A DNA stretch of 64,000 nucleotides, from assembly GCF_026107375.2 (NCBI RefSeq), contig NZ_JAPCIA010000001.1:2728001-2792000 (forward strand), written 5' to 3'. This stretch comes from Sphingomonas sp. BT-65 (GTDB taxonomy: Bacteria; Pseudomonadota; Alphaproteobacteria; Sphingomonadales; Sphingomonadaceae). Shown piece by piece: positions 1-64,000 of this stretch; the first letter of the stretch is position 1, and each line of letters begins with the position of its first letter. The position numbers and the translations under genes were made by a program. A model generated the notes under the pieces. The model was given only the letters and a program-made list of their open reading frames with translations. It was not told where the DNA came from and searched no databases.

Positions 1-2
1 AT

Positions 3-200
3 CACACGGTCGCGCGGTTCGGGCCGGTGCGTGAGGTCGAGAAGACATTGGTGCTGGAGGTGGCGTTCGACTCGATCCACGTCTCGAAGCGGCACAAGTC
101 GGGCCTGGCGATGCGCTTTCCGCGGATCAGCCGCATCCGCACCGACAAGCGCGCAAGCGAAGCCGACACGATCGCCGGCCTCGAACGTCTCGTTACTTAG
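3..200 (+). CDS. ATP-dependent DNA ligase, C-terminal fragment (cut by window edge)
   Basis: The first bases are open in frame 3 and end in TAG at 198-200. The 65 residues resemble the C-terminal OB-fold of ATP-dependent DNA ligases: a hydrophobic strand (LVLEVAFDSI), then KRHKSGLAMRFPRISRIRTD, then an acidic helix with EADTI. In this family the KSG...RFPR segment closes the active site over the nicked duplex. The rest of the gene lies upstream of the window. It converges with nadE and the two stop regions overlap by 8 bp. The family call rests on this conserved tail only. Confidence 0.8.
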   Translation, partial: HTVARFGPVREVEKTLVLEVAFDSIHVSKRHKSGLAMRFPRISRIRTDKRASEADTIAGLERLVT

Positions 201-2241
201 GGACGTTGGCCTCCAGCTCGTCGAGCCACGGCTTGGCGGTGCCGTCGGACGGTGCGCGCCAGTCGCCGCGCGGGGAGAGCGCGCCGCCCGACGAGACCTT
301 GGGCCCGTTGGGGATCGCGCTGCGCTTGAACTGGCTGGTCACGAAGAAGCGGAACAGGAACTTCTCCAGCCAGTGGCGGATCGTCGCGAGGTCGTACTGC
401 GCGCGCGCCTCCGCCGGGATGCCGAGCGGCCATTCGCCTGCGCTCGCGTCCTTCCAGGCGTGCCAGGCGAGGAAGGCGATTTTCGACGGCGCCAGGCCGT
501 GGCGCACGGTATAGTGGAGGAAGAAGTCGTTGAGCCCGTACGGCCCGACCTTGTCCTCGGTGCTTTGCAGCGCGCCATTGGCATCGGCGGGGACGAGCTC
601 GGGCGAGATTTCCTGCGCGAGGATCGCTTCGAGTACCTTGTCGGTTTCCGCGTCGAACTGGCCGGTCGCGACGCACCAGCGGATCAGGAACTGGATCAGC
701 GTCTTGGGCACGCCGGCATTGACCGCATAGTGCGACATATGGTCGCCGACGCCATAGGTGCACCAGCCGAGCGCGAGTTCGCTGAGGTCGCCGGTGCCGA
801 CGACGAAGCCGCCGCGCTGGTTGGCGAGGCGGAAGAGATAGTCGGTCCGCAGGCCCGCCTGCACATTCTCGAAGGTGATGTCGTAGACCGGCTCGCCATC
901 GGCATAGGGGTGGCCCATGTCGGTGAGCAGCTGGCGCGCGGCGGGGCGGATGTCGATCTCCTCGCCGGTGATGCCGAGCGCCTTCATCAGCGCCCATGCA
1001 TTGGACTTGGTGCCTTCGCCGGTCGCGAAGCCGGGCATGGTGAAGCCGAGGATGTTGGCGCGCGGCAGGCCGAGCCGGTCCATCGCCTTGGCCGCGACGA
1101 TCAGCGCATGGGTGGAGTCGAGCCCGCCCGAGATGCCGATCACCAGTTTCTGCGATCCCGTCGCCGCGATACGCTTGCGCAGCCCCTCGACCTGGATGTT
1201 GAAGGCCTCGTAGCAATCCTCGTCGAGCTTGCCGGGCGTGTTGGGAACGAAGGGATAGCGGCGGATCTTCCGATGCAGGCCGATGTCGTCGAAGCCGGCA
1301 TCGTGGCGAAAGCAGATGCGGCGGAACTCGGTTTCCGGGTGCCCGAGTGCAGCGGCACTGTCGTTGAAGGTGCCGAAGCGCATCCGCTCCTGGCGGATCC
1401 GCGCGACGTCGATATCGGCGAGGACGATCTCCGCCTCGACATCGAACCGGCCCGAGGCGGCGAGCAGCTCGCCGAGCTCGTAGATCAGGCTCTGCCCGTC
1501 CCAGGCGAGGTCGGTGGTGCTCTCGCCCGGGCCGGCGGCGGAGAAGACATAGGCGCCGACGCCGCGCTCCGACTGCGCCGCGCACAGCATGGCACGCTGG
1601 CGCGCCTTGCCGATCAGGACGTTGGAGGCCGAGAGGTTGCAGAGGATCGTCGCGCCGGCGAGCGCGCCATAAGTCGAAGGCGGGATCGGCGCCCAGAAAT
1701 CCTCGCAGATCTCGGCATGGAAGACGAAGTCCGGCAGATCCTCGGCGGCGAAGATCAGGTCGGTGCCGAACGGCGCAGTTTGTCCGGCCAGCTCGATCTC
1801 GCCCGAAAGGCCGGCGCCCGAGGCGAACCAGCGCTTCTCGTAATATTCACGGTAATTGGGGAGGAAGGTCTTGGGCACCACGCCCAGAACCCGCCCCCGC
1901 GCGATCACCACGGCGCAATTGTAGAGGCGGTTGTTGCGCTCGAGCGCGGCGCCGACGACCAGCACGGGCTTGAGCTTGGCGCTCGCGGCGACCAGTTCGG
2001 CGAGACCCTGCCGGGTCGCACGCAGCACCGCGTCCTGGAGATGCAGGTCGTCGAGCGCATAGCCGGAGATGCCGAGCTCAGTGAAGACCAGCAGGTCCGC
2101 GCCGGCGGCGTCGCCCTGTTTCGCGAGCTCGATATGCGACGCGGTGTTGGCGGCGATGTCGCCCGCGCTCGCGCTCGGGGTGCAGGCGCCGACGCGCACC
2201 AGCCCGTGCGCGTGAATCGAATGGAAACGGTGCTTCGCCAT
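193..2241 (-). CDS. nadE: Glutamine-dependent NAD+ synthetase
   Basis: Makes NAD+ from deamido-NAD+, ATP and glutamine, the last step of NAD synthesis in the cytosol. The 682-residue protein has an N-terminal nitrilase-type glutaminase domain with the expected Glu (TELGISGY), Lys (KTFLPNYREYYE) and Cys (CEDFW), and a C-terminal ATP-pyrophosphatase synthetase domain with the P-loop SGGLDST. The length fits the long, glutamine-using class. The chosen ATG at 2241 overlaps the TAA stop of pncC (TAATG), so the two are probably translationally coupled. An in-frame ATG upstream at 2286 would lie inside pncC and is less likely. Confidence 0.95.
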   Translation of the reverse strand: MAKHRFHSIHAHGLVRVGACTPSASAGDIAANTASHIELAKQGDAAGADLLVFTELGISGYALDDLHLQDAVLRATRQGLAELVAASAKLKPVLVVGAALERNNRLYNCAVVIARGRVLGVVPKTFLPNYREYYEKRWFASGAGLSGEIELAGQTAPFGTDLIFAAEDLPDFVFHAEICEDFWAPIPPSTYGALAGATILCNLSASNVLIGKARQRAMLCAAQSERGVGAYVFSAAGPGESTTDLAWDGQSLIYELGELLAASGRFDVEAEIVLADIDVARIRQERMRFGTFNDSAAALGHPETEFRRICFRHDAGFDDIGLHRKIRRYPFVPNTPGKLDEDCYEAFNIQVEGLRKRIAATGSQKLVIGISGGLDSTHALIVAAKAMDRLGLPRANILGFTMPGFATGEGTKSNAWALMKALGITGEEIDIRPAARQLLTDMGHPYADGEPVYDITFENVQAGLRTDYLFRLANQRGGFVVGTGDLSELALGWCTYGVGDHMSHYAVNAGVPKTLIQFLIRWCVATGQFDAETDKVLEAILAQEISPELVPADANGALQSTEDKVGPYGLNDFFLHYTVRHGLAPSKIAFLAWHAWKDASAGEWPLGIPAEARAQYDLATIRHWLEKFLFRFFVTSQFKRSAIPNGPKVSSGGALSPRGDWRAPSDGTAKPWLDELEANVPK

Positions 2242-2747
2242 TAGCGGATCGCCTCCCCCAGCATCTCCAACGCCACCCGCATGCATTCGATCCGAGTCGG
2301 TCCGCGCCCGATATCACCGAAATGCTTCTCGCGATGCACGGTTTCACGGCCATCGCGCGCGCAGGCGAAATGGACCAGGCCCGGCTCGTCGTCAGGTCCG
2401 CCAGGCCCGGCGAAACCTGTGATCGACAGCGCGACATCGGCATGGCTGCCAGCCAGCGCGCCCTCGGCCATCGCCACCGCCACTTCGCGGCTCACCGCGC
2501 CGCAGCTTTCGACGAAGTCACGCGCCAGGCCGAGCAGCTCGCACTTGGCCTCGATCGAGTAGGTGACGAAGCCGCGTTCGAAGGTCGAGCTCACCCCTTC
2601 GACATCGGTGAGCAGCGAGGCGAGCATGCCGCCGGTGCAGCTTTCGGCAGTGGCGAGGCTGAGGTCTTTCGCGCAGGCGGCTTCGAGCACGTCGCGTGCG
2701 GCGCGGTCCACTTCGTCGGGCAGGACCGGAGAAAGGGTTTCGGTCAT
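2241..2747 (-). CDS. pncC: CinA-family nicotinamide-nucleotide amidohydrolase
   Basis: A 168-residue stand-alone CinA C-terminal domain. The family deamidates NMN to nicotinate mononucleotide, returning pyridine nucleotide released for example by NAD-dependent ligases to NAD synthesis. The signature ATAESCTGGMLASLLTD near residue 35 and GFVTYS further on are visible. It lacks the N-terminal MocF-like domain of full-length CinA, as in E. coli PncC. It is immediately upstream of nadE with a 1-base stop/start overlap, which supports an NAD-recycling role. Confidence 0.9.
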   Translation of the reverse strand: MTETLSPVLPDEVDRAARDVLEAACAKDLSLATAESCTGGMLASLLTDVEGVSSTFERGFVTYSIEAKCELLGLARDFVESCGAVSREVAVAMAEGALAGSHADVALSITGFAGPGGPDDEPGLVHFACARDGRETVHREKHFGDIGRGPTRIECMRVALEMLGEAIR

Positions 2748-2792
2748 CGCCCCGGCTTTAGCCCCGCCGGAACGCGGATGCCACTAAAGCGA

Positions 2793-3509
2793 TCAGGCGC
2801 TCTTTTCGGCGTAGATCATCCGGCCTTCGCCGAGCAGGCTGAAGACCTTGTCCAGCTCCCGCTCGCCCACCGCGAAGCAGCCCTGGCTGCGGCCGAGCTT
2901 GCCATGCTTCGCGATCATGTCGGAATTGGAATACCAGGCGGCGTGGATCACGATGGCGCGGTCGAGCGCATTGTTGTTGGTGGCATCGAGGCCGATCAGC
3001 CGCTGCGAGAGCTGGTGCTGGCCGACATAATAGTTGGCGGCGAGGAACGCGCCCTCGCACGTCGCTTCGGAATTCACCTCGTTCGAGAAGCGCTGGAGCA
3101 TGCCGGTATGCTCGGGATCCGAGCCGATGCCGTGCGCGACGAGCATCGAGCGCGTCAGGCCGTTGTGCAGGTCGACGAGGTGGAAGCGCAGCCGCGACGA
3201 GGGCATCGAGAAATCGGCGATCGCGATGCGGTCCTGCTGGCGGATTCGGCTGCCATGGCGCTGCAGCGCGGCCATCGCGCGCTGGAACAGCTCGGGCCGG
3301 ATGCCGCGCGGAGCGACGATGGTGGGCGTGGCCTGTGCCACGGGCGTCGCGACCGGCGGCGGCGTGGGGACGGGAACCGGCGGGGCTGGAACCGCGGCGG
3401 TCGAGACGGTGCGCGCGGCGCAGCCGGCAAGCAGCCCGGTGCCCGCGACCGCAGCCGCCGATTTCAAAAACGCGCGGCGCGTGGCCACGGCTTCCATCAT
3501 CTCACTCAT
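2793..3509 (-). CDS. Murein L,D-transpeptidase catalytic-domain protein (YkuD_2 type), probable exported lipoprotein
   Basis: The start at 3509 gives a twin-arginine-like leader (TRRAFLKSAA) running into a lipobox LLAGC, so the product is probably exported and lipid-anchored. A Pro-rich linker follows, then a catalytic domain with His (IVIHAAWYS) and the active-site signature HGKLGRSQGCFAV holding the Ser-Gln-Gly-Cys nucleophile. Related proteins are annotated as L,D-transpeptidase-like peptidoglycan enzymes; the actual reaction is not proven here. Divergent from a second, classical YkuD protein at 3741. An upstream ATG at 3608 would place the leader internally and is rejected. Confidence 0.85.
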   Translation of the reverse strand: MSEMMEAVATRRAFLKSAAAVAGTGLLAGCAARTVSTAAVPAPPVPVPTPPPVATPVAQATPTIVAPRGIRPELFQRAMAALQRHGSRIRQQDRIAIADFSMPSSRLRFHLVDLHNGLTRSMLVAHGIGSDPEHTGMLQRFSNEVNSEATCEGAFLAANYYVGQHQLSQRLIGLDATNNNALDRAIVIHAAWYSNSDMIAKHGKLGRSQGCFAVGERELDKVFSLLGEGRMIYAEKSA

Positions 3510-3740
3510 GCGCTCACTGCGCCCCGACAAAACTCGCTCTCTCCTAGGAATATAGCAAATGATCGTCGCGATTCGCCTGAACAAGTTCCGGCTTTGGCAC
3601 CGTTTCACCCCGCCTGCGGCCCGGTTTGTCGTGGTTGGACGGCCCGGAACGGGACCATACGGATCACGGATTCAGCTTTGAATCGATGCACCTGCATGGC
3701 ACGAATTCGGTGAATCGCCGTTAACCATGGGCGAGTCGAG

Positions 3741-4517
3741 GTGGAGAATTGCGTAGTGCGGGCAAGGTTGCGGGCGGCGCTGGCGAGTGGACTTGGGCTC
3801 GCGCTCGCCGCCGCCGCGCCCGCCGCCGCGCAGCAGGTTCGCGCCACCGGGACCGACGAGGTGCTGCTGCGCAACGGGCAATGGGCGTGGCTCGACGAAG
3901 CAACCTACCAGAAGGCCGGCGGGCCCGGCGCGATCTCGATCCTGATCAGCCTGCCGGGCCAGATCGCCTATGTCTATCGCGACGGGGTGCTGATCGCCGC
4001 GTCCACCGTCTCGACCGGCAAGCGCGGCAAGTCGACCCCGCCGGGCGAGTTCACCATCCTGCAGAAGCGCGTGTTCCACCGCTCCAATCTCTACAGCAAC
4101 GCGCCGATGCCGTTCATGCAGCGGCTGACCTGGACGGGGATCGCGCTGCATGCCGGACATCTGCCGGGCTATCCCGCCTCGCACGGCTGCATCCGCTTCC
4201 CGCGCGAGTTCGCGAAGCGGCTGTTCGAGATCACCGAGCTGGGCGGGCAGGTGTCGGTCGTGGACTATGAGATCGTCGATCCGCGCGTGCGGCGCGGCGT
4301 GCCGCGGCTGGTGCCCGAGCAGATCGCCAAGGCGGCCGAGCCGCCCTTCCTGCGCGCCGACCTCGCCGCATTCCGCACCGTCGGGTTCGACGTCGTCACC
4401 GCGAGCAACGACGTGATCATCCCCGGGGTCGAGCTGCGCGACGTGGTGAGCGACGGCGGCGTCCCCTACGCCCCGCTGAAGCCGGTGCTGCAGAAGTCGC
4501 CACAGCGACGGCGTTAG
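3741..4517 (+). CDS. L,D-transpeptidase (ErfK/YbiS/YkuD family), periplasmic
   Basis: 258 residues from a GTG start with a signal peptide ending near AAPAAAQQ. The YkuD domain covers roughly residues 60-180 and ends in the catalytic signature HAGHLPGYPASHGCIRFP, whose Cys forms the acyl-enzyme with peptidoglycan stem peptides. Enzymes of this type make 3-3 cross-links or attach proteins to meso-diaminopimelate. The Arg/Pro-rich C-terminal extension has no visible domain. Its end overlaps the acyltransferase gene on the other strand by 4 bp. GTG at 3756 is an alternative start. Confidence 0.88.
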   Translation: MENCVVRARLRAALASGLGLALAAAAPAAAQQVRATGTDEVLLRNGQWAWLDEATYQKAGGPGAISILISLPGQIAYVYRDGVLIAASTVSTGKRGKSTPPGEFTILQKRVFHRSNLYSNAPMPFMQRLTWTGIALHAGHLPGYPASHGCIRFPREFAKRLFEITELGGQVSVVDYEIVDPRVRRGVPRLVPEQIAKAAEPPFLRADLAAFRTVGFDVVTASNDVIIPGVELRDVVSDGGVPYAPLKPVLQKSPQRRR

Positions 4518-5383
4518 TCCGTCGCAGGCGGCGGTCCCGCATAGTTCACCGGCGCGACCGTCCAGGCGAAGGGGCGCAGCGGCCCGCCGAGCGCGGCGAC
4601 GAGCGCGTCCTCGATGCGGCGGCGGCTTTCCGCGGCGATCGCCTTACGGCCGGGGAAATCGCGCGGATCGAAGGGTTCGAGGAAGGTGATGCGCAACGGG
4701 AAGCTGTGCTTGCGCGCGAGCACGCGGCGGGCATTGTTGAGGCCGCCTTCCTCACCGATCCAGCCGATCTCCTCGCCGACCTCGCCGTAATCGAGGAGGA
4801 CGGGCTGGACCATCACCCCCGGCGGCGGCGGCTCGAGCACGCGCAGCATCGGCGTCTTGAACGGCAGCAGCGACTTGCCGTCGGTGGTGGTGCCTTCGGG
4901 AAACACGGTGATCGCCCAGTTCTCGGCAAGCGCATCGCGCAGCTCGTTGATCTGCTCGGCCACGCCCATGCGGTTCTCGCGCTTGACGTAGACGGTGCGG
5001 TTGAGGCTCGCGAGCCAGCCGACCACCGGCGCCGTGCCGATCTCCGCCTTGGCGACGAACGCGGTGCCGCTGGCGCCGCCCAATGCGAGGATGTCGATCC
5101 AGGAGAGGTGGTTGGAGATGTAGAATACGTCGCGGCGGAGCGGGGTGCCGATGGTCCGCACCCGCGCGCCCGCGATCCGCGCGGCGCGGCCGAGAAACCA
5201 GCGCGGCCACGGCGATGGCAGGCGCAGCAGCCGCCACAGATAGTGCATCGGCACATGGATGAGCACCGCGAGCAGGAGCAGCCCGACGCGGCGCCAGAAG
5301 CGAAAGGATTCGGATGGCGAGAGGGCGGTCTTCTCACCTTGCGCAGCGGCCAGGCGGCGATTGTCGATCTGCGAACCCACCAC
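4514..5383 (-). CDS. plsC: 1-acyl-sn-glycerol-3-phosphate acyltransferase family (PlsC-like)
   Basis: 289 residues, GTG start. A membrane segment (VGLLLLAVLIHVPMHYLW) precedes the acyltransferase motifs: block I NHLSWID (the His-Asp catalytic pair), block III FPEGTTTDG, and the Pro of block IV. Such enzymes acylate lysophosphatidic acid or related lysolipids at the inner membrane. The sequence does not separate the phosphatidic-acid enzyme from an ornithine-lipid acyltransferase (OlsA-type), and no lipid-biosynthesis neighbour helps, so the symbol is tentative. Confidence 0.82.
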   Translation of the reverse strand: MVGSQIDNRRLAAAQGEKTALSPSESFRFWRRVGLLLLAVLIHVPMHYLWRLLRLPSPWPRWFLGRAARIAGARVRTIGTPLRRDVFYISNHLSWIDILALGGASGTAFVAKAEIGTAPVVGWLASLNRTVYVKRENRMGVAEQINELRDALAENWAITVFPEGTTTDGKSLLPFKTPMLRVLEPPPPGVMVQPVLLDYGEVGEEIGWIGEEGGLNNARRVLARKHSFPLRITFLEPFDPRDFPGRKAIAAESRRRIEDALVAALGGPLRPFAWTVAPVNYAGPPPATD

Positions 5384-5401
5384 TGCCCCCGTTTATCCCC
5401 G

Positions 5402-5485
5402 GACCCGATCCGGAATGTCGAAGTGCCGGCCTTCTACCGCGGCGCCGGGCAGAAGGAACAGTGCTTCGACATTCCGGATCGGGTC
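5402..5485. repeat. Perfect 22-bp inverted repeat with 40-bp loop
   Basis: Positions 5402-5423 are the exact reverse complement of 5464-5485. The arms contain GATCCGGAATGTCG and its complement. The 254 bp between the acyltransferase start and the end of the next gene (5384-5637) contain no convincing gene. The structure could be a REP-like intergenic palindrome or a bidirectional hairpin. No T-tract follows, so a simple intrinsic terminator is unlikely. Confidence 0.8.
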
Positions 5486-5637
5486 GGGCAGCGATCAGGT
5501 CCGGGGTCGAAAGGAGAGCGGAGGATGGCGGCCGGCATAACGGTCGGGGATGCGCGGCGAGCGGTGGATGCGGTCGAAGATCACATGCTGCCGGTCGGAC
5601 TTCGCCGTGGCGTCCTCGGGCGGCTGATCGTCTTTCA

Positions 5638-6198
5638 TCATGCGTCTCGCGTCGCCATGCGGAACAGCGTCCCCGCGGTCACCCACAGGCCGGCGAAGAA
5701 GGCGGTCAGCACGATCACGTCGCGCGGCCAGATCGGCCCGTCGGCGCCCAGATCGCCCGCCACCGCGATCACGCCCACCACGAGCTGGACCGCTGCCGCA
5801 GTCAGCAGCGCGCGGCCCATCCCCGCAGGCTTGAACCGCGCAATGCACGCGCCGCCGACGATGATCGCGATCACCGCCGCAAACATCAGATTGGCATCAT
5901 TGTTCTCGCTGCCGATGACGCCGACCGCGAGGTTGATCCAGATCAGCAGGAACAGCCCCAGCGTGGTCAGCACCGATGCCGCGCGATAGGCGAAGCTCGG
6001 CGCGCGGCTGGCGAGGAAATCATAGGCGCCAAGGATGCTGGCGAACAGCATGCCCATCACCACGAAGTCCGACGCGGTCCAGTCGACCTCGCTGGTGAAG
6101 CGCATCGCGATCGCCGGCACGCACAGCAAGACGGCCGCCGCGCTCCAGCGCGCCACGCGCCACCAGTTGATCTGCTTCGTCTGTGTGATCGCCGTCAT
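5638..6198 (-). CDS. Hypothetical inner-membrane protein, five predicted TM segments
   Basis: 186 residues from ATG 6198. Hydrophobic stretches occur at about residues 17-32, 45-60, 70-95, 103-120, and 130-180 with short turns between. The short N-terminus (MTAITQTKQINWWRVARW) is basic, favouring a cytosolic N-terminus. I do not recognise a functional family and see no catalytic motif. The open frame continues upstream through the next genes but only as antisense sequence, so the short start is preferred. Confidence 0.65.
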   Translation of the reverse strand: MTAITQTKQINWWRVARWSAAAVLLCVPAIAMRFTSEVDWTASDFVVMGMLFASILGAYDFLASRAPSFAYRAASVLTTLGLFLLIWINLAVGVIGSENNDANLMFAAVIAIIVGGACIARFKPAGMGRALLTAAAVQLVVGVIAVAGDLGADGPIWPRDVIVLTAFFAGLWVTAGTLFRMATRDA

Positions 6199-6296
6199 GC
6201 CGCAAACCCCATCGTGATGAGGCCGCTTCTCCTGCGCGCCGCTGGTGAGCGTCATGAGCGAAGTCTGAGGCTTCGCTGAAAAGCGGCGGGTGCGGC

Positions 6297-6668
6297 CTAG
6301 AACAGCCGCCCGCCATTGGGCACTGCGACGCTCGGGTGGAACAGCACCACCTTCCCGTCCGCATCCGGGAAACCGAGCGTCAGCACCTCGGAGCGCATCG
6401 GCCCGATCTGGCGCGGCGGGAAGTTGACCACCGCCGCCACCTGCCGCCCCGGCAGCTCGTCGAGGGCATAATGTTCGGTGATCTGCGCCGAGGAGCGTTT
6501 GACCCCGATCGCCGGGCCGAAATCGATCGTCAGCTTGTAGGCCGGCTTGCGCGCTTCGGGAAACGGTTCGGCGGCGATGATCGTGCCGACGCGGATGTCG
6601 ACCGCGAGGAACTGGTCGAAGCTGATTTCCGCCGCGGCCGGCGCCGTGGCGTCGTGGCTCATGTGCAT
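6297..6668 (-). CDS. csaA: tRNA-binding (CsaA/EMAP-like OB-fold) protein
   Basis: 123 residues, nearly all one tRNA-binding OB-fold: [23 protein letters not shown], a middle [29 protein letters not shown] and the final PNGGRLF. This is the usual CsaA length and pattern. CsaA homologues bind tRNA and have been linked to chaperone-like export functions in Bacillus; the role in proteobacteria is not settled. It is 3 bp from the GFA gene and probably co-transcribed with it. ATG at 6662 is an alternative start. Confidence 0.88.
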
Positions 6669-6671
6669 GGC

Positions 6672-7022
6672 CTAGAGGCTCGCCCCGTCGAACTTGTGGA
6701 TGGTCAGCGAATCGAGATCGATATCGTCGGCGCAGCGCAGGTTGATCGCCGCCATCGCCTGGTCGTCCGGCCCGACGCCGCCGCCATAGGGCGCGCAGCC
6801 GCAGATCTTGCAGAAGGTGTGGCGGATATTGTGGCGGTTGAACTGGTAGATCGTCGTCGCATCGGGATCGCCATGTGCGGTGAACTGGTCGGCGGGCGCG
6901 AAGTGGAGCAGATAGCCCTTGCGGCGGCACATCGAGCAGTTGCACGCCAGCGCCGCGGTCGGCGCGTCGCCCTCGAGCGTATAGCTCATATCGCCGCAAT
7001 GGCAGCTTCCGGTGACGGGCAT
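6672..7022 (-). CDS. GFA family (glutathione-dependent formaldehyde-activating-like) zinc protein
   Basis: 116 residues from ATG 7022. Zinc-ligand cysteines sit in [20 protein letters not shown] and CKICGC, in the order expected for the Mss4-like fold of the GFA family. Members bind two zinc ions. The name comes from a glutathione/formaldehyde enzyme, but most members have no proven reaction, so only the fold is claimed. It precedes csaA in the same direction and is divergent from ung. Confidence 0.85.
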
Positions 7023-7085
7023 TTCGGCTCTCCCTCGTTGACAGGCTCGCCGTGGTTCGCACAGTCGCGCCCGGAAGGAAACCGC

Positions 7086-7763
7086 ATGGCCGTGAAGCTG
7101 CATCCCGACTGGCTCGAGCCGCTCCAGCGCGAGTTCGACGCCCCCTATATGGCGTCGCTCCGCCAGTTCCTGGTCGACGAGAAGGCGGCGGGCAAGCGCA
7201 TCTTTCCCAGGGGCGGCGACTGGTTTCGCGCGCTCGACCTGACCCCGCCGCAGGATGTGCGCGTCGTGATCCTGGGACAGGACCCCTATCATGGCGAGGG
7301 GCAGGCGCATGGCCTGTGCTTCTCGGTCCAGCCTGGCGTGCGCGTGCCGCCGAGCCTGGTCAACATCTACAAGGAGCTGGAGAGCGACCTTGGCATCCCG
7401 CCCGCGCGCCACGGCTTTCTCGAACATTGGGCGAAGCAGGGGGTGCTGCTGCTCAACAACTGCCTGACGGTCGAGATGGGCCGCGCCGCCTCGCACCAGG
7501 GCCGCGGCTGGGAGAAGTTCACCGACGCGGTGGTGGCGCACGTCAACGCCAGCGAGAAGCCGGTGGTGTTCATGCTGTGGGGCAGCCACGCGCAGCGCAA
7601 GGCGCCGTCGGTCGCGCCGCGCCACCTCGTCCTCAAGTCGGTCCACCCTTCGCCGCTGTCGGCGCATGGCGGCTTCTTCGGCTGCCGCCATTTCTCGAAG
7701 GCGAACGAGTTTCTGGAAGCGAACGGCCGCGGCACGATCGACTGGGCGTTGCCCCCATTATGA
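7086..7763 (+). CDS. ung: Uracil-DNA glycosylase (family 1)
   Basis: Removes uracil from DNA as the first step of base-excision repair. The 225-residue protein carries the water-activating motif [13 protein letters not shown], the uracil-binding [10 protein letters not shown], and the DNA-intercalation loop [21 protein letters not shown], so all catalytic parts are present. ATG 7086 follows a purine-rich GGAAGGAAA tract (consistent with a ribosome-binding site). It converges with the receptor gene at 7793. Confidence 0.96.
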
Positions 7764-7792
7764 AGTGAGGACAACGCCAGCCGGGAGGACCC

Positions 7793-9961
7793 TCAGAAGC
7801 TGATCCGCGCCGCCACGCGGATGTCGCGCCCGGCGAGCGGCACGAAATCCTTGGTGAACGATGCATGCCGCCGCGCCTCGACGTCGAAGATGTTGTTGGC
7901 GGAGAGGATGAGGGCGGTCTCGCGCTTCTCGCCGAACGGGTGCCAAGTGAGCGAGGCGTTGACCAGCGTGAAGGCCGGCGTCTCGGTCTCGAACGTGGCG
8001 ACGCGCGACTGGCGGGTGGAATGCTCGACCTCGACCCGGCCGCCGAACTGGCCCTGGCTCGCGTCGAGCCCGGCGAGCACGCGGAACGGCGGGATGCGCG
8101 GCACCGGGCTGCCGTCGTCGAGCTCGGCATTCACATAGTCGGCGACGAGGTTGCCGGAGAGCGAGAAGGAACCCGACCGCAACAGGGTCGCCGAAATCTC
8201 GCCTTCGATCCCGTAATAGCGCGCGTCAGCCTGCAGATACTGGAAGATCGGCAGCTCGAACTCGTCGCTCTCGAACATCTCGCCGGTGTCGGTTTCGTAG
8301 ATGTAGTTGTCGAACCAGTTGGCATATCCGCTGATCTGGAACCGCACCGGCCCGGCGCGGCCGCGCGCATAGAGTTCGAGACCCCAGCTCTTCTCCAGCG
8401 CGAAATCGGGATTGCCGACCTCATAGGCCTGAGTCGCGACGTGCGGGCCGTTGGAGAACAGCTCCTCGCCCGACGGCGCGCGCACCGCGCGCGAGCCGTT
8501 GATCCCGATCTTGACCTCCGGCGCCACCTCATAGGACAGCCCGACCGCGCCCGAAAAGGCGTCGAAACCGCGGTCGACCCGCACCAGCGGCGCATCCTCG
8601 TCGAGCCCGATCTTGACCGCGTTGGAGCGGACATCGGTATGTTCGTAGCGCGCGGCGAACTCGAGCCCGAGCTTGCCGAGATTGACCTCCTGCAGCGTGA
8701 ACAGGCCATATTGGTCGGTGGTGTTGGGCGGTACGAACGCCTCCTCGCCCACCGCGGAGAAGTTGCGGGTCAGGCCCTGGAAGCCGATCACGCCGCGCCA
8801 CCCGCCACGGTCCGCCTGGACCAGCTCGAGCCGCCCTTCGAACGCTTCGGAATTGAACACCGTGCCGACGTCGGGGCCCTCGAACTCGGTATGCTCATAA
8901 TCGGCATAGCCGGCACGCACGCGGATCTTGTCGAGGAAGCCGCCGCCGACATTGACTTCGCCGCGCATGTCGGCGCGCCACTGCTTCATGCCGATCGTCA
9001 CGGCGCCATGGTCGTGGCCCTCTTCCTCTTCGCCTTCCTCATGATCATGGCCAGCGGCCGGGCGCTCGGGCACGCCATATTTGGTGTCGTAATAGCCGAC
9101 CGAGAAACCCAGGCTGCCGCCATCGTTGATCAGCGCGACGCCGCCGCCCAGCGTATAGGTTTCGGTGCCACTGTTGGGCAGCCGTCCGCGGCTGTTGGCG
9201 AGCGCGGTCGCCTCCGCCGCTTCCTCGGTATGGCCTTCTTCGGTCTCTTCCGCGGCGATCGCCAGCTGTTCGGCGCGCAGCGGCGCGCTCAGGATATAGC
9301 CGCCGGTGCGCAGATCGTCGGTCTTGCGATAGGTGCCGTCGAGATGGAGCACGATCTGCGGCGTCAGCGCGACATCGGCCGCCGCGCCGCCGCTGCGCTC
9401 GTCCGCCGCCGAGCCATAGGTGCCGATCGCGTCGACATGGTATCCATTCTCGGGCACCGCGCGCGGGATGCGGCGGTCGATCACGTTGACCGCGCCGCCG
9501 ATCGCCTGGCTGCCGAACAGCAGCACCGCGGGGCCGCGCAGCACCTCGATCCGCTCGGCGGTGAGCGGGTCGATCGTCACCGCATGATCGGCCGAGGTGT
9601 TGGAGACGTCGAGCGAGCCGAGCCCGTCGGTCAGCACGCGTACGCGCTCGCCCTGGAAGCCGCGCAGCACCGGCCGCGACGCGCCCGGACTGAACGAGGT
9701 CGCCGAGACGCCCGGCACGCGGGTCAGCGTGTCGCCGATCTGCCCGCGGATATCGCGCACCAGCTCGTCGCCCGACACCACCGAGGTGCCCGCGAGCAGG
9801 TCGAGATCGGCGACATAGGGGGCGGTGATCACGACATCGGCGTCCGCGTCGCCATGCACGGTGCTGCGACTCGTGCGATCCTGCTCCTGATGCTCGCTGG
9901 TCTGCGCGAGCGCGGGAAAGGCAAAGGCGGTGGTGGCGAGGAGGAGAGTGAGACGCTTCAT
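7793..9961 (-). CDS. TonB-dependent outer-membrane receptor with His/Glu-rich loop, probably metal (zinc) uptake
   Basis: 722 residues: signal peptide (MKRLTLLLATTAFAFPALAQ), an N-terminal plug with SGDELVRDIRGQIGDTLTRV and VLRGFQGERVRVLTDG, and a beta-barrel ending in the C-terminal aromatic strand RVAARISF. Two insertions are rich in metal ligands, ETEEGHTEEAAEA near residue 250 and GHDHEEGEEEEGHDHG near residue 325. Similar His/acidic loops occur in ZnuD-type zinc receptors, which suggests zinc or another divalent metal rather than a siderophore. The substrate is inferred. No cognate inner-membrane transporter is adjacent. Confidence 0.85.
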   Translation of the reverse strand: MKRLTLLLATTAFAFPALAQTSEHQEQDRTSRSTVHGDADADVVITAPYVADLDLLAGTSVVSGDELVRDIRGQIGDTLTRVPGVSATSFSPGASRPVLRGFQGERVRVLTDGLGSLDVSNTSADHAVTIDPLTAERIEVLRGPAVLLFGSQAIGGAVNVIDRRIPRAVPENGYHVDAIGTYGSAADERSGGAAADVALTPQIVLHLDGTYRKTDDLRTGGYILSAPLRAEQLAIAAEETEEGHTEEAAEATALANSRGRLPNSGTETYTLGGGVALINDGGSLGFSVGYYDTKYGVPERPAAGHDHEEGEEEEGHDHGAVTIGMKQWRADMRGEVNVGGGFLDKIRVRAGYADYEHTEFEGPDVGTVFNSEAFEGRLELVQADRGGWRGVIGFQGLTRNFSAVGEEAFVPPNTTDQYGLFTLQEVNLGKLGLEFAARYEHTDVRSNAVKIGLDEDAPLVRVDRGFDAFSGAVGLSYEVAPEVKIGINGSRAVRAPSGEELFSNGPHVATQAYEVGNPDFALEKSWGLELYARGRAGPVRFQISGYANWFDNYIYETDTGEMFESDEFELPIFQYLQADARYYGIEGEISATLLRSGSFSLSGNLVADYVNAELDDGSPVPRIPPFRVLAGLDASQGQFGGRVEVEHSTRQSRVATFETETPAFTLVNASLTWHPFGEKRETALILSANNIFDVEARRHASFTKDFVPLAGRDIRVAARISF

Positions 9962-10064
9962 GATACGCGGTCCTTCGACATGAACCGCGCCGCTCTAATT
10001 GCTATGTTACACCATCACAAGCCTTGATCGGCGGATCGGCGCCGTTATTGCCGCAGTGCGGCAA

Positions 10065-10940
10065 TTATAACGCAGCTGCGTCCAGCGCCAGCCCTGCGCG
10101 GCGATGCGCGGCGACCAGCGTGTTGCGCAGCAGGCAGGCGATCGTCATCGGCCCGACGCCGCCCGGTACCGGCGTGATCGCACCGGCGACCGATGCCGCG
10201 CTGTCGAATTCGACATCGCCGGTCAGTGCGCCGTCGACGCGGTTGATGCCGACATCGATCACGCAAGCGCCGGGCTTGAGCCACTCGCCCTTGACGAAGC
10301 CGGCGCGGCCCACTGCCGCGACGACGATGTCGGCGCGCGCGACATGCCCCGGCAGATCCTTCGTGCGCGAATGCGCCAGCGTCACGGTGCAGCTCGCCTG
10401 AGTCAGCAATGCCGCCATCGGCTTGCCGACGATGTTCGAGCGCCCGATCACGATCGCGTCGAGACCCGAAAGGTCGCCGAGCTGATCCTTGAGCAGCATC
10501 AGGCAGCCGAGCGGGGTGCAGGGGACGAAGCCCTCGATCCCCGCCGCTAGGCGGCCTGCATTGACCGGGTGGAAGCCGTCGACATCCTTGTCGGGGTCGA
10601 TCCGCAGCAGCACTGCCTGCTCGTCGAGCTGCGCGGGCAGCGGGAGTTGGACGAGGATGCCGTCAACTTGCGCGTCGGCATTGAGCTGGTCGACGAGCGC
10701 GATCAGTGTCGTCTGGTCGGTGTCGGCGGGCAGGCGATGCTCGAAGCTCGCCATGTTGGCGGCGAGCGTCGCCTTGCCCTTGCTGCGGACATAGACCGAA
10801 GAGGCCGGGTCCTCGCCCACCAGCACCACCGCGAGCCCGGCCTTGCGCCCGGCCTGCGCCTCGAATGCCGCCGCCGCCTCGCCCACCCGGGCGCGCAGGC
10901 GTTCGGCGAATGCCTTGCCGTCGATGATCTCAGCCGTCAT
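10065..10940 (-). CDS. folD: Bifunctional methylenetetrahydrofolate dehydrogenase / methenyltetrahydrofolate cyclohydrolase
   Basis: Interconverts 5,10-methylene- and 10-formyl-tetrahydrofolate, supplying one-carbon units. From ATG 10940 the 291-residue product shows the substrate motif GILVQLPLP, the Lys of [10 protein letters not shown], the NADP segment [11 protein letters not shown] and the C-terminal signature [16 protein letters not shown]. The start lies inside the end of the DUF167 gene (11-bp overlap), indicating one transcript with YggT and DUF167. Confidence 0.95.
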
Positions 10941-11241
10941 GCGCCGCCCCATATAGTTTCGCCGCGATTCCCGCCAGCACCGACGCGTCGCCGGTGATGT
11001 TCAGCCGCTTGAGCCGGGCGGTCTCGCCTGCGATCAGCTTCACGTCGCGCTTCGCCACGCCAAAGGTCTTTGCGACCAATTCAGTCAATGCCGCGTTGGC
11101 CGCTCCCTCGACCGGCGGCGCGGCGAGCCGGGCGGCGAAATGCTCGGACGTGCCGGCCAGGAACGCGTTCTTCGAGGCACGCGGCGTCACGCGCACCGCA
11201 ATGCGGATGCCGTCGGCAGTTGCCTGCCAGGGCCGCGTCAA
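10930..11241 (-). CDS. DUF167 / YggU family protein
   Basis: 103 residues. The pattern [16 protein letters not shown] (here [14 protein letters not shown]), followed by [20 protein letters not shown] and a [15 protein letters not shown] region, is typical of the small YggU fold. The biochemical function of the family is unknown. A TTG at 11241 overlaps the YggT stop (TTGA) and is the best start, because upstream ATGs would run through the YggT gene in another frame. YggT-YggU adjacency is common in proteobacteria. Confidence 0.85.
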
Positions 11242-11552
11242 AGCCCCGGGCTGACCAGCGCCGCGTCGAGATTCGGGATCACCGCATAGTTGATCACGGC
11301 GATCAGGATCAGCACCACGAACGGCGCGAAGTCCATCGGGCCGGTATCGGGCAGGACGCGGCGGATCGGGCGGTAGATCGGTTCGGTCAGCGTGTTGAGC
11401 CCGCGCCACAGCGCGCTCACAAAGTCGTTATAGGTATTGATCACGTTGAACGCGATCAGGATCGACAGGATCGCCTGGACGACGATGATCCACCACAGCA
11501 CGTTCAGCAGGATCTGGACGATGTCGAAGGTGATCGCGAGAGCGGTATCCAA
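11238..11552 (-). CDS. YggT family integral membrane protein
   Basis: About 104 residues with two hydrophobic segments: residues 5-28 (FDIVQILLNVLWWIIVVQAIL) and 78-98 (FAPFVVLILIAVINYAVI). Between them lie RGLNTLTEPIYRPIRRVLPDTG and the PxxRP-type motif characteristic of YggT. YggT proteins are linked to cell division and turgor in some bacteria and to the cyanobacterial Ycf19 family; the role here is unproven. TTG 11552 is the likely start. The only ATG (11735) would overlap argB by more than 100 bp. Confidence 0.8.
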   Translation of the reverse strand: MDTALAITFDIVQILLNVLWWIIVVQAILSILIAFNVINTYNDFVSALWRGLNTLTEPIYRPIRRVLPDTGPMDFAPFVVLILIAVINYAVIPNLDAALVSPGL

Positions 11553-11631
11553 CAGGGGCCTCCGGAGTTTTCTTGGCGCTTCTACCGGAAAGCCCGGCAC
11601 AGCGGCAACCGTGTTAGCTATATAATACGGC

Positions 11632-12531
11632 TCAGCGATGAACCAAGGTGCCCGCGCCCTGCGTGGTGAAGATTTCGAGCAGCATCGAATGCGGCACGCG
11701 TCCGTCCAGAATGACTGCGGCGTCGACTCCGGCATCGACCGCGGCGACGCACGTCTCGACCTTGGGGATCATTCCGCCGCTGATCGTGCCGTCGGCCTTG
11801 AGCGCGGCGATGCGGCCGGGATCGAGATCGGTGAGCAGCTCCTTGTCCTTGCTCAGCACGCCCGGCACGTCGGTGAGCAGGAAGAAGCGCGACGCGCCCA
11901 GCGCGCCCGCGATTGCGCCCGCCATGGTGTCGGCGTTGATGTTGTAGGTGTGCCCGTCCGCACCCAGCGCGATCGGCGCGATCACCGGGATGAAACCCTG
12001 CGCCGAGAGCGTCGTCAGCACGCTCGCATCGACCGCCACCGGCTCGCCGACGAAGCCGAGATCGACATGCCGCTCGATCCCTTGCAGGGGATCGGCCTCG
12101 CTGCGCGAAACCTTCTTCGCGGTGACGAGGCCGGAATCCTTGCCCGAGATGCCGAGCGCCTTGCCGCCCGCGGCGCTGATCCAGGAGACGATCTCCTTGT
12201 TGATCGATCCGGCGAGGACCATTTCGGCGATCCGCGCGGTCTCGGCGTCGGTGACGCGCAGGCCGCCCACGAACTGCGATTCGACGCCGAGCCGCTTGAG
12301 CATCTGCCCGATCTGCGGCCCGCCGCCATGCACCACGACCGGGTTGATGCCGACCGCCTTGAGCAGCACGACATCCTCGGCGAAGTCGCGCGCCAGCTCG
12401 GGATCGCCCATCGCGTGGCCGCCATATTTCACGACGAAGGTCTTGCCCGCGTAGCGCTGCATATAGGGCAGCGCGTCGGTCAGCGTCTCCGCCTTGGCGA
12501 GCATCTTGGGGTCGGGGGCATGATCGGTCAT
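11632..12531 (-). CDS. argB: Acetylglutamate kinase
   Basis: Phosphorylates N-acetyl-L-glutamate in the second step of arginine synthesis. The 299-residue enzyme has the amino-acid kinase landmarks: KYGGHAMGD near residue 35, [10 protein letters not shown] near 65, [27 protein letters not shown], and the C-terminal [16 protein letters not shown]. It heads the run argB-YggT-DUF167-folD, though the 79-bp gap before YggT leaves a shared transcript uncertain. Confidence 0.95.
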
Positions 12532-12608
12532 GCCGCGCCCTTAGCGTGAGTTGCCGGGATGCGAAAGCGAGCGGAGGGGGCGGCATTCGAAAGCTGTCGG
12601 CACCGCCG

Positions 12609-12655
12609 CGAAGTTGACGATGTTACGCGGAACGCGATTCATTCTGTCAACTTCG
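12609..12655. repeat. 10-bp perfect inverted repeat in intergenic spacer
   Basis: CGAAGTTGAC at 12609-12618 is repeated as its complement GTCAACTTCG at 12646-12655. The 27-bp loop contains CGCGGAACGCG, itself a short palindrome. It lies in the 297-bp spacer between the argB start and the barstar end (12532-12828), where I see no convincing gene. It could be an operator or RNA hairpin in the argB leader; nothing decides between these. Confidence 0.5.
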
Positions 12656-12735
12656 TCGCCTTTGTCTCGCAGGTGTCAGTCGGGCAAACCGTGCGGATCG
12701 ACGAAATCAAAGAGCGGTGCTGGGCACCGAACGAC

Positions 12736-12766
12736 GCAAGCAAATGAGTTCCAACATTGCAAGCGG
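12736..12766. repeat. Dispersed 31-bp repeat, copy A
   Basis: This stretch (core GTTCCAACATTGCAAGCGG at 12748-12766) matches the reverse complement of 14087-14117 at 29 of 31 positions. A 16-bp core recurs at 60148-60163. All copies are intergenic. Purpose unknown. Confidence 0.75.
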
Positions 12767-12828
12767 GGTCGCTAATGGGTGGAGAGCGGATAGGCAGCTT
12801 GGGCTTGGCAAACCGCGAGAGCTGACGA

Positions 12829-13113
12829 TCAGATCAGAGTGAACGAAACGTCCGCGTCGAACTCCCGTCGCGCATCCGCAAACACCTCCGCCACTCCGGA
12901 GAATAGTGGAGTGAACCTCGAATCGAGATTGCCAGTGTTGCGCACCGTCACAGAAAACGGCGGCTCCAATTTGTTGATCCCGCCCGACAGACTATCATAA
13001 AGCGCGTTCAGATTGTGGCCGTGCCAGGAGGGGGCGCCAAGTTCGGGCAGAAGGGCTGCGAAGAAATCGTCCGTCGCAATCCACCCTGTGGCATCAAGTG
13101 TGATCGCCTTCAT
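12829..13113 (-). CDS. Barstar-family (barnase inhibitor-like) protein
   Basis: 94 residues from ATG 13113. The order of elements fits barstar: an N-terminal beta strand (MKAITLDATGW), a helix ending in LPELGAPSWHGHNLNALYDSLSGG (the ribonuclease-binding region with its conserved WxGxNLNALxDSL pattern), a middle strand, and a final helix FADARREFDADVSFTLI. In Bacillus, barstar neutralises the secreted ribonuclease barnase. No barnase-like gene is adjacent, so the partner, if any, lies elsewhere. Confidence 0.88.
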   Translation of the reverse strand: MKAITLDATGWIATDDFFAALLPELGAPSWHGHNLNALYDSLSGGINKLEPPFSVTVRNTGNLDSRFTPLFSGVAEVFADARREFDADVSFTLI

Positions 13114-13242
13114 CTTTTTAAGGTGCCAGCGCATCCGAATGTCCGCAATGGCGCGTTAGCGGCCGTACCCGTCCTCGTTAGTCCGTCCCTGTGCCGGGAT
13201 GGCGGACGAGGAGATGGCGCGGCCAGCGATTAGGGCGTCTTC

Positions 13243-13878
13243 TCAGGCGCTGCGGTCCAGACTCCGCCCGATCGCGACGAAGCCAGCGATCAGCGCCGGG
13301 ATCAGCACGATCGACAGCACGACCTTGGCGAGCATCTGTCCCGCCAGCAGATGGCCGATCGGGAATTCGCCGTAGAAAGCGACGGTGATGAAGATCAGCG
13401 TGTCGACGATCTGGCTGAGCACGCCGGCGATCGCGCCGCGCAGCCACATCATCTTGCCGCCCTCGCGCTTCAACGCACTGAAGATGGTGACGTTGAGCAG
13501 CTGCGACGCGCCATAGGCGGTGATCCCGCCCAGCCAGATGCGCCAGGTGCCGCCCATCATCATGTCGAACGCGGCGCGGCGCTCGGCGGGCATGTCGGTG
13601 GCGGGTGGCAGCGTCAGCACCAAAGCGGTCAGCGCGATCGAGGCGAGCAGGGGGATGAAGCCGAGCAGCACCAGCCGGTTCGCGACCGCGCGCCCGTGCA
13701 TCTCGGCGACCGCGCTCGACACGGCGACGAGCAGCAGGAAGGCGAAGATCCCCGCTTCCACCGCGAGCGGCCCCAGCGCCACCTGCTTGTTGCCGAGCAC
13801 GCCCGCGATGCAGACCATGCCGCCGTAGAAGATCGAAAGGGTGAAGAGCGAGCGCGAGAGCGGAGCCGGTGAAGTCAT
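13243..13878 (-). CDS. YhhQ/QPTR-family transporter (queuosine precursor type)
   Basis: About 211 residues with six hydrophobic segments. Family landmarks include an early NKQV (here GNKQVALG), VSSAVAEMHGRAVANRLVLLG, and a late GAIAGVLSQIVDTLIFITVAF. E. coli YhhQ imports queuosine precursors; other COG1738 members may carry other compounds, so the substrate is inferred. The start at 13878 (MTSPAPL) is preferred over 13908 because it leaves a short cytosolic tail before TM1. It sits alone on its strand. Confidence 0.82.
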   Translation of the reverse strand: MTSPAPLSRSLFTLSIFYGGMVCIAGVLGNKQVALGPLAVEAGIFAFLLLVAVSSAVAEMHGRAVANRLVLLGFIPLLASIALTALVLTLPPATDMPAERRAAFDMMMGGTWRIWLGGITAYGASQLLNVTIFSALKREGGKMMWLRGAIAGVLSQIVDTLIFITVAFYGEFPIGHLLAGQMLAKVVLSIVLIPALIAGFVAIGRSLDRSA

Positions 13879-13934
13879 GGCCGTTGCTAACGCGGTTTGT
13901 CCCGGCACGGAAGATGCGAGCTCGGGTCAGACTC

Positions 13935-14071
13935 ATTCCTCCCCCTGAGGGGGAGGGGGACCGCCGCGAAGCGGTGGTGGAGGGGTAGGTCGCCGCAAAC
14001 GAAGCGGCTCGCTTGTGGAGACTACCCCTCCACCAGCTGCGCTGGTCCCCCTCCCCCTCCGGGGGAGGAAT
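13935..14071. repeat. Large imperfect palindrome (about 50-bp arms)
   Basis: The left arm 13935-13988 (ATTCCTCCCCCTGAGGGGGA... ending in GGGGTAG) is nearly complementary to the right arm 14022-14071 (CTACCCCTCC... ending GGGGGAGGAAT). A 33-bp spacer separates them. Each arm also holds a smaller hairpin (CCCCCTGAGGGGG left, CCCCCTCCGGGGG right). This looks like a REP/BIME-type intergenic element. Confidence 0.8.
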
Positions 14072-14086
14072 GGAAATCGTACTGCT

Positions 14087-14117
14087 CCGCTTGCAATGTT
14101 GGAACTGGTTTGCTTGC
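14087..14117. repeat. Dispersed 31-bp repeat, copy B
   Basis: Inverted relative to copy A at 12736-12766 and identical at 29 of 31 positions; a 19-bp block (14087-14105) is exact. It lies just after the large palindrome, upstream of the nucleoside transporter. Confidence 0.75.
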
Positions 14118-14299
14118 CTGCTCCGAATGCGCTTCCGCTCGCCCCGCCCGGATCGTTCGCTCCGCCGTTCCGGCATGCGGGGAAGGGCGAACCGGGGGAG
14201 ACGTGGCGTGAACTTTGACAACTTCCGGCGCGGCTCGCCCGCGAATCACCCCACACTGGCGGTCCCCGCGCACGGCGCTATGCTGCACTCCCGTACGCC

Positions 14300-15601
14300 G
14301 TGCGACAGACGCGGCTCTTGGGGGCCTTCCATTTGAACAATCTTCCGATCGGCATTCTCGGTATCGCCGCGATCATCGGCATCGCCGTCCTGCTCTCGTC
14401 CAATCGCCGCGCGATCCGGCTGCGCGTGGTCGGCGCCGCCTTCGCGCTCCAGGCGGGGATCGCGGTGCTCGTGCTCTACGTTCCCGCCGGCCGCTCGGTG
14501 ATCGAGGGGATGGCGCGCGGCGTGTCGGCGCTGCTCGGCTACGCCCAGGCCGGCACCGACTTCATCTTCGGCCCGCTCGCCAAGCCCGAGATGGGCGGGC
14601 ACAGCTTCGCGATCGCGGCGCTGCCGGTGATCATCTTCTTCGCCAGCCTGGTCTCGATCCTCTATTATCTGCGCATCATGCCGCTGGTGATCCGGTGGAT
14701 CGGCGGCGCGATCGAGAAGGTGACCGGGGTCAGCAAGGTCGAATCCTTGTGCTCGGCCGCCAACATCTTCGTCGGCCAGAGCGAATCGCCGCTCGTCATC
14801 CGCCCCTATCTCGCGGGCCTTCAGCCGGCACAGCTGTTCGCGGTGATGAGCGTGGGCATGGCCGGTGTCGCGGGCACGATCCTCGCAGCGTACGCGGCGA
14901 TGGGGATCGACATCCAGTATCTGCTCGCAGCATCCTTCATGGCCGCGCCCGGCGGACTGCTGATGGCCAAGATCATCATGCCCGACGAGCCGGTGAAGCA
15001 GCCCGAATTGCCGCTCGACGGCGAAGCCGCGGCGGAGCCCGAGGAGGCGGCGATCCGCGCGGTCGAGCATGACATCGAGGAAGAGCGCCCCGCCAACCTC
15101 ATCATGGCCGCGGCGATGGGCGCGCAGACCGGCGTCAAGATCGCGGTCGCGGTGGGCGCGATGGTGCTCGCCTTCGTTGCCTTGGTCGCGCTCGCCAACG
15201 GCCTGCTCGGCGTAGTCGGCGGCTGGTTCGGCTATCCCACGCTCACCTTCCAGGGGATCATCGGCACGATGTTCGCGCCGATCATGTTCCTGATCGGCAT
15301 CCCATGGGCCGAGACCGGCGCGGCGGGCAGCCTGTTCGGCACCAAGATGGTGCTCAACGAATTCGTCGCCTTCCTGAACCTCGGCACGACCGCGGGGCTG
15401 AGCCAGCGCAGCGTCGCGATCATCACCTTTGCGCTGTGCGGCTTCGCCAATTTCAGCTCGATCGCGATCCAGATGGCGGCGACCGGCAGCCTCGCCCCCA
15501 ACCAGCGCCCGGTGATCGCCAAGCTCGGGATCAAGGCGCTGGTCGCGGGCAGCCTCGCCAATTTGATGAGCGCGGCGCTGGCGGGGTTATTGCTGCCGTG
15601 A
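14300..15601 (+). CDS. nupC: Concentrative nucleoside transporter (NupC/CNT family)
   Basis: Imports nucleosides with protons or sodium across the inner membrane. The 433-residue product has the CNT layout: three N-terminal TM helices, the re-entrant segment VSKVESLCSAANIFVGQSESPLVIRPYL with the nucleoside-binding GQSE/P residues, and the second half NEFVAFLNL...LCGFANFSSIAIQ with the matching NEF and FANFSS motifs. It opens with a GTG at 14300. A TTG at 14333 (followed by NNLPIGIL) gives a more typical short N-terminus and may be the true start. Its stop overlaps the next gene by 4 bp. Confidence 0.92.
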   Translation: MRQTRLLGAFHLNNLPIGILGIAAIIGIAVLLSSNRRAIRLRVVGAAFALQAGIAVLVLYVPAGRSVIEGMARGVSALLGYAQAGTDFIFGPLAKPEMGGHSFAIAALPVIIFFASLVSILYYLRIMPLVIRWIGGAIEKVTGVSKVESLCSAANIFVGQSESPLVIRPYLAGLQPAQLFAVMSVGMAGVAGTILAAYAAMGIDIQYLLAASFMAAPGGLLMAKIIMPDEPVKQPELPLDGEAAAEPEEAAIRAVEHDIEEERPANLIMAAAMGAQTGVKIAVAVGAMVLAFVALVALANGLLGVVGGWFGYPTLTFQGIIGTMFAPIMFLIGIPWAETGAAGSLFGTKMVLNEFVAFLNLGTTAGLSQRSVAIITFALCGFANFSSIAIQMAATGSLAPNQRPVIAKLGIKALVAGSLANLMSAALAGLLLP

Positions 15602-16143
15602 GCGAGCGGCTCGTCGCGCACGTATCGAAGGGCAAGACGCTCGGGCTCACGCTGATCTCGGTCGGCTTTGTCGCGATTGGCATTTGGCTCGTTGTGAGCC
15701 CGGAGGAAGCCGCCAGCCGTCGTCTTAGCGATCCGGCGATGGTCTGGGGCTTGGGTTGGCTTGTGATTCTGATCTTCGGCGGGTTCGGCGTCGTCGGTGC
15801 GCGGCAGCTATTCCGGGCCGGTCCCGTGATGGAGGTCGATTCCCGGGGCATCCTCTGGCGGCGGTGGTCGGATCAGGTGATCCCCTGGAGCGCCATCGTC
15901 CGTGTCGAACAGCAGGCGATCCAGTACAACAAATTTCTGTGTCTGTGGCTCGATGTGCCTGAGCGCTATCCCGGGCGGTCAACGCTCGGCAAGCTGGCGG
16001 GCCTGAGCAAATTCATGGGAAGCGGTGACGTCACGCTCTCCGTGGCGGGCACCGACCAGAGCTTCAAGCGGCTGGTCGAAGTGGTCGATGCCCATATGCG
16101 TACGCACGATCAGCGCGTCGGCACCGGCTCCGCGCCCGAATAG
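15598..16143 (+). CDS. STM3941-like small membrane protein
   Basis: 181 residues from a GTG whose bases overlap the nupC stop (GTGA), so it is probably co-translated. Two TM helices (about residues 15-33 and 48-67) are followed by a soluble domain with [28 protein letters not shown]. This resembles the PH-like domain of the STM3941 family (uncharacterised). No catalytic residues are apparent. Its last 34 bp overlap the convergent dehydrogenase gene. Confidence 0.6.
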
Positions 16144-16979
16144 TCGTAGAAGCCGCGCCCGCTCTTCCGCCCGTACCAGCCGGCCTCGACATATTTGACG
16201 AGCAAAGGCGCGGGGCGGAACTTGGGGTCGCCGGTGCCCTCGAACAGCACGCGGGTGATCTCGAGGCAGGTGTCGAGCCCGATGAAGTCGGCGAGCGTGA
16301 ACGGCCCCATCGGGTGGTTGAGGCCGAGCTGGATCGCGGCGTCGATGTCGGGGATCGTCGCCACGCCCTCGCCGAGCGCGAAGCACGCTTCGTTGAGGAA
16401 CGGCATCAGCACGCGGTTGACGATGAAGCCCGGCGCGTCGTTGGCATGGACGATGCGCTTGTTCAGCGTCTTGCCATAGGCCTCGACCGCGGCGACCGTC
16501 GCGTCGCTGGTGGCGAGCCCGCGGATCAGCTCGATCAGGCCCATCACCGGTACCGGGTTGAAGAAGTGCACGCCCATGAAGCGCGCCGGATCGGGTGAGG
16601 CCTGCGCCAGCCGCGTGATCGGGATCGAGGAAGTGTTGCTGGCGAGGATCGCGTCCTTGCCCAGCACCTTGCCGACCTGGGCGAAGATCTCGCGCTTGAT
16701 CGCCTCGCGCTCGGTCGCCGCTTCGATCACCAGGTCGCACGGGGCGAAGGCGTCGGTGCCCGCGACGCACTCGATGTTGGCCAGCGCCGCGTCCATTGCC
16801 TCGGCGGTGATCTTCTCCTTCTCCACCGCCCGCGCCAGCTGCTTGGCGATTCCGGCCTTGCCCTTCTCGGCGCGTGCCTGGTCGACGTCGGACAGCAGCA
16901 CGCGATAGCCCGCCTGCGCCGAAACCTGGGCGATTCCCGCCCCCATCTGCCCCGCGCCGATCACGCCAACCGTCTGCAT
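16110..16979 (-). CDS. 3-hydroxybutyryl-CoA dehydrogenase (3-hydroxyacyl-CoA dehydrogenase family)
   Basis: Oxidises (S)-3-hydroxyacyl-CoA with NAD(P)+, in butanoate/PHB or fatty-acid metabolism. The 289-residue protein has the dinucleotide-binding [11 protein letters not shown] at the N-terminus, [10 protein letters not shown], and [15 protein letters not shown] with the catalytic His. It also has [19 protein letters not shown] and a C-terminal dimerisation domain ending [11 protein letters not shown] 16979 starts directly at the Rossmann fold. No other beta-oxidation gene is nearby, so the pathway is inferred from family only. Confidence 0.93.
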
Positions 16980-17049
16980 GTCATCCTCCGAAAATCTGAT
17001 ATGCAGGCGTCCTACCGACTCGCTTGCGAAACGGCTAGAAGGGGGTTTC

Positions 17050-18078
17050 ATGCTGACGATCGCGTTGCTCGCCTTGGCCCAGGCGGCTGCCCCGCAACAG
17101 GGACCGATCAAGTCCTTCGGCGCCTGGGTGGTGGCCTGCGACAACGCCAAGCGTTGCGAGATGACCTCGATCTGGCCCGACGACAACCAGCCCGAAGAGG
17201 GCTCGGTCTACGATCAGATTTCGGTCTCGATCGATCGCGCGGCCGGGCCGGCGGGTGGCTTCACGGTCGAGATCCAGCTTGTCGGCAATTCGGGGAGCGA
17301 CCCGGTGCTGGTGAGCACCGCGGAGGGCTTCAGCATCCGAGCTGTGCCGAAGAACGATCTGCTGCGGTTCACCGGCGCCGATGCCGCGCGAATCATCGCG
17401 GCAATGGTCGAGGGCGACGATCTGCGCGTCGGCTCCGAGGTCGATGTCACCGGCATGGTCTCGCTCAAGGGATCGTCGGCCGCGCTGCGCTTCATCGATG
17501 CCGAGCAGGGCCGTGCCGGCACCGTCACCGCGGCGGTGGCGAAGGGGGCGAAGCCGGCGAGCGCGGTGCCGGCACCGCCCGCGCTGCCGAAGATCGGCTA
17601 TGTCCGGCCGGCGGGCGCTGCCGCACCCTTCACTCCGGCAATGCGCAAGGCACTCGACAAGGCGAGCGAATGCGGCAGCGTCTATGAGGGCGGTACCGGC
17701 GAACTGCCCGGGGCCGAGACGCACGCGCTCGGCGGCGGCAAGACGCTGGTGCTGCTGCCCTGTGGCAGCGGCGCGTACAACTTCTCGACCGCGCCCTACA
17801 TCCTCGCCGCCGGTGCCGCGCCGGTGCGTGCGCGGTTCGACGTCCCGCCGGGCATGATCGCGGAGGGGCCGCAGGAGCTGGTCAATGCGAGCTTCGACGC
17901 CAAGACCGGGCGGCTCGAAAGCTACAGCAAGGGCCGCGGCATCGGCGATTGCGGGAGCGCGGAGGCCTATGTCTGGGACGGGGCGATGTTCCGCCTGGTC
18001 GAGGCGCGCTCGATGCCCGAATGCCGCGGATCGGTCGACTGGCTCACCACCTGGCGCGCGCAGGCAGTGGCGAAGTGA
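17050..18078 (+). CDS. DUF1176 domain protein, probably periplasmic
   Basis: 342 residues from ATG 17050 with a short signal peptide ([17 protein letters not shown]). The N-terminal part ([21 protein letters not shown]) resembles the IalB-like opening seen in DUF1176 proteins. The C-terminal half carries paired cysteines ([29 protein letters not shown]) and ends [11 protein letters not shown], as in DUF1176. Function unknown; disulphides would fit an exported protein. An in-frame ATG at 16978 would overlap the divergent dehydrogenase start and hide the signal peptide. Confidence 0.75.
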
Positions 18079-18082
18079 AACG

Positions 18083-19231
18083 CTATCGCGCGGGCCATGC
18101 CCAATCGGGTCGGCCGGCTTGATCGACGATCGTTTCGCCCAGCTCCTTGCGAAGTTCGATGCGGAAGGTTTCGGCATGCCGGTCGAGCGCGTCCACCAGC
18201 CTTGAGGCGTGCGAGACGACGATGATCTGGCACCGCTCGGACGCCTTGATCAGCAGCCGGGCGAGTGGATCGAGAAGGTCGGGGTGGAGGCTAGATTCGG
18301 GCTCGTTCAGGATCATCAGCTCCGGCGGCCGCGGTGAGAGCAGCGCGGCGGCAAGCAGCACATAGCGGAGCGTGCCGTCAGACAGTTCCGACGCGAGCAG
18401 CGGGCGGAGAAGCCCATATTGCTGCATCTCGATCTCGAACCGTTCGCCGACCGACAAGGTCGCGCCGTCAAAGGCATCCGCGATGGCGTTCTCCAGGCTA
18501 TCGACGTCGCCGATCTCGATGATGGTCTGCAGAGCGGCGCCGATGTTCGATCCGTCGCTCGCCAGGATCGGGGTGAAGGTCCCCACCTGGGCATGTCGCG
18601 CGGGGGCGTCCCGGTCGGTGCGGAGATCGTCGTAGAAACGCCAGTTCCGCATGCGCTCGCGCAGGTGCAGCAATTCGAGGCCATCGGCGGCATCGGCACA
18701 ATGCGTCATCATGCTGTCGAAGGCGGAGAGGTTGCCGAAGCTGTTGCGCCATGCACCCGATTCGCTGCTTCGGACGCGGACCAGCGGGCCATGGCGATCC
18801 GCAACCAGGTTGGCCCGGCCCAGCGTCGGTCCCATCCATAGCGCTTCCACCTTGATCTCGGGATCGTGGCTGAACCGGGTGCGCGACGGGATGGGCAATC
18901 CCAGATCGACGGCATAGCTCAGGTCTTCCGTGGCGAAGCCCAATTTGAGGCTGACCGGCCCGCTTCGAACCGTTCCCTGCACGGGCTGCGCGCCGAGGCG
19001 CATCTCCCGGCTGAACTTCTCCGGACCCGCCCACAGTGTCGATGCCAGCCCCCCTTCCGCAGCCAGCGATGCGATGGCGCGGCCTTGGGCAACTTCGGAG
19101 AGCAGCCGCAATGCCCGATACAGGCTCGATTTGCCGCTGCCATTCGCACCGGTAACGACATTGAGCCTCCCCAAGGCGAGCTTCACGTCCCGAAGCGAAC
19201 GATATCCCGATACGGCGAGGCAGGTGATCAT
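18083..19231 (-). CDS. Predicted AAA/SMC-like ATPase (AAA_21 / COG4637 type)
   Basis: 382 residues with ABC/SMC-type ATPase features: Walker A GANGSGKSS near residue 30, an ELSDGTLRY signature-like segment, Walker B with LMILNEPESSLHP, and the H-loop VVSHAS. Unlike SMC proteins it has no long coiled coil. Comparable single-gene ATPases are common and mostly uncharacterised. Its first 4 bases overlap the glutaminyl-cyclase gene upstream, so they share a transcript. No nuclease partner is adjacent, so a defence role is not supported. Confidence 0.8.
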   Translation of the reverse strand: MITCLAVSGYRSLRDVKLALGRLNVVTGANGSGKSSLYRALRLLSEVAQGRAIASLAAEGGLASTLWAGPEKFSREMRLGAQPVQGTVRSGPVSLKLGFATEDLSYAVDLGLPIPSRTRFSHDPEIKVEALWMGPTLGRANLVADRHGPLVRVRSSESGAWRNSFGNLSAFDSMMTHCADAADGLELLHLRERMRNWRFYDDLRTDRDAPARHAQVGTFTPILASDGSNIGAALQTIIEIGDVDSLENAIADAFDGATLSVGERFEIEMQQYGLLRPLLASELSDGTLRYVLLAAALLSPRPPELMILNEPESSLHPDLLDPLARLLIKASERCQIIVVSHASRLVDALDRHAETFRIELRKELGETIVDQAGRPDWAWPAR

Positions 19232-20073
19232 CCCGTGACGCTGCTTCCCTCGGGCAGCGCGATCTCGAACAGCTTGGGCCAGCGCTTGCCGGTGACGTAG
19301 AGCTTTCCGGCCTTGTCGTCCCAGGCGATGCCGTTGAGCACCGCCTCGCCGTCCGGCGTCGCGACCGAGGCCGCGACGACGTTGAGGTCGATCGCGCCCT
19401 TGATCACGCCCGTCGCCGGGTCGATCCGTGCGATCAGGTCGCTGTGCCAGATATTCGCCAGCACCTCACCGCGCACATATTCGAGCTCGTTGATCTGCCC
19501 CACCGGCCGCCCGCGCCAGGTGACCGTCACGCGCCGCCGTTCGGCGAAGGTCGCGGGGTCGAGGAAGCGCAGCTCGGGGGTGCCGTCGGAGAGGATCAGG
19601 CTCTCGCCATCCTGCGTCAGCCCCCAACCTTCGCCGGGATAGCTGAATTCGCCGAGCTTGCGGAACGTCTCGCGATCCCAGCGAAAGCCCTTGCCGTGCT
19701 GCCAGGTGAGGCTGACGATCGAGCTGCCCCAGCCAGTACTACCCTCGCCGAAATACTCCGCGGGCAATCGCACCTCGCGTTTCACCTTGCCGGTGGCGAG
19801 ATCGACTTCGCGGATCGCCGACGCCCCGCGCTGGCCGGTGCTCTCGAACAGACGCCCGTCGTGGAAAAACAGGCCCTGGGTGAATGCGCGTGCGTCGTGC
19901 GGATAGGTCGCGATCACCCGCACTGCCTCGATCGGCGGTACGGCGTCCTGCACTGCGAGGGGAGCGACGGGGCCGGAATCGACAGGGCCAGAATCAGCAG
20001 GGGCTGCCGCGGCCGTGATGGCCAGGGCAGCCCCCGCGATCATTCCCCGCCCGGCAACAATCAGCCGGCGCAT
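19228..20073 (-). CDS. Glutaminyl-peptide cyclotransferase (beta-propeller type)
   Basis: Cyclises N-terminal glutamine of peptides to pyroglutamate. The 281-residue protein has a signal peptide ([13 protein letters not shown]). A five-bladed propeller follows with the family motifs [59 protein letters not shown] and [20 protein letters not shown]. It is most likely periplasmic. The position between the cold-shock gene and the ATPase gives no pathway clue. Confidence 0.88.
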
Positions 20074-20083
20074 GGAAAAAGCC

Positions 20084-20884
20084 TTACTGGGCCGGCTGGA
20101 GGTTCACCGCGGCGTACTTGCCGCGACGGTCCACCTCGAGCTCGAACTCGAGCCGGTCGCCCTCGTTAAGCGTCGGCATGCCGGCGCGCTCGACGGCGCT
20201 GATGTGCACGAACGCATCGGGCTGGCCATCGTCGCGCTGAATGAAGCCGAAGCCCTTCATCGCGTTGAAGAACTTGACCGTGCCGGTCGCCTTCTCGCCG
20301 GTCAGCTGGCGCTGCGGGCCACCGGCACCGCCGGCGCCGCCACGCGGACCGTCGCGGTCGCGCGGCGGGCCGCGATCCTCGACCGGAAGCGGCTCGCCGT
20401 CGATCTTGAGCTCGGTCGCGCTGATGCGCCCGCCGCGATCGACCAGCGTGAAGCCGAGCGGCTGGCCCTCGGCCAGGCCGGTCAGGCCCGCCTGCTCGAC
20501 GGCGCTGATATGGACGAACACGTCCTCGCCGCCATCGTCGCGAACGACGAAGCCGAAGCCCTTCTGGCTGTTGAAGAACTTGACCACGCCGGTGCCTTCG
20601 CCAACGACCTGCGGGGGCATGCCGCGACCGCCGCCGAAGCCGCCGCCACCACCGCCACCGCCGCCGAAGCCGCCACCACCGCCGCCGCCGCGATAGCCAC
20701 CGCCACCGCCGCCGCCGAAGCCGCCGCCACCGCCGAAGCCGCCGCGGTCACCGAAACCGCCACCGCTGAAGCCGCCGCGATCACCATAGCTGCTGCTGCC
20801 GCCGAATTCGTCGCCGCCGAAACCGTCGCGCTTGTCTCTGCCGCGCCCGCCGCGATCCCCGCGGCGCCCTCGATCAAAACTCAT
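20084..20884 (-). CDS. RGG/Gly-rich protein with two cold-shock domains
   Basis: 266 residues from ATG 20884. Residues 1-100 are a disordered Arg-Gly-Gly/Gly-Phe-rich tract. Two cold-shock domains follow, [19 protein letters not shown] with [13 protein letters not shown] (about 107-170), and [19 protein letters not shown] with [13 protein letters not shown] (about 203-266). A Gly/Arg/Pro linker joins them. RNP1- and RNP2-like aromatics (KGFGF, VFVHIS) are intact in both, so single-stranded RNA/DNA binding is expected. Tandem CSDs occur in alphaproteobacteria; the long N-terminal RGG tract is unusual and resembles eukaryotic RNA-granule proteins. Confidence 0.9.
20630..20790. repeat. Low-complexity Gly-codon tract
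   Basis: Imperfect tandem CCGCCACC/CCGCCGAAG units encode the Gly-Gly-Phe-rich segment of the cold-shock protein on the minus strand. Slippage-prone; copy number may vary between strains. Confidence 0.7.
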
Positions 20885-21085
20885 TGCCCTGTTCGTCTTC
20901 CCGGTCGCCCAACTCAATCTCGAAAGCCGTGCGCCGGACGAAGACGCAGACATTCCGGCGCTCTAACGACACGCCCATGGAATCGGGTCATAGCCGAGAA
21001 CGGGACAAGAGGCGAACGATTTCGTCGCGATTCCAGCACTGCTCCAACACATGCTTGCGCCTGCGTTGCAGGGACGGCAGAGCAA

Positions 21086-21898
21086 ATGTCCATGGATATC
21101 GCTGCTTTGCTCGCCGACCCGGCCGCCTGGGCCGCCCTCATAACCCTGATCGTGATGGAGGTGGTGCTCGGCATCGACAACCTCATCTTCATCTCGATCC
21201 TCACCAACAAATTGCCCGAGCATCAGCAGCAGCGCGCGCGCCGAATCGGCATCGGCCTGGCATTGGTGATGCGCATCCTGCTGCTCTCGATGATCTGGGT
21301 CATCGTCTCGCTGACCACGCCGGTGTTCGACCTCGGCCTCCAGGGCGCGCCCGGCGCGCATGGCGAGCCGAGCTTCGAGACCGCCTTTTCGTGGCGCGAC
21401 CTGATCCTGATCGCGGGCGGCCTGTTCCTGTTGTGGAAGGCCACCAAGGAAATCCACCACACGATCGATCCCGTGCCGAGCGACGACGAGATCCTCGACA
21501 AGAAGCAGGTGGCGGGGCTGAACTTCGGGTCGGCGATCGTTCAGATCATCCTGCTCGACATGGTCTTCTCGGTCGATTCGATCCTGACGGCGGTCGGCAT
21601 GACCGACGAGATCGCGATCATGGTCACCGCGGTGATCGTCACCGTCGGCGTGATGCTGGTCGCGGCCGATCCGCTGGCGAACTTCATCAAGCGCAACCCG
21701 ACCGTGGTGATGCTCGCGCTCGGTTTCCTGCTGATGATCGGCGCAGTGCTGATCGCCGACGGCTTCGGCGTGCACGTGCCCAAGGGCTATATCTATGCCG
21801 CGATGGCCTTCTCGGCGCTGGTCGAGGGGCTCAACATGGTCGCACGCAGGTCCAAGACGAAGCGGGAGGGCGCCGGGGAACCGCCGCGAGCCCCCTAA
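21086..21898 (+). CDS. TerC/Alx-family integral membrane protein
   Basis: 270 residues with about seven TM helices. The paired acidic motifs [15 protein letters not shown] (TM1-2) and [16 protein letters not shown] (mid-protein) are the hallmark of TerC proteins. In characterised relatives these acids support metal (often manganese) efflux at the membrane. A tellurite role is not implied without other ter genes, and none are present. ATG 21092 is an alternative start six bases downstream. Confidence 0.88.
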
Positions 21899-21941
21899 GC
21901 TTGGCATTGAGCGTTCAGGCTTAAACGGCTAGGCGCAGACG

Positions 21942-22562
21942 ATGGCCGTTTTCCTGCACGAAGAAGATATTCCCGAAGGGCTGTTCGCCCCCGGCGCCGA
22001 CATCGCCGTCGATACCGAGACGATGGGGCTGATCACCCCGCGCGATCGCCTGTGCGTCGTCCAGCTCTCCGACGGCGGCGAGGACGAGCATCTCGTGCGC
22101 TTCTCGCCGGGCAGCGACTATGCCGCGCCCAATTTGCGCGCGCTGCTCGCCGACCCGGCGCGGGTGAAGCTCTATCACTTCGCGCGCTTCGATCTCGCGG
22201 CGATCCGCCACTATCTCGGCGTCACCGCGGCGCCGGTCTATTGCACCAAGACCGCCTCGCGGCTGGTGCGCACCTATACTGACCGGCACGGCCTCAAGGA
22301 CCTGGTGCGCGAGCTGCTCGGCCAGGAGATCTCGAAGCAGCAGCAATCGTCCGACTGGGGCGGGCCGGTGCTGAGCGACGCGCAGAAGGACTATGCCGCC
22401 TCGGACGTGCGCTATCTCCACGCGATGCGCGAGGAGCTCGACCGCCGCCTCGCGCGCGAGGGACGGGTGACGCTGGCCCAGGCCTGCTTCGATTTCCTGC
22501 CCCACCGCGCCGAGCTGGATCTCGCCGGCTGGCCCGAAGTGGATATCTTCGCGCATGTCTGA
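21942..22562 (+). CDS. rnd: Ribonuclease D-like 3'-5' exonuclease (short form)
   Basis: 206 residues comprising only the DEDDy exonuclease domain: ExoI IAVDTETMGL (Asp, Glu), ExoII HFARFDLAAI (Asp) and ExoIII SDVRYLHAM (Asp, Tyr). The HRDC domains of E. coli RNase D are absent, as in many short alphaproteobacterial homologues. Expected to trim RNA 3' ends with two metal ions. It is followed by a palindrome and then lptC, an arrangement common in sphingomonads. Confidence 0.9.
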   Translation: MAVFLHEEDIPEGLFAPGADIAVDTETMGLITPRDRLCVVQLSDGGEDEHLVRFSPGSDYAAPNLRALLADPARVKLYHFARFDLAAIRHYLGVTAAPVYCTKTASRLVRTYTDRHGLKDLVRELLGQEISKQQQSSDWGGPVLSDAQKDYAASDVRYLHAMREELDRRLAREGRVTLAQACFDFLPHRAELDLAGWPEVDIFAHV

Positions 22563-22571
22563 AGCTGTGCC

Positions 22572-22647
22572 GCACCAGCCCGCTCCCCCACCCGGCCACC
22601 CAACGCCAGTATCCTGTGGGTGGCCGGATGGGGGAGCGGGCTGGTGC
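22572..22647. repeat. 30-bp inverted repeat between rnd and lptC
   Basis: Arms 22572-22601 and 22618-22647 (GCACCAGCCCGCTCCCCCA... and complement) pair at 29 of 30 positions across a 16-bp loop. The hairpin is very GC-rich and has no T-tract. It may be a REP-like element that also works as an mRNA 3'-end stabiliser or Rho-independent-like stop for rnd. Confidence 0.8.
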
Positions 22648-22669
22648 CGCTCTCCCGGCGAGAACGCGC

Positions 22670-23311
22670 ATGTCTGAGATCGCCGTCCAGGAACGCTCGC
22701 GCCGCAAGCGCTGGGCGCGCCCGGGCAGCAGTCACGACCATATCGTCCGCACCGTGCTGCTGATCCTGCCCGCCGGGATCGGCGTGCTCGGCGCGTTCCT
22801 GGTGATGGCGCCCTTGTTCATGGGCGGCGACGTGTCGTTCGTGCTCGACAAGAACAAGGTCGATGTCGCGACCGAGCGGCTGCGCATCCAGTCCGCGCGC
22901 TATCGCGGCGCCGACGCCAAGGGCCAGCCCTTCGTGCTGCGCGCAGGCTCGGCGGTACAGAAGAGCTCGGCCGAGCCGGTGGTGCAATTGAACGATCTTG
23001 CTGCCGGCATCCGCCTGTCCGACGGCCCGGCCGAGGTCCGCGCCGAGCGCGGCCGCTACGACATGGACAGCGAGCAGGTCGCGGTCGACGGCCCGATCAC
23101 CTTCCGCAGCGCCGACGGCTATCAGCTCGACACGCGCGATTCGACGATCGACCTTAAGACCCGCCGCCTGACCGGCACCGGGCAGATCGACGGCCGCACG
23201 CCGCTCGGCACCTTCAGCGGCAACAAGATGACCGCCGATCTCGACAAAAGAACCGTGCGGATCGAGGGCAATGCCCGCTTGCGGATCGATCCCAAGCGCG
23301 CAAATAGGTGA
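22670..23311 (+). CDS. lptC: LPS export ABC transporter periplasmic anchor LptC
   Basis: Links the inner-membrane LptBFG transporter to LptA in the LPS-transport bridge. 213 residues from ATG 22670: a basic N-terminus, one TM anchor (TVLLILPAGIGVLGAFLVMAPLF) and a periplasmic beta-jellyroll. The C-terminal half holds the family-typical VDGPITFRSADGYQLDTRDSTIDLKTRRLTG pattern. Its stop overlaps the lptA GTG by 4 bp. The order lptC-lptA-lptB-rpoN is conserved in proteobacteria. Confidence 0.92.
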   Translation: MSEIAVQERSRRKRWARPGSSHDHIVRTVLLILPAGIGVLGAFLVMAPLFMGGDVSFVLDKNKVDVATERLRIQSARYRGADAKGQPFVLRAGSAVQKSSAEPVVQLNDLAAGIRLSDGPAEVRAERGRYDMDSEQVAVDGPITFRSADGYQLDTRDSTIDLKTRRLTGTGQIDGRTPLGTFSGNKMTADLDKRTVRIEGNARLRIDPKRANR

Positions 23312-23859
23312 TCATGGCCCGCCTGCTCCTCATCGCCGCGCTCGCCGCCACTGCCACGACCGGGGTGCTCGCCACCTCGGCGCTGGGCCAGGCGCGCCAC
23401 GACTCGAACGCGCCGATCGATTTCGCCGCGCAGAGCATCGACCTGCAGGACCGCGCGAACCGCGCCATCCTGTCGGGCGGGGTCCGGATCACCCAGGCCA
23501 ACATGACGCTCACCGCCTCGCGCGTCACCGTCACCTATACCGGCCAGGTCACCGACGGCTCGCCCTCGGTGTCGCGCTTCGACGCCTCGGGCGGGGTCAC
23601 CGTCACGCGGCCCGACCAGACCGCGCGGGCGCAATATGGCGTCTACGACATCAACCGGCGCGTGATCACGATGCTCGGCAACGTCACGCTGACCCAGGGC
23701 AGCAACCGGGTGAGCGGCGGGCGGCTGACGATCAACCTCGATACCGGCCGCGCGTCGATCGACGGTTCGGGTGCCGGCGCGACCAAGGCGCCCGACGGGA
23801 GCGTGATCCGCTCGGGCGGCCGCGTCACCGGGCGTTTCACCGTCCCCAAGCGCGATTGA
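23308..23859 (+). CDS. lptA: LPS transport periplasmic bridge protein LptA
   Basis: 183 residues from a GTG that overlaps the lptC stop. A signal peptide (about 28 residues, ending SALGQA) is followed by an OstA-like domain. Its repeating strands are APIDFAAQSIDLQDRANRAI, SGGVRITQANMTLTASRVTV and a matching GNVTLTQGSNRVSGGRLTI. The domain polymerises into the beta-jellyroll track that carries LPS across the periplasm. The gene is in frame for coupled translation with lptC. Confidence 0.93.
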   Translation: MIMARLLLIAALAATATTGVLATSALGQARHDSNAPIDFAAQSIDLQDRANRAILSGGVRITQANMTLTASRVTVTYTGQVTDGSPSVSRFDASGGVTVTRPDQTARAQYGVYDINRRVITMLGNVTLTQGSNRVSGGRLTINLDTGRASIDGSGAGATKAPDGSVIRSGGRVTGRFTVPKRD

Positions 23860-23913
23860 TCGCAGGCGGGGTTTCGCTCCGCCATGTTCGATCCTAGCTT
23901 CGCTCCGCGGCTT

Positions 23914-23965
23914 GCCATGCATGAAACTTGCGCCCGCATGGGCTTTGCCCATGCATGAAACTTGC
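23914..23965. repeat. Direct repeat pair between lptA and lptB
   Basis: CCATGCATGAAACTTGC occurs at 23915-23931 and again at 23949-23965, with the palindrome ATGCAT in each copy. The pair sits in the 162-bp gap between lptA and lptB. It could be a regulator site or a small repeat element; no further evidence. Confidence 0.6.
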
Positions 23966-24021
23966 CAAGTGACTGCACGGCAAGGAATCGCTAAGCATCG
24001 CCTGCGACCAGAAAGGGCATC

Positions 24022-24801
24022 ATGGCAGACGTCGAAACGCTGGAACCGGTAACCGCCGCTGGGACGGGCAGCCCGCCCGCCTCGGGCCTCGCCGTGGTCT
24101 CGATCGCCAAATCCTATGACAAGCGCGTCGTGCTGTCCGACGTCTCGCTGTCGGTCGGCAAGGGCGAGGTGGTCGGGCTGCTCGGCCCCAACGGCGCGGG
24201 CAAGACGACCTGCTTCTATTCGGTGATGGGGCTGGTGAAGCCCGATGCCGGTCGCATCATGCTCGACGGGCAGGACATCACGCCGTTGCCGATGTACCGC
24301 CGCGCGATCCTCGGCCTCGGCTACTTGCCCCAGGAAACCTCGATCTTCCGCGGGCTGACGGTCGCCAGGAACATTTCGGCCGTGCTCGAGCTCGCCGAGC
24401 CCGACCGCGCGGCGCGCGAGGCGCGGCTCGAGCGGCTGCTCGAGGAGTTCGGCCTGACCCGGCTGCGCGATGCGCCGGCGATGGCGCTGTCGGGCGGCGA
24501 GCGGCGCCGTGCCGAGATCGCCCGCGCGCTCGCCGCCGATCCCTCGATCATGCTGCTCGACGAGCCCTTCGCGGGCATCGATCCGATCTCGATCTCGGAC
24601 ATCCGCGACCTGGTGAAGGAGCTCAAGACGCGCAACATCGGCGTCCTGATCACCGACCACAATGTCCGCGAGACGCTCGACATCGTCGACCGCGCCTCGA
24701 TCATCTATGACGGGCGCGTGCTGTTCGCGGGCTCGCCGGCCGATCTGGTCGCCGACGCGAACGTACGCCGCCTGTATCTCGGCGAGGGCTTCTCGCTCTG
24801 A
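24022..24801 (+). CDS. lptB: LPS export ABC transporter ATP-binding protein LptB
   Basis: Cytosolic ATPase that powers LPS extraction by LptFG. 259 residues with Walker A GPNGAGKTT, Q-loop LPQETSIFRGLT (with the LptB-typical ARNISAVLEL after it), signature LSGGERRR, Walker B IMLLDEPFAGIDP and H-switch ITDHNVRET. A 20-residue N-terminal extension precedes the domain. The gene ends 4 bp before rpoN. Confidence 0.95.
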   Translation: MADVETLEPVTAAGTGSPPASGLAVVSIAKSYDKRVVLSDVSLSVGKGEVVGLLGPNGAGKTTCFYSVMGLVKPDAGRIMLDGQDITPLPMYRRAILGLGYLPQETSIFRGLTVARNISAVLELAEPDRAAREARLERLLEEFGLTRLRDAPAMALSGGERRRAEIARALAADPSIMLLDEPFAGIDPISISDIRDLVKELKTRNIGVLITDHNVRETLDIVDRASIIYDGRVLFAGSPADLVADANVRRLYLGEGFSL

Positions 24802-24805
24802 TCTT

Positions 24806-26308
24806 ATGAGCCTCGCCCCCCGCCTCGATCTGCGGCAGTCCCAATCGCTGGTGATGACGCCGCAGTTGCAGCAGGCGATCAAGCTGCTGGCGCTGTCCAA
24901 CCTCGAGATCGAGACCTTCATCGCCGAGGAGCTCGAGAAGAATCCGTTGCTCGATTCGAGCAGCGGCGAGGAGCGCGAGCCTGGTGATGCGCCCGAACCC
25001 GAGCCGGCGGCCGAACGCGATGGCCCGGCGGATTCGGCCGAACTGCTCGACGCCGGCGCGGCCACCGGCGAAGCCTCGCTCGACGTCGATTTCACCGCCG
25101 AGACTTTCCACCACGACAGCCCCTCGGATTCGATCGGCGGGCTTGATGGCGGGTTGGGGCTCGGCGGTACGGGAGCGGGCGGGGGCAGCGAGGACGGGCC
25201 GGACTTCGACAGCTTCTCGGGGCCCGATCTCAGCCTCGCCGATCACCTGCTTGCCCAGGCCGGCGCGGCGGTGGATGGCGCCGACCTGTTCATCGCCCAG
25301 CATTTGATCGACCAGATCGACGAGGCGGGCTACCTCACCGCGTCGCTGCTCGACGTCGCCACTCGGCTCGGGGTGTCGCTGGCGCGGGTCGAGGCGGTGC
25401 TGGCGACCATCCAGACCTTCGACCCCACCGGCGTCGGCGCGCGCGATCTCGCCGAATGCCTAGCGCTCCAGGCGAAGGAGGCCGACCGCTACGATCCCTG
25501 CATGGCCGCGCTGGTCGCCAATCTCGACCTGCTCGCGCGCGGCGAGCTGGCGCGCTTGAAGCGCATCTGCGGAGTCGATGACGAGGATATGGCGGACATG
25601 ATCCGCGAGCTGCGCGGCTATGATCCCAAGCCCGGCTGCCGCTTCGGCGGTGAGCCGATGCTGGCCGTTACACCCGACATCTTCGTCGCGCCGCGCGGAC
25701 AGGGCTGGGCGGTCGAACTGAATAGTGCGACGCTGCCGCGCGTGCTCGTCAACCGCGCTTATTATGCCGAGGTGTCGGCCGGGCCGCAGGACAAGTCGAG
25801 CAAGGCGTGGCTCTCGGACATGCTCGCCAGCGCCAACTGGCTGGTCAAGGCGCTCGACCAGCGCCAGCGCACGATCATCAAGGTGGCGAGCGAGATCGTG
25901 AAGCAGCAGGAGGCATTCTTCCGCCACGGCGTTTCGCATCTCAAGCCGTTGACGCTGCGCCAGATCGCCGACGCGATCGAGATGCACGAATCGACGGTCA
26001 GCCGCGTCACCTCCAACAAATATCTCTCCTGCGCGCGCGGGCTGTTCGAGCTGAAGTACTTCTTCACCTCGGCGATCCAGTCGGCCGATGGCGGCGACGC
26101 GGTCTCGGCCGAAGCGGTCAAGAGCGCGATCCGCGCGCTGATCCAGGCCGAGGACCCGCGGAAGATCCTCTCGGACGACACGCTGGTCGAGATGCTCAAC
26201 TCGAAGGGGTTCGATATCGCCCGGCGCACCGTCGCCAAATATCGCGAGGCGATGGGCATCGGCAGCTCGGTCCAGCGGCGGCGGCAAAAGGCGCTCGAGG
26301 GCGCTTGA
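24806..26308 (+). CDS. rpoN: RNA polymerase sigma-54 factor
   Basis: 500 residues from ATG 24806. Region I is the Gln/Leu-rich MSLAPRLDLRQSQSLVMTPQ segment; region II is acidic and disordered (residues about 50-130). The core-binding and HTH domain follows, and the C-terminal RpoN box reads ARRTVAKYREAMGI. Sigma-54 recognises -24/-12 promoters and needs AAA+ activators. One such activator (rtcR) and a matching promoter occur at 37 kb in this window. Confidence 0.96.
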   Translation: MSLAPRLDLRQSQSLVMTPQLQQAIKLLALSNLEIETFIAEELEKNPLLDSSSGEEREPGDAPEPEPAAERDGPADSAELLDAGAATGEASLDVDFTAETFHHDSPSDSIGGLDGGLGLGGTGAGGGSEDGPDFDSFSGPDLSLADHLLAQAGAAVDGADLFIAQHLIDQIDEAGYLTASLLDVATRLGVSLARVEAVLATIQTFDPTGVGARDLAECLALQAKEADRYDPCMAALVANLDLLARGELARLKRICGVDDEDMADMIRELRGYDPKPGCRFGGEPMLAVTPDIFVAPRGQGWAVELNSATLPRVLVNRAYYAEVSAGPQDKSSKAWLSDMLASANWLVKALDQRQRTIIKVASEIVKQQEAFFRHGVSHLKPLTLRQIADAIEMHESTVSRVTSNKYLSCARGLFELKYFFTSAIQSADGGDAVSAEAVKSAIRALIQAEDPRKILSDDTLVEMLNSKGFDIARRTVAKYREAMGIGSSVQRRRQKALEGA

Positions 26309-26357
26309 CAGAAAAGCGCTGTTTGCCCGCCGCGTCATCCGTGCCAAAGCAACTGGC

Positions 26358-27086
26358 ATGACCAGCATCGGCATCTACGGCAGCCTCGGTCGCATGGGCG
26401 TGGCGATCCGCGACATCCTGGCGGAGCAGGGCGTGAAGTTCGCGGGCGGCGCCGATGCGGGCGACGATCCCGCCGCGCTCGCCGCGGCGGCGGATGCGCT
26501 GGTCGATTTCTCGACTCCCGCCGCGCTCGAGGCGCATCTCGCCGCAGCACGCGCCGCAGGCACGCCGATCGTGATTGGCACCACCGGCCTCGCCGCGCAG
26601 CACCATACGGCGATCGACGAGGCCGCGCGCGACATTGCGGTGCTGCAGACCGGCAACACTTCGCTCGGGGTCGTGCTGCTCGCCCGGCTGGTGCGTGAGG
26701 CTGCGGCGCGGCTCGGGCCCGACTGGGACATCGAGATCGCCGAGATGCACCACCGCCAGAAGGTCGATGCCCCCTCGGGCACCGCGCTGATGCTCGGTGA
26801 GGCCGCGGCGGCAGGGCGCGAGGTTGCGCTGGGCGACGTGCGCGTCGCCGACCGCGCGGGCCTCACCGGCGCACGCGCGGAAGGGACGATCGGTTTCACC
26901 TCGCTGCGCGGGGGCACCGTCATCGGCGATCATATGGTGATCCTCGCCGGCGCCGGCGAGCGGATCGAGCTGACTCACCGCGCCGAGGATCGCGCCATCT
27001 TCGCGCGCGGCGCGGTCAAGGCGGCGCTGTGGCTCGCGGGCAAGCCCGCCGGCCGCTACACGATGGACGCGGTGCTCGGCCTTTGA
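26358..27086 (+). CDS. dapB: 4-hydroxy-tetrahydrodipicolinate reductase
   Basis: Reduces the dihydrodipicolinate precursor in the lysine/meso-diaminopimelate pathway. 242 residues with the NAD(P) motif GIYGSLGRMG, GTTGLA, and the catalytic His/Lys signature EMHHRQKVDAPSGTA. FTHRAEDR-type ending (ELTHRAEDRAIFARGAVKAA) is present. It is followed by nth with a 4-bp overlap. Confidence 0.95.
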   Translation: MTSIGIYGSLGRMGVAIRDILAEQGVKFAGGADAGDDPAALAAAADALVDFSTPAALEAHLAAARAAGTPIVIGTTGLAAQHHTAIDEAARDIAVLQTGNTSLGVVLLARLVREAAARLGPDWDIEIAEMHHRQKVDAPSGTALMLGEAAAAGREVALGDVRVADRAGLTGARAEGTIGFTSLRGGTVIGDHMVILAGAGERIELTHRAEDRAIFARGAVKAALWLAGKPAGRYTMDAVLGL

Positions 27087-27745
27087 AGAGGGCTGACATC
27101 TTCCGCTTCTTCGAGCGGCTGGCCGAAGCCAATCCGCACCCGGAGACCGAGCTCGAATCGGTCAACGACTATACGCTGCTCGTCGCCGTGGTGCTCTCGG
27201 CGCAGGCGACCGATGCGGGGGTCAACAAGGCCACGCGGCGGCTGTTTCGGGAAGTGGACACGCCCGAGAAGATGGTCGCGCTGGGCGAGGATGGCCTCAA
27301 GCAGCACATCAAGACGATCGGCCTGTTCAATGCGAAGGCCAAGAACGTCATCGCGCTCAGCGAGGCGCTGATCGCCGAGCATGGCAGCCAGGTTCCCGCC
27401 GATCGCGACGCGCTGGAGAAGCTGCCTGGCGTGGGCCGCAAGACCGCCAACGTCGTCATGAACGTGGCATTCGGGCAGGAGACCTTCGCGGTCGACACGC
27501 ACATCTTCCGCATCGGCAACCGCACCGGCCTCGCGCCGGGCAAGACGCCGCTGGCGGTCGAGAAGCAGCTCGAGAAGAAGGTGCCCCAGCCGTTCCGCCT
27601 CCATGCGCATCACTGGCTGATCCTGCACGGCCGCTATGTCTGCAAGGCGCGCACCCCTGAATGCTGGCGCTGCATCGTCGCCGATCTGTGCGCCTACAAG
27701 CCCAAGACCCCGCCGCCCAAGGGCTGGAAGCCCGCCGCGGTTTAG
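27083..27745 (+). CDS. nth: Endonuclease III (DNA glycosylase/AP lyase)
   Basis: Excises oxidised pyrimidines and nicks the abasic site. 220 residues. The helix-hairpin-helix LPGVGRKTANVVMN includes the catalytic Lys, and the catalytic Asp is in VDTHIFRI. The C-terminal [4Fe-4S] ligands have the C-x6-C-x2-C-x5-C spacing (CKARTPECWRCIVADLC). The start is TTG 27083, overlapping the dapB stop. An in-frame upstream ATG at 27029 would add 18 residues of dapB antisense-like sequence and is less likely. Confidence 0.95.
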   Translation: MKRADIFRFFERLAEANPHPETELESVNDYTLLVAVVLSAQATDAGVNKATRRLFREVDTPEKMVALGEDGLKQHIKTIGLFNAKAKNVIALSEALIAEHGSQVPADRDALEKLPGVGRKTANVVMNVAFGQETFAVDTHIFRIGNRTGLAPGKTPLAVEKQLEKKVPQPFRLHAHHWLILHGRYVCKARTPECWRCIVADLCAYKPKTPPPKGWKPAAV

Positions 27746-27788
27746 CGCTGGCGCGGGCCGCCGCGCTTTGCTAGGCGCTGCTTCCCAC

Positions 27789-27865
<77 letters not shown>

Positions 27866-27884
27866 AAGACTTCCGCCACTCTTG

Positions 27885-28091
27885 TCACTTCTCAATGGCC
27901 TTTTGCTCCGGTGAACTTCCGGTGCCGGCGGGTGGAACATCGCTTACGCTCGCTCCCCAAGCAAATGCCGGAGCCTCCTTGAGCAGCCAGATGTGTCGCA
28001 TGTTGGCAACGTTCACCACGGCCGACTCGGGCGGATAGACCTCAACGGCCCAGCAAGCGGGAAAGCGGGCCCCGATTAGCCGTGGATCACA
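27885..28091 (-). pseudogene. C-terminal remnant of a phage/ICE-associated small protein (DUF7694-like)
   Basis: The minus strand is open from 28091 to a TGA at 27885 with no start codon. It reads a protein-like tail: AVEVYPPESAVVNVANMRHI, then WLLKEAPAFAWG. From memory this matches the C-terminus of DUF7694 proteins, short products common in prophages and integrative elements. An in-frame stop immediately upstream and the missing N-terminus indicate decay. It lies 20 bp from the tRNA-Arg 3' end, where integration modules normally sit. The rest of the 335-bp stretch 27866-28200 holds no other gene. Confidence 0.55.
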
Positions 28092-28163
28092 CTAAAATAT
28101 TGTTAGCCACGTTTCTTGCGGTGGGCGAATGACAAGCATCCGATTGGGCCTGAAAACGCTTGT

Positions 28164-28186
28164 GCGCCCGGCACGCAGCCGGGCGC
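28164..28186 (-). terminator. GC-rich hairpin downstream of the Gly/Ser-rich secreted protein gene
   Basis: GCGCCCGGC (28164-28172) pairs with GCCGGGCGC (28178-28186) around a 5-nt loop. On the minus strand it is followed by ACAAGCGTTTT. It is 15 bp past the stop at 28201, fitting a weak intrinsic terminator. Confidence 0.55.
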
Positions 28187-28200
28187 TAACTGATTGCAGG

Positions 28201-29121
28201 TCACTCCGGTTCGGCGGCGTCCTTCACGTCGCCCTTGCTCATCACTGAGACGAGCACGTCGCCGCTGGCGCTGAAATTGCCGACGGGCAGTGTCGCCACC
28301 TTGCGGCCGACCAGCACGTCGAGCGATTCGATGCGCCCACGGGCATTTCGGTTGACCTGCTGGAGCTTGCCGATCAGGCGCCCCCGCGCATCCTCGACCC
28401 GGGCACCTGGTTTCAGCGCCGCGGCCGGGTTGCCGGTGGCGGATGCCATGCCCGACCCTTCCGCCGAGCCAAAGGCGCTGCCGCCATCGGCCGAACCGCT
28501 CGCGGAGCCGCCACCCGAACCGCTGCCAGTGACCGAGCCGCCAAGGCCGCTGGTGGCATTGCCCGCCGCGCCCCGCGCGCGGTCCACAACGCCGCGGCCG
28601 CGCTCGACCGTCCCGGCGGCGGTGCCGCGCGCGGTGCCGATGGCGCTGCCCGCACGCTCGCGCATGCGACTGGTGGCGCCGCGGATGTCATCGGTGCCGA
28701 TCAGGTCAGCCGACGCTCCACCCGATGCGCTGCCCGACGCGTCGCCGCTGCCCGACAGGCCGGCGCGGCGGCCGAGCGCACTGGTCTGGTTGTCCAGCGT
28801 ACCGCCGATGCCGCCGTCGGCACGGCCGCTGGCGCTCGCCTTGCCGCTGCGGCGGTCGATGCTGCGTTCGATATCGGCCGATCCGCGCGCCTTCTTGGCG
28901 GCGCGGGTGGTCTGCTCGACCGGTGCGTCGAGCCGGTCGAGCGGAACGCGCTCCAACGGACGGCTGATCGGGCGATCGATCGTGCCGCCGATGCGGCCGC
29001 CAAGGCCGCCGGTGATGCCGCCGGTCAGACCGCCGCCATTGCCGCCAAGCAGCTGGGCCGATGCTGGTACCGAAATCGTGAGGGCCGCAACCGCGGCGGC
29101 CGAAAGGAACAGGGTTTTCAT
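28201..29121 (-). CDS. Secreted Gly/Ser/Arg-rich protein with PRC-barrel-like tail
   Basis: About 306 residues from ATG 29121 with a clear signal peptide (LFLSAAAVAALTISVPASAQ). Residues 25-230 are low-complexity, rich in Gly, Ser, Ala and Arg, with repeated GSG/SASG units. Residues 235-300 (GARVEDARGRLIGKLQQVNR, later GRIESLDVLVGRKVATLP) resemble a PRC-barrel-like fold. No known enzyme motif. Envelope or extracellular location is likely. It follows the S8 protease gene in the same direction, 86 bp away. ATG 29133 is four codons upstream. Confidence 0.65.
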   Translation of the reverse strand: MKTLFLSAAAVAALTISVPASAQLLGGNGGGLTGGITGGLGGRIGGTIDRPISRPLERVPLDRLDAPVEQTTRAAKKARGSADIERSIDRRSGKASASGRADGGIGGTLDNQTSALGRRAGLSGSGDASGSASGGASADLIGTDDIRGATSRMRERAGSAIGTARGTAAGTVERGRGVVDRARGAAGNATSGLGGSVTGSGSGGGSASGSADGGSAFGSAEGSGMASATGNPAAALKPGARVEDARGRLIGKLQQVNRNARGRIESLDVLVGRKVATLPVGNFSASGDVLVSVMSKGDVKDAAEPE

Positions 29122-29207
29122 CGCTTCCTCCATCGTCCGCGCGCCGGGCTGGCGGCGCGCTTCAGATGGGGAACGGATGCGGTTGCGGGTTTAATCCGCG
29201 GAAATTG

Positions 29208-30461
29208 TCAGCGCGGCCTTGTCGCGCACTCGCCGCAGATCAGCCCGCGGCCGAACTGTTTGTCGGTGCCGCGCTTGCCCATGTCGCGCGCTTCGCCGTC
29301 GAGCCCGCGGATCGCCGCATCGATCCCGCCGCTCCCCAGATGCGCCGAAAGCCGCGCCGCGACGAAGGGCGCGGCATAGGATGTACCCCGCACCCGCGTA
29401 GCTCGCCCCCCGGCATCCGCCGCCAGCAAGTCCGCGCCCGGCGCGGCGTAGTCGATTTTGAGTGCACGCCCAGCCTCAATTAGTGGGCGCGCTCGCGCGT
29501 CTGTGCCAGTCACCGCAATCGCCTGCGCGTAGGATGCGGGGTAGGCCGGCGGGGCAGCGGGACCGTCATTGCCCACCGCGGCAACCACCACCGTGTCCAG
29601 CCGCCGCGCTGCGGCGATCACGCGCGCGAGCAGCGGGTTGGGCGGGCCGGTCAGGCTCACCACCACCACCGGCACCTTCTGGCGCACCATCCACGCCAGC
29701 GCCTGTCCCAACGCCGCCGCGCTGGCACCCGCCGGATCGGAGCCATAGATATCCGCGACATGAAGCTGCGCGCCCGGCGCGCTCGCCCGCACCTCGCTGC
29801 CGCCGGTCAGCAGCGACGCGATCGCTGCCGCATGATCGTTCGGTCGCGGGGCACCCGCTGCGAACCCCTGTTGCGCGGCCAGCCCCGGCGTTCCCGCGCG
29901 CACGCCGCCATCGATGATCCCGATCCGTCCCGCCACGCCCGCCTGCGCCGCAACCGGCACCGGCGCGGCCGGCGCGCTGCCACTCCCGCTCGCGAAATAG
30001 AGCGGGTCCGCACTCACCTCGCGCCCGCCCGCAACCTTGCGCAGCGCACGCAACGCGCGCTCGAGTCCCACGCCGCGCGGCGTCTCGAACCGCGCATAGC
30101 CGACGCCCAGCCCGTCGAGATCAACCTGCTCGATCAGCCGGAATCCCCGTGCCGCCGCCGCGTCGATCACCCCGCGGTCGGCGTCGAGCATCACCAGCTC
30201 GCGCGCGCGGACCGCATTACCCTCGGGGTCGATCGCAATACGGTCCGGATGACGGCGGACCAGCTCGCGCATCCGCTCGACCCGCTGCATCGCCAGCGAC
30301 CGGGCATCGTCCAATGTGCGGTCGAGCCCCCCTGTCACGCGGTCCACCACCCCGCCCACCTGCGGTACGGACGGCAGCTGCGGCAGCAGCTGCGCGCTTC
30401 CCGGCAGCGCGAGCAGCAACACGCCTCCGGCAATGATCCGCGCGATCCACATGCCCGCCAT
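29208..30461 (-). CDS. S8 (subtilisin-like) serine protease, exported
   Basis: About 417 residues from ATG 30461 with a signal peptide (WIARIIAGGVLLLALPGSAQ). The S8 catalytic triad is visible: Asp in GRIGIIDGGVRAG, His in RPNDHAAAIASLLTG, and Ser in RVRGTSYAAPFVAARL; the oxyanion Asn is in VVAAVGNDGPAA. The region after the signal (residues 25-130) may be a propeptide. Its start is 25-85 bp from the divergent sigma-factor gene, and a symmetric palindrome lies between them. In-frame ATGs at 30488 and 30521 would include that palindrome in the coding sequence. Confidence 0.85.
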   Translation of the reverse strand: MAGMWIARIIAGGVLLLALPGSAQLLPQLPSVPQVGGVVDRVTGGLDRTLDDARSLAMQRVERMRELVRRHPDRIAIDPEGNAVRARELVMLDADRGVIDAAAARGFRLIEQVDLDGLGVGYARFETPRGVGLERALRALRKVAGGREVSADPLYFASGSGSAPAAPVPVAAQAGVAGRIGIIDGGVRAGTPGLAAQQGFAAGAPRPNDHAAAIASLLTGGSEVRASAPGAQLHVADIYGSDPAGASAAALGQALAWMVRQKVPVVVVSLTGPPNPLLARVIAAARRLDTVVVAAVGNDGPAAPPAYPASYAQAIAVTGTDARARPLIEAGRALKIDYAAPGADLLAADAGGRATRVRGTSYAAPFVAARLSAHLGSGGIDAAIRGLDGEARDMGKRGTDKQFGRGLICGECATRPR

Positions 30462-30491
30462 CCTAGACTTGCGATTTTTCTGCGTCATGCT

Positions 30492-30523
30492 GGATGAAAC
30501 GTGCAGCGGCGTCCGTTTCATCC
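30492..30523. promoter_or_regulatory. Symmetric palindrome in the S8 protease / ECF sigma divergent region
   Basis: GGATGAAACG (30492-30501) and its complement CGTTTCATCC (30514-30523) flank a 12-bp spacer. TGAAAC on each strand resembles the -35 element of many ECF promoters, and the far arm supplies a CGTT about 16 bp on. Two overlapping divergent ECF-type promoters are therefore plausible, letting the sigma factor drive itself and the protease. Inference only. Confidence 0.45.
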
Positions 30524-30546
30524 CGGCAAGCGAGAGGCTCCACGGA

Positions 30547-31029
30547 TTGCGCTTCGAGGACGAATTGCTGGGTCACCTGCCGCGTTTGCGTCGCTTCGCG
30601 CATGCGCTCGCCCGCAGCGCAGCGGACGCGGACGACCTGCTGCAGGCATCGGTCGAGCGCGCCCTCATGAAACGCGACCGATGGGAGCCGGGAACGCGAC
30701 TGGATAGCTGGATGTACCGACTGATGCGCAATCTCTGGATCGACACCGTCCGCGCCGAAACGCGCCGGGGCGAGACCTTCCTCCCGCCTGAGGCCGGCGA
30801 GGCGGTCGGCACGGCTGGTAGCCAGGAAATGGCGGTCGAGCTTGGGAAGGTCGCGCAAGCGATGCACACCCTCCCGCCCGAACAGCGCGAAGCGGTGGCG
30901 CTCGTGGTGATCGAGGGGTTCGCCTATAAGGAGGCGGCCGAAATCCTCGACATTCCGATAGGCACGCTCACCTCGCGCCTCGTGCGCGGGCGGGAGGCGC
31001 TGATGATGCGGCTGGGAGAAGCGGCATGA
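30547..31029 (+). CDS. ECF-type RNA polymerase sigma factor
   Basis: About 160 residues. Region 2 reads LLGHLPRLRRFAHALARSAADADDLLQAS with RLDSWMYRLMRNLWIDTVRA, and region 4 is LPPEQREAVALVVIEGFAYKEAAEILDIPIGTLTSRL, a complete HTH. There is no region 1 or 3, as usual for ECF factors. TTG 30547 follows a GAGAGG site and leaves the palindrome upstream as promoter. ATG 30487 is the alternative and would encode the palindrome. It overlaps the anti-sigma gene by 4 bp. Confidence 0.85.
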   Translation: MRFEDELLGHLPRLRRFAHALARSAADADDLLQASVERALMKRDRWEPGTRLDSWMYRLMRNLWIDTVRAETRRGETFLPPEAGEAVGTAGSQEMAVELGKVAQAMHTLPPEQREAVALVVIEGFAYKEAAEILDIPIGTLTSRLVRGREALMMRLGEAA

Positions 31030-31724
31030 CGATCGATCCTGAAACGCTCATGGCCTATGCCGATGGCGAGCTCGATCCGCTCGCCGCGAAGGGCGTCGAA
31101 AAGGCAATCGCCGCCGATCCCGCGCTCGCCGCACAGGTCGATCAGCACCGCAAGCTCGCCGCTTCGCTGCGCGCGGCATTCGATCCGCTCGCCGCCGCCC
31201 CGGTTCCCTCCGCGGTCGAAGCGATGCTGCGCGACTCCGCCAGGGTGGTCTTTCTCGTTCCCCGGCCCGCGCGCCGCGAGCGCTCATTCTGGATGGGCGC
31301 GGTCGCCGCGAGCCTCGTCGCGGGCCTATTCACCGGGCCGCTGCTCTTGCCGCGTGATCCTGGCGGCGTCGCGCTGAGCAGCGGCACGGCGATCGCGAGC
31401 GGCGATGTCGCAAAGGCACTCGGCGCGCAGCTCGCTTCGGTGCAGGCTGGCGACGCGCCGGTCCGCGTGGGCATCACCTTCCGCGACCGCGCGCAACGCT
31501 GGTGCCGCACGTTCGAGGCTGGCACGACCGGCGGCATCGCTTGTGCGCAGGGCGGGGACTGGCGGATCGAGCGGCTCTATGGCGGCGTGTCGCAGCAGGG
31601 CGGTGCCTATCGCCAGGCCGGATCTCCTGCCGCGGCGATGATGGCCGATGCGCAGGCGATGATGGCGAGCGAGCCGCTCGACGCCGCTGCCGAGCGCGCT
31701 GCGCGTGACGCCGGCTGGCGCTAG
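31026..31724 (+). CDS. Anti-sigma factor, single-pass membrane
   Basis: 232 residues from an ATG inside the sigma-factor stop (ATGA), so translation is coupled. The N-terminal MTIDPETLMAYADGELDPL helix is the typical sigma-binding opening of anti-sigma domains; a His-x3-Cys-x2-Cys zinc site is absent. A TM helix (WMGAVAASLVAGLFTGPLLL) precedes a periplasmic sensor-like part with two cysteines (QRWCRTFEAG, GIACAQGG). It presumably holds the ECF factor inactive at the membrane until an envelope signal. Confidence 0.8.
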   Translation: MTIDPETLMAYADGELDPLAAKGVEKAIAADPALAAQVDQHRKLAASLRAAFDPLAAAPVPSAVEAMLRDSARVVFLVPRPARRERSFWMGAVAASLVAGLFTGPLLLPRDPGGVALSSGTAIASGDVAKALGAQLASVQAGDAPVRVGITFRDRAQRWCRTFEAGTTGGIACAQGGDWRIERLYGGVSQQGGAYRQAGSPAAAMMADAQAMMASEPLDAAAERAARDAGWR

Positions 31725-31817
31725 CAGCGCCTGTACGCGCCGTTCCAACCATGCGAGAAGGCTTGCTCGGACGTCAGTGGTCAACTCGAACTGAATGGAT
31801 CGCCCTGTCTCATCGCC

Positions 31818-32831
31818 TTAGCGCCACTCCACGCGGTGCGCCCCATCCGGCTGATCCATAAACACCGCACGCCGGCCGATGAACCGCTCAATCACGTCGC
31901 GTGCAGTCAGGCTGTGCTGGCTCGGCTTGACGGTGGTGAACGCCCCGCCCCCCGCGAGAGCGAAGGGAAGCAGCAGCTGGTCCTGCAGATACGGCCCGGC
32001 AAAGGCGGCGGATTCAAGATAGCCGGCCATCCGTCCTGCCGCCTTGCGCGCTACCGCTTCGGCAGGCACGCCGAGCTGGCCGAAACCGCTGACGATCTCG
32101 GTGACGTCATCGAACACCGCTTCGATCAGCACGATGTTGCCCGGCCCCTGATCCTCGGGGAGCTGACGCACGACGAAGCTCTCCTCGGGCCAGTCGAGCG
32201 CCTTGCGCGCCGCTAAGATCTCGCGGTCGGCGATGTCGAAGGGCAGCCCGGCGACGAACGCCGTCACTGAGCATTCGCGCAGCGTGCCGCGCTCGACGCA
32301 CTCGATCGGGATCAACGGCGCCGGAGTGATATCCACCTCGATCCGTCCGCCGCCACGTGGATAGAAGCCGTGCCGTACCAGCCGCGCCTCGACCTTCGGC
32401 CCCATGCGGTTGAGGATCGGCAGGAAGGTCTTCGCGATGAACTCGAACGGCGGGGCGAGCATGTTGTGTGTGCCGCCCTCCAGCACAAGGCGCGAGGGCA
32501 AGTCGGCAAGCACCAGCGGCATGAGCAGCGTCTGGAGCACGAGGCCGGTGCTGCCCGCCGTACCCACGGCGAAGCGATATTCGCCGGGCACGACCTTGCC
32601 GGGCGTGAAGGCGATTTCCGAAGCCCCCACCGCCAGCCCCTCGCACGTCGCGTTGCCGAGCGCGCACGCTGCCTCGACCGCGGTGACATGCTGGCGCATC
32701 AACCCCGGCTTCTCGCGCTTGCCGCGCGCGTTGATGATGCGGAAGGGCTGGCCGGTGATCAGCGACAGCGCGCACGCATTGCGCACCACCTGCCCGCCGC
32801 CTTCGCCTTCCGATCCATCGATGATGATCAT
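31818..32831 (-). CDS. rtcA: RNA 3'-terminal phosphate cyclase
   Basis: Converts RNA 3'-phosphate ends to 2',3'-cyclic phosphates through a covalent enzyme-AMP. 337 residues: N-terminal IDGSEGEGGGQVVRNACALS, THNMLAPPFEFIAKTFLPIL, FYPRGGGRIEV, and the C-terminal PSQHSLTARDVIERF with the nucleophilic His near residue 307. It is the last gene of the rsr-RNA-rtcB-NTase-rtcA operon. Its ATG overlaps the nucleotidyltransferase stop by 4 bp. Confidence 0.95.
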   Translation of the reverse strand: MIIIDGSEGEGGGQVVRNACALSLITGQPFRIINARGKREKPGLMRQHVTAVEAACALGNATCEGLAVGASEIAFTPGKVVPGEYRFAVGTAGSTGLVLQTLLMPLVLADLPSRLVLEGGTHNMLAPPFEFIAKTFLPILNRMGPKVEARLVRHGFYPRGGGRIEVDITPAPLIPIECVERGTLRECSVTAFVAGLPFDIADREILAARKALDWPEESFVVRQLPEDQGPGNIVLIEAVFDDVTEIVSGFGQLGVPAEAVARKAAGRMAGYLESAAFAGPYLQDQLLLPFALAGGGAFTTVKPSQHSLTARDVIERFIGRRAVFMDQPDGAHRVEWR

Positions 32832-33625
32832 TGGTTCACCAGTTGAATAAAGAGTTCGTCGGCGCGTTCCGCCCATTTCGCCGAGGGCGCACGGATCGCC
32901 AGTTCGGCCGCGCGGCCCAACTCGTCGCCGATCAGCGCGTCGAGCAGCGGCACGCGCGTGCCGTTGCTGCGCTCGTTGGTTCGCGCCTTGGCCTCGACCA
33001 ATGCGGAGATCGCAGCCGCGGCGCCCGCCGGCAGATCCGCCAGCGCGACCAGCGCCTGCAGGTTCATCGGCGGGCGTTGGTGCGGATGCAGGCGCAGCAC
33101 GCGGATCGCGAGCGCAGGGCGCAGCGCGTAGAAATATTTCTTCACCGGCACCTCGCCGTCGCCGTCGAGCCAGCGGTCCGCCGCGGTCCGGCCCAGCCGC
33201 GCATAGTGATGCGCGAGCGCACGGGCATCGAGCATCGCATCCGCCAGCGCTGCGAGCTTCGCCACGAACGGGTCGTCGGGGCGATAGCGGATCGGGGATT
33301 CGATCCACTCGCTGATGATCGCGTTCGACTTGAGCAGCAGGCCCAGCGCCTTGCGCACGTCCCAGCCGTTGAGGTCGATCTCGTCCTCGATCGGCTGCTC
33401 GATCACGTCGCGGCCCGGCTGGAGCGACAGATACCAGTCGCGCGGCCGGACATAGAGGAAGCGGATGTCATAGTCGCTGTCGGGCGAGGGAAAGCCCCAG
33501 GCGCGCGAGCCGGACTCGACCGTGAGCAGCACGCGCACGCCATCCGCCGCCTCGATCGCGGCCAGCCGGGTCTCGATCTCGCGCCGGACCTGGGGCGCGA
33601 TTGGGTCTTGCGTAACGGCAGTCAT
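32828..33625 (-). CDS. YcgL-type nucleotidyltransferase within the RNA-repair operon
   Basis: 265 residues of the DNA-polymerase-beta nucleotidyltransferase fold: the signature GSRAWGFPSPDSDYDIRFLYV holds the Gly-Ser and two metal-binding Asp residues, with a further acid likely in EDEIDLNGWDV. A helical domain follows. This resembles the predicted nucleotidyltransferases of COG3541 (YcgL). The substrate is unknown. Its location, overlapping rtcA and 37 bp after rtcB, suggests that it modifies or extends RNA ends in the same response. Confidence 0.82.
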   Translation of the reverse strand: MTAVTQDPIAPQVRREIETRLAAIEAADGVRVLLTVESGSRAWGFPSPDSDYDIRFLYVRPRDWYLSLQPGRDVIEQPIEDEIDLNGWDVRKALGLLLKSNAIISEWIESPIRYRPDDPFVAKLAALADAMLDARALAHHYARLGRTAADRWLDGDGEVPVKKYFYALRPALAIRVLRLHPHQRPPMNLQALVALADLPAGAAAAISALVEAKARTNERSNGTRVPLLDALIGDELGRAAELAIRAPSAKWAERADELFIQLVNQ

Positions 33626-33662
33626 GATAAGTCTCGAAAAAGGGGTGGCGTGCGCCGGGGCA

Positions 33663-34895
33663 TCAGCCCTTGACGCACACCACCTGCTTGAGCGTGTGGA
33701 CGATCTCCACCAGATCGGCCTGGGCGGCCATCACGGCTTCGATCGGCTTGTAGGCCCGGGGCGTCTCGTCGATCACCCCTTCGTCCTTGCGGCACTCGAC
33801 CCCCGCGGTGTCGCGGATATGCTCGTCGAGCGTCACCAGCTTCTTCGCCTCGGTGCGCGACATGACGCGCCCCGCGCCGTGCGAGCAGCTGTCGAAGCTC
33901 TCTGCATTGCCGAGGCCACGGACGATGAACGACTTGGCGCCCATCGACCCGGGAATGATGCCCATCACCCCCTTTGCCGCGCGAACCGCACCCTTCCGCG
34001 TGACCAGCACATTCTCACCGAAATGGTTCTCGCGCTGGACATAGTTGTGGTGGCAGTTCACCGCCTCGGCCTCCGCCTCGAACGGCTTGGCGATCTGGCC
34101 CCGGAGCGCGGTGACGACGTTGGCCATCATCATGCGCCGGTTCAGCGCGGCGAAGTCCTGCGCCCAGCCCACCGCCTCGACATAGTCGTCGAAATGGTCG
34201 GTCCCTTCCGGGAAGTAAGCGAGGTCCGCGTCGGGCAGGTTGATGTGCCATTTGCGCATGTCCTGCTTCGCCAGCTCGATGAAGAAGCTGCCGATCGCAT
34301 TACCCACGCCGCGCGAGCCCGAATGGAGCATCACCCACACCCGCGCTTCCTCGTCGAGGCAGAGCTCGATGAAGTGGTTGCCGGTACCGAGCGTGCCGAG
34401 ATGGACCAAATTGTTGGTCTTCTCGAGCTTCGGATATTTGTCGGTGATGCGCTTGAAGCGCGCCGCGAGCGTTGCCCACGCCTCGACGATCGGCGCCGGG
34501 GGCATGCCCCACGCGCCCTTGTCGCCGCGCGTGCCGCGCCCGGTCGAACGGCCGTGCGGAACCGCGCGCTCGATCGCGCTGCGGATGCCCTCGAGATTGT
34601 CGGGCAAGTCGTGCGCCATCAGCGAGGTGCGCGCCGCCATCATGCCGCAGCCGATGTCGACGCCGACCGCCGCCGGGATCACCGCGCCCTTGGTCGGGAT
34701 CACCGAGCCCACGGTCGCGCCGATGCCGACATGCACGTCGGGCATTGCCGCGACATGCTTGAAGATGAACGGCATCTTCGCCGCGCGTGCGAGCTGGTCG
34801 CGCGCCTTGTCGTCCACGGGCACGCCGCGGGTCCAGCTCTTGATCGGCACGCCGCCCTCGACATGCTGGTATTCGAACGTCGTCGTTTGGGTCAT
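33663..34895 (-). CDS. rtcB: RNA-splicing ligase RtcB (3'-phosphate / 5'-OH RNA ligase)
   Basis: Joins RNA 3'-phosphate or cyclic-phosphate ends to 5'-OH ends using GTP and Mn2+. 410 residues with metal ligands in AAVGVDIGCGMM (Asp80, Cys83), NCHHNYVQRENHFGENV, the Gly-rich HSGSRGVGN, and the guanylylated His in SCSHGAGRVMSRTEA. A strong AGGAGG site lies just before the ATG. The third Y RNA-like element ends 26 bp upstream, so mRNA and RNA are apparently one precursor. Confidence 0.96.
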   Translation of the reverse strand: MTQTTTFEYQHVEGGVPIKSWTRGVPVDDKARDQLARAAKMPFIFKHVAAMPDVHVGIGATVGSVIPTKGAVIPAAVGVDIGCGMMAARTSLMAHDLPDNLEGIRSAIERAVPHGRSTGRGTRGDKGAWGMPPAPIVEAWATLAARFKRITDKYPKLEKTNNLVHLGTLGTGNHFIELCLDEEARVWVMLHSGSRGVGNAIGSFFIELAKQDMRKWHINLPDADLAYFPEGTDHFDDYVEAVGWAQDFAALNRRMMMANVVTALRGQIAKPFEAEAEAVNCHHNYVQRENHFGENVLVTRKGAVRAAKGVMGIIPGSMGAKSFIVRGLGNAESFDSCSHGAGRVMSRTEAKKLVTLDEHIRDTAGVECRKDEGVIDETPRAYKPIEAVMAAQADLVEIVHTLKQVVCVKG

Positions 34896-34921
34896 GGCGA
34901 CCTCCTGCTTGCTATCATGGT

Positions 34922-35048
34922 GCCGGCGACGAGTTGTGGCGAGACGTTTTCCTGAGCTACTCGGCTTGCGCCGGGACGGACTTGAACCGCCGACCTCCCG
35001 CCTTCCGGCGGGTGCTCTGACCCTGTAGTCCCGCCGGCATTCGCCAGC
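34922..35048 (-). ncRNA. Y RNA-like RNA 3 (YrlA-type, with tRNA-like module)
   Basis: Terminal stem: 35041-35048 pairs with 34922-34929 (RNA strands GCUGGCGA / UCGCCGGC). GACTAC is at 35025-35030 (complement). An 8-base CCCGCCGG/AAGGCGGG hairpin follows, then a T-arm at 34975-34991 (GGCGGTTCAAGTCCGTC). An acceptor-like stem closes on a GCAA tetraloop (34960-34975) and continues to TAGCTCAG, a D-arm-like start. T-arm before D-arm is the reverse of a tRNA and fits a bacterial Y RNA, in which the tRNA-like part hangs from the Ro-binding stem. The ends are estimated from pairing. Confidence 0.8.
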
Positions 35049-35059
35049 TTGTTGGTGGT

Positions 35060-35193
35060 CACGGCGACGAAATTGACCGGACGGTTACGCGCTCTGCCAC
35101 TGAGCTACGGGCCCCCAATGGTGGACCCGGCGGGATTCGAACCCGCGACCTCGGGATTACAATTCCATGTAGTCCGATCGGCATTCGCCGTGC
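35060..35193 (-). ncRNA. Y RNA-like RNA 2 (YrlA-type, strongest tRNA mimic)
   Basis: Terminal stem: 35185-35192 pairs with 35060-35067 (RNA CACGGCGA / UCGCCGUG, 8 bp). GACTAC is at 35169-35174. The T-arm (35130-35146, GCGGGTTCGAATCCCGC) is followed by CGGGTCC, then ACCATT, then GGGCCCG. These two 7-mers form an acceptor stem with one G:U and a loop containing ACCA. TAGCTCAGTGGCAGAGC, a textbook tRNA D-arm, follows. An AATTG/CAATT helix joins the two modules. In order it is a permuted tRNA. A tRNA finder could mis-call it as a tRNA or pseudogene. Confidence 0.85.
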
Positions 35194-35202
35194 TGAAAAT
35201 TG

Positions 35203-35361
35203 GGCCGTGGCGACGAGGATCGATGAGACATCGGCCTTAAGCTACGTGTCGTCGGCGGGACTCGAACCCGCATCTCCCCGGTGCCTTGCAGCGGTCCGGG
35301 GCGCTTTACTCGTTCGGGCCTCCCTGGTGACGATGTAGTCCCACCAGCATTCGCCACGGCC
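35203..35361 (-). ncRNA. Y RNA-like RNA 1 (first in the transcript)
   Basis: Starts 4 bp after the rsr stop. Terminal stem: 35351-35361 pairs perfectly over 11 bp with 35203-35213 (RNA GGCCGUGGCGA / UCGCCACGGCC). GACTAC is at 35335-35340. The T-arm GCGGGTTCGAGTCCCGC is at 35255-35271, then CGACGACACGTAGCTTAAG and a CGATG-TCT-CATCG hairpin, a divergent D-arm region. The 5' strand keeps GGCGAAUG as in the other two RNAs. About 159 nt, the longest of the three. Confidence 0.8.
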
Positions 35362-35365
35362 TGTT

Positions 35366-36916
35366 TCAAACCTCCACTTGCTTGACGATGCTCACCCAGT
35401 CGCGCGTCTCGCCACGGGCGAAGCGTGCGACGGTGTCGAACACCGCGTCGGAGAAGCCCCCGACATTGAGAGTGTCAGCCCGACCGGTGGCCTGGGTGGT
35501 CCCATAGGGCTGGATGTCGATGCACACGAGCTTCGCGCCCGGGTTGCGCCGCTTGATCCTGTCCCACTGGCGCATCGTCTCGGTCGCGCCGCGGCGGTTT
35601 GCGTCCACCCACGACTCATTGTCCGACACGATCACGACCAGGTCGACCGCCGCGTTCTCCGAAACGAGCTGCGCCAGCGGTGCCGACACGTTCGTTCCGC
35701 CACCCCCGACCGCCACCAGCTTCGCCGCGTTGACGGCGAGGCGGGCACGCGGATCGAGGTTGAGGCGCACGACACGCTGCTCGAACGGCAGTACGCGCGC
35801 CTGCGCATTGATCCGCAGCATCGCCGAGGCGACCAAAGCCGCGATGTCGATGCAGCGCACCTTGGTCGTGGCGCCCTTGCGGACCCCGGTGACCGGCGAG
35901 CTCATCGACCCCGACACGTCGGGGCAGACCACGACCTTGCCGCGGATCGCCGGAACGTTGCGAAGCGACGCCTCCAGCGCATCCTCGAGCGCGGCCTGGA
36001 CCTTGAGCGGCACGCCCTCGCCGACCGAGTTCAGCGCCACCAGCAGCTGGTAGGGGAGAACCCGCGCCTTCGCGAGCGCCTCCGGATCCGCGAGCCGAGC
36101 GGCGACCGCCTCGGTCACCCCCTTCACCCCGAACGCGCCGTTGCGCGCCAGCGTGTTGAGGTTGATCCGCAGCGCCTGCCAGCCCATCCGCCCGGCCAAT
36201 TCGCCCCACTGCATATCGCGCAGGGGAAAGGCGGTCAGCCATTCGAACGGCACCGGCGGCAGCGCGATCCCACGGGGATTGCGCTTCCAGGTCTCGAACG
36301 CGGCGATCTCGACCGGCAGCGTGGCGACATCATGCGGCTTGCCGATCAGCCAACCATAGAAAGCGCGCCGCTGCGCATCCGCGGGCTTGGGGTGCACCAT
36401 CCGCACGATGTCGGCGAGCGAGGGCGCATTGCCCGTCGCGGCGGCCATCAGATCGCGCATCGACGCCTGCTCCAGCCAGCGCTGGACCAGCCGCTTCGGA
36501 CGCGAGCCGAGCGAGGTGCGCCCGATCTGACCCGAGCGCAGGATCTGCACGAAGTTGCGCAGCATCCGCCCATTGTCGATCACGCGGTCGAAGACGCGGA
36601 CCGACAAATCGGGATCAGCGACCGTCAGCCACGCGGCGATCAGCGCCGGCATGTCCTTCATCGCGCCCGACTTGCGGGCATAGACCGCGACCTGCGCCGC
36701 ATAGAAGGGATCGACCACGGCGAGCGCGTCGAGCGTCTGCTTGAGCTGCGCCTCGGCGGTCGCGTAATAGGCGTCGCCGAGCGTGCCGGTCGCGGCGAGC
36801 TGCGCGAGCAGCGCCTCCGGACCATAGGCATAGGCGGGCGCGCCCTCCCGGTTGACGGCGTCCGCCGCCGGCAGGAGCTTCGCGATCGCAGTGGCGAAGA
36901 GGCCCTTGTTGGCCAT
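35366..36916 (-). CDS. rsr: Ro60-like TROVE domain protein (Rsr)
   Basis: 516 residues from ATG 36916 (AAGGAC site upstream). Residues 10-320 form the all-helical TROVE ring that binds Y RNA and misfolded RNA. The C-terminal von Willebrand A domain has MIDAS residues Asp333-x-Ser335-x-Ser337 (VVCPDVSGSMSS) and VVIVSDNESWVDANRRG. In other bacteria Rsr binds Y RNA and can tether exoribonucleases such as PNPase. It is the first gene after the sigma-54 promoter, and three Y RNA-like genes follow its stop codon. Confidence 0.95.
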   Translation of the reverse strand: MANKGLFATAIAKLLPAADAVNREGAPAYAYGPEALLAQLAATGTLGDAYYATAEAQLKQTLDALAVVDPFYAAQVAVYARKSGAMKDMPALIAAWLTVADPDLSVRVFDRVIDNGRMLRNFVQILRSGQIGRTSLGSRPKRLVQRWLEQASMRDLMAAATGNAPSLADIVRMVHPKPADAQRRAFYGWLIGKPHDVATLPVEIAAFETWKRNPRGIALPPVPFEWLTAFPLRDMQWGELAGRMGWQALRINLNTLARNGAFGVKGVTEAVAARLADPEALAKARVLPYQLLVALNSVGEGVPLKVQAALEDALEASLRNVPAIRGKVVVCPDVSGSMSSPVTGVRKGATTKVRCIDIAALVASAMLRINAQARVLPFEQRVVRLNLDPRARLAVNAAKLVAVGGGGTNVSAPLAQLVSENAAVDLVVIVSDNESWVDANRRGATETMRQWDRIKRRNPGAKLVCIDIQPYGTTQATGRADTLNVGGFSDAVFDTVARFARGETRDWVSIVKQVEV

Positions 36917-37018
36917 GACGCGTCCTTCTCGATTCCTTCGCAGGTTCCGGGGCGGCCGGCCCATTCCGGCCGCCCCTGCCTCTGCGCTGCCGGCGGATAG
37001 TGCCGACACGATGGATAT

Positions 37019-37034
37019 TGCAGGGGGCGTGCCA
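37019..37034 (-). promoter_or_regulatory. Sigma-54 (-24/-12) promoter of the rsr-rtc operon
   Basis: On the minus strand TGGCACGCCCCCTGCA matches the sigma-54 consensus TGGCACG-N4-TTGCA at every consensus base except one T (C instead). The GG and GC centres are 10 bases apart, as required. The start of transcription would be near 37008, leaving a leader of about 90 nt before rsr. The palindrome ATCTCCGGAGAT at 37045-37056 lies upstream and could be part of an activator site. Confidence 0.85.
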
Positions 37035-37189
37035 GTTCTTCTCCGATCTCCGGAGATGTTCGTTCAACTATCTGATAATGTGTGGTTTCACACGGAACTT
37101 CCGGCGCTGGCCGCGGATCAGCCCGCGATCCGGACGGCGGAAAGAACTATCGATTGCGATACGGATTTATCCAATCGTATAAGCCTCGC

Positions 37190-38788
37190 ATGAAACCGCT
37201 CGTCGTCATCGGCTTCCTCGGTTCGACGTTGGACGCGAGCAAGTTCGGCCCCTCGCGCTGGAGCAAATGGCGCCCGTCGGTGGCGCTGACGATGCATCAG
37301 GATCTGCGCGTCGACCGCTTCGTGCTGCTGCACAGCAACAAGCATAGCCGCCTCGCGGAGTATGTCGCGGAGGATATCGCCGCGGTCTCGCCTGAGACGC
37401 GGGTCGAGCCGCAGCTGATCGAGTTCGCCGATCCGTGGGACTTCGAGGAAGTCTACGGCAAGCTGCTCGACTTCACGCGCGGCTATGCCTTCGATCCGGA
37501 GGCCGAGGATTATCTGATCCACATCACCACTGGCACCCACGTCGCGCAGATCTGCCTCTTCCTGCTCACCGAGGCGCGCTATCTGCCCGGCCGTCTGCTG
37601 CAGACCCAGCCCGCCGCGAAGCTCGAGAGCGGCGCCGCGCCCGGCCGCTGGACCACGATCGACCTCGACCTGTCGCGCTACGACAGCATCGCCACGCGGT
37701 TCGCCGCGGCGAGTGCCGAGAGCACGTCCTTCCTCAAATCGGGAATCGAGACGCGCAACGCCGCCTTCAACCATATGATCGACGAGATCGAGCGCGTGGC
37801 GTTGCGCTCAAGGGCTCCCGTCTTGCTCATGGGGCCTACGGGCGCGGGCAAGAGCCGGCTCGCGCGGCGCATCTACGAACTCAAGCACCTCAAGCATCAG
37901 ATTGCCGGGACCTTCGTCGAAGTGAATTGCGCGACACTCAAGGGGGATGGCGCGATGTCTGCGCTGTTCGGGCATCGCAAGGGCGCGTTCACCGGCGCGG
38001 TCGCCGACCGACCCGGGCTGCTCCGCGCCGCCGACAAAGGCATGTTGTTCCTCGACGAGATCGGCGAGCTCGGGCTCGACGAGCAGGCGATGATCTTGCG
38101 CGCAATCGAGGACAAACGCTTCCTTCCGGTCGGCGCCGACAAGGAATCCGGCTCCGAGTTCCAGCTCATCGCCGGCACCAATCGTGACCTTGGCGAGGCC
38201 GTGGCGGCCGGCACGTTTCGCGACGACCTCTATGCGCGGCTCAACCTGTGGACCTTCCAGTTGCCCAGCCTCGCCGAGCGCCGCGAGGACATCGAGCCCA
38301 ATCTCGATTACGAACTGGACCGCTTCGCCGAGCGTGAGGGCGACCGCGCCAGCTTCAACAAGGAGGCGCGGCAGCGCTATCTGGCCTTCGCGACGGGTCC
38401 GGACGCGCACTGGCCGGGCAATTTCCGCGATCTCGCGGCGAGCATCACGCGGATGGCGACCCTCAGCTCCAAGGGGCGCATCGACGTGGAGTGTACCGAT
38501 GCCGAGATCTTGCGCCTGAAGCGCCTCTGGTCCGGTCAGCGTGATGCCGGCGCGGACGTGCTGGCCGAGGTCCTCACGCCGGAAGCGCTCGGCGAGCTCG
38601 ATCCCTTCGATCGCGTGCAGCTCGCCGAGACGGTTCGTGTCTGTCGGCGAAGCCGCTCGCTATCCGAAGCCGGGCGCGCGCTGTTCGCGGCCTCGCGCGC
38701 GCGACGCAGCACGGCGAATGATGCCGATCGACTGCGTAAATATCTCGCGCGGTTCAGACTGGATTGGTCCACTGTGCAATCCCGTTGA
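37190..38788 (+). CDS. rtcR: Sigma-54-dependent activator RtcR (CARF-AAA+-HTH)
   Basis: 532 residues from ATG 37190. Residues 1-180 form the CARF-type sensor typical of RtcR, with ITTGTHVAQICLFLLTEA at 112-129, thought to sense a nucleotide or RNA-end ligand. The AAA+ domain has Walker A GPTGAGKS (215-222), GAFTGA (265-270) for sigma-54 contact, Walker B MLFLDEIGEL and the Arg finger region. The C-terminal helical part should bind an upstream enhancer. It is divergent from rsr, and the 273-bp gap contains the sigma-54 promoter. Confidence 0.95.
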   Translation: MKPLVVIGFLGSTLDASKFGPSRWSKWRPSVALTMHQDLRVDRFVLLHSNKHSRLAEYVAEDIAAVSPETRVEPQLIEFADPWDFEEVYGKLLDFTRGYAFDPEAEDYLIHITTGTHVAQICLFLLTEARYLPGRLLQTQPAAKLESGAAPGRWTTIDLDLSRYDSIATRFAAASAESTSFLKSGIETRNAAFNHMIDEIERVALRSRAPVLLMGPTGAGKSRLARRIYELKHLKHQIAGTFVEVNCATLKGDGAMSALFGHRKGAFTGAVADRPGLLRAADKGMLFLDEIGELGLDEQAMILRAIEDKRFLPVGADKESGSEFQLIAGTNRDLGEAVAAGTFRDDLYARLNLWTFQLPSLAERREDIEPNLDYELDRFAEREGDRASFNKEARQRYLAFATGPDAHWPGNFRDLAASITRMATLSSKGRIDVECTDAEILRLKRLWSGQRDAGADVLAEVLTPEALGELDPFDRVQLAETVRVCRRSRSLSEAGRALFAASRARRSTANDADRLRKYLARFRLDWSTVQSR

Positions 38789-39129
38789 GTCCGCCCCGGT
38801 AAATGTCCGCTTTGGAGGCAATATCTGCTTCTGAGGTTGATCGTCGGAGTTTGCACGAACCCGCCCATTGTCAGCACGTCTTCAGTCAACTTGGAGAACC
38901 GTACAGCCATCGCCTTGATTTCATACGAAAGGCCCGGCAAGAATCACGCCTTCCACAAATGGATTAGCTGGTGTTCTCTGTTCGAAGTCTTTGGAAAAGA
39001 TCGAACCGTGTCGCGCGCGGCGGACCTAGACAGGCGGTGGTCGATATGATCTATTTGTAGTCATTCTTTGATCATTGGCTTGCGCGTGCTGCGTTCCGTT
39101 AGGTGCTTCTCTGCTGGGGAGATCATGTC
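38789..39129. other. 341-bp gap without a credible gene
   Basis: Between rtcR and the lipoprotein gene, lower in GC than the flanks. Short frames in both strands (such as 38837-39049) show no family likeness and no good ribosome-binding site. The last 60 bp probably contain the promoter and GGGGAG site for the following gene. Confidence 0.5.
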
Positions 39130-40113
39130 TTGGCGAACCGTGCACCCTCCATTTCTTCCAGACTTGTGATCGGGCTTTCGCTTCTTGCCCTGACTACAGG
39201 GTGCGCCTCGACCTTGCCAGCAGAGGAGGCGATGGCCTTTCGAACTCTCGCGACCGCGGACAAGAGCGCGTTCGACGCGGTCGTCGATCGCGAAGCGCAG
39301 GTCGGTCTAGAACGATCGCAACGCCTTCTCGGCGCCAACGAGGGACGGGTGGCCCTCAACAACTGCGGCAGCACGGCGACCGAAGATTGCACGGTGACGT
39401 ACGCTATCGCAGGCGTCGATTATCAGCTCGTTCGCTCGGCACCGAATATGCGAGCGCTGCTAGGCGGGATCGTCCGCTATTCTGATGCGATGGCCGAGCT
39501 CTGCGAGGCGGAAGACCTCGAAACCGTCAAGAGTAGGTCAGAAGGTGCCGCCGGCGCGGTCAAGGCCTTGGCGGCGCTGATCCCGGGAATGCCGGCGATC
39601 ACCAATGCGATCATCGACGCTGCCACGTTTGCCGGTAACGAGCGCCTGCGAACCAAGCGGCGGAAGGCGCTGCTGCAAGTGGCTTTGGCCGCGCGCGAGC
39701 CCATCGCCGCAGCGTCGCAGGTCGTGGCCGAACAGACCGCAGCTCTGAAAGGCTCGATCCTGGCCGGCGGCGCCGAGAATATTGCGGCTACTCAGGCTGT
39801 CATCGTGCGGGGTCAGGCGGAGGAACGACGTCTCCTCAATGGCCGCCCGCTCGAGCAGGCCGTGCTGACAGCGGCGGAACGCGGGCGGGTCGAAGCACTT
39901 CGTGCCGAACGGCGCCAAGCGCTTGCGCTCCTGGTCGAGCAATCGCGGCAAATCGGGTCCGCTCGCAAACTTGGTGCGGAATGGGGCAAACTCAACGCAG
40001 CGCACGAGAAACTCATCGCCAAGCTCCAGAACCCGGACCTCAGCCTTGAGGACGCGCTCGCGGACATCAACGCCGTGCTCGCCCTTCTCGATGCGATCAA
40101 GGGTGAGTCATGA
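39130..40113 (+). CDS. Unknown probable lipoprotein
   Basis: 327 residues from a TTG placed 8 nt after GGGGAG. A signal region (RLVIGLSLLALTTGCAST) ends in a lipobox-like TTGC, so lipidation is likely. Two cysteines (NNCGSTATEDC) follow, and residues 140-320 are strongly helical with Ala/Glu/Arg heptads (EERRLLNGRPLEQAVLTAAERG), suggesting a coiled-coil periplasmic protein. I do not recognise a family. It overlaps the next gene by 4 bp. Lower codon bias and position near the att copy suggest acquired DNA. GTG 39103 is an alternative start. Confidence 0.6.
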   Translation: MANRAPSISSRLVIGLSLLALTTGCASTLPAEEAMAFRTLATADKSAFDAVVDREAQVGLERSQRLLGANEGRVALNNCGSTATEDCTVTYAIAGVDYQLVRSAPNMRALLGGIVRYSDAMAELCEAEDLETVKSRSEGAAGAVKALAALIPGMPAITNAIIDAATFAGNERLRTKRRKALLQVALAAREPIAAASQVVAEQTAALKGSILAGGAENIAATQAVIVRGQAEERRLLNGRPLEQAVLTAAERGRVEALRAERRQALALLVEQSRQIGSARKLGAEWGKLNAAHEKLIAKLQNPDLSLEDALADINAVLALLDAIKGES

Positions 40114-40556
40114 AGCGGAGCGCTGACATGGCGGATCTCTATCGCGCCTACCAGAAGCTGTTCGAACGGGTGGGACGACGCGACCATTCGACGTTGCGGA
40201 TGCACACCGCAGATTCCGGCAAGATCGACGCGCTCCGCGCGCTTAAGGACGGGCTTCGCGGTGTCGCGGCGGCGCTGGAAGCCGCTGTGTTCGATCTGCA
40301 AAACAGCGGGCAGACCAACGATCAGCTATCACTCGCACTGTCGATCGCTAATCATTGCGCCGCGGGCGCGGCCCAGATGCTCGTGGCAGCGCTTGACGGA
40401 AGCGAGGAGATCAGAGCTGCAGTCGATGCGATGGAGCAGTCCGCCGAAGCGCTCGGAAAGATCAGAACCGGCACCGAAGAATTGATAGAGGACCTCGACA
40501 ACGTCACCGGCGTCCTCACCGCGGCCGGACAGATGCTCGAATTGATCAAGGCGTAG
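40110..40556 (+). CDS. Unknown helical protein, partner of the upstream lipoprotein
   Basis: 148 residues from an ATG that overlaps the previous stop (ATGA), so the two are co-translated. No signal peptide or TM segment. It is predicted to be almost entirely helical (LRALKDGLRGVAAALEAAVF; EEIRAAVDAMEQSAEALGKI), compatible with a four-helix bundle. No motif or family recognised. A functional pair with the lipoprotein is inferred only from coupling. Confidence 0.55.
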   Translation: MKRSADMADLYRAYQKLFERVGRRDHSTLRMHTADSGKIDALRALKDGLRGVAAALEAAVFDLQNSGQTNDQLSLALSIANHCAAGAAQMLVAALDGSEEIRAAVDAMEQSAEALGKIRTGTEELIEDLDNVTGVLTAAGQMLELIKA

Positions 40557-40945
40557 CGACTCACGAGATGGACACGATCGGCGCGCTGCGTAAGTTCGTG
40601 ACGATCGGGGGTGGCGGTGACGTAACGAATCTGGTCGATTGCGCGGTGGCGTCGCTCGGCGAGGGCCTTCTCCCATCAAATGAGTTCATCGACGAAAGCA
40701 AGAACCCCATCCTACTGAGCGGCCTCGCAGCCACGTATCCGACGAGGTGTTTCTGCTCGTCGCGCCAGTTGCGGTTCACGTTCAGGTTCGAATCCTGTCG
40801 GGTGCGCCACATGCCAGTCTAGTAGAATCCGCGCGCGGAATGTCCGCAAACGACTTGGCGCGCGGCCTCGTCATGGCTAACAATGCTCTTCCTAATAATG
40901 GCATTATATCCCAAAAAATGGGATTACTGGGCGAGGAGGAGAGAA
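40557..40945. other. Gap holding the att-like tRNA copy and a short palindrome
   Basis: The 389 bp between the helical protein and the esterase contain no gene I can support; a frame at 40568-40822 crosses the tRNA fragment and looks spurious. It holds the 27-bp tRNA-Arg copy (40783-40809) and ATCCCA-AAAAA-TGGGAT (40908-40924), an A-rich inverted repeat that could be an operator for the esterase. Confidence 0.55.
40783..40809 (+). other. Attachment-site candidate: 27-bp copy of the tRNA-Arg 3' end
   Basis: These bases equal 27839-27865 of tRNA-Arg exactly (T-arm half, acceptor strand and CCA; core GGTTCGAATCCTGTCGGGTG). No other tRNA part is present. Flanks diverge at once on both sides. A partial 3' copy 12.9 kb from the intact gene, in the same orientation, is the footprint of integration at the tRNA 3' end. 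Confidence 0.8.
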
Positions 40946-41797
40946 GTGCAAGATGTGCTGGGCCGCAGGATCGTCCGGGTAACCGCCGCTGTATCGTTTG
41001 CGCTGGCATTGCTCGCTCAAACGTCACCGACGTCCGCGCCTTCGCCCCAATTGGCGCGCGACGGCACGCCGCAGATCTTCATCGCGAGCGATTCGACCGC
41101 GCAGAGCTATGACGAGGCGCGCTATCCCCAGACCGGCTGGGGTCAGATGTTCGCCTGTGCGCTGGGCAAGGGCGTGGGCCTGCAGAACCGCGCGATCGGC
41201 GGGCGCAGCACCAAGAGCTTCATCGCGGAAGGCCGATGGGAGCGGCTGCGCGCCGATCTGCGCAAAGGCGATGTCGTGCTCATCCAGTTCGCGCACAACG
41301 ACGCCAATCAGGCCAGGCCCGAGCGCTATGCGCCGGCCGAGACGGTGTATCGCGTGAATCTGGAGCGCTTCGTCGCCGAGGCACGGGCAGCCGGGGCGAC
41401 TCCCGTCCTCGTCACGCCGATCGCGCAGCGCATGTTTGAGGCCGACGGCCGCACCAAGGCGGGTTTCGCCGCCTATTCCGCAGTGGTGCGCGACGTCGCC
41501 AGGCGCGAGCGGGTGCGCGTCATCGACCTCGAATCGCTCAGCCGCGCCTGGATCGACCGTACCGGCGCCGAGCGCGCCAAGGCGTTCTACCTGCATCTCA
41601 AGCCTGGGGACGGGTTCAAGGCATTCCCCAACGGCATCACCGACGACACGCATCTGAGCGAGCTCGGCGCGCGGGGCGCGGCGGCGCTGGTCGCGGGCGA
41701 ATATCGCCGCCTGCGTCTGCCGCACTGGCAAAAGATCGATGCCAGGATGCCGGCGCTGCTGCGTCAGGCGCCGTTGGGGCACCGCGGCTGCACGTGA
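40946..41797 (+). CDS. Rhamnogalacturonan acetylesterase-like SGNH hydrolase
   Basis: About 283 residues with a signal peptide (VTAAVSFALALLAQTSPTSA). SGNH blocks are in order: Ser in FIASDSTAQSYD, Gly in NRAIGGRSTKSF, Asn in IQFAHNDANQ, and the Asp-x-x-His pair in ITDDTHLSELGA. The spacing and GRSTKSF resemble CE12 rhamnogalacturonan acetylesterases, which deacetylate pectin. The GTG at 40946 follows GGAGGAGAGA closely; GTG 40955 is equally possible. Stands alone, but fits the pectin genes at 55-64 kb. Confidence 0.82.
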   Translation: MQDVLGRRIVRVTAAVSFALALLAQTSPTSAPSPQLARDGTPQIFIASDSTAQSYDEARYPQTGWGQMFACALGKGVGLQNRAIGGRSTKSFIAEGRWERLRADLRKGDVVLIQFAHNDANQARPERYAPAETVYRVNLERFVAEARAAGATPVLVTPIAQRMFEADGRTKAGFAAYSAVVRDVARRERVRVIDLESLSRAWIDRTGAERAKAFYLHLKPGDGFKAFPNGITDDTHLSELGARGAAALVAGEYRRLRLPHWQKIDARMPALLRQAPLGHRGCT

Positions 41798-41801
41798 TGC
41801 G

Positions 41802-42260
41802 CTAGCCGTCCTCGCGCTCGAGCAACTCCTCGCGGACATGCACCGCCAGCAGCGACAGGCGCACCTCGACCAGGAAGGCAATCAGCCCCGCCGTCAGCAG
41901 CAGCATCGAGGCGATGAAGGTCACCGCGACGATGCCGCCGATATCGAGATGAGTCAGCGTCGCGCCGAACATCAGCGCGACGACGAGGCAGATCAGGATC
42001 GCACTCGCGACGCACAGCCAGATCGATGTGTTGATCACCGACAGCCGGCGGTCGATCAGCCGCAGCTCCCATACGTGCCGGTCATGCTCCGCGCCCTGCG
42101 ACACCGGGTGGAGCTGCTCGATCTTGCGCGACCGGTCGACCACGCGCGCCATGCGCCCGATCAGTACGTTGAGGATGCCGGCGATGCCCGCGAGCAGGAA
42201 GACGGGCGCGATCGAGACCTGGATGGTCTGGGCGACGGTGGAGAGCATCAGCGGCTGCAT
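41802..42260 (-). CDS. DUF2721 family membrane protein
   Basis: 152 residues from ATG 42260, three TM helices: about 10-32 (VSIAPVFLLAGIAGILNVLI), 77-100 (TSIWLCVASAILICLVVALMF) and 103-128. The loop VDRSRKIEQLHPVSQG before a helix with LRLIDRRLSVINTSIW is typical of DUF2721. Function unknown. It converges with the esterase and is divergent from the acetyltransferase-like gene. Confidence 0.78.
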   Translation of the reverse strand: MQPLMLSTVAQTIQVSIAPVFLLAGIAGILNVLIGRMARVVDRSRKIEQLHPVSQGAEHDRHVWELRLIDRRLSVINTSIWLCVASAILICLVVALMFGATLTHLDIGGIVAVTFIASMLLLTAGLIAFLVEVRLSLLAVHVREELLEREDG

Positions 42261-42340
42261 CCGCCTCACTCTATGGCGCGCGCGCGGCGCCGCCAAGCGG
42301 CTTGCACCCATTGGTAACGCATTCGCGTTATCGCGCGGAC

Positions 42341-43462
42341 ATGACCAGGCCAATGCCGCTCGCCGAGTTCACTCGCCTGCCCCCGCTGCTCGCCGCGAGC
42401 ATCGGCGACGGCCTTGCGAGCGCGCTCGACGCGGTGGCGGACCATGCCGCGCCGACGCATCGTTTCCTGCGCTATGGCTGGTTCGCGGCGGCACTGGCCG
42501 CCTATGGCGGCGCGGCCCGCACCTTGACCGTGGTGCGGGAGGGCGTTCCGGTGCTTGCGCTGCCGCTCGTCCCGCTCGGCCCCTCGTTCCTGCGCCTGGC
42601 CGCGGTGCCCGGCTGCTACTGGCCGTTCCGCAGCTTTCCGGCGGCAGCCGACGCCGGCGCCGAAGCCTTCGAGCTGTTGCTCGACCATCTCGGGCGGGAA
42701 GCCAATGCGCTGCGCATCGGTCCCGTCTATGACGGGGATCCGGCGCTCGAGGGCTTGCGCGCCGCCGCGGCCGCCAGGGGCTGGGTCGCGCTCGACCGCT
42801 TCGTCGCCGAGAGCTTCCTGCTCGACATGGCGGCGCTGCGCGACGAGGGCATTTGGCCGCGCAATTCGACGCTGCGCAAGAACCGCTTCCACGAGAAGCA
42901 CCTTGGCGAGCATGGCGCGCTCGACTGGCGCTTCGTCGCGGGCGAGGACTGGACGCCTGCCGCGTTCGACGATCTCGCCGATATCGAGCGCAAGAGCTGG
43001 ATCGCATCGCGCACCGACGGCAGCGACGCCAAGTTCACCACGGAGGGGCATGGTGCCTTCTGGCGCGCCGCCGCGGCCGATCCGGTGATCGCGCGGATGA
43101 TGTGGGCGGCGCTGCTGCGCATCGATGGCGAGCCCGCCGCCTTCTCGTTCGACATGAACGCCGGAACGCTCAAATACGCCATCGCCAACAGCTACGACCC
43201 GCGCGTCGCCAAGCATTCGCCGGGCAAGCTGCTCTATTATCGCAATCTCGTCCGCGCGATCGAGGACGGCATCACGACGGTCGACTGGGGCGCGGGCGAC
43301 AGCGGCTACAAGCGCGTGATCGGCGCCGACGCCGGTCCCGCGATCCGCGACTGGCTGTTCGTGCGGCGGGGATTGCCGGCGCTGGCCGGGCGTTTGCTCC
43401 GGGGCTGGTGGCGGCGCAGCGGCCATGCTGCGCCTTCGCCAGCTGTCCCGGACGCCGCCTAG
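42341..43462 (+). CDS. GNAT/BioF2-like acyltransferase family protein
   Basis: 373 residues from ATG 42341. The two-part fold resembles FemAB-like double GNAT domains (BioF2-like). STLRKNRFHEKHLGEHG and ERKSWIASRT sit before the second domain, and YAIANSYDPRVAKHSPGKLLYY, IEDGITTVDWGAGDSGYK are the conserved CoA/substrate-site segments. Relatives act in cellulose or exopolysaccharide assembly or cell-wall modification. The substrate is unknown. Its stop overlaps the convergent sulfatase. Confidence 0.78.
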   Translation: MTRPMPLAEFTRLPPLLAASIGDGLASALDAVADHAAPTHRFLRYGWFAAALAAYGGAARTLTVVREGVPVLALPLVPLGPSFLRLAAVPGCYWPFRSFPAAADAGAEAFELLLDHLGREANALRIGPVYDGDPALEGLRAAAAARGWVALDRFVAESFLLDMAALRDEGIWPRNSTLRKNRFHEKHLGEHGALDWRFVAGEDWTPAAFDDLADIERKSWIASRTDGSDAKFTTEGHGAFWRAAAADPVIARMMWAALLRIDGEPAAFSFDMNAGTLKYAIANSYDPRVAKHSPGKLLYYRNLVRAIEDGITTVDWGAGDSGYKRVIGADAGPAIRDWLFVRRGLPALAGRLLRGWWRRSGHAAPSPAVPDAA

Positions 43463-45012
43463 CCAGGCAACTTCGGCGGCTGGGTGAAGTTCGGCGGGAA
43501 GGGCGCGCCCTTCGATCCCTTGGGATCGCGCAGCACGTTGCGGCCGGGCGTATCGGCGGCGAGCGGGATCTGCATCCCGTCCGTCTCCTCGAGCAGCTTG
43601 AACAGCTTGGCGCCCATCCGCGCCGCCAGCGCCTCATGCCCCGGCTGGGCGAGCAAATTGTTGTTCTCGTGCGGATCGGCTTCGATGTCGTAGAGCTCGT
43701 CCAGGTCCCAGATGCCGTGGAAGCGGATGTACTTGTAACGGTCCTCGCGCAGCGCATGGACGGTCGGGGTCTGCGGGAAGGCGCGCTCCCAATAATATTC
43801 GTAGACCAGCTCCTCGCGCCACGGCACTTGCTCGCCGCGCGCCAGCGGCAGCATGTTGGCGCCCGCCATGGTTTCCGGCGCGGCGAGTCCGGCGGCGGCG
43901 AGCATCGTCGGCGCGACGTCGATATTGGCGACGACCTGCTCGACCTTGCCCGGTCCGAACAGCGCGGGGCAGCGCGCGAGCATCGGCACGCGCATCGATT
44001 CCTCGTACGCCGCGCGCTTGTCGATCAGCCCATGCTCGCCGAACATGAAGCCGTTGTCGCCCATGTAGAGGATCAGCGTGTCGTCGAGCTCGCCGCGCTC
44101 GGCGAGCAGATCCATGATCTTCGCCAGCCCTTCGTCGACCGCGAGCAACGTCTCCATATAGGCCTTGTAATAGTCGGCGATGTCGAGCCTGCCGTGATAG
44201 GCATATTCGACGCCGTGCCAGCTGTTGCGCTGATTCTCGACCCACATCGGGCGGCCCGGCACACCGGCCTTCATGTTCTCGGGATAGCGGAAGGTCGCAT
44301 CCTTGTAGCGGCCGGCATGGCGCGGCGCGGGGATGAACTCGGAATGCACCGCCTTGTGCGCGAGGTGCATCATCCATGGCCGCTTGCGATCGCGCTTGCC
44401 GATCCAGTCGAGCGCGTATTCGGTCAGTTCATCGGTGATATAGCCCTTCTGCGGCACCTTGCGCCCGTCGACGTTGAGCCCGTCGGCATGGGGCAGATAA
44501 TGGCCCTGCCCCTTGAAGCTTACCCAATGGTCGAAGCCCGGCTGCGGGTGATCGGTCTCCGCGCCCATGTGCCATTTGCCGATGAAAGCGGTTTCATAGC
44601 CGGCCCGCTGAAGATATTCGGGATAGTAGGTGAGGCCCGGCGGGATCGGATGGTTGTTGTCCACCACGCGATGCTGGTGCGCATAGAGGCCGGTGAAGAT
44701 CGACGCGCGCGACGGCGAGCACAAGGCGGTGGTGACGAAGGCATTGCGGAAATGCACCCCCTCACGCGCCAGCCGGTCGAGCGTCGGGGTCTCGCCGAAG
44801 TCCTGCGCCTTCATGAATCCCATCGCGTCGTGGCGATGGTCGTCGGTCAGCACGACCAGGATGTTGCGCGGGCGCGCGCGGGGAATGCGCTTGAGGAGAA
44901 GGTTTTTCTTCTGCGGCACCGCCGCGGCCGAATCCGCAGCCCAGCTATAGAGGCCGAACGCACCGCCACTGCCTGCCAGAAGTACGCCGCGCCGGTCGAT
45001 CTCGTTGCTCAT
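43459..45012 (-). CDS. S1-family sulfatase (517 aa), exported
   Basis: Hydrolyses sulfate esters using formylglycine made from a cysteine. The maturation motif is Cys98 in TALCSPSRASIFTG (C-x-P-x-R). Metal ligands lie in VLTDDHRHDAMG and YMGDNGFMFGEH, and HMGAETDHPQPGFDHW follows. A twin-arginine-like RRGVLLAGSGG leads the signal region. It is last in the run receptor-sulfatase-esterase-sulfatase and overlaps the esterase stop by 4 bp. Substrate sugar unknown. Confidence 0.93.
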   Translation of the reverse strand: MSNEIDRRGVLLAGSGGAFGLYSWAADSAAAVPQKKNLLLKRIPRARPRNILVVLTDDHRHDAMGFMKAQDFGETPTLDRLAREGVHFRNAFVTTALCSPSRASIFTGLYAHQHRVVDNNHPIPPGLTYYPEYLQRAGYETAFIGKWHMGAETDHPQPGFDHWVSFKGQGHYLPHADGLNVDGRKVPQKGYITDELTEYALDWIGKRDRKRPWMMHLAHKAVHSEFIPAPRHAGRYKDATFRYPENMKAGVPGRPMWVENQRNSWHGVEYAYHGRLDIADYYKAYMETLLAVDEGLAKIMDLLAERGELDDTLILYMGDNGFMFGEHGLIDKRAAYEESMRVPMLARCPALFGPGKVEQVVANIDVAPTMLAAAGLAAPETMAGANMLPLARGEQVPWREELVYEYYWERAFPQTPTVHALREDRYKYIRFHGIWDLDELYDIEADPHENNNLLAQPGHEALAARMGAKLFKLLEETDGMQIPLAADTPGRNVLRDPKGSKGAPFPPNFTQPPKLPG

Positions 45013-46046
45013 TCCCGCTTACCCAGATGCTGGTCAAAGAAGCGTGCGATGACCCGATATGCCTCCATCGATTCGGGCATGTCGGGCCAGACGAAGAACG
45101 CATGCGGCAATCCATCGAACAGGAACAGCTGGCTTGGAACGCCCGCCTGCGTCAACCGGCGATGCGCCAGCGTCAGGGCGCTCGCCGCGAAATCGCGGCT
45201 GCCCGCCAGCAGCAAGGTCGGCGGAAACAGCCGGGTTTCGGCTTCGGAGAGCAGGGGGTAGGCGGCCGCATCGTCTCCCGCGATCCCCGCCATATAGGCT
45301 GTGGGCAGCAGGCGCGGCAACGGGCCCGACGGGGGCGCGGCATCTTCCGCGATCGGCCCAAGATAGGCGCTGTCGCCGCTGAACGCCGCCGCGGTACCGC
45401 AGAATGTGCCGATCGCGCCGGGCCGCGGCAGGCCCTGCTTGCTGATCCACGCGACCGACTGGGCGGTGATGATTCCGCCCGCCGAGCAGCCATAGATGCC
45501 GATATTCTCAGGCCGGTACTGCTTCAGCAGCGCGCGATAGACCGCGGTCACGTCTTCCGAGGCCGCGGGATAGCGGTGCTCGGGAGTAAGCCGGTAGTGG
45601 ACCGTGACGACCTTGATGCCACCGGTCGCCGCGATCGGAATCGCCTCGACCAGCGCGCCGCTCCCCGATCCCCACATGAACGCGCCGCCATGTATGTTGA
45701 TCAGCACGCGATCCTTGTTGCGCGGATCGATCCCGGCGCCCGGGGTGACGATATCGACCGCCACGCCGTCCAGCGTCATGCGCTCCTCGCTGGTCCGGAA
45801 ATGCCGCCGCATCTCGGCCAGCCGGTCGTCATTATATTTCTGGTAGAAGGCGCGCTGCTTCGCGAGGTCGCCCTTGAAGTCCGGCGATCGCGCCGCGCGC
45901 ATCCGCAACAGCACCGCCTTGGCCTCCCCGCTCAGCTGGTCCGACGGCGGCAGCGTGAAGGCAGGCACCTCCACTGCGGCAGGGTCTTGCTGCGCCAGCG
46001 CCGGGGCCGCAGCAAGCAGGATGAGCAAGGCGCCGAACGTCTTCAT
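45009..46046 (-). CDS. Exported alpha/beta hydrolase (HSL-type esterase)
   Basis: 345 residues from ATG 46046 with signal peptide (LLILLAAAPALAQQ). Hormone-sensitive-lipase family features: oxyanion motif NIHGGAFMWG, nucleophile elbow GCSAGGIITAQ, acid in AGSRDFA, and His in GLPHAFF. Such enzymes remove acyl groups; a carbohydrate esterase role is inferred from the flanking sulfatases. ATG 46046 is supported because the signal begins there; the reading frame open upstream is antisense to the next sulfatase. Confidence 0.88.
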   Translation of the reverse strand: MKTFGALLILLAAAPALAQQDPAAVEVPAFTLPPSDQLSGEAKAVLLRMRAARSPDFKGDLAKQRAFYQKYNDDRLAEMRRHFRTSEERMTLDGVAVDIVTPGAGIDPRNKDRVLINIHGGAFMWGSGSGALVEAIPIAATGGIKVVTVHYRLTPEHRYPAASEDVTAVYRALLKQYRPENIGIYGCSAGGIITAQSVAWISKQGLPRPGAIGTFCGTAAAFSGDSAYLGPIAEDAAPPSGPLPRLLPTAYMAGIAGDDAAAYPLLSEAETRLFPPTLLLAGSRDFAASALTLAHRRLTQAGVPSQLFLFDGLPHAFFVWPDMPESMEAYRVIARFFDQHLGKRE

Positions 46047-46060
46047 GATGCCACGGTCCC

Positions 46061-47470
46061 TTATTTGTGGTCCAGATGCGAATAGGGATCGGTCTGCCCC
46101 GCCAGCCACGGATCGCGCGTCGCCTTGCGCATCTCCAGCAGCCGCGCGCGCAGCGCGTCGCGCACCGCCGCATGTGCTGGATCGGTGGCGAGGTTGACCA
46201 GCTCGTCCGGATCGCGCGACAGGTCGTACAGCTCCTCGGCGGGCCGCTTGAGATAGGCTGCCTGGCTGCGCTTGCCGAGCGGGATCGCGGGATCGGCGCT
46301 GATCGCCTTCCAGCTCGGCGATCCCGCGACATCGCCCGCGATCGGATAGTCGAGCGGGTGCGCGAGGTTGAGGATGTAGCTGTGGGTGCGGGTCCGCACC
46401 GCCCGCATCGGGTAATATTGGTTGATCTCGTGGAACTCGTGGCTCGCGAACACCGCGTCGCGCGCCGGATCGCCGGGCTTGCCGAGGATCGGCAGCAGCG
46501 ACTTGCCCGACAGCGGATACTCCGGCGACGCGACCCCGGCCCATTCGAGCACCGTCGGCGCGATGTCGACCCAGCTGACCATCGCGTCACTGGCCGTGGT
46601 GCCGCTGCCCGGCGCGCGGACGATCAGCGGGAGATGCAGCCCCGGCGCATAGAGATTGGTCTTGGCGCCCGGGAAGGGCCGGCCATTGTCGCTGAGGAAG
46701 ATCACCAGCGTGTCGTCCGCACGCCCGCTCTGCGCGAGCAGATCGAGCAGCATGCCGACGCCGCTGTCGAGCCGGCTCAACGATTCATAATATCCGGCGA
46801 GGTCCTGCCGCACCTCGGGCAGATCGGGCAAGTGCGACGGGATATGCACCTTCGCCGGATCGTAGCGAACCGGCTTCACCCCCGGCCAGGGGCGGTCGTT
46901 GCCATAGTCGGTCGCGGCGCGGTGCGGATCGCTGTACGCGACCGTGACGAAAAAGGGCCGGTCGTTCGTCGAGCGGATGAAGCTCGCCGCGGCGGTCGCC
47001 ATCTCGCGCACGTCGCGGATGCCCGAGCGCTCGGGCACCAGCTCAGCCTCAAACGGAAAGGCCTTGTCCGGCCCGACATGCTTCTTGCCGACCAGCGCCA
47101 CCGCGTAGCCCGCACGGCGCAGCAGCGACGGGAGCGTTTCGATGCCGTCGAGCAGCGACTGGTGGTGGACGTCGTGCTGGAGCCCGTACATGCCGTTCTG
47201 GTGGCCGTAGAGCCCGGTATGGATCACCGCGCGGCTCGGGCTGCACGAGGAAACCGCGGCGAAGGCGTGGGTGAAGCGCGTGCCCTCGCGCGCCAGCCGG
47301 TCGAGCCGCGGCGTCGCGACGGGCGTGCCGTAGCAGCCGAGGTCGAGCCCCTGGTCGTCGGAGATGAGCAGCAGCACGTTGCGCTGCCGCTTGCCCGCCT
47401 GTGCCCGCGCCGCGCCTGCCGAAACCGCCGCCGCCCCCGCCATCCCCTTGAGCAGCGTGCGGCGGTGCAT
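46061..47470 (-). CDS. S1-family sulfatase (469 aa), sulfamidase-like
   Basis: Formylglycine site at Cys76 (SSCSPSRAVIHTG); metal and active-site residues in ISDDQGLDLGCYG, GKKHVGPDKAFPF and FLSDNGRPFPGAKTN. The signal MHRRTLLKGMAGAAAV is twin-arginine-like. The overall pattern (CYGTPVATPRLDRLAREG, ENG-like DNGRPFPG) is closest by eye to heparan N-sulfatase/sulfamidase-like proteins, but the substrate is not certain. It lies 14 bp upstream of the esterase gene, in one operon. Confidence 0.92.
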   Translation of the reverse strand: MHRRTLLKGMAGAAAVSAGAARAQAGKRQRNVLLLISDDQGLDLGCYGTPVATPRLDRLAREGTRFTHAFAAVSSCSPSRAVIHTGLYGHQNGMYGLQHDVHHQSLLDGIETLPSLLRRAGYAVALVGKKHVGPDKAFPFEAELVPERSGIRDVREMATAAASFIRSTNDRPFFVTVAYSDPHRAATDYGNDRPWPGVKPVRYDPAKVHIPSHLPDLPEVRQDLAGYYESLSRLDSGVGMLLDLLAQSGRADDTLVIFLSDNGRPFPGAKTNLYAPGLHLPLIVRAPGSGTTASDAMVSWVDIAPTVLEWAGVASPEYPLSGKSLLPILGKPGDPARDAVFASHEFHEINQYYPMRAVRTRTHSYILNLAHPLDYPIAGDVAGSPSWKAISADPAIPLGKRSQAAYLKRPAEELYDLSRDPDELVNLATDPAHAAVRDALRARLLEMRKATRDPWLAGQTDPYSHLDHK

Positions 47471-47559
47471 GGGCGAGTCTCCGGTCAGCGCTCGGCGGCG
47501 GGAGAAAAGGGTCCCGGACCGGAAGGGGAAGGGGGCCTACCGGTCCGGGAGAGGAGAGG

Positions 47560-49974
47560 TCAGAACTTCAGCGCTGCGCTGAAGCGGAACGAGCGGCCGA
47601 GGATCGGGCGCGCCAGGATTGCACCCGATCCCTGCCCGCCGATGATGCGCGGATTGCCCTCGGTCAGCCCGATCTCGTCGGTCAGGTTGTTGCCTGTCAC
47701 CGCCAGCGTCACATGCTCGCCGACATCGACCGTGATGCCTGCGTCGAGCTGGTAGAAATTGGGCAGCAGCTGGGCGTTCTCGGGGTCCGAGAAACGGTCG
47801 CCGGTATATTGCAGCGTCGCGAACAGCGCCGGCCTCACTCCGCCCAGGTCGACCTCATAAGCCGGGGTCACGCGCCACGCCCAGCGCGGCTGGCGCTGCA
47901 CGCGGTTGCCGGTGTTGTCGACTGTCCCGCCGGTGAAGAAGTCCTGATAGGTCGCGTCGAGCCAGGTGCCGCCGGCGGTGATGCTGAAGCCCTGGAACGG
48001 CCGCACCGCGCCTTCGACCTCGACGCCGGTGGTCTTGGCGCCGCCGACCTCGGGGATCGGCACGCCGTTGACGAGACGCGATGACGCCAGCCCGTCGAAC
48101 TTGTTGTGGAACAGCGTCGCATAGAGGCTGACCAGCGGCGTCGAGATCTTGAGCCCGCCTTCATAGGTCTCGACCTCGGCGATCTGGGTCAGCCCTTCGC
48201 GCAGATTGTCGAACATCGGGAAGCTGTTGCCGCGGCTGTAGCGGGCGAACACCCCGATCTGGCTGGTGATGTCGTAGTTGATGCCCGCGGTCCACGACCA
48301 GGCCGAGTCGGCATAATGGAGCTGCCGCGGGCCGCCGAGCACGTTGACGGCATTGTCGTAGAGCGTGTTGGGATTGCCGTCGAGATCGACCGTCCCCGAG
48401 GGCGTGCGCAGCGTCGCGTCGACGATGTGGCGCTGCCAGCGCACGCCGCCGTCGATGCGCAGCTCGGGCGTGATCTGGAACTCGTCGACCGCGTAGAAGG
48501 CATAGTCGGTGCCCTTGTAGAAGGCGTCGACCTGGAAGCCGGGTCCGCTGACGAAGCCGTTGAGCGTCGCGGTACGTCCGCCATTCAGCGTCATGTTGAG
48601 CAGCCGCGCATTGGGCTCGGCGGTGAGCAGCACCTGGTTGCCGAGCACCCATTTGTCGCGCGAGCTATAGTCGGCATAGTAGAAGCCGCCGGTGAACTTG
48701 TTGTTGCCCGCGGTCCATTCGAACGCCGAATCCGACACGAAGGACGAGATCTTCTTGCGCACTTCCCAGATGCCGGCGCGCATCACCTGCGCGTCGGCGC
48801 CGCCGCTCACGGCCTGCCCGCCATTGACATAGGTGAGGCTGGAGACGGTCGATCCGGTGCCGCCCAGCGCGACCGCGACGTCCGCTGCCGAGCGCGGCGG
48901 GCCTTCGGGGACCATGCCGATCGTGTCGGCATTGCCGCCGAGATAGCTCAGCCGCTCGCGCAGGCGCAGGCCGTCGGCGACCTCATAGTCGAACGCGATG
49001 CCGGTGTTGATGACGTCGGCGCCGCGGCCCTGGGCGAGATCGATGGTGCGGCCGACGATGTTGGTGGTCACCTGCGTCTCGCGGCCGGGCAGCGTGCCGG
49101 TGCCGGCGTCGAAGCCCGGATAGGCCGAGATCTCGCCATTGTTCGAGATCACCGGGATCGGCAGCAGCCACTGGCCGCGGTCGTTGAGATAGCGCGCATA
49201 GATTTCGACCGAACCGCGATCGTCGAATTCGTGGCGGATGTTGGCGGTGATCTGCCCGCCCTTCTCGGCGCGGAACTGCGGATCGCGGACGCCGTTGCCC
49301 TGGGCGTAATAGCCACCGACCATGAAGCCGGTATTCTCGCCCAGCGGGCCCGAGACCCAGGCGTCGCCGCGGATCTCGCCATAATCGGTGTAGCTGACCT
49401 TGCCGAACGCCTCGAAGTTGCTGCCGCCGGTGCGCGGCACGACGTTAACCGTGAGGCCCGGCTGGCCGTTCGAGAAGAGCGAGCCGGTGCCGCCGCGCAC
49501 CGCCTCGACGCGCTTGACCGTCTCGTCGAGACGGATCAGCTGCGAGTTTTCGAGGAACGACAGCGTCGCGGGCGGAAAGATCGGCACGCCGCCAAGCTGG
49601 AAGGTCACGAACTGCGCGTCGCCGCCCGACGGATAGCCGCGCACGAAGATGTTGGCGCCGTTCTGGCCGCCCGAACTCTCGGCCATCACGCCCGGCACGC
49701 TGCGCAGGATGTCGGCGGTGCTGGTCGGCGCGGCGCGGTCGAGCGCTTCCTCGCTCAGCGTGGTCACGGCGAAGGCCGCGTCCTGGCGGCGCGTGCCGCC
49801 GCCGGCGGTGCCGACCACGACGATCTCTTCGGTCGTCTCGGCCTCGTCCTGCGGCGTGGCGGCGGCGGGCTCAGCGGTCTGGGCGGTTTGGGCCGAATTT
49901 GTTTGGGCATGGGCTGCGGTGGCGATCAGCGCCAGCGGCGCGGCCCCGAGCATGAAAACGGCACTGCGAAGCAT
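47560..49974 (-). CDS. TonB-dependent receptor, carbohydrate locus (804 aa)
   Basis: From ATG 49974, after a GGGGAGGA site. Signal peptide (LGAAPLALIATAAHA), TonB box-like EEIVVVGTA, plug domain (STADILRSVPGVMAESSGGQ; VRGYPSGGDAQFVTFQLGGVP) and a barrel ending in SFRFSAALKF. It is the first gene of the sulfatase operon. It probably imports an oligosaccharide released from a sulfated glycan rather than a siderophore, because the locus contains hydrolases and a sugar regulator. In-frame starts further upstream (50052) cross the operator. Confidence 0.88.
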   Translation of the reverse strand: MLRSAVFMLGAAPLALIATAAHAQTNSAQTAQTAEPAAATPQDEAETTEEIVVVGTAGGGTRRQDAAFAVTTLSEEALDRAAPTSTADILRSVPGVMAESSGGQNGANIFVRGYPSGGDAQFVTFQLGGVPIFPPATLSFLENSQLIRLDETVKRVEAVRGGTGSLFSNGQPGLTVNVVPRTGGSNFEAFGKVSYTDYGEIRGDAWVSGPLGENTGFMVGGYYAQGNGVRDPQFRAEKGGQITANIRHEFDDRGSVEIYARYLNDRGQWLLPIPVISNNGEISAYPGFDAGTGTLPGRETQVTTNIVGRTIDLAQGRGADVINTGIAFDYEVADGLRLRERLSYLGGNADTIGMVPEGPPRSAADVAVALGGTGSTVSSLTYVNGGQAVSGGADAQVMRAGIWEVRKKISSFVSDSAFEWTAGNNKFTGGFYYADYSSRDKWVLGNQVLLTAEPNARLLNMTLNGGRTATLNGFVSGPGFQVDAFYKGTDYAFYAVDEFQITPELRIDGGVRWQRHIVDATLRTPSGTVDLDGNPNTLYDNAVNVLGGPRQLHYADSAWSWTAGINYDITSQIGVFARYSRGNSFPMFDNLREGLTQIAEVETYEGGLKISTPLVSLYATLFHNKFDGLASSRLVNGVPIPEVGGAKTTGVEVEGAVRPFQGFSITAGGTWLDATYQDFFTGGTVDNTGNRVQRQPRWAWRVTPAYEVDLGGVRPALFATLQYTGDRFSDPENAQLLPNFYQLDAGITVDVGEHVTLAVTGNNLTDEIGLTEGNPRIIGGQGSGAILARPILGRSFRFSAALKF

Positions 49975-50037
49975 AAATCCTCCCCTTCGAGCGTGCATCG
50001 GCAAATTTGCCTTCCTGGGACTAATGCTATGCGCAAC

Positions 50038-50051
50038 TGAAATGCTTTTCA
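50038..50051. promoter_or_regulatory. LacI-type operator candidate 1 (receptor/regulator divergent region)
   Basis: TGAAATGCTTTTCA, a near-palindrome, lies 63 bp upstream of the receptor start and 69 bp upstream of the regulator start. Nearly the same sequence is at 55418, and a related one at 51198. Confidence 0.65.
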
Positions 50052-50120
50052 AGAGGTCGTTTCACTGTCGGCGCCATACATGGCTTGCGGCACGTGCGGC
50101 GCGGCCCTACCACAGCGGCG

Positions 50121-51149
50121 ATGGGCAGGGAGCCGAGGAGCAAGCGCGGGGGCGCATCGCGGCTGACGATGCAGGATATCGCGCGCCTCGCGAACGTCTC
50201 GACCCCGACCGTGTCGCGCGTGCTCAACGGCAGTCCGCTAGTGACCGAGGAGACGCGCGAGCGCGTACTCGAGGTGGCCCGCACGCATGGCTATGCGGTC
50301 AACCGCAACGCGCAGAAATTGCGCCACGCGCGCACCAATACCGTCGCGGTGGTGCTCGATTTCGGCTCGCACCGCCACGGCGCGATCGGCGATCCGTTCA
50401 TCTTCGAGCTGCTCGCCGGCGTGTCCGAGGCGCTGTCGATCCGCAACCAGGATTTGCTGCTCTCGCCTCCCGGGCTCGACGATGCGCGCGCCTTTCGCGA
50501 CTTCTTCCAGGCGCGCGGGGCGGACGGGTTCATCGTGCTCGGTCAGGGCACGCGCGACGCGATGCTGCGCAATCTCGCACGCGAGAATCTGCCACTGGTG
50601 GTGTGGGGCGCAGTGGCCCCCGACGCGGGCTATTGCGCAGTAGGCAGCGATAATCTCGCCGGCGGCAAGCTCGCCGCGCAGCATTTCCTCGCACAGGGCC
50701 GCAAGCGCTGGCTGTTCCTCGGCGATACGCGGCACGAGGAGCTGCGCCTGCGCTACGAGGGGCTGAGGCTCGGCGCTGCGGGCCATCCCGACGTGACGAT
50801 CGAGCTGCAGTCGATCCCGTCGATGGCGTTCACCGCGACCGGAGATGCGGTGACCGCCTATCTCGCACAGGGCGGGCAGCCGGATGCGGTGTTCGCTTTC
50901 TCGGACACCGCGGCGATGGCTGCGATCGGCTCCTTCCGCGCGCGGGGGCTCACGGCGCCGCGCGACTTTTCGCTGGTCGGTTACAACAACATCCCGCCGA
51001 CTGCGCATTTCAGCCCGGCGATCACCACGATCGACCAGAAGACCGACGTCGCGGGCGCGCTGCTGGTCGAGAAGCTGATGCAGCGGATCGACGGCGGGCG
51101 GCCGCAATCGGTGATGCTGCCGACGCGCATGGTGGTGCGCGAGACCTGA
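50121..51149 (+). CDS. LacI-family transcriptional regulator
   Basis: 342 residues from ATG 50121. The N-terminal HTH is LTMQDIARLANVSTPTVSRVLNGS followed by the hinge helix (AQKLRHARTNTVAVVLDF). The C-terminal periplasmic-binding-protein-like domain contains GVSEALSIRN and ends LLVEKLMQRIDGG. It should repress the divergent receptor operon and the downstream GH65 genes until a sugar binds. Candidate sites fit this (50038, 51198, 55418). Confidence 0.92.
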   Translation: MGREPRSKRGGASRLTMQDIARLANVSTPTVSRVLNGSPLVTEETRERVLEVARTHGYAVNRNAQKLRHARTNTVAVVLDFGSHRHGAIGDPFIFELLAGVSEALSIRNQDLLLSPPGLDDARAFRDFFQARGADGFIVLGQGTRDAMLRNLARENLPLVVWGAVAPDAGYCAVGSDNLAGGKLAAQHFLAQGRKRWLFLGDTRHEELRLRYEGLRLGAAGHPDVTIELQSIPSMAFTATGDAVTAYLAQGGQPDAVFAFSDTAAMAAIGSFRARGLTAPRDFSLVGYNNIPPTAHFSPAITTIDQKTDVAGALLVEKLMQRIDGGRPQSVMLPTRMVVRET

Positions 51150-51197
51150 TTCCCGACGCTGCCCGAGGCTTGCAAAGGGTTCGTGCGGATCGGCTCT

Positions 51198-51211
51198 TGA
51201 AATCGTTATCA
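51198..51211. promoter_or_regulatory. LacI-type operator candidate 2 (upstream of GH65)
   Basis: TGAAATCGTTATCA with the CG centre common in LacI-family sites, 42 bp upstream of the proposed GH65 start. Shares TGAAA-N6-TCA with the sites at 50038 and 55418. Confidence 0.6.
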
Positions 51212-51252
51212 AAGGTCCGGTATCCAGGTTGAAACTGGAGAGGAGCCGGCCG

Positions 51253-53472
51253 TTGGGGGCCCATCGGAATCATGGGGGTGAAGCCCTGCAATTCGGGACT
51301 GACGGCTGGACCGTTGCGATCGCTGGCGACGATCCGGCGTGCGAGGGCTGGGCGGCGACCATACTCGCGCTGTCCAACGGCGCGCTCGGCGTGCGCGGTG
51401 CGATCGAAGAGCGGGCGAAAGCGACCACCTTCCTGGCGCAGGCCTATGAGACCATACCGATCCATTATCACGAGCGGCTCAGCGGCTTTGCCGAACAGTC
51501 GGATTCGCGCGTGCCGGTCGCCGAGCCGCTCGGGCTCCGCGTTCGGGTGGATGGCGCGGAGGTCGACTTCGCCGCGGCACGGATCGCGGAGACTCTGCGC
51601 TCGCTCGATTTGCGCAGCGGACGGCTGACCCGACGCACGCGCTGGATCCTCGCCGACGGGCAAGTGCTCGAGATCATCGCAGAGCGGCTCGTCCCGATCG
51701 ACGGCAGCCCGGTGCTGCTGCGCCGCCTGTACGCCACCGCGAGCGAAAAACAGGTCACGCTCGAACCCCATCTCGCCTCCGCGCCGCGGCCCGAGGGCCA
51801 GTCCGACGATCCGCGGATCGGCGTCAATCTCGGCACCGGCGGCTTCGTCACCGAACAGGCCGACGACACGCGCGTGATCGAGCGGCTGCCGGGCAGCGGC
51901 ACCGGCGTCGCCGCCGTGCAGCGCGTGCGCGCCGACGGGGAAGCAACCTTCGTCGTCACCGGTTTCGCCGTGGGCAAGGCCGAGTCAGGCGCGCTCGGGG
52001 CGCGGGCGGCGCAGCTCGCCGAGGCGCATCTCGCCGCCGGCTTCGATGCCGTGCTCGAAGCACAATGTGCCGCATTCGCCGCCTTCTGGGACCGCGCCGA
52101 CATCGCAATCGACGGCGACGCGCGCACCACCGCGGCGCTCCGCCTCAACCTCTATCACCTCTTCTGCTCGGCCGGGCGCGACGGCGTCTCGACCGCCGCC
52201 GCCAAGGGTCTCACCGGCGAAGGCTATGAGGGCCATTATTTCTGGGACACCGAGGCGTTCATGCTCCCCGTGCTGGCGGTGCTTGCACCCGAGGTTGCGC
52301 GCGCGATGCTCGTCTATCGCTACCGCACGCTCGACGGCGCGGCCGCCAATGCGCGCGCGCTCAACCATGAGAGCGGCGTGCTCTATGCCTGGCGCACGAT
52401 CGGCGGACGCGAATGCTCGGCGCATTATCCGAGCGGCTCGGCGCAGTATCACATCAACGCCGCGATCGGCTTCGCGATCGGTCTCTATGCCGACGCCACC
52501 GGCGACGAGGGATTCCTCATCGAGATGGGCGCGGAGATGCTGGTCGAGACTGCGCGGCTGTGGCTGTCGCTCGGCGATTGGCGGGATGGCGCCTTCCACC
52601 TCCACGGCGTCACCGGGCCCGACGAATACACCACGCTGATCGACGACAATTGGTACACCAACCGCATGGCGCAGAAGCATCTGCGCCTGGCCTGCGACGT
52701 GGCGGATCGCGTGCGGGAAAGGGCGCCCGACGCATGGGCCGAGCTCACCGCCGCGATTGGCCTGGGCGAGGACGAGCTCGCTGCCTTCGCTCGCGCGGCG
52801 GATGCGATGCACCTGCCCTTCGATGCAGAGCTCGGCATCGATGCACAGGATGCGAGCTTCCTCGGCAAGCCGCACTGGGACGTCGCCGCCACGCCGCGCG
52901 AGCGCTTCCCGCTGTTGCTTCATTATCACCCGATGACGCTCTACCGGCACCAGGTGTGCAAGCAGGCCGATCTGATCCTCGGCATGGTGCTGGGCGGCGA
53001 GGACGTGCCGCTCGAGCGCAAGCGCCGCGCCTTCGACTATTACGAGCCGCTCACCACGCATGATTCGACGCTGTCGGCCTCGACTTTCGCGATCCTCGCG
53101 AGCGAGATCGGCTATCCCGAGCAGGCGCTGCGCTTCTTCCGCGCGACCAGCTTCGTCGATGTCGAGGACCAGCATGGCAATACCAGCCACGGCGTGCACA
53201 TGGCCTCGCTCGCGGGGTCCTGGCTTGCGTTGGTGTGGGGGTTCGCCGGCTTCCGCCCGGCGGACGGCGGCTTCGCCTTCCGCCCGACCTTGCCCGATGT
53301 CTGGCAGGGCTATCGCTTCGGTCTCAGCTGGCGCGGCAGCGAGCTACGCGTCGAGGTGAACCGCGACGGCGCGCACTATCGCGTCGTTGCAGGCGAACCG
53401 CTCGCCTTCCGCCATGGCGACACTGAGGTGCGCATCGCTGCGGGCGAGAGCTGGACCGGCCCGCTCGCATGA
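51253..53472 (+). CDS. Glycoside hydrolase family 65 protein (maltose/kojibiose/trehalose phosphorylase-like)
   Basis: About 739 residues; TTG 51253 is preferred as GGAGAGGAG lies 7 nt upstream (TTG 51229 would contain the site). The N-terminal beta-sandwich (LALSNGALGVRGAIEE) is followed by the (alpha/alpha)6 barrel. The catalytic Glu is in GVTGPDEYTTLIDDNWYTN, and phosphate-site-like HDSTLSASTFAI is near the end. Such enzymes split alpha-linked disaccharides with phosphate to give beta-glucose 1-phosphate. The next gene, beta-phosphoglucomutase, matches this product. Exact disaccharide unknown. Confidence 0.9.
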   Translation: MGAHRNHGGEALQFGTDGWTVAIAGDDPACEGWAATILALSNGALGVRGAIEERAKATTFLAQAYETIPIHYHERLSGFAEQSDSRVPVAEPLGLRVRVDGAEVDFAAARIAETLRSLDLRSGRLTRRTRWILADGQVLEIIAERLVPIDGSPVLLRRLYATASEKQVTLEPHLASAPRPEGQSDDPRIGVNLGTGGFVTEQADDTRVIERLPGSGTGVAAVQRVRADGEATFVVTGFAVGKAESGALGARAAQLAEAHLAAGFDAVLEAQCAAFAAFWDRADIAIDGDARTTAALRLNLYHLFCSAGRDGVSTAAAKGLTGEGYEGHYFWDTEAFMLPVLAVLAPEVARAMLVYRYRTLDGAAANARALNHESGVLYAWRTIGGRECSAHYPSGSAQYHINAAIGFAIGLYADATGDEGFLIEMGAEMLVETARLWLSLGDWRDGAFHLHGVTGPDEYTTLIDDNWYTNRMAQKHLRLACDVADRVRERAPDAWAELTAAIGLGEDELAAFARAADAMHLPFDAELGIDAQDASFLGKPHWDVAATPRERFPLLLHYHPMTLYRHQVCKQADLILGMVLGGEDVPLERKRRAFDYYEPLTTHDSTLSASTFAILASEIGYPEQALRFFRATSFVDVEDQHGNTSHGVHMASLAGSWLALVWGFAGFRPADGGFAFRPTLPDVWQGYRFGLSWRGSELRVEVNRDGAHYRVVAGEPLAFRHGDTEVRIAAGESWTGPLA

Positions 53473-54125
53473 GCATCTTCCCCCGCCAGCTCGACGCCGT
53501 CGCCTTCGACCTCGACGGGGTGCTGACCGACACCGCGCGCGCGCATTATCGCGCGTGGAAACGGCTCGCCGACAGCCTCGCCATCCCGTTCGACGAGGCC
53601 GCGAACGAAGCGCTCAAGGGCGTCGACCGCATGGGCAGCCTCGCGCTGATCCTCGGCGACCGCTCCGGCTTCGACGATGCGGCGCGCGCGCAGCTCGCCG
53701 CGCGCAAGAACGACTGGTATCTCGACGAGATCGCGCATTTCGGCCCCGCCGACCTGTTCCCCGGCGCACGCGAGGCGATCGCGGCATGCCGCGCCGCCGG
53801 CCTCAAGGTCGCGCTCGCCTCGGCGAGCCGCAACGCGCCCTTGCTGCTCGCTCGGATGGAGATCGACTCGCTGTTCGACACGGTTGTCGACCCCGCCTCG
53901 GTCGCGGCGGGCAAGCCTGCGCCCGACATCTTCCTCGCCGCCGCCGCAGTGGTCGGCGCCGAACCCGCACGCACGCTCGGCGTCGAGGATTCGCAGGCCG
54001 GCATCGTCGCGATCCACGCCGCCGGGATGCCCGCGCTCGGCGTCGGCACGTCCGCGGCGCTGCCCGACGCGGACCACGTCATCCCGACGATCGCCGACTT
54101 CAGCCTCGCGGACTATCTCGCCTAG
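53469..54125 (+). CDS. pgmB: Beta-phosphoglucomutase
   Basis: 218 residues, HAD superfamily: nucleophile motif FDLDGVLTDTA, KRLADSLAIPF cap, ALASASRNAPLLL, and GVEDSQAGIVAIHAAGM with the Glu/Asp metal ligands. Converts beta-glucose 1-phosphate to glucose 6-phosphate. It overlaps the GH65 gene by 4 bp and converges with the MFS gene. The pair is the standard route for inverting phosphorolysis products. Confidence 0.93.
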   Translation: MSIFPRQLDAVAFDLDGVLTDTARAHYRAWKRLADSLAIPFDEAANEALKGVDRMGSLALILGDRSGFDDAARAQLAARKNDWYLDEIAHFGPADLFPGAREAIAACRAAGLKVALASASRNAPLLLARMEIDSLFDTVVDPASVAAGKPAPDIFLAAAAVVGAEPARTLGVEDSQAGIVAIHAAGMPALGVGTSAALPDADHVIPTIADFSLADYLA

Positions 54126-55366
54126 GCGGGCTGCTGCGCCGCCGCAGTCCGCCGCGTGATCCGGTCGAGCTGCCACAGCGCGATCCCGATCAGCACGATC
54201 GGCACCAACACGAGATAGAAGGCGGTCTGGCCCGAGAAGCGGTCGAACACGATTCCGGTGATCATCGATCCGATCGTGCCGCCGAGCGCAGAGAAGATCA
54301 CCATCAGCCCGACCATCGCCGCGTGCCGCGCCTGCGGCAGCGCGCTCAGCACCACCGACGAGACAATCGGGTAGATCGGCGCCATGAACACCCCGATCAG
54401 CGGGAAGATATAGGCGGCGAGCGGCGCGCTGAACCAGGTGACATCAGGCCGCAGCGTCAGCCCGCGCGTGCTCGGTAAGGTCAGCAGCACCAAAGCCGCC
54501 ATCGCCGCGAGGCAGATCAGCAGCAACCTGAGCCAGCCGAGCTTCGCCACCAGCCAGCTCGCGCTCACCCGGCCGAGCGCCAGCGCGGCGATGAAGATGC
54601 TCGACGCCTGCACGCTCATCGCGCTGGGCAGATGCAGCACCTGGTTGTTGAAGGTGGGCAGCCAGGTGCCGATGCTCTGCTCGACCAGCACATAGAGGAA
54701 GATCGCGGCGAGGAAGGCGATGGTCGAGGGCAGGATGGCGAGCGCGAGCATGTCGCGGCGGCTAGCGGCGGGCGCGCCCTCGGCCACGGCGTTGCGGCTC
54801 TCGTCGAGCGGGGCGAGCCACCACAGCAGCGCCGATCCCGCGGCGAGCGCGGCGATCACATGATAGACGTCGAGCCAGTCCTCGCCGGTGCGGTCGCGGC
54901 CGATGAACCAGCCGAACATCCAGATCCCGGCGAGAATGCCGACCATGAACACCCCTTCGACCAGGCTGGTCAGCCCCGCATGCCGCTCACGCTCCGGACG
55001 CAGCAGCCCGATCGAGGCATAGGTCGCGACCTTGGCGATGCCGAAGCACAGGCCGGTGAGCACGAAGAACAATTGCGTCGCGAGGAAGCTGTTGGCGACC
55101 GGCATCAGCAAAGCGCCGGCAGCAATCGCCAGCATCACCCCGATCTGCGCGCGGCGGAAGCCGAAGCGCGGCAGCGACACTGCGAACAGGAACGAGGCGA
55201 CGACCACCGACAGGTCCTTGCACGCCTCGAGCGTCGCGGCCTGCGGCTTGGACACGCCGTAATGCGCGATCGACTGGAGGATCACCGTGCCGACGCTGTT
55301 CATCAGCAGGCCGAGCACCGCATAGCTGGTGACGAGTGCAACGATCGCCAGCGCCGGTCGCGCCAT
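54122..55366 (-). CDS. MFS transporter, probable sugar importer
   Basis: 414 residues from ATG 55366, twelve TM helices. The MFS loop motif is weak; the N-terminal half has TSYAVLGLLMNSVGTV, and FGFRRAQIGVMLAIAAGAL after TM2. It ends with PIVLIGIALWQLDRITRRT. It resembles the fucose/glucose-type (FGHS) MFS proteins, but the substrate is inferred from neighbours (GH65, pgmB, LacI). It is transcribed toward pgmB and has operator candidate 3 upstream. Confidence 0.82.
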   Translation of the reverse strand: MARPALAIVALVTSYAVLGLLMNSVGTVILQSIAHYGVSKPQAATLEACKDLSVVVASFLFAVSLPRFGFRRAQIGVMLAIAAGALLMPVANSFLATQLFFVLTGLCFGIAKVATYASIGLLRPERERHAGLTSLVEGVFMVGILAGIWMFGWFIGRDRTGEDWLDVYHVIAALAAGSALLWWLAPLDESRNAVAEGAPAASRRDMLALAILPSTIAFLAAIFLYVLVEQSIGTWLPTFNNQVLHLPSAMSVQASSIFIAALALGRVSASWLVAKLGWLRLLLICLAAMAALVLLTLPSTRGLTLRPDVTWFSAPLAAYIFPLIGVFMAPIYPIVSSVVLSALPQARHAAMVGLMVIFSALGGTIGSMITGIVFDRFSGQTAFYLVLVPIVLIGIALWQLDRITRRTAAAQQPA

Positions 55367-55417
55367 AACCCCTCCCATGGTTTTGTCGGGGTCAGCCTAA
55401 TGCGGTGAAAGATGAAA

Positions 55418-55431
55418 TGGAATGCTTTTCA
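55418..55431. promoter_or_regulatory. LacI-type operator candidate 3 (upstream of MFS)
   Basis: TGGAATGCTTTTCA shares 12 consecutive-pattern bases with the site at 50038 (one mismatch over 14). It lies 52 bp upstream of the MFS start, linking the transporter to the regulator. Confidence 0.65.
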
Positions 55432-55542
55432 TTGCGCAATCCCGAGGCCTTCGGCGCGGTCCTCGTTCTCATAGGCCGGATGTTCGGGAGACAGGGCAAC
55501 CGGTCGATCGGGTGACCTCGCTTCCACCCATAACGAGATACT

Positions 55543-55568
55543 TGTAAGACAGCTTATTCTGTCTTACA
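55543..55568. promoter_or_regulatory. Perfect palindrome upstream of the pectin-locus receptor (operator candidate)
   Basis: TGTAAGACAG (55543-55552) and its complement CTGTCTTACA (55559-55568) around CTTATT. It sits 48 bp before the receptor ATG, where a repressor would block transcription. The form resembles GntR-family sites; the regulator is not in this window. Confidence 0.6.
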
Positions 55569-55615
55569 GGTTTCAGCGCAAACCCGAATAAATCGGGGTG
55601 GGAGGAGTTCTGAAG

Positions 55616-58555
55616 ATGGCACAAACTGTGTTCGCGCGCGCCACGGTTTCGGTGACTGCGCTGGCAATCGGCCTGGGATTCGCGCCCGCCGCCACCGCCC
55701 AGACAACGGCGGCCGGCCAGGACGAGACGGCCGAAACCGCCCCCGCCGATCAGGGCGCGGAAGATATCATCGTCACCGGCTTCCGCGGATCGCTCGAGAA
55801 GTCGCTCGCGACCAAGCGGAACGAGACTGGCGTCGTCGATTCGATCTCGGCCGAGGACATCGGCAAGTTCCCCGACTCGAACCTGGCCGAATCGATGCAG
55901 CGCCTGCCGGGTGTCGCGCTCGCCCGCGGCGACGGCGGCGAGGGCAAGACCATCTCGGTTCGCGGTCTTGGCGCGCAGTTCACCCGCGTGCGCCTCAACG
56001 GCATGCAGGGTTCGAGCTCGACCAACTCGTCGGACATCCGCGCCGGTTTCAACTCGTCGCGCTCGTTCGACTTCAGCGTGTTCGCGTCCGAGCTGTTCAG
56101 CGAGCTGACCGTGCGCAAGACCTATTCGGCCGACGTCGATGAAGGCTCGCTCGGCGCGACGGTTGATCTGCAGACGCCGCGGCCGCTGTCCTATGCCCAG
56201 GATTTCACCCTCGCTGCGAGCGCACAGGGGACCTATGACGATCTGCGCGGACGCGTCAGCCCGCGCGTCACCGGCCTCGTTTCCAAGAAGTTCCTCGATG
56301 GCACCTTCGGCATCGCGGCGTCGATCGCCTATACCAAGCGCTACACGCGCGAGGAGGCGTGGTCGGCGGTCGAAGTCTATCGCGGCACCCAGCAGGGCGG
56401 TTTCTGCTCTCCAGTCGGCTATCCGACGCAGAATCCGGCCAGCAACGTCCCGCTCGGCACCGACGCGCTCAACTGCGCGACCGGCCTATCGCGCCCGCCT
56501 GGCACCGCCGAGAACATCGCCAACTATGAGACCGCCCGGAACGCCTTTATCTATCGTAGCCCGCGGTGGCTGCGATCGGACCAGGATTATTCGCGGCTCG
56601 GCGCCACGGTCACAATCGAGGCTGAACCCGCCGAGGGCACGCATTTCTCTCTCGACGGCCTGTACAGCTGGTATGACGTGACGCGGCGCGATTATAGCTT
56701 TGCCGCCAACTCGTTCGCGCGCGGCCTGAACAACCACGGCCAGCCGATCACGACGGTCACCGACATCGAGGTCGATTCGCTGGGCAGTACGCTGTACGGC
56801 CAGTTCAACAACATCGATATCTCAAACGATATCGCCTTGCGCAAATACACCACCACCTTCCGCCAGATCAACGCGACCTTCTCGCAGGAACTGGGGAAGC
56901 TGACAATCGACGCCTATGCCGGCCTGTCGCTCTCTACGATGCACAACCCCGTATCGACGCAGATCAGCTTCTTCGCCAACGACGTCCAGAATTTCTCCTA
57001 TGATTTCCGCGGCGGCGGCAGCATCCCTGTGATCAACTGGGGCTTCGACACCACCAACGCCGCCAATTACTTGTTCGCGCCTAACCTCGTGGTGCAGACC
57101 TCCCCGACCACCAGCGTGACGATCTTCCGCAACCTGCTCAACAAGGGCGACAACAAGGAGGATACCGAGAATCTGACCGCCGAGTTCAACGCGACCTACG
57201 CGCTGTTCGACGGCTTCAAGGTCCGCGCCGGCGTCCAGTATCGCGAAGGAAACTACAAGCGATACACGCGTAGCCGTGCGGGCAACGTGACCACGGGATC
57301 GCTGCCGGCCGGAACCGCGATGAGCTCGGTAATGACGCTGATCGACGACTTCGGAAAATCGATGCCGGGCAACGTCGGCGGGTCCTGGCTGGCGCCGGAC
57401 TACGACGCGATCGACAAGCTCATCAACTTCACCAACGATGACAGCGGGACCTATGCCCTCGCACCGATCCCGGTACGCGACACGCTGAGCGAGAAGGTCA
57501 CAGGCGCATATGGGATGGTCGAGTTCGATACCGACGTGGGCGTGCGTCTGCGCGGCAATATCGGCGTGCGCTACGTCCATACCAACCAGAGCGGGCTGGG
57601 TACCGTCGCCGGCGTCTCACGTACCCTGACCCGCGAATATGACGACTGGCTGCCCTCGGCGACGATCACCGCGGACCTCACCGACAAGCTGATCCTGCGT
57701 TTTGCCGCGGCGAAGGTGATGGCGCGGCCGGAACTCAACCATATTCTGCCTGCAGGCGTGAACATCGCCCTCAACACGCGCACCATCTCGGGTCCGAACT
57801 TCTACCTCGACCCAATCCGCGCAAAAACGGTCGACGTCAGTCTCGAATATTATTTCGGGCGGCGCGGACTGATCGCCGTGGGCGGTTTCTACAAGGATAT
57901 CGACAGCTACATCCAGGCGCTGTCCGAATCGATGCCCTACAGCCAGACCGGACTGCCACTGTCGCTGATCGAGGGGTCGGGCAACACGGCAGCGACCGAA
58001 TTCACGGTCAGCAGCCGGCAGAATACGCCGGGCGGTCCGCTCAAGGGCATCGAGGTCAATGTCCAGACCGGCTTCGACTTCCTGGGCGATACGTTCCGCA
58101 ACTTCGGCATGCTGGCGAACTACACCTTCGTCGACTCGCAGATCACCTATTGCCGGACGTCCGGCGCATCCTGCACGGGCGCCAACACCCTGGTCCGCGA
58201 CCTGGTGAACCTGTCCAAGCACACCTTGAGCGGGACGCTCTATTATGAAGATGACAAGTTCAGCATCCGCGGCACCGCGACCTATCGCGACAAATATCTA
58301 CTGACCGTGCCGACCTCGCGCATCGGTACGGACGCGCAGGGCAATTTCGTCAACGACGTGCAGGGCGCCAATTCGACGGTGTTCGTCGATCTGGCCGCGT
58401 CCTACCAGATCACGCCGCAGATCCAGCTGCGCCTCGAAGCGCAGAACATCACCAACGAAGCGCTCGAATTCTACTACGACTCGGTCCGCCAGGACCCCTA
58501 TTACACGGCGTACACCGGGCGGAAGTTCTCCGCCGGCGTCGCCTTCAAATTCTAG
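55616..58555 (+). CDS. TonB-dependent receptor, pectin/uronate locus (979 aa)
   Basis: ATG 55616 follows GGGAGGAG. Signal peptide (ALAIGLGFAPAATAQ), an N-terminal IIVTGFRGSLEKSL box with KFPDSNLAESMQRLPGVAL, and VRGLGAQFTRVRLNGMQ; the barrel ends AGVAFKF. This layout matches the large Caulobacter/Sphingomonas receptor subfamily that takes up plant oligosaccharides. Followed by a hairpin and then the GH28 gene, so it likely imports pectin oligomers. The GTG at 55598 is a possible alternative start. Confidence 0.9.
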   Translation: MAQTVFARATVSVTALAIGLGFAPAATAQTTAAGQDETAETAPADQGAEDIIVTGFRGSLEKSLATKRNETGVVDSISAEDIGKFPDSNLAESMQRLPGVALARGDGGEGKTISVRGLGAQFTRVRLNGMQGSSSTNSSDIRAGFNSSRSFDFSVFASELFSELTVRKTYSADVDEGSLGATVDLQTPRPLSYAQDFTLAASAQGTYDDLRGRVSPRVTGLVSKKFLDGTFGIAASIAYTKRYTREEAWSAVEVYRGTQQGGFCSPVGYPTQNPASNVPLGTDALNCATGLSRPPGTAENIANYETARNAFIYRSPRWLRSDQDYSRLGATVTIEAEPAEGTHFSLDGLYSWYDVTRRDYSFAANSFARGLNNHGQPITTVTDIEVDSLGSTLYGQFNNIDISNDIALRKYTTTFRQINATFSQELGKLTIDAYAGLSLSTMHNPVSTQISFFANDVQNFSYDFRGGGSIPVINWGFDTTNAANYLFAPNLVVQTSPTTSVTIFRNLLNKGDNKEDTENLTAEFNATYALFDGFKVRAGVQYREGNYKRYTRSRAGNVTTGSLPAGTAMSSVMTLIDDFGKSMPGNVGGSWLAPDYDAIDKLINFTNDDSGTYALAPIPVRDTLSEKVTGAYGMVEFDTDVGVRLRGNIGVRYVHTNQSGLGTVAGVSRTLTREYDDWLPSATITADLTDKLILRFAAAKVMARPELNHILPAGVNIALNTRTISGPNFYLDPIRAKTVDVSLEYYFGRRGLIAVGGFYKDIDSYIQALSESMPYSQTGLPLSLIEGSGNTAATEFTVSSRQNTPGGPLKGIEVNVQTGFDFLGDTFRNFGMLANYTFVDSQITYCRTSGASCTGANTLVRDLVNLSKHTLSGTLYYEDDKFSIRGTATYRDKYLLTVPTSRIGTDAQGNFVNDVQGANSTVFVDLAASYQITPQIQLRLEAQNITNEALEFYYDSVRQDPYYTAYTGRKFSAGVAFKF

Positions 58556-58593
58556 GCCGGCACTGGGCAAGCGCGCGAGCGCCAAAAAGGGGG

Positions 58594-58620
58594 CGCCCGG
58601 TTCGCTGATCGAGCCGGGCG
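58594..58620 (+). terminator. Hairpin between receptor and GH28 gene
   Basis: CGCCCGG (58594-58600) pairs with CCGGGCG (58614-58620), with extra TCG/CGA pairing inside the loop. It is followed by TTCCTGATTT. It may terminate part of the receptor transcript, or mark different expression of the GH28 gene. Confidence 0.6.
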
Positions 58621-58652
58621 TTCCTGATTTAAACGACTGAGGAAAGGACGAC

Positions 58653-60020
58653 ATGACGACACGCCGCAGCCTTCTGGTCCAGGCGCCCGCCGCGGCGCTG
58701 CTCGCATTGCCCGCCGTCCCGGCGTTCGCGCGGCAGCGCATTGTCGACATCCGCAGCCACGGCGCGGTGGGCGACGGCAAGACGATCAACACCAAGGCGA
58801 TCCAGAAGGCGATCGACGCCTGCGCCAGGGCCGGCGGCGGGATGATTGCGGTGCCCGCCGGTGTGTTCGTCAGCGGCTCGATCTGGCTCAAGCCCGGCGT
58901 CGGGCTCGAGCTGCGCAAGGGCGCGGTGCTGCGCGGCTCGCCCAACCTGTCGGACTATCCGCTGGTGCTGCGGCGTTTCGTCGAGGCATTTCCGGAGGCG
59001 CTGCGCCTCGGTCTGATCAACGCGCAGCACAATCACGGCCTGCGCATCGTCGGCCCGGGCACGATCGACGGCGGCGGCGATCCCTTCTGGCGGATGTTCT
59101 TCAACGCGCCCGAGGAGAACGTGCAGGGCGTCAAGGTCCAGTACCACTTCCCCCAGCTCTGCTCGATCGAGGATTGCGACGACGTGCTCGTCAGCGGTGT
59201 GACGTTCAAGGACGCTGCCTTCTGGAACCTGCACATGTATCGCTGCCGCCGTTCGGTGATCGAGGATTGCAGCTTCGAGGTGCCGCACGAGATCCGCGCA
59301 CCGAGCAGTGACGCGATCGACCTCGACAGCTGCCAGGACATCGTCGTGCGCCGTTGCCGCTTCTCGGTCGACGACGACTGCATCGCATTGAAGGGCACGC
59401 AGGGGCCGGGCGCCACGGCGTACAAGGAAGCGCCGCCAGTCGAGCGCATCCATATCCATGACTGTCTGTTCGAGCACGGCTTGGGCTGCGTCACTTACGG
59501 CAGCAACGCCACGATCGTCCGCGACGTGCGGGTCGAGCGGATCACCAATGTCGGCGACATCCCGACGATCCGCTTCAAGGTGCGCCCCGACACGCCGGGG
59601 CAGGTCTATGAGAAATTGCGCGTCAAGGGCGTGCGCCTCGCCGAGGCGCCGACGCCCTATGGCAGCTTCTGGCACCGCGGCGAGGTGTTCTACGGCTATG
59701 GCAAGCCCAATTTCGGCGCCGACGATCCCGCGGTCGGGCTGATCGTCAACGCCCGGCTGGTGCACGGCACCAAGGTCGAGCCGCGCATGCCCGGCGCGAT
59801 CATCCGCGACGTGGTGATCGAGGATGTGACCGGCACCACGCGCCGCTTCGGCAACATCTCCGGCAACCCGACCACGGCGATCTCGGACTTCCTGCTCAAG
59901 GACATCGATGTACGCCTGACCGACCAGGGCGAGCGCCAGAAGCTGATCGCCCGCAACACGCGCGACATCCGGATGGAGAATGTCCGCGTGAACGGCGCCC
60001 CGGGCGAGATCGTGACCTGA
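58653..60020 (+). CDS. Glycoside hydrolase family 28 protein (polygalacturonase-like), exported
   Basis: 455 residues with a signal (SLLVQAPAAALLALPAVPAFA). The right-handed beta-helix starts DIRSHGAVGDGKTINTKAIQ. GH28 catalytic segments appear in variant form: SSDAIDLDSCQD (for NTDGID), VDDDCIALKG (Asp-Asp) and EHGLGCVTYGS (for GHG). Probably cleaves galacturonan or rhamnogalacturonan oligomers, giving galacturonate for the uronate operon that follows. The variant motifs leave the exact linkage open. Confidence 0.88.
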   Translation: MTTRRSLLVQAPAAALLALPAVPAFARQRIVDIRSHGAVGDGKTINTKAIQKAIDACARAGGGMIAVPAGVFVSGSIWLKPGVGLELRKGAVLRGSPNLSDYPLVLRRFVEAFPEALRLGLINAQHNHGLRIVGPGTIDGGGDPFWRMFFNAPEENVQGVKVQYHFPQLCSIEDCDDVLVSGVTFKDAAFWNLHMYRCRRSVIEDCSFEVPHEIRAPSSDAIDLDSCQDIVVRRCRFSVDDDCIALKGTQGPGATAYKEAPPVERIHIHDCLFEHGLGCVTYGSNATIVRDVRVERITNVGDIPTIRFKVRPDTPGQVYEKLRVKGVRLAEAPTPYGSFWHRGEVFYGYGKPNFGADDPAVGLIVNARLVHGTKVEPRMPGAIIRDVVIEDVTGTTRRFGNISGNPTTAISDFLLKDIDVRLTDQGERQKLIARNTRDIRMENVRVNGAPGEIVT

Positions 60021-60028
60021 CCCCCCTT

Positions 60029-60133
60029 CGTCACCCGGCCATGTGCCGGGGTCCACGCCACCGCACGCAATGCCCCCGAACCTCGCGCGCACCGCTCGCC
60101 GCGCGGTGGGCCCCGGCACAAGGCCGGGGTGAC
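60029..60133. repeat. REP-like palindrome between GH28 gene and uxaC
   Basis: The left arm 60029-60056 (CGTCACCCGGCCATGTGCCG...) is largely complementary to the right arm 60106-60133 (GTGGGCCCCGGCACAAGGCCGG then GGTGACG); a 49-bp GC-rich loop separates them. Palindromes of this wording (CACCCCGGCCTTGTGCCGGGG) are, from memory, frequent in sphingomonad spacers. It sits between convergent genes. Confidence 0.8.
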
Positions 60134-60147
60134 GGTGGCGGGCGCAA

Positions 60148-60163
60148 GCTTGCAATGTTGGAA
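60148..60163. repeat. Dispersed repeat, copy C (16-bp core)
   Basis: GCTTGCAATGTTGGAA, identical to the core of the repeat copies near 12.7 and 14.1 kb. It lies just past the REP-like palindrome, as copy B does with the palindrome at 13935-14071. Confidence 0.7.
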
Positions 60164-60279
60164 TTCAGCTGCGAGCCTTTCCGGGCTCTTTCTCATCGTC
60201 AGCCCGGGTCATCCCACGCCTCCCGCGCGCGCGCGCGTAGCACTGGGACTCTTGAGACCTTCCGGTATCCTGATACCGC

Positions 60280-61704
60280 TCAGAGCCGATAGGCCTGCCG
60301 CACCAGATTATACGCCAGGTCCTGCGCCACCGCCAACGCCTCGTCCTTCTCCAGCCGGTGCTCGGCGACGAGGCGGGCGAGGAAGGAGCAGTCCACCCGG
60401 CGGCTCATGTCGTGCCGCGAGGGGATCGACAGGAAGGCGCGGGTGTCGTCGTTGAAGCCGACGGTGTTGTAGAAGCCGCCGGTCTCGGTCACCTGCTCGC
60501 GGAAGCGACGCATCCCCTCGGGGCTGTCGTGGAACCACCAGGCCGGGCCGATGCGCAGCGCCGGATAATGGCCGGCGAGCGGCGCGATCTCGCGCGCGTA
60601 ATTGCTCTCGTCGAGGGTGAACAGGATGATCGTGAGGTCGCGCTCGTTGCCATAGGCGTTGAGCAGGGGCTTGAGCGCGTTCACATACTCGGTGCGCGAG
60701 GGCCAGTCGTCGCCCTTGGCCTCGCCGAACGTGTCGGTCACCGCCGGGTTCTGGCTGCGCAGCGCGCCGGGGTGGATCTGCATGACGAGGCCGTCGTCGA
60801 GGCTCATCCGCGCCATCTCGGTCAGCATTTGCCCGCGGAAGCGCTCGGCGTCATGGGCGTCACCCTCGCCGCGGACGATCCGGCCGAACAATGCCGCCGC
60901 CTCTGCTTGGGGGAGGTTCTCGGTATGCGCGGTCGGGTGGCCGTGATCGGTCGAGGTGCAGCCGCCATGCTCGATGAAATAGCGCCGCCGGTTGCGCAGC
61001 GCGGCGAGATAGCCGTCCCAGCTCGCCACATCCTCGCCGGTGATGCGGCCAAGCTCGGGCAGCGCCTCGCGGAAGCGGGGATGCTCGGGATCGGTGACGT
61101 TGTCGGGGCGGAAGGCGGTGACGACGCGGCCGCTCCATCCGCTCGCCGCGATCGCGCGGTGGTGGCGCAGGTCGTCGAGCGGGTCCTCGGTGGTCGCGAG
61201 CAGCTCGATCCCGAACCGCTCGAACAGCGCGCGCGGGCGGAATTCGTCGGTCTTCAGCTTGGCGTCGATCTGGTCGTAGATGCGGTCGGCATTGGCGGGC
61301 GAGAGCCGCTCGGTGATGCCGAGGATCGCGTGGAAGGCATGGTCGAGCCACATCCGGCTCGGCGTGCCGCGCAGCAGGTGGAAATTCTCGGCGAAGCGGC
61401 GCCAGATCTTGCGCGGATCGCTCTCGGTCCAGCCGCCGTCGATCCGCGGCACGCCCAGCTCCTCGAGCGGCACGCCCTGCGAGTAGAGCATGCGGAAGAC
61501 ATAATGGTCGGGGATGATGAACAAAGCCGCCGGGTTGGCGAAGGGCTCGTCGCTCGCGAACCAGGACGGGTCGGTATGGCCGTGCGGGCTGACGATCGGC
61601 AGGTCCTTGACCGAATTGTACAGCTCGCGTGCGACGGCGCGGGTGTCGGGATCGGCGGGGAACAGGCGGTCGGGGTGCAGCGACAGCGGCATGGAATCGG
61701 TCAT
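60280..61704 (-). CDS. uxaC: Glucuronate/galacturonate isomerase
   Basis: First enzyme of hexuronate breakdown (D-galacturonate to tagaturonate, D-glucuronate to fructuronate). 474 residues of the amidohydrolase-like UxaC fold: LPIVSPHGHTDPSWF with metal-binding His residues, HAFHAILGI, LEPLDDLRHH-type TTEDPLDDLRHHRA, GRVVTAFRPDNV, QIHPGALRSQNP, and the late GPAWWFHDSPEGM...YNTVGFNDDTRAFLSIPSRHD. It is last in the operon with the SDR and altronate dehydratase genes; the gap to the SDR is 6 bp. Confidence 0.95.
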   Translation of the reverse strand: MTDSMPLSLHPDRLFPADPDTRAVARELYNSVKDLPIVSPHGHTDPSWFASDEPFANPAALFIIPDHYVFRMLYSQGVPLEELGVPRIDGGWTESDPRKIWRRFAENFHLLRGTPSRMWLDHAFHAILGITERLSPANADRIYDQIDAKLKTDEFRPRALFERFGIELLATTEDPLDDLRHHRAIAASGWSGRVVTAFRPDNVTDPEHPRFREALPELGRITGEDVASWDGYLAALRNRRRYFIEHGGCTSTDHGHPTAHTENLPQAEAAALFGRIVRGEGDAHDAERFRGQMLTEMARMSLDDGLVMQIHPGALRSQNPAVTDTFGEAKGDDWPSRTEYVNALKPLLNAYGNERDLTIILFTLDESNYAREIAPLAGHYPALRIGPAWWFHDSPEGMRRFREQVTETGGFYNTVGFNDDTRAFLSIPSRHDMSRRVDCSFLARLVAEHRLEKDEALAVAQDLAYNLVRQAYRL

Positions 61705-61710
61705 TGTGAA

Positions 61711-62481
61711 TCAGAACCCTTGGGAAGCGCCGCCGTCGACGGGCAGCAGGACGCCGGTGACGAAGCGCGCGGCGGGGGAGCAGAGATAGACGGCGGCCAG
61801 CCCGATATCCTCGGCCTCGCCGAAGCGGCCCATCGGGGTGCGCTGGAGGATGCGGTCCGAGCGTGCCGGATCGCCGTCGAGCGCCCTGCGCAGCATCGGC
61901 GATTCGATCCAGCCGGGCGCGATCGCGTTGACCCGCACGCCCTGTCCCGAGACCTCGGTCGCCAGCGCCCGAACCATGCCGACATAGGCCGACTTGGCGG
62001 CCGAATAGGCGATCACCTGCGGCATGCCGAGCAGCGAGGTCATCGATGCGGTGAACAGGATGTTGCCGTGCTGCGCGGCGAGCATCGCCGGCAGCACCAG
62101 CCGCGTCAGGTTGTGTGCGGCGAGGACGTGCGTGTCGAGCATGCCCGCGAAATCCTCGACGCTGGTGTCGACCGCGAGCTTCTTGAAGTTATGCCCGGCA
62201 TTGTTGGCGAGGATCGTGATATCGCCGACCTTTTCCCGCACCCGGTCGAGCATCGCCGGCATCGTGTCGAATGCGGTGACGTCGGCGGCTTCCCAATAGG
62301 CGCCGTCGCCCAGCTCGGCCGCCGCCGCCTCGACCATATCGGGACGCCGCCCGACCAGCACCACCTTGGCGCCGGCGGCATGCATCGCCTTGGCCATGCC
62401 GAGACCAAGGCCGCTGCCCCCGCCGGTGATCAGCGCGACTTCGCCGTCCAGGCGGAAGGCCTGGGCGGGATCAAGCTGCAT
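61711..62481 (-). CDS. SDR-family oxidoreductase of the uronate operon
   Basis: 256 residues, classical short-chain dehydrogenase: cofactor motif [11 protein letters not shown], structural LANNAG, catalytic Ser (FTASMTSL) and Tyr-x-x-x-Lys (YSAAKSAY), GWIESPM and the C-terminal [16 protein letters not shown]. It overlaps the altronate dehydratase large gene by 11 bp. KduD-like 2-keto-3-deoxygluconate 5-dehydrogenase is possible; it could also be the missing tagaturonate reductase, since no uxaB is in the operon seen. Unproven. Confidence 0.85.
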
Positions 62482-63691
62482 TGCGGCACCCCCGGTCGAG
62501 ATCCGGTGTGTCCTGGTGCTTGTACATCACGAAATACTCCCGATGCCCGAGCGCCTCGGGCTTGCTTGGCTGGCCGCTCGCGACATCGGCGACCATCGCG
62601 CCGAGCTCGTCCGCGCAGGCGTCGAGGGTGAGTTCGCCCGCCAGCACGCGGCCGGCGTCGAAGTCCATGTCCTCTTCCATCCGGGCATAGGTGCGGCTGT
62701 TGCCGGTGACCTTGACCAGCGGTGCGATCGGCGATCCGATCACGCTGCCGCGCCCGGTGACGAACAGCACGATCTGGCTGCCGCCGCTGACCAGGTCCAT
62801 GATCCCTTCGGTGTCGTTGGGGTTGGTGTAGCCGAACTGCATGAAGTGCGGGTCGGGCACCGAATCCATCACCCACAGGCCGGGCCAGGGCGGCGCCTCG
62901 CCGACCTTGATCACGCCCTGGATCGGGCGCGATCCGCTCTTGGCGAAGGCGCCCATGCTCTTCTCTTCGATCGTGGTGAGGCCGCCCGCGAAATTCCCCG
63001 GCGACACCGAATATTGCCGCACCTCGCGGCAATAATGCTCGGCCTTGGCATAGGCGGCGGCGAGCTCGGCGCGGGCGCGATCGTCGGCGGCGCGGGCGAG
63101 GATGATGTCCTCGAGCCCGATCATCTCGACAATCTCCTCAACGATGGCTGAACCGCCGGAATCGACGACGCGGTCGAACAGGCGGCCGACCGCGGGGTTG
63201 CCGACGAGACCGCTGGTGCCGTCGGAGCCACCGCACTCGGCGCCGAGCGTGAGGTCGGCAAAGCCCATTGGCACGCGCGGCGTCTCGCGCCGGATCCGGT
63301 CGCGAAGCTCGCGGACGATCGCCTTGCCCTTTTCGGTCGAAGAACGCGTGCCGCCGACATCCTGGATGAAGAACGAAGCGGCGGGCCGCCCGCTCTTCTC
63401 CACCGCCTCGGCGATCTTGGCTGGCTGGGTATATTCGCAGCCGAGCCCGACCGAGAGCACCGCGCCGATATTGGGATGCCGCGCGAGGCTGAGCACGAGC
63501 CGGATCGCATATTGGTTGTCGTAGCAGCCGGGGAAGCCGATGACCTGCACGTCCTCCTCGCCCGCGGCGATGGCGTGCGCGACATGCGCGGCGCACTGGA
63601 CGGTGTAGATGACGAGCACGAGGTTGCGGATGCCCTTGCGTTCGTCGGGCCGAAGCCAGCCGGTCCACTGTCGGTCGAAGATGTCAGTCAT
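62471..63691 (-). CDS. Altronate dehydratase, large (UxaA C-terminal) subunit
   Basis: 406 residues from ATG 63691. UxaA/GarD catalytic domain segments: [63 protein letters not shown] (Fe-binding Cys/Gly-rich loop) and [17 protein letters not shown]. Dehydrates altronate to 2-keto-3-deoxygluconate. Unlike E. coli UxaA, the N-terminal SAF domain is a separate gene just upstream, overlapping by 8 bp, so the enzyme is likely two subunits. Confidence 0.92.
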
Positions 63692-63998
63692 AGGCCATGT
63701 CCTTGGCCGCGCCGGTGACCACGTCGAATCCGCCCGAGCGCTCGTCAAAGCGGCTGGTGCAATTGTGAAGATGGACCCAGTCGCCCTTGCGGATCGCGGT
63801 GGCGGCGTGGCCGATCGGGATACCGAACTTCACCACCGCCGCGCCCGCCGCGATGTCCGCCAGCGCGATCTTATGCCCCAGCGCGATCGCTTCGTTGAGC
63901 GCGACCTCGCCGTCGCCGATCACGGTCACCACGTCCGAGCCGTCGCCGAGCAGTGTCGCGACATTGTCGTCGGGGTGGATGCGGAACGCGGTGGTCAT
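63684..63998 (-). CDS. Altronate dehydratase, small (UxaA N-terminal SAF) subunit
   Basis: 104 residues forming the SAF domain of Uxa[35 protein letters not shown], and the terminal HNCTSRFD. It ends at the start of the large subunit gene with 8-bp overlap. Its ATG is two bases from the window edge, so the start fits but the upstream region is not visible. First gene seen in the uronate operon. Confidence 0.88.
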
Positions 63999-64000
63999 CT

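Follow-up and report, generated by a model that had tools for sequence, protein, structure and literature searches.

That the Y RNA YrlA is a circularly permuted tRNA mimic (PMC11472068, PMC8394870) and that the Salmonella rsr-yrlBA-rtcBA operon carries two Y RNAs is already known from the literature passages at hand. The arms named for YrlA in the passages of one of these papers are the D, T, and acceptor arms only (PMC8394870). In Salmonella, as far as the passages report, yrlB and yrlA lie in tandem between rsr and rtcB, and the operon is driven by RtcR together with sigma-54 (PMC7790460, PMC9879122). RtcR binds 5' tRNA halves that end in a cyclic phosphate (PMC7790460), and both Rsr and YrlA bind PNPase (PMC9879122). 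Hughes and colleagues suggested that the YrlA head may compete for a tRNA-cutting nuclease (PMC7790460). As far as these literature passages tell, the role of Y RNA for Rsr has been worked out mainly in Deinococcus, where the Y RNA of RYPER (Rsr, Y RNA, and PNPase) tethers Rsr to the nuclease (PMC4726728), a system with which the locus described below is compared from sequence alone.

A 64,000-nucleotide stretch of the genome of Sphingomonas sp. BT-65 (the window, in whose numbering its features are given) contains an operon of this kind. The minus strand carries rsr (35366..36916), encoding a Ro60-like protein with TROVE and vWA domains (Pfam vWA_Ro60 and TROVE), rtcB (33663..34895; Pfam RtcB, E 5.5e-128), the gene of a RlaP nucleotidyltransferase (32828..33625; Pfam PF10127, E 1.8e-76), and rtcA (Pfam RTC, E 8.4e-59; TIGR03399), which was tested over 31818..32744, its real start being somewhat upstream. 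Rsr matches Deinococcus Rsr (PDB 2nvo) over residues 21-504 (E 2.9e-17), and its match to the NCBIfam Rsr model is far under the cut-off (83 vs 900 bits). The gene of the sigma-54 activator, rtcR (37187..38788, plus strand), is an open reading frame divergent from rsr with a likely start, MKPLVV, at 37187; the stretch tested (37193-38788) scored 820 bits with NF038308 (cut-off 650). Rsr is sporadic: of 298 genomes sampled in the family, 16 have it, including this one, and it is absent from all five same-genus genomes listed. The rsr-rtcB spacer of 470 nt holds, on the minus strand, three tandem Y RNA-like units arranged head to tail, U1, U2, and U3, with 4 nt from the rsr stop to U1, 7 nt from U1 to U2, 5 nt from U2 to U3, and 23 nt from U3 to rtcB. 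The array sits in an rsr/rtcB/RlaP/rtcA operon with a divergent rtcR.

A first-pass annotation of this DNA had placed three units in the 470-nt spacer, and they are indeed present on its minus strand, with matches to the Rfam YrlA model and to the model R1 (see below) above chance. The outer stems that it listed as differing from unit to unit while keeping their pairing (GGCCGUGGCGA/UCGCCACGGCC, CACGGCGA/UCGCCGUG, and GCUGGCGA/UCGCCGGC) were all found, as were the conserved CGAAUGC and GACUAC strands and the T-arm ascribed to each of U1, U2, and U3. U1 starts 4 nt past the rsr stop, as it had stated, and the 26 bp that it gave between U3 and the rtcB ATG amount to 23 or 26 nt, according to where the edge of U3 is set. 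Homology scores and stem covariation in relatives agree with its reading that the genes are Y RNA-like and that selection acts on a basal stem of Ro type, and the pairings, which it had proposed to follow in related genomes, are kept there, the stems covarying across the alignments of relatives. What it overlooked is that U1, U2, and U3 are not copies of one thing, the YrlA layout being present in U2 only.

When 601 nt were searched with the YrlA model RF02553, U2 scored 67.0 bits (E 3.5e-15), U3 32.3 bits (E 3.7e-5), and U1 25.4 bits (E 0.0037). The first-pass annotation had recommended such a search; U2, U3, and U1 turned out to be the three best YrlA matches genome-wide among the ten matches listed, and none of them reaches the gathering score of 69 bits. 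At gathering level, an Rfam scan of the window returned one tRNA and no Y RNA. The YrlA layout (T-arm, acceptor hairpin, and complete D-arm, without an anticodon arm) is found in U2 and not in U1 and U3, in which the D-stem halves flank the T-arm on either side; on these permutations, RF02553 scores under half its cut-off. Weak YrlA matches at E <= 0.001 were obtained in 6 of 14 control genomes, none of the 14 being above the cut-off, and in 26 of the 298 genomes of the family survey, 7 being above it. Since the same search matches 6 of the 14 control genomes, the YrlA score of U1 proves nothing alone. The covariance model R1 was made from 26 type C units, the type of U3, and did not include U1 and U2. 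In the 786 kb searched, it nevertheless recognised U2 with 55.1 bits (E 9.6e-13) and U1 with 50.0 bits (E 2.8e-11). Matches of R1 outside the spacers scored at most 27.7 bits and were all located on tRNA genes or leader tRNAs. U1 adjoins rsr at 4 nt, as bacterial Y RNA genes adjoin the gene of Rsr/Ro60, and a Ro-type basal stem with conserved strands is seen in the RF02553 alignments and in the stem covariation. The only tRNA called by ARAGORN in the window is a tRNA-Arg at 27789, with none in the spacer, and the best match of the tRNA model RF00005 in the array, 25.4 bits, is under its cut-off of 29. At the sequence level, the spacer encodes three bacterial Y RNA-like units in tandem that share a basal stem of Ro type, and their predicted heads arrange one tRNA-like domain in three different circular orders.

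The loci of relatives used for comparison were the best 80 of 391 confirmed loci (L numbers below), obtained from a scan of named genomes. R1, searched in three parts, gave 320 matches in the window plus these 80 loci: 298 in 76 complete rsr-rtcB spacers, 7 in L108 and L109, whose records stop before rtcB so that their units are outside the 298, and the other 15 on tRNA genes or leader tRNAs. Among the 76 complete spacers, 7 contain two units, 16 three, 29 four, and 24 five; in several loci, stretches of about 91-101 nt stay unmatched by the model and probably hold short units. In the rsr-rtcB loci examined (the window and the best 80 of 391), Y RNA arrays are normal. The statement of the first-pass annotation that such loci usually have one or two Y RNAs does not hold for these spacers, which have two to five units and most commonly four, and three tandem copies, which it had singled out, are unremarkable, with three units in 16 of 76 complete spacers, four in 29, and five in 24. 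By heuristic rules for unit types, strictly applied, the 298 units comprised 100 of type B, 35 of type A, and 35 of type C, besides 81 that have only a T-arm, 29 that lack it, and 18 in an undecided class. In 54 complete spacers (the window and L054-L107, mostly Sphingomonadales), type A was found in 35, type C in 35, and type B in 51; all three occurred together, by the strict rules, in only 24, the set of types differing from locus to locus. In the remaining 22 spacers, mostly from betaproteobacteria, strict types A and C were absent and type B was present in 21; in L127, L131, and L132 among these, the last unit was assigned to type C by eye (R1 79.7-86.5 bits). In 15 related loci with 65 units, Rfam at its cut-off found six, all of type B. 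The type C unit of L131 is labelled a tRNA by Rfam, and those of L062, L063, L078, L086, and L107 are labelled so by ARAGORN. Rfam at cut-off therefore misses most such genes in the tested loci, and ARAGORN and Rfam take some of them for tRNAs.

U2 (35057..35195, minus strand, 139 nt) is a type B unit with the classical layout. It shares with YrlA (RF02553; Salmonella YrlA, PDB 6CU1), as far as the published passages describe the latter, the position beside rsr/rtcB, the basal stem motifs, and a circular permutation of tRNA made up of T-arm, acceptor-like hairpin, and D-arm. The Y stem of type B enters between the D-arm and the T-arm, which is the position of the anticodon arm in tRNA. In U2, the complete D-arm is at 35091..35105 and the T-arm, as called in unit typing, at 35130..35146; the permuted acceptor between them (35108..35129) consists of 7 bp, one of them a G3:U70-type pair, together with A73 and a UUGG joining loop, the CCA lying within it (35119-35122, A73 plus CCA). 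The order of T-arm, 7-bp acceptor with CCA, loop, and then 5' acceptor strand is also that of the permuted tmRNA RF04321. U2 differs in scoring below the cut-off of that model (31.3 bits, E 1.4e-4, cut-off 47). In alphaproteobacteria, two-piece tmRNA is cut in the short loop that links CCA to the 5' acceptor strand, and G3:U70 is the alanine identity mark of tRNA. CCA was found at the exact place in 14 of the 100 type B units, following A73 in 12 of the 14, and it is not a general feature of Y RNA that U2 displays with its ACCA. A G3:U70 pair is present in 10 of the 14 CCA-bearing units vs 3 of 57 seven-bp acceptors without CCA; the CCA-bearing type B units are related by descent, their counts are not independent, and the association is therefore a lead rather than a test. 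It is a long shot that the array would be a kit of tRNA permutation isomers with divided labour, in which a CCA-bearing type B unit such as U2 would be cut after CCA and charged with alanine, the Rsr particle would carry an aminoacylated Y RNA, and type C would be the blank with its ends sealed.

Another type B unit, in L101 (5926-6100), has a 7-bp acceptor with ACCA and a joining loop of 39 nt from CCA to the 5' acceptor strand. The tRNA of the BT-65 genome that best matches U2 is of the tRNA-Met(CAU) type. The match, a stretch of 33 nt with 5 mismatches, does not support the idea that U2 arose recently from a single tRNA gene of BT-65.

U3 (34919..35051, minus strand, 133 nt), a type C unit, is predicted from its RF02553 score and from the family alignments A2 and A6 to carry a four-arm tRNA-like domain opened in the D-loop. 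The order of its elements is the second half of the D-stem, an anticodon-arm-like hairpin, the T-arm, an acceptor hairpin, and the first half of the D-stem. In U3, these are GAGC (35014..35017), which pairs with GCUC (34954-34957), a hairpin with the 4-nt loop GGAA (34997..35012), the T-arm (34975..34991), and CGGC-GCAA-GCCG with a GNRA tetraloop (34962..34973). A2 consisted of 25 type C units of a pattern search plus L104, which was shifted from type A to type C by eye. Of the 35 strict type C units, A6 contained 30 (L062, L070, L076, L102, and L105 being omitted); to these were added, by eye and on their R1 scores of 79.7-86.5 bits, the units of L127, L131, and L132, placed outside type C by the strict rules. 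In the 33 sequences of A6, 95.9% of the cells of the structure are paired and 26 of 36 pairs show double changes; none of 500 shuffles was as high on any of five measures, a count which is not a probability, as the sequences are related. Pairing dropped to 37.6-56.3% in controls with slid partners. The anticodon-arm hairpin shows double changes in 6 of 6 pairs (94.4% of cells paired), the T-arm is paired in 94.5% of cells, and the acceptor helix is the weakest of the type C helices (85.2%). The D-stem is 100% paired in the 33 sequences, with an A-U to C-G change in two of them (L131 and L132). Its covariation rests on these two related units, because the D-stem is invariant in a narrower set of 26 type C sequences, in which the measure of further pair types was reached by 121 of 500 shuffles. 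RNAalifold found the same D-stem closure unprompted; the acceptor hairpin is absent from its prediction, which lengthens the T-stem by two pairs instead. Among the 35 type C units, the loop at the anticodon position has 4 nt in 26, a GNRA acceptor loop is present in 30, and GG adjoins the D-stem in 34. With short loops at both places, the two working ends are usually sealed; type C would be a tRNA body which usually has neither an acceptor end nor an anticodon loop.

U1 (35203..35361, minus strand, 159 nt) is a type A unit with a basal stem and a four-arm tRNA-like domain that is also opened in the D-loop, as judged from its RF02553 and R1 scores, alignment A1, and permutation tests of a probable pseudoknot. 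The 3' half of its D-stem, AAGC (35303..35306), pairs with GCUU (35239-35242), and between these lie the anticodon-arm-like hairpin (35276..35301) and the T-arm GCGGG-UUCGAGU-CCCGC (35255..35271). A1 consisted of 29 of the 40 type A units of a pattern search, 11 of a GUAGCUC subtype being omitted. In this alignment, 94.4% of cells are paired and 16 of 39 pairs show double changes, values reached by none of 500 shuffles (again no probability, given the relatedness of the sequences). RNAalifold was also run on A1 and was counted as support for the type A layout. The D-stem is 100% paired in the 29 sequences, with an A-U to G-C double change in two, and an extra helix beyond it has C-G to U-A changes. 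The anticodon-arm hairpin varies in size, with double changes in 5 of 6 pairs and only 80.5% of its cells paired.

In the place of the acceptor hairpin of type C, type A has about 10 nt that pair with the strand after ACUACA; this pairing crosses the D-stem and would therefore form a pseudoknot. In U1, the acceptor-position strand GACGA (35249..35253) is the partner of UCGUC (35329..35333), the 5' strand of this probable pseudoknot, in agreement with type A covariation. For 30 unique pairs of strands, the summed score, taken as the best pairing in any register, was 243; the 2,000 permutations averaged 192, peaked at 222, and never reached it; at least 4 bp were formed in 25 of the 30. In the main type A subtype, the score was 167 vs 134 (none of 2,000 permutations), and in the minor subtype, the observed score was reached by 32 of 2,000. 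Exceptions with at most 3 bp are 5 of the 40 type A sequences (L056, L057, L076, L087, and L089), and in 6 of the 40 (L060, L066, L070, L072, L085, and L092), the best pairing is in another register. The excess over other segments of these RNAs was modest, with a mean of 8.15 vs 6.24 (sd 1.67) and 11% of the segments as high. It is likely that the acceptor position of type A pairs back to the 5' strand as a pseudoknot. U1 and U3 thus differ from YrlA in being opened in the D-loop and in keeping an anticodon-arm hairpin, and U1 adds the probable pseudoknot.

One alternative is that U1 and U3 are decayed tRNA genes that lie in the spacer by chance. Four of six pieces of the array (the T-arms of U1, U2, and U3 and the D-arm of U2) exceeded all of 50 shuffled copies in their likeness to tRNAs of this genome, which the acceptor-to-D pieces of U1 and U3 did not, and the tRNA calls made by ARAGORN and Rfam on some type C units of relatives point in the same direction. 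However, ARAGORN finds no tRNA in the spacer of the window, and the arms are in permuted order within a Ro-type stem, an arrangement which is conserved with compensatory changes. The covariation of types A and C already disfavours such an origin, which is regarded as extremely improbable.

A further question is whether the units are maintained as different types. Over 24 loci, identity within a type was 79% (A), 73% (B), and 83% (C), and identity between types in one locus was 60-65%. In a tree of the units from these loci, all 24 type A and all 24 type C units group, with a support of 0.97 for the type C split and of only 0.09 for the type A node, and type B forms no group. One explanation would be that a single Y RNA was duplicated into redundant units retained for dosage, with head differences arising by drift. 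Copy number does range from two to five, some loci are without one of the types or have units with a T-arm only or no T-arm, and R1 recognises all units as relatives. Against this stand the identity within a type across loci, which is higher than that between types in one locus, and the many pairs of the non-classical heads that change on both sides together, so that dosage is considered rather unlikely. The unit types appear to be separately maintained, and the fact that many related bacteria keep the same kinds suggests that differently wired heads may do different jobs.

A sigma-54-like promoter, TGGCACGCCCCCTGC (37020..37034, minus strand), starts 118 nt upstream of the rsr ATG and has one mismatch to the sigma-54 consensus. 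The pattern is not enriched in the window (60 found vs 64.7 expected), similar sites occur upstream of rsr in many relatives, and only position and recurrence favour this candidate. Between it and rsr is a leader hairpin, GGGGCGGCCGG-AAUGGG-CCGGCCGCCCC (36949..36976, minus strand), of 11 bp. The hairpin motif was matched in 54 of 81 sequences; in alignment A7, comprising 30 of these 54, double changes are found in 5 of the 11 pairs.

Of 54 loci scanned with ARAGORN, 18 have a tRNA-like gene in the operon leader, after the conserved hairpin and before the rsr ATG; the program finds no such gene in the window. Fourteen are Pro-UGG, two Trp-CCA, one Phe-AAA (L079), and one undetermined (L065). 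Copies are located at 2262-2340 in L060, at 3743-3820 in L098, at about 3905-3980 in L057 and L062, and at about 3903-3986 in L061, L063, L064, L068, L070, L071, L072, L074, L076, L084, L105, and L107. At a stretch of the D-arm where ordinary tRNA-Pro has UGGUA, the leader Pro copies have UGCGC in 9 of 14 and UGG in none, and the genome taken as SYK-6 has a second, ordinary tRNA-Pro(UGG). In L096 (about 3850-3998), a leader tRNA-like sequence with an apparent insertion was seen by eye, on which ARAGORN makes no call. The leader tRNA-like gene is possibly a bait or sensor for tRNA damage. ARAGORN also places a tRNA-Pro(UGG) in the rsr-rtcB spacer of L056 (6138-6215), 3' of the last Y unit. Arrays of tRNA genes lie upstream of rsr in L120 (1225-3325, 17 genes), L130 (130-561, 5), L131 (293-1501, 8), and L132 (509-1499, 10), which are Aquabacterium, Scleromatobacter, and two metagenome-assembled genomes.

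We consider it probable that the array comprises three Y RNA-like units with three wirings of a tRNA head on a Ro-type stem, which would act as Rsr-bound tRNA mimics in a damage-induced operon. RtcR would be activated by broken tRNAs, namely 5' halves with a cyclic phosphate, and sigma-54 RNA polymerase would then make one RNA of rsr, the Y array, rtcB, RlaP, and rtcA, from which the Y RNAs are presumably excised. The tight packing of the array (U1 4 nt from the rsr stop, units 7 and 5 nt apart, and rtcB 23 nt on) would also fit a role mainly in cis, in which the units would be tRNA-shaped elements for processing or stability that set off the rsr portion of the mRNA from the rtcB portion. A single cutting site would be enough for this, which would make a Ro-type stem in each unit and several head types needless, and such a role is judged improbable. 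As Rsr-bound mimics, U1, U2, and U3 would each bind Rsr via the basal stem. Because this stem enters at different points, the tRNA body would be presented to Rsr from the anticodon side in type B and from the D-loop side in types A and C. The heads may engage tRNA-binding partners, of which PNPase is the known one for YrlA, or block tRNA-binding surfaces; tethering of PNPase as in RYPER would be in line with the YrlA literature. A sealed type C head could neither be charged nor cut in the anticodon loop, and it would suit competition for a tRNA-cutting nuclease. We infer that the units function as Rsr-bound, stress-induced tRNA mimics attached from different sides.

The Salmonella operon, as far as the passages describe it, has two units in yrlB and yrlA, whereas the Sphingomonas spacer has three, with three tRNA-like heads. 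No report of a D-loop-opened or pseudoknotted Y RNA was found among titles and the first parts of abstracts, and the central Y RNA papers might hold one; what is provisionally new is that two non-YrlA layouts, types A and C, are kept side by side with the classical one. Three wirings of a similar tRNA-like body would share one docking stem, within a type of RNA-repair operon that broken tRNAs induce. Such a set allows experiments on which side of the tRNA shape counts, on a role of the heads as decoys, tethers, or gates, and on the charging of any of them.
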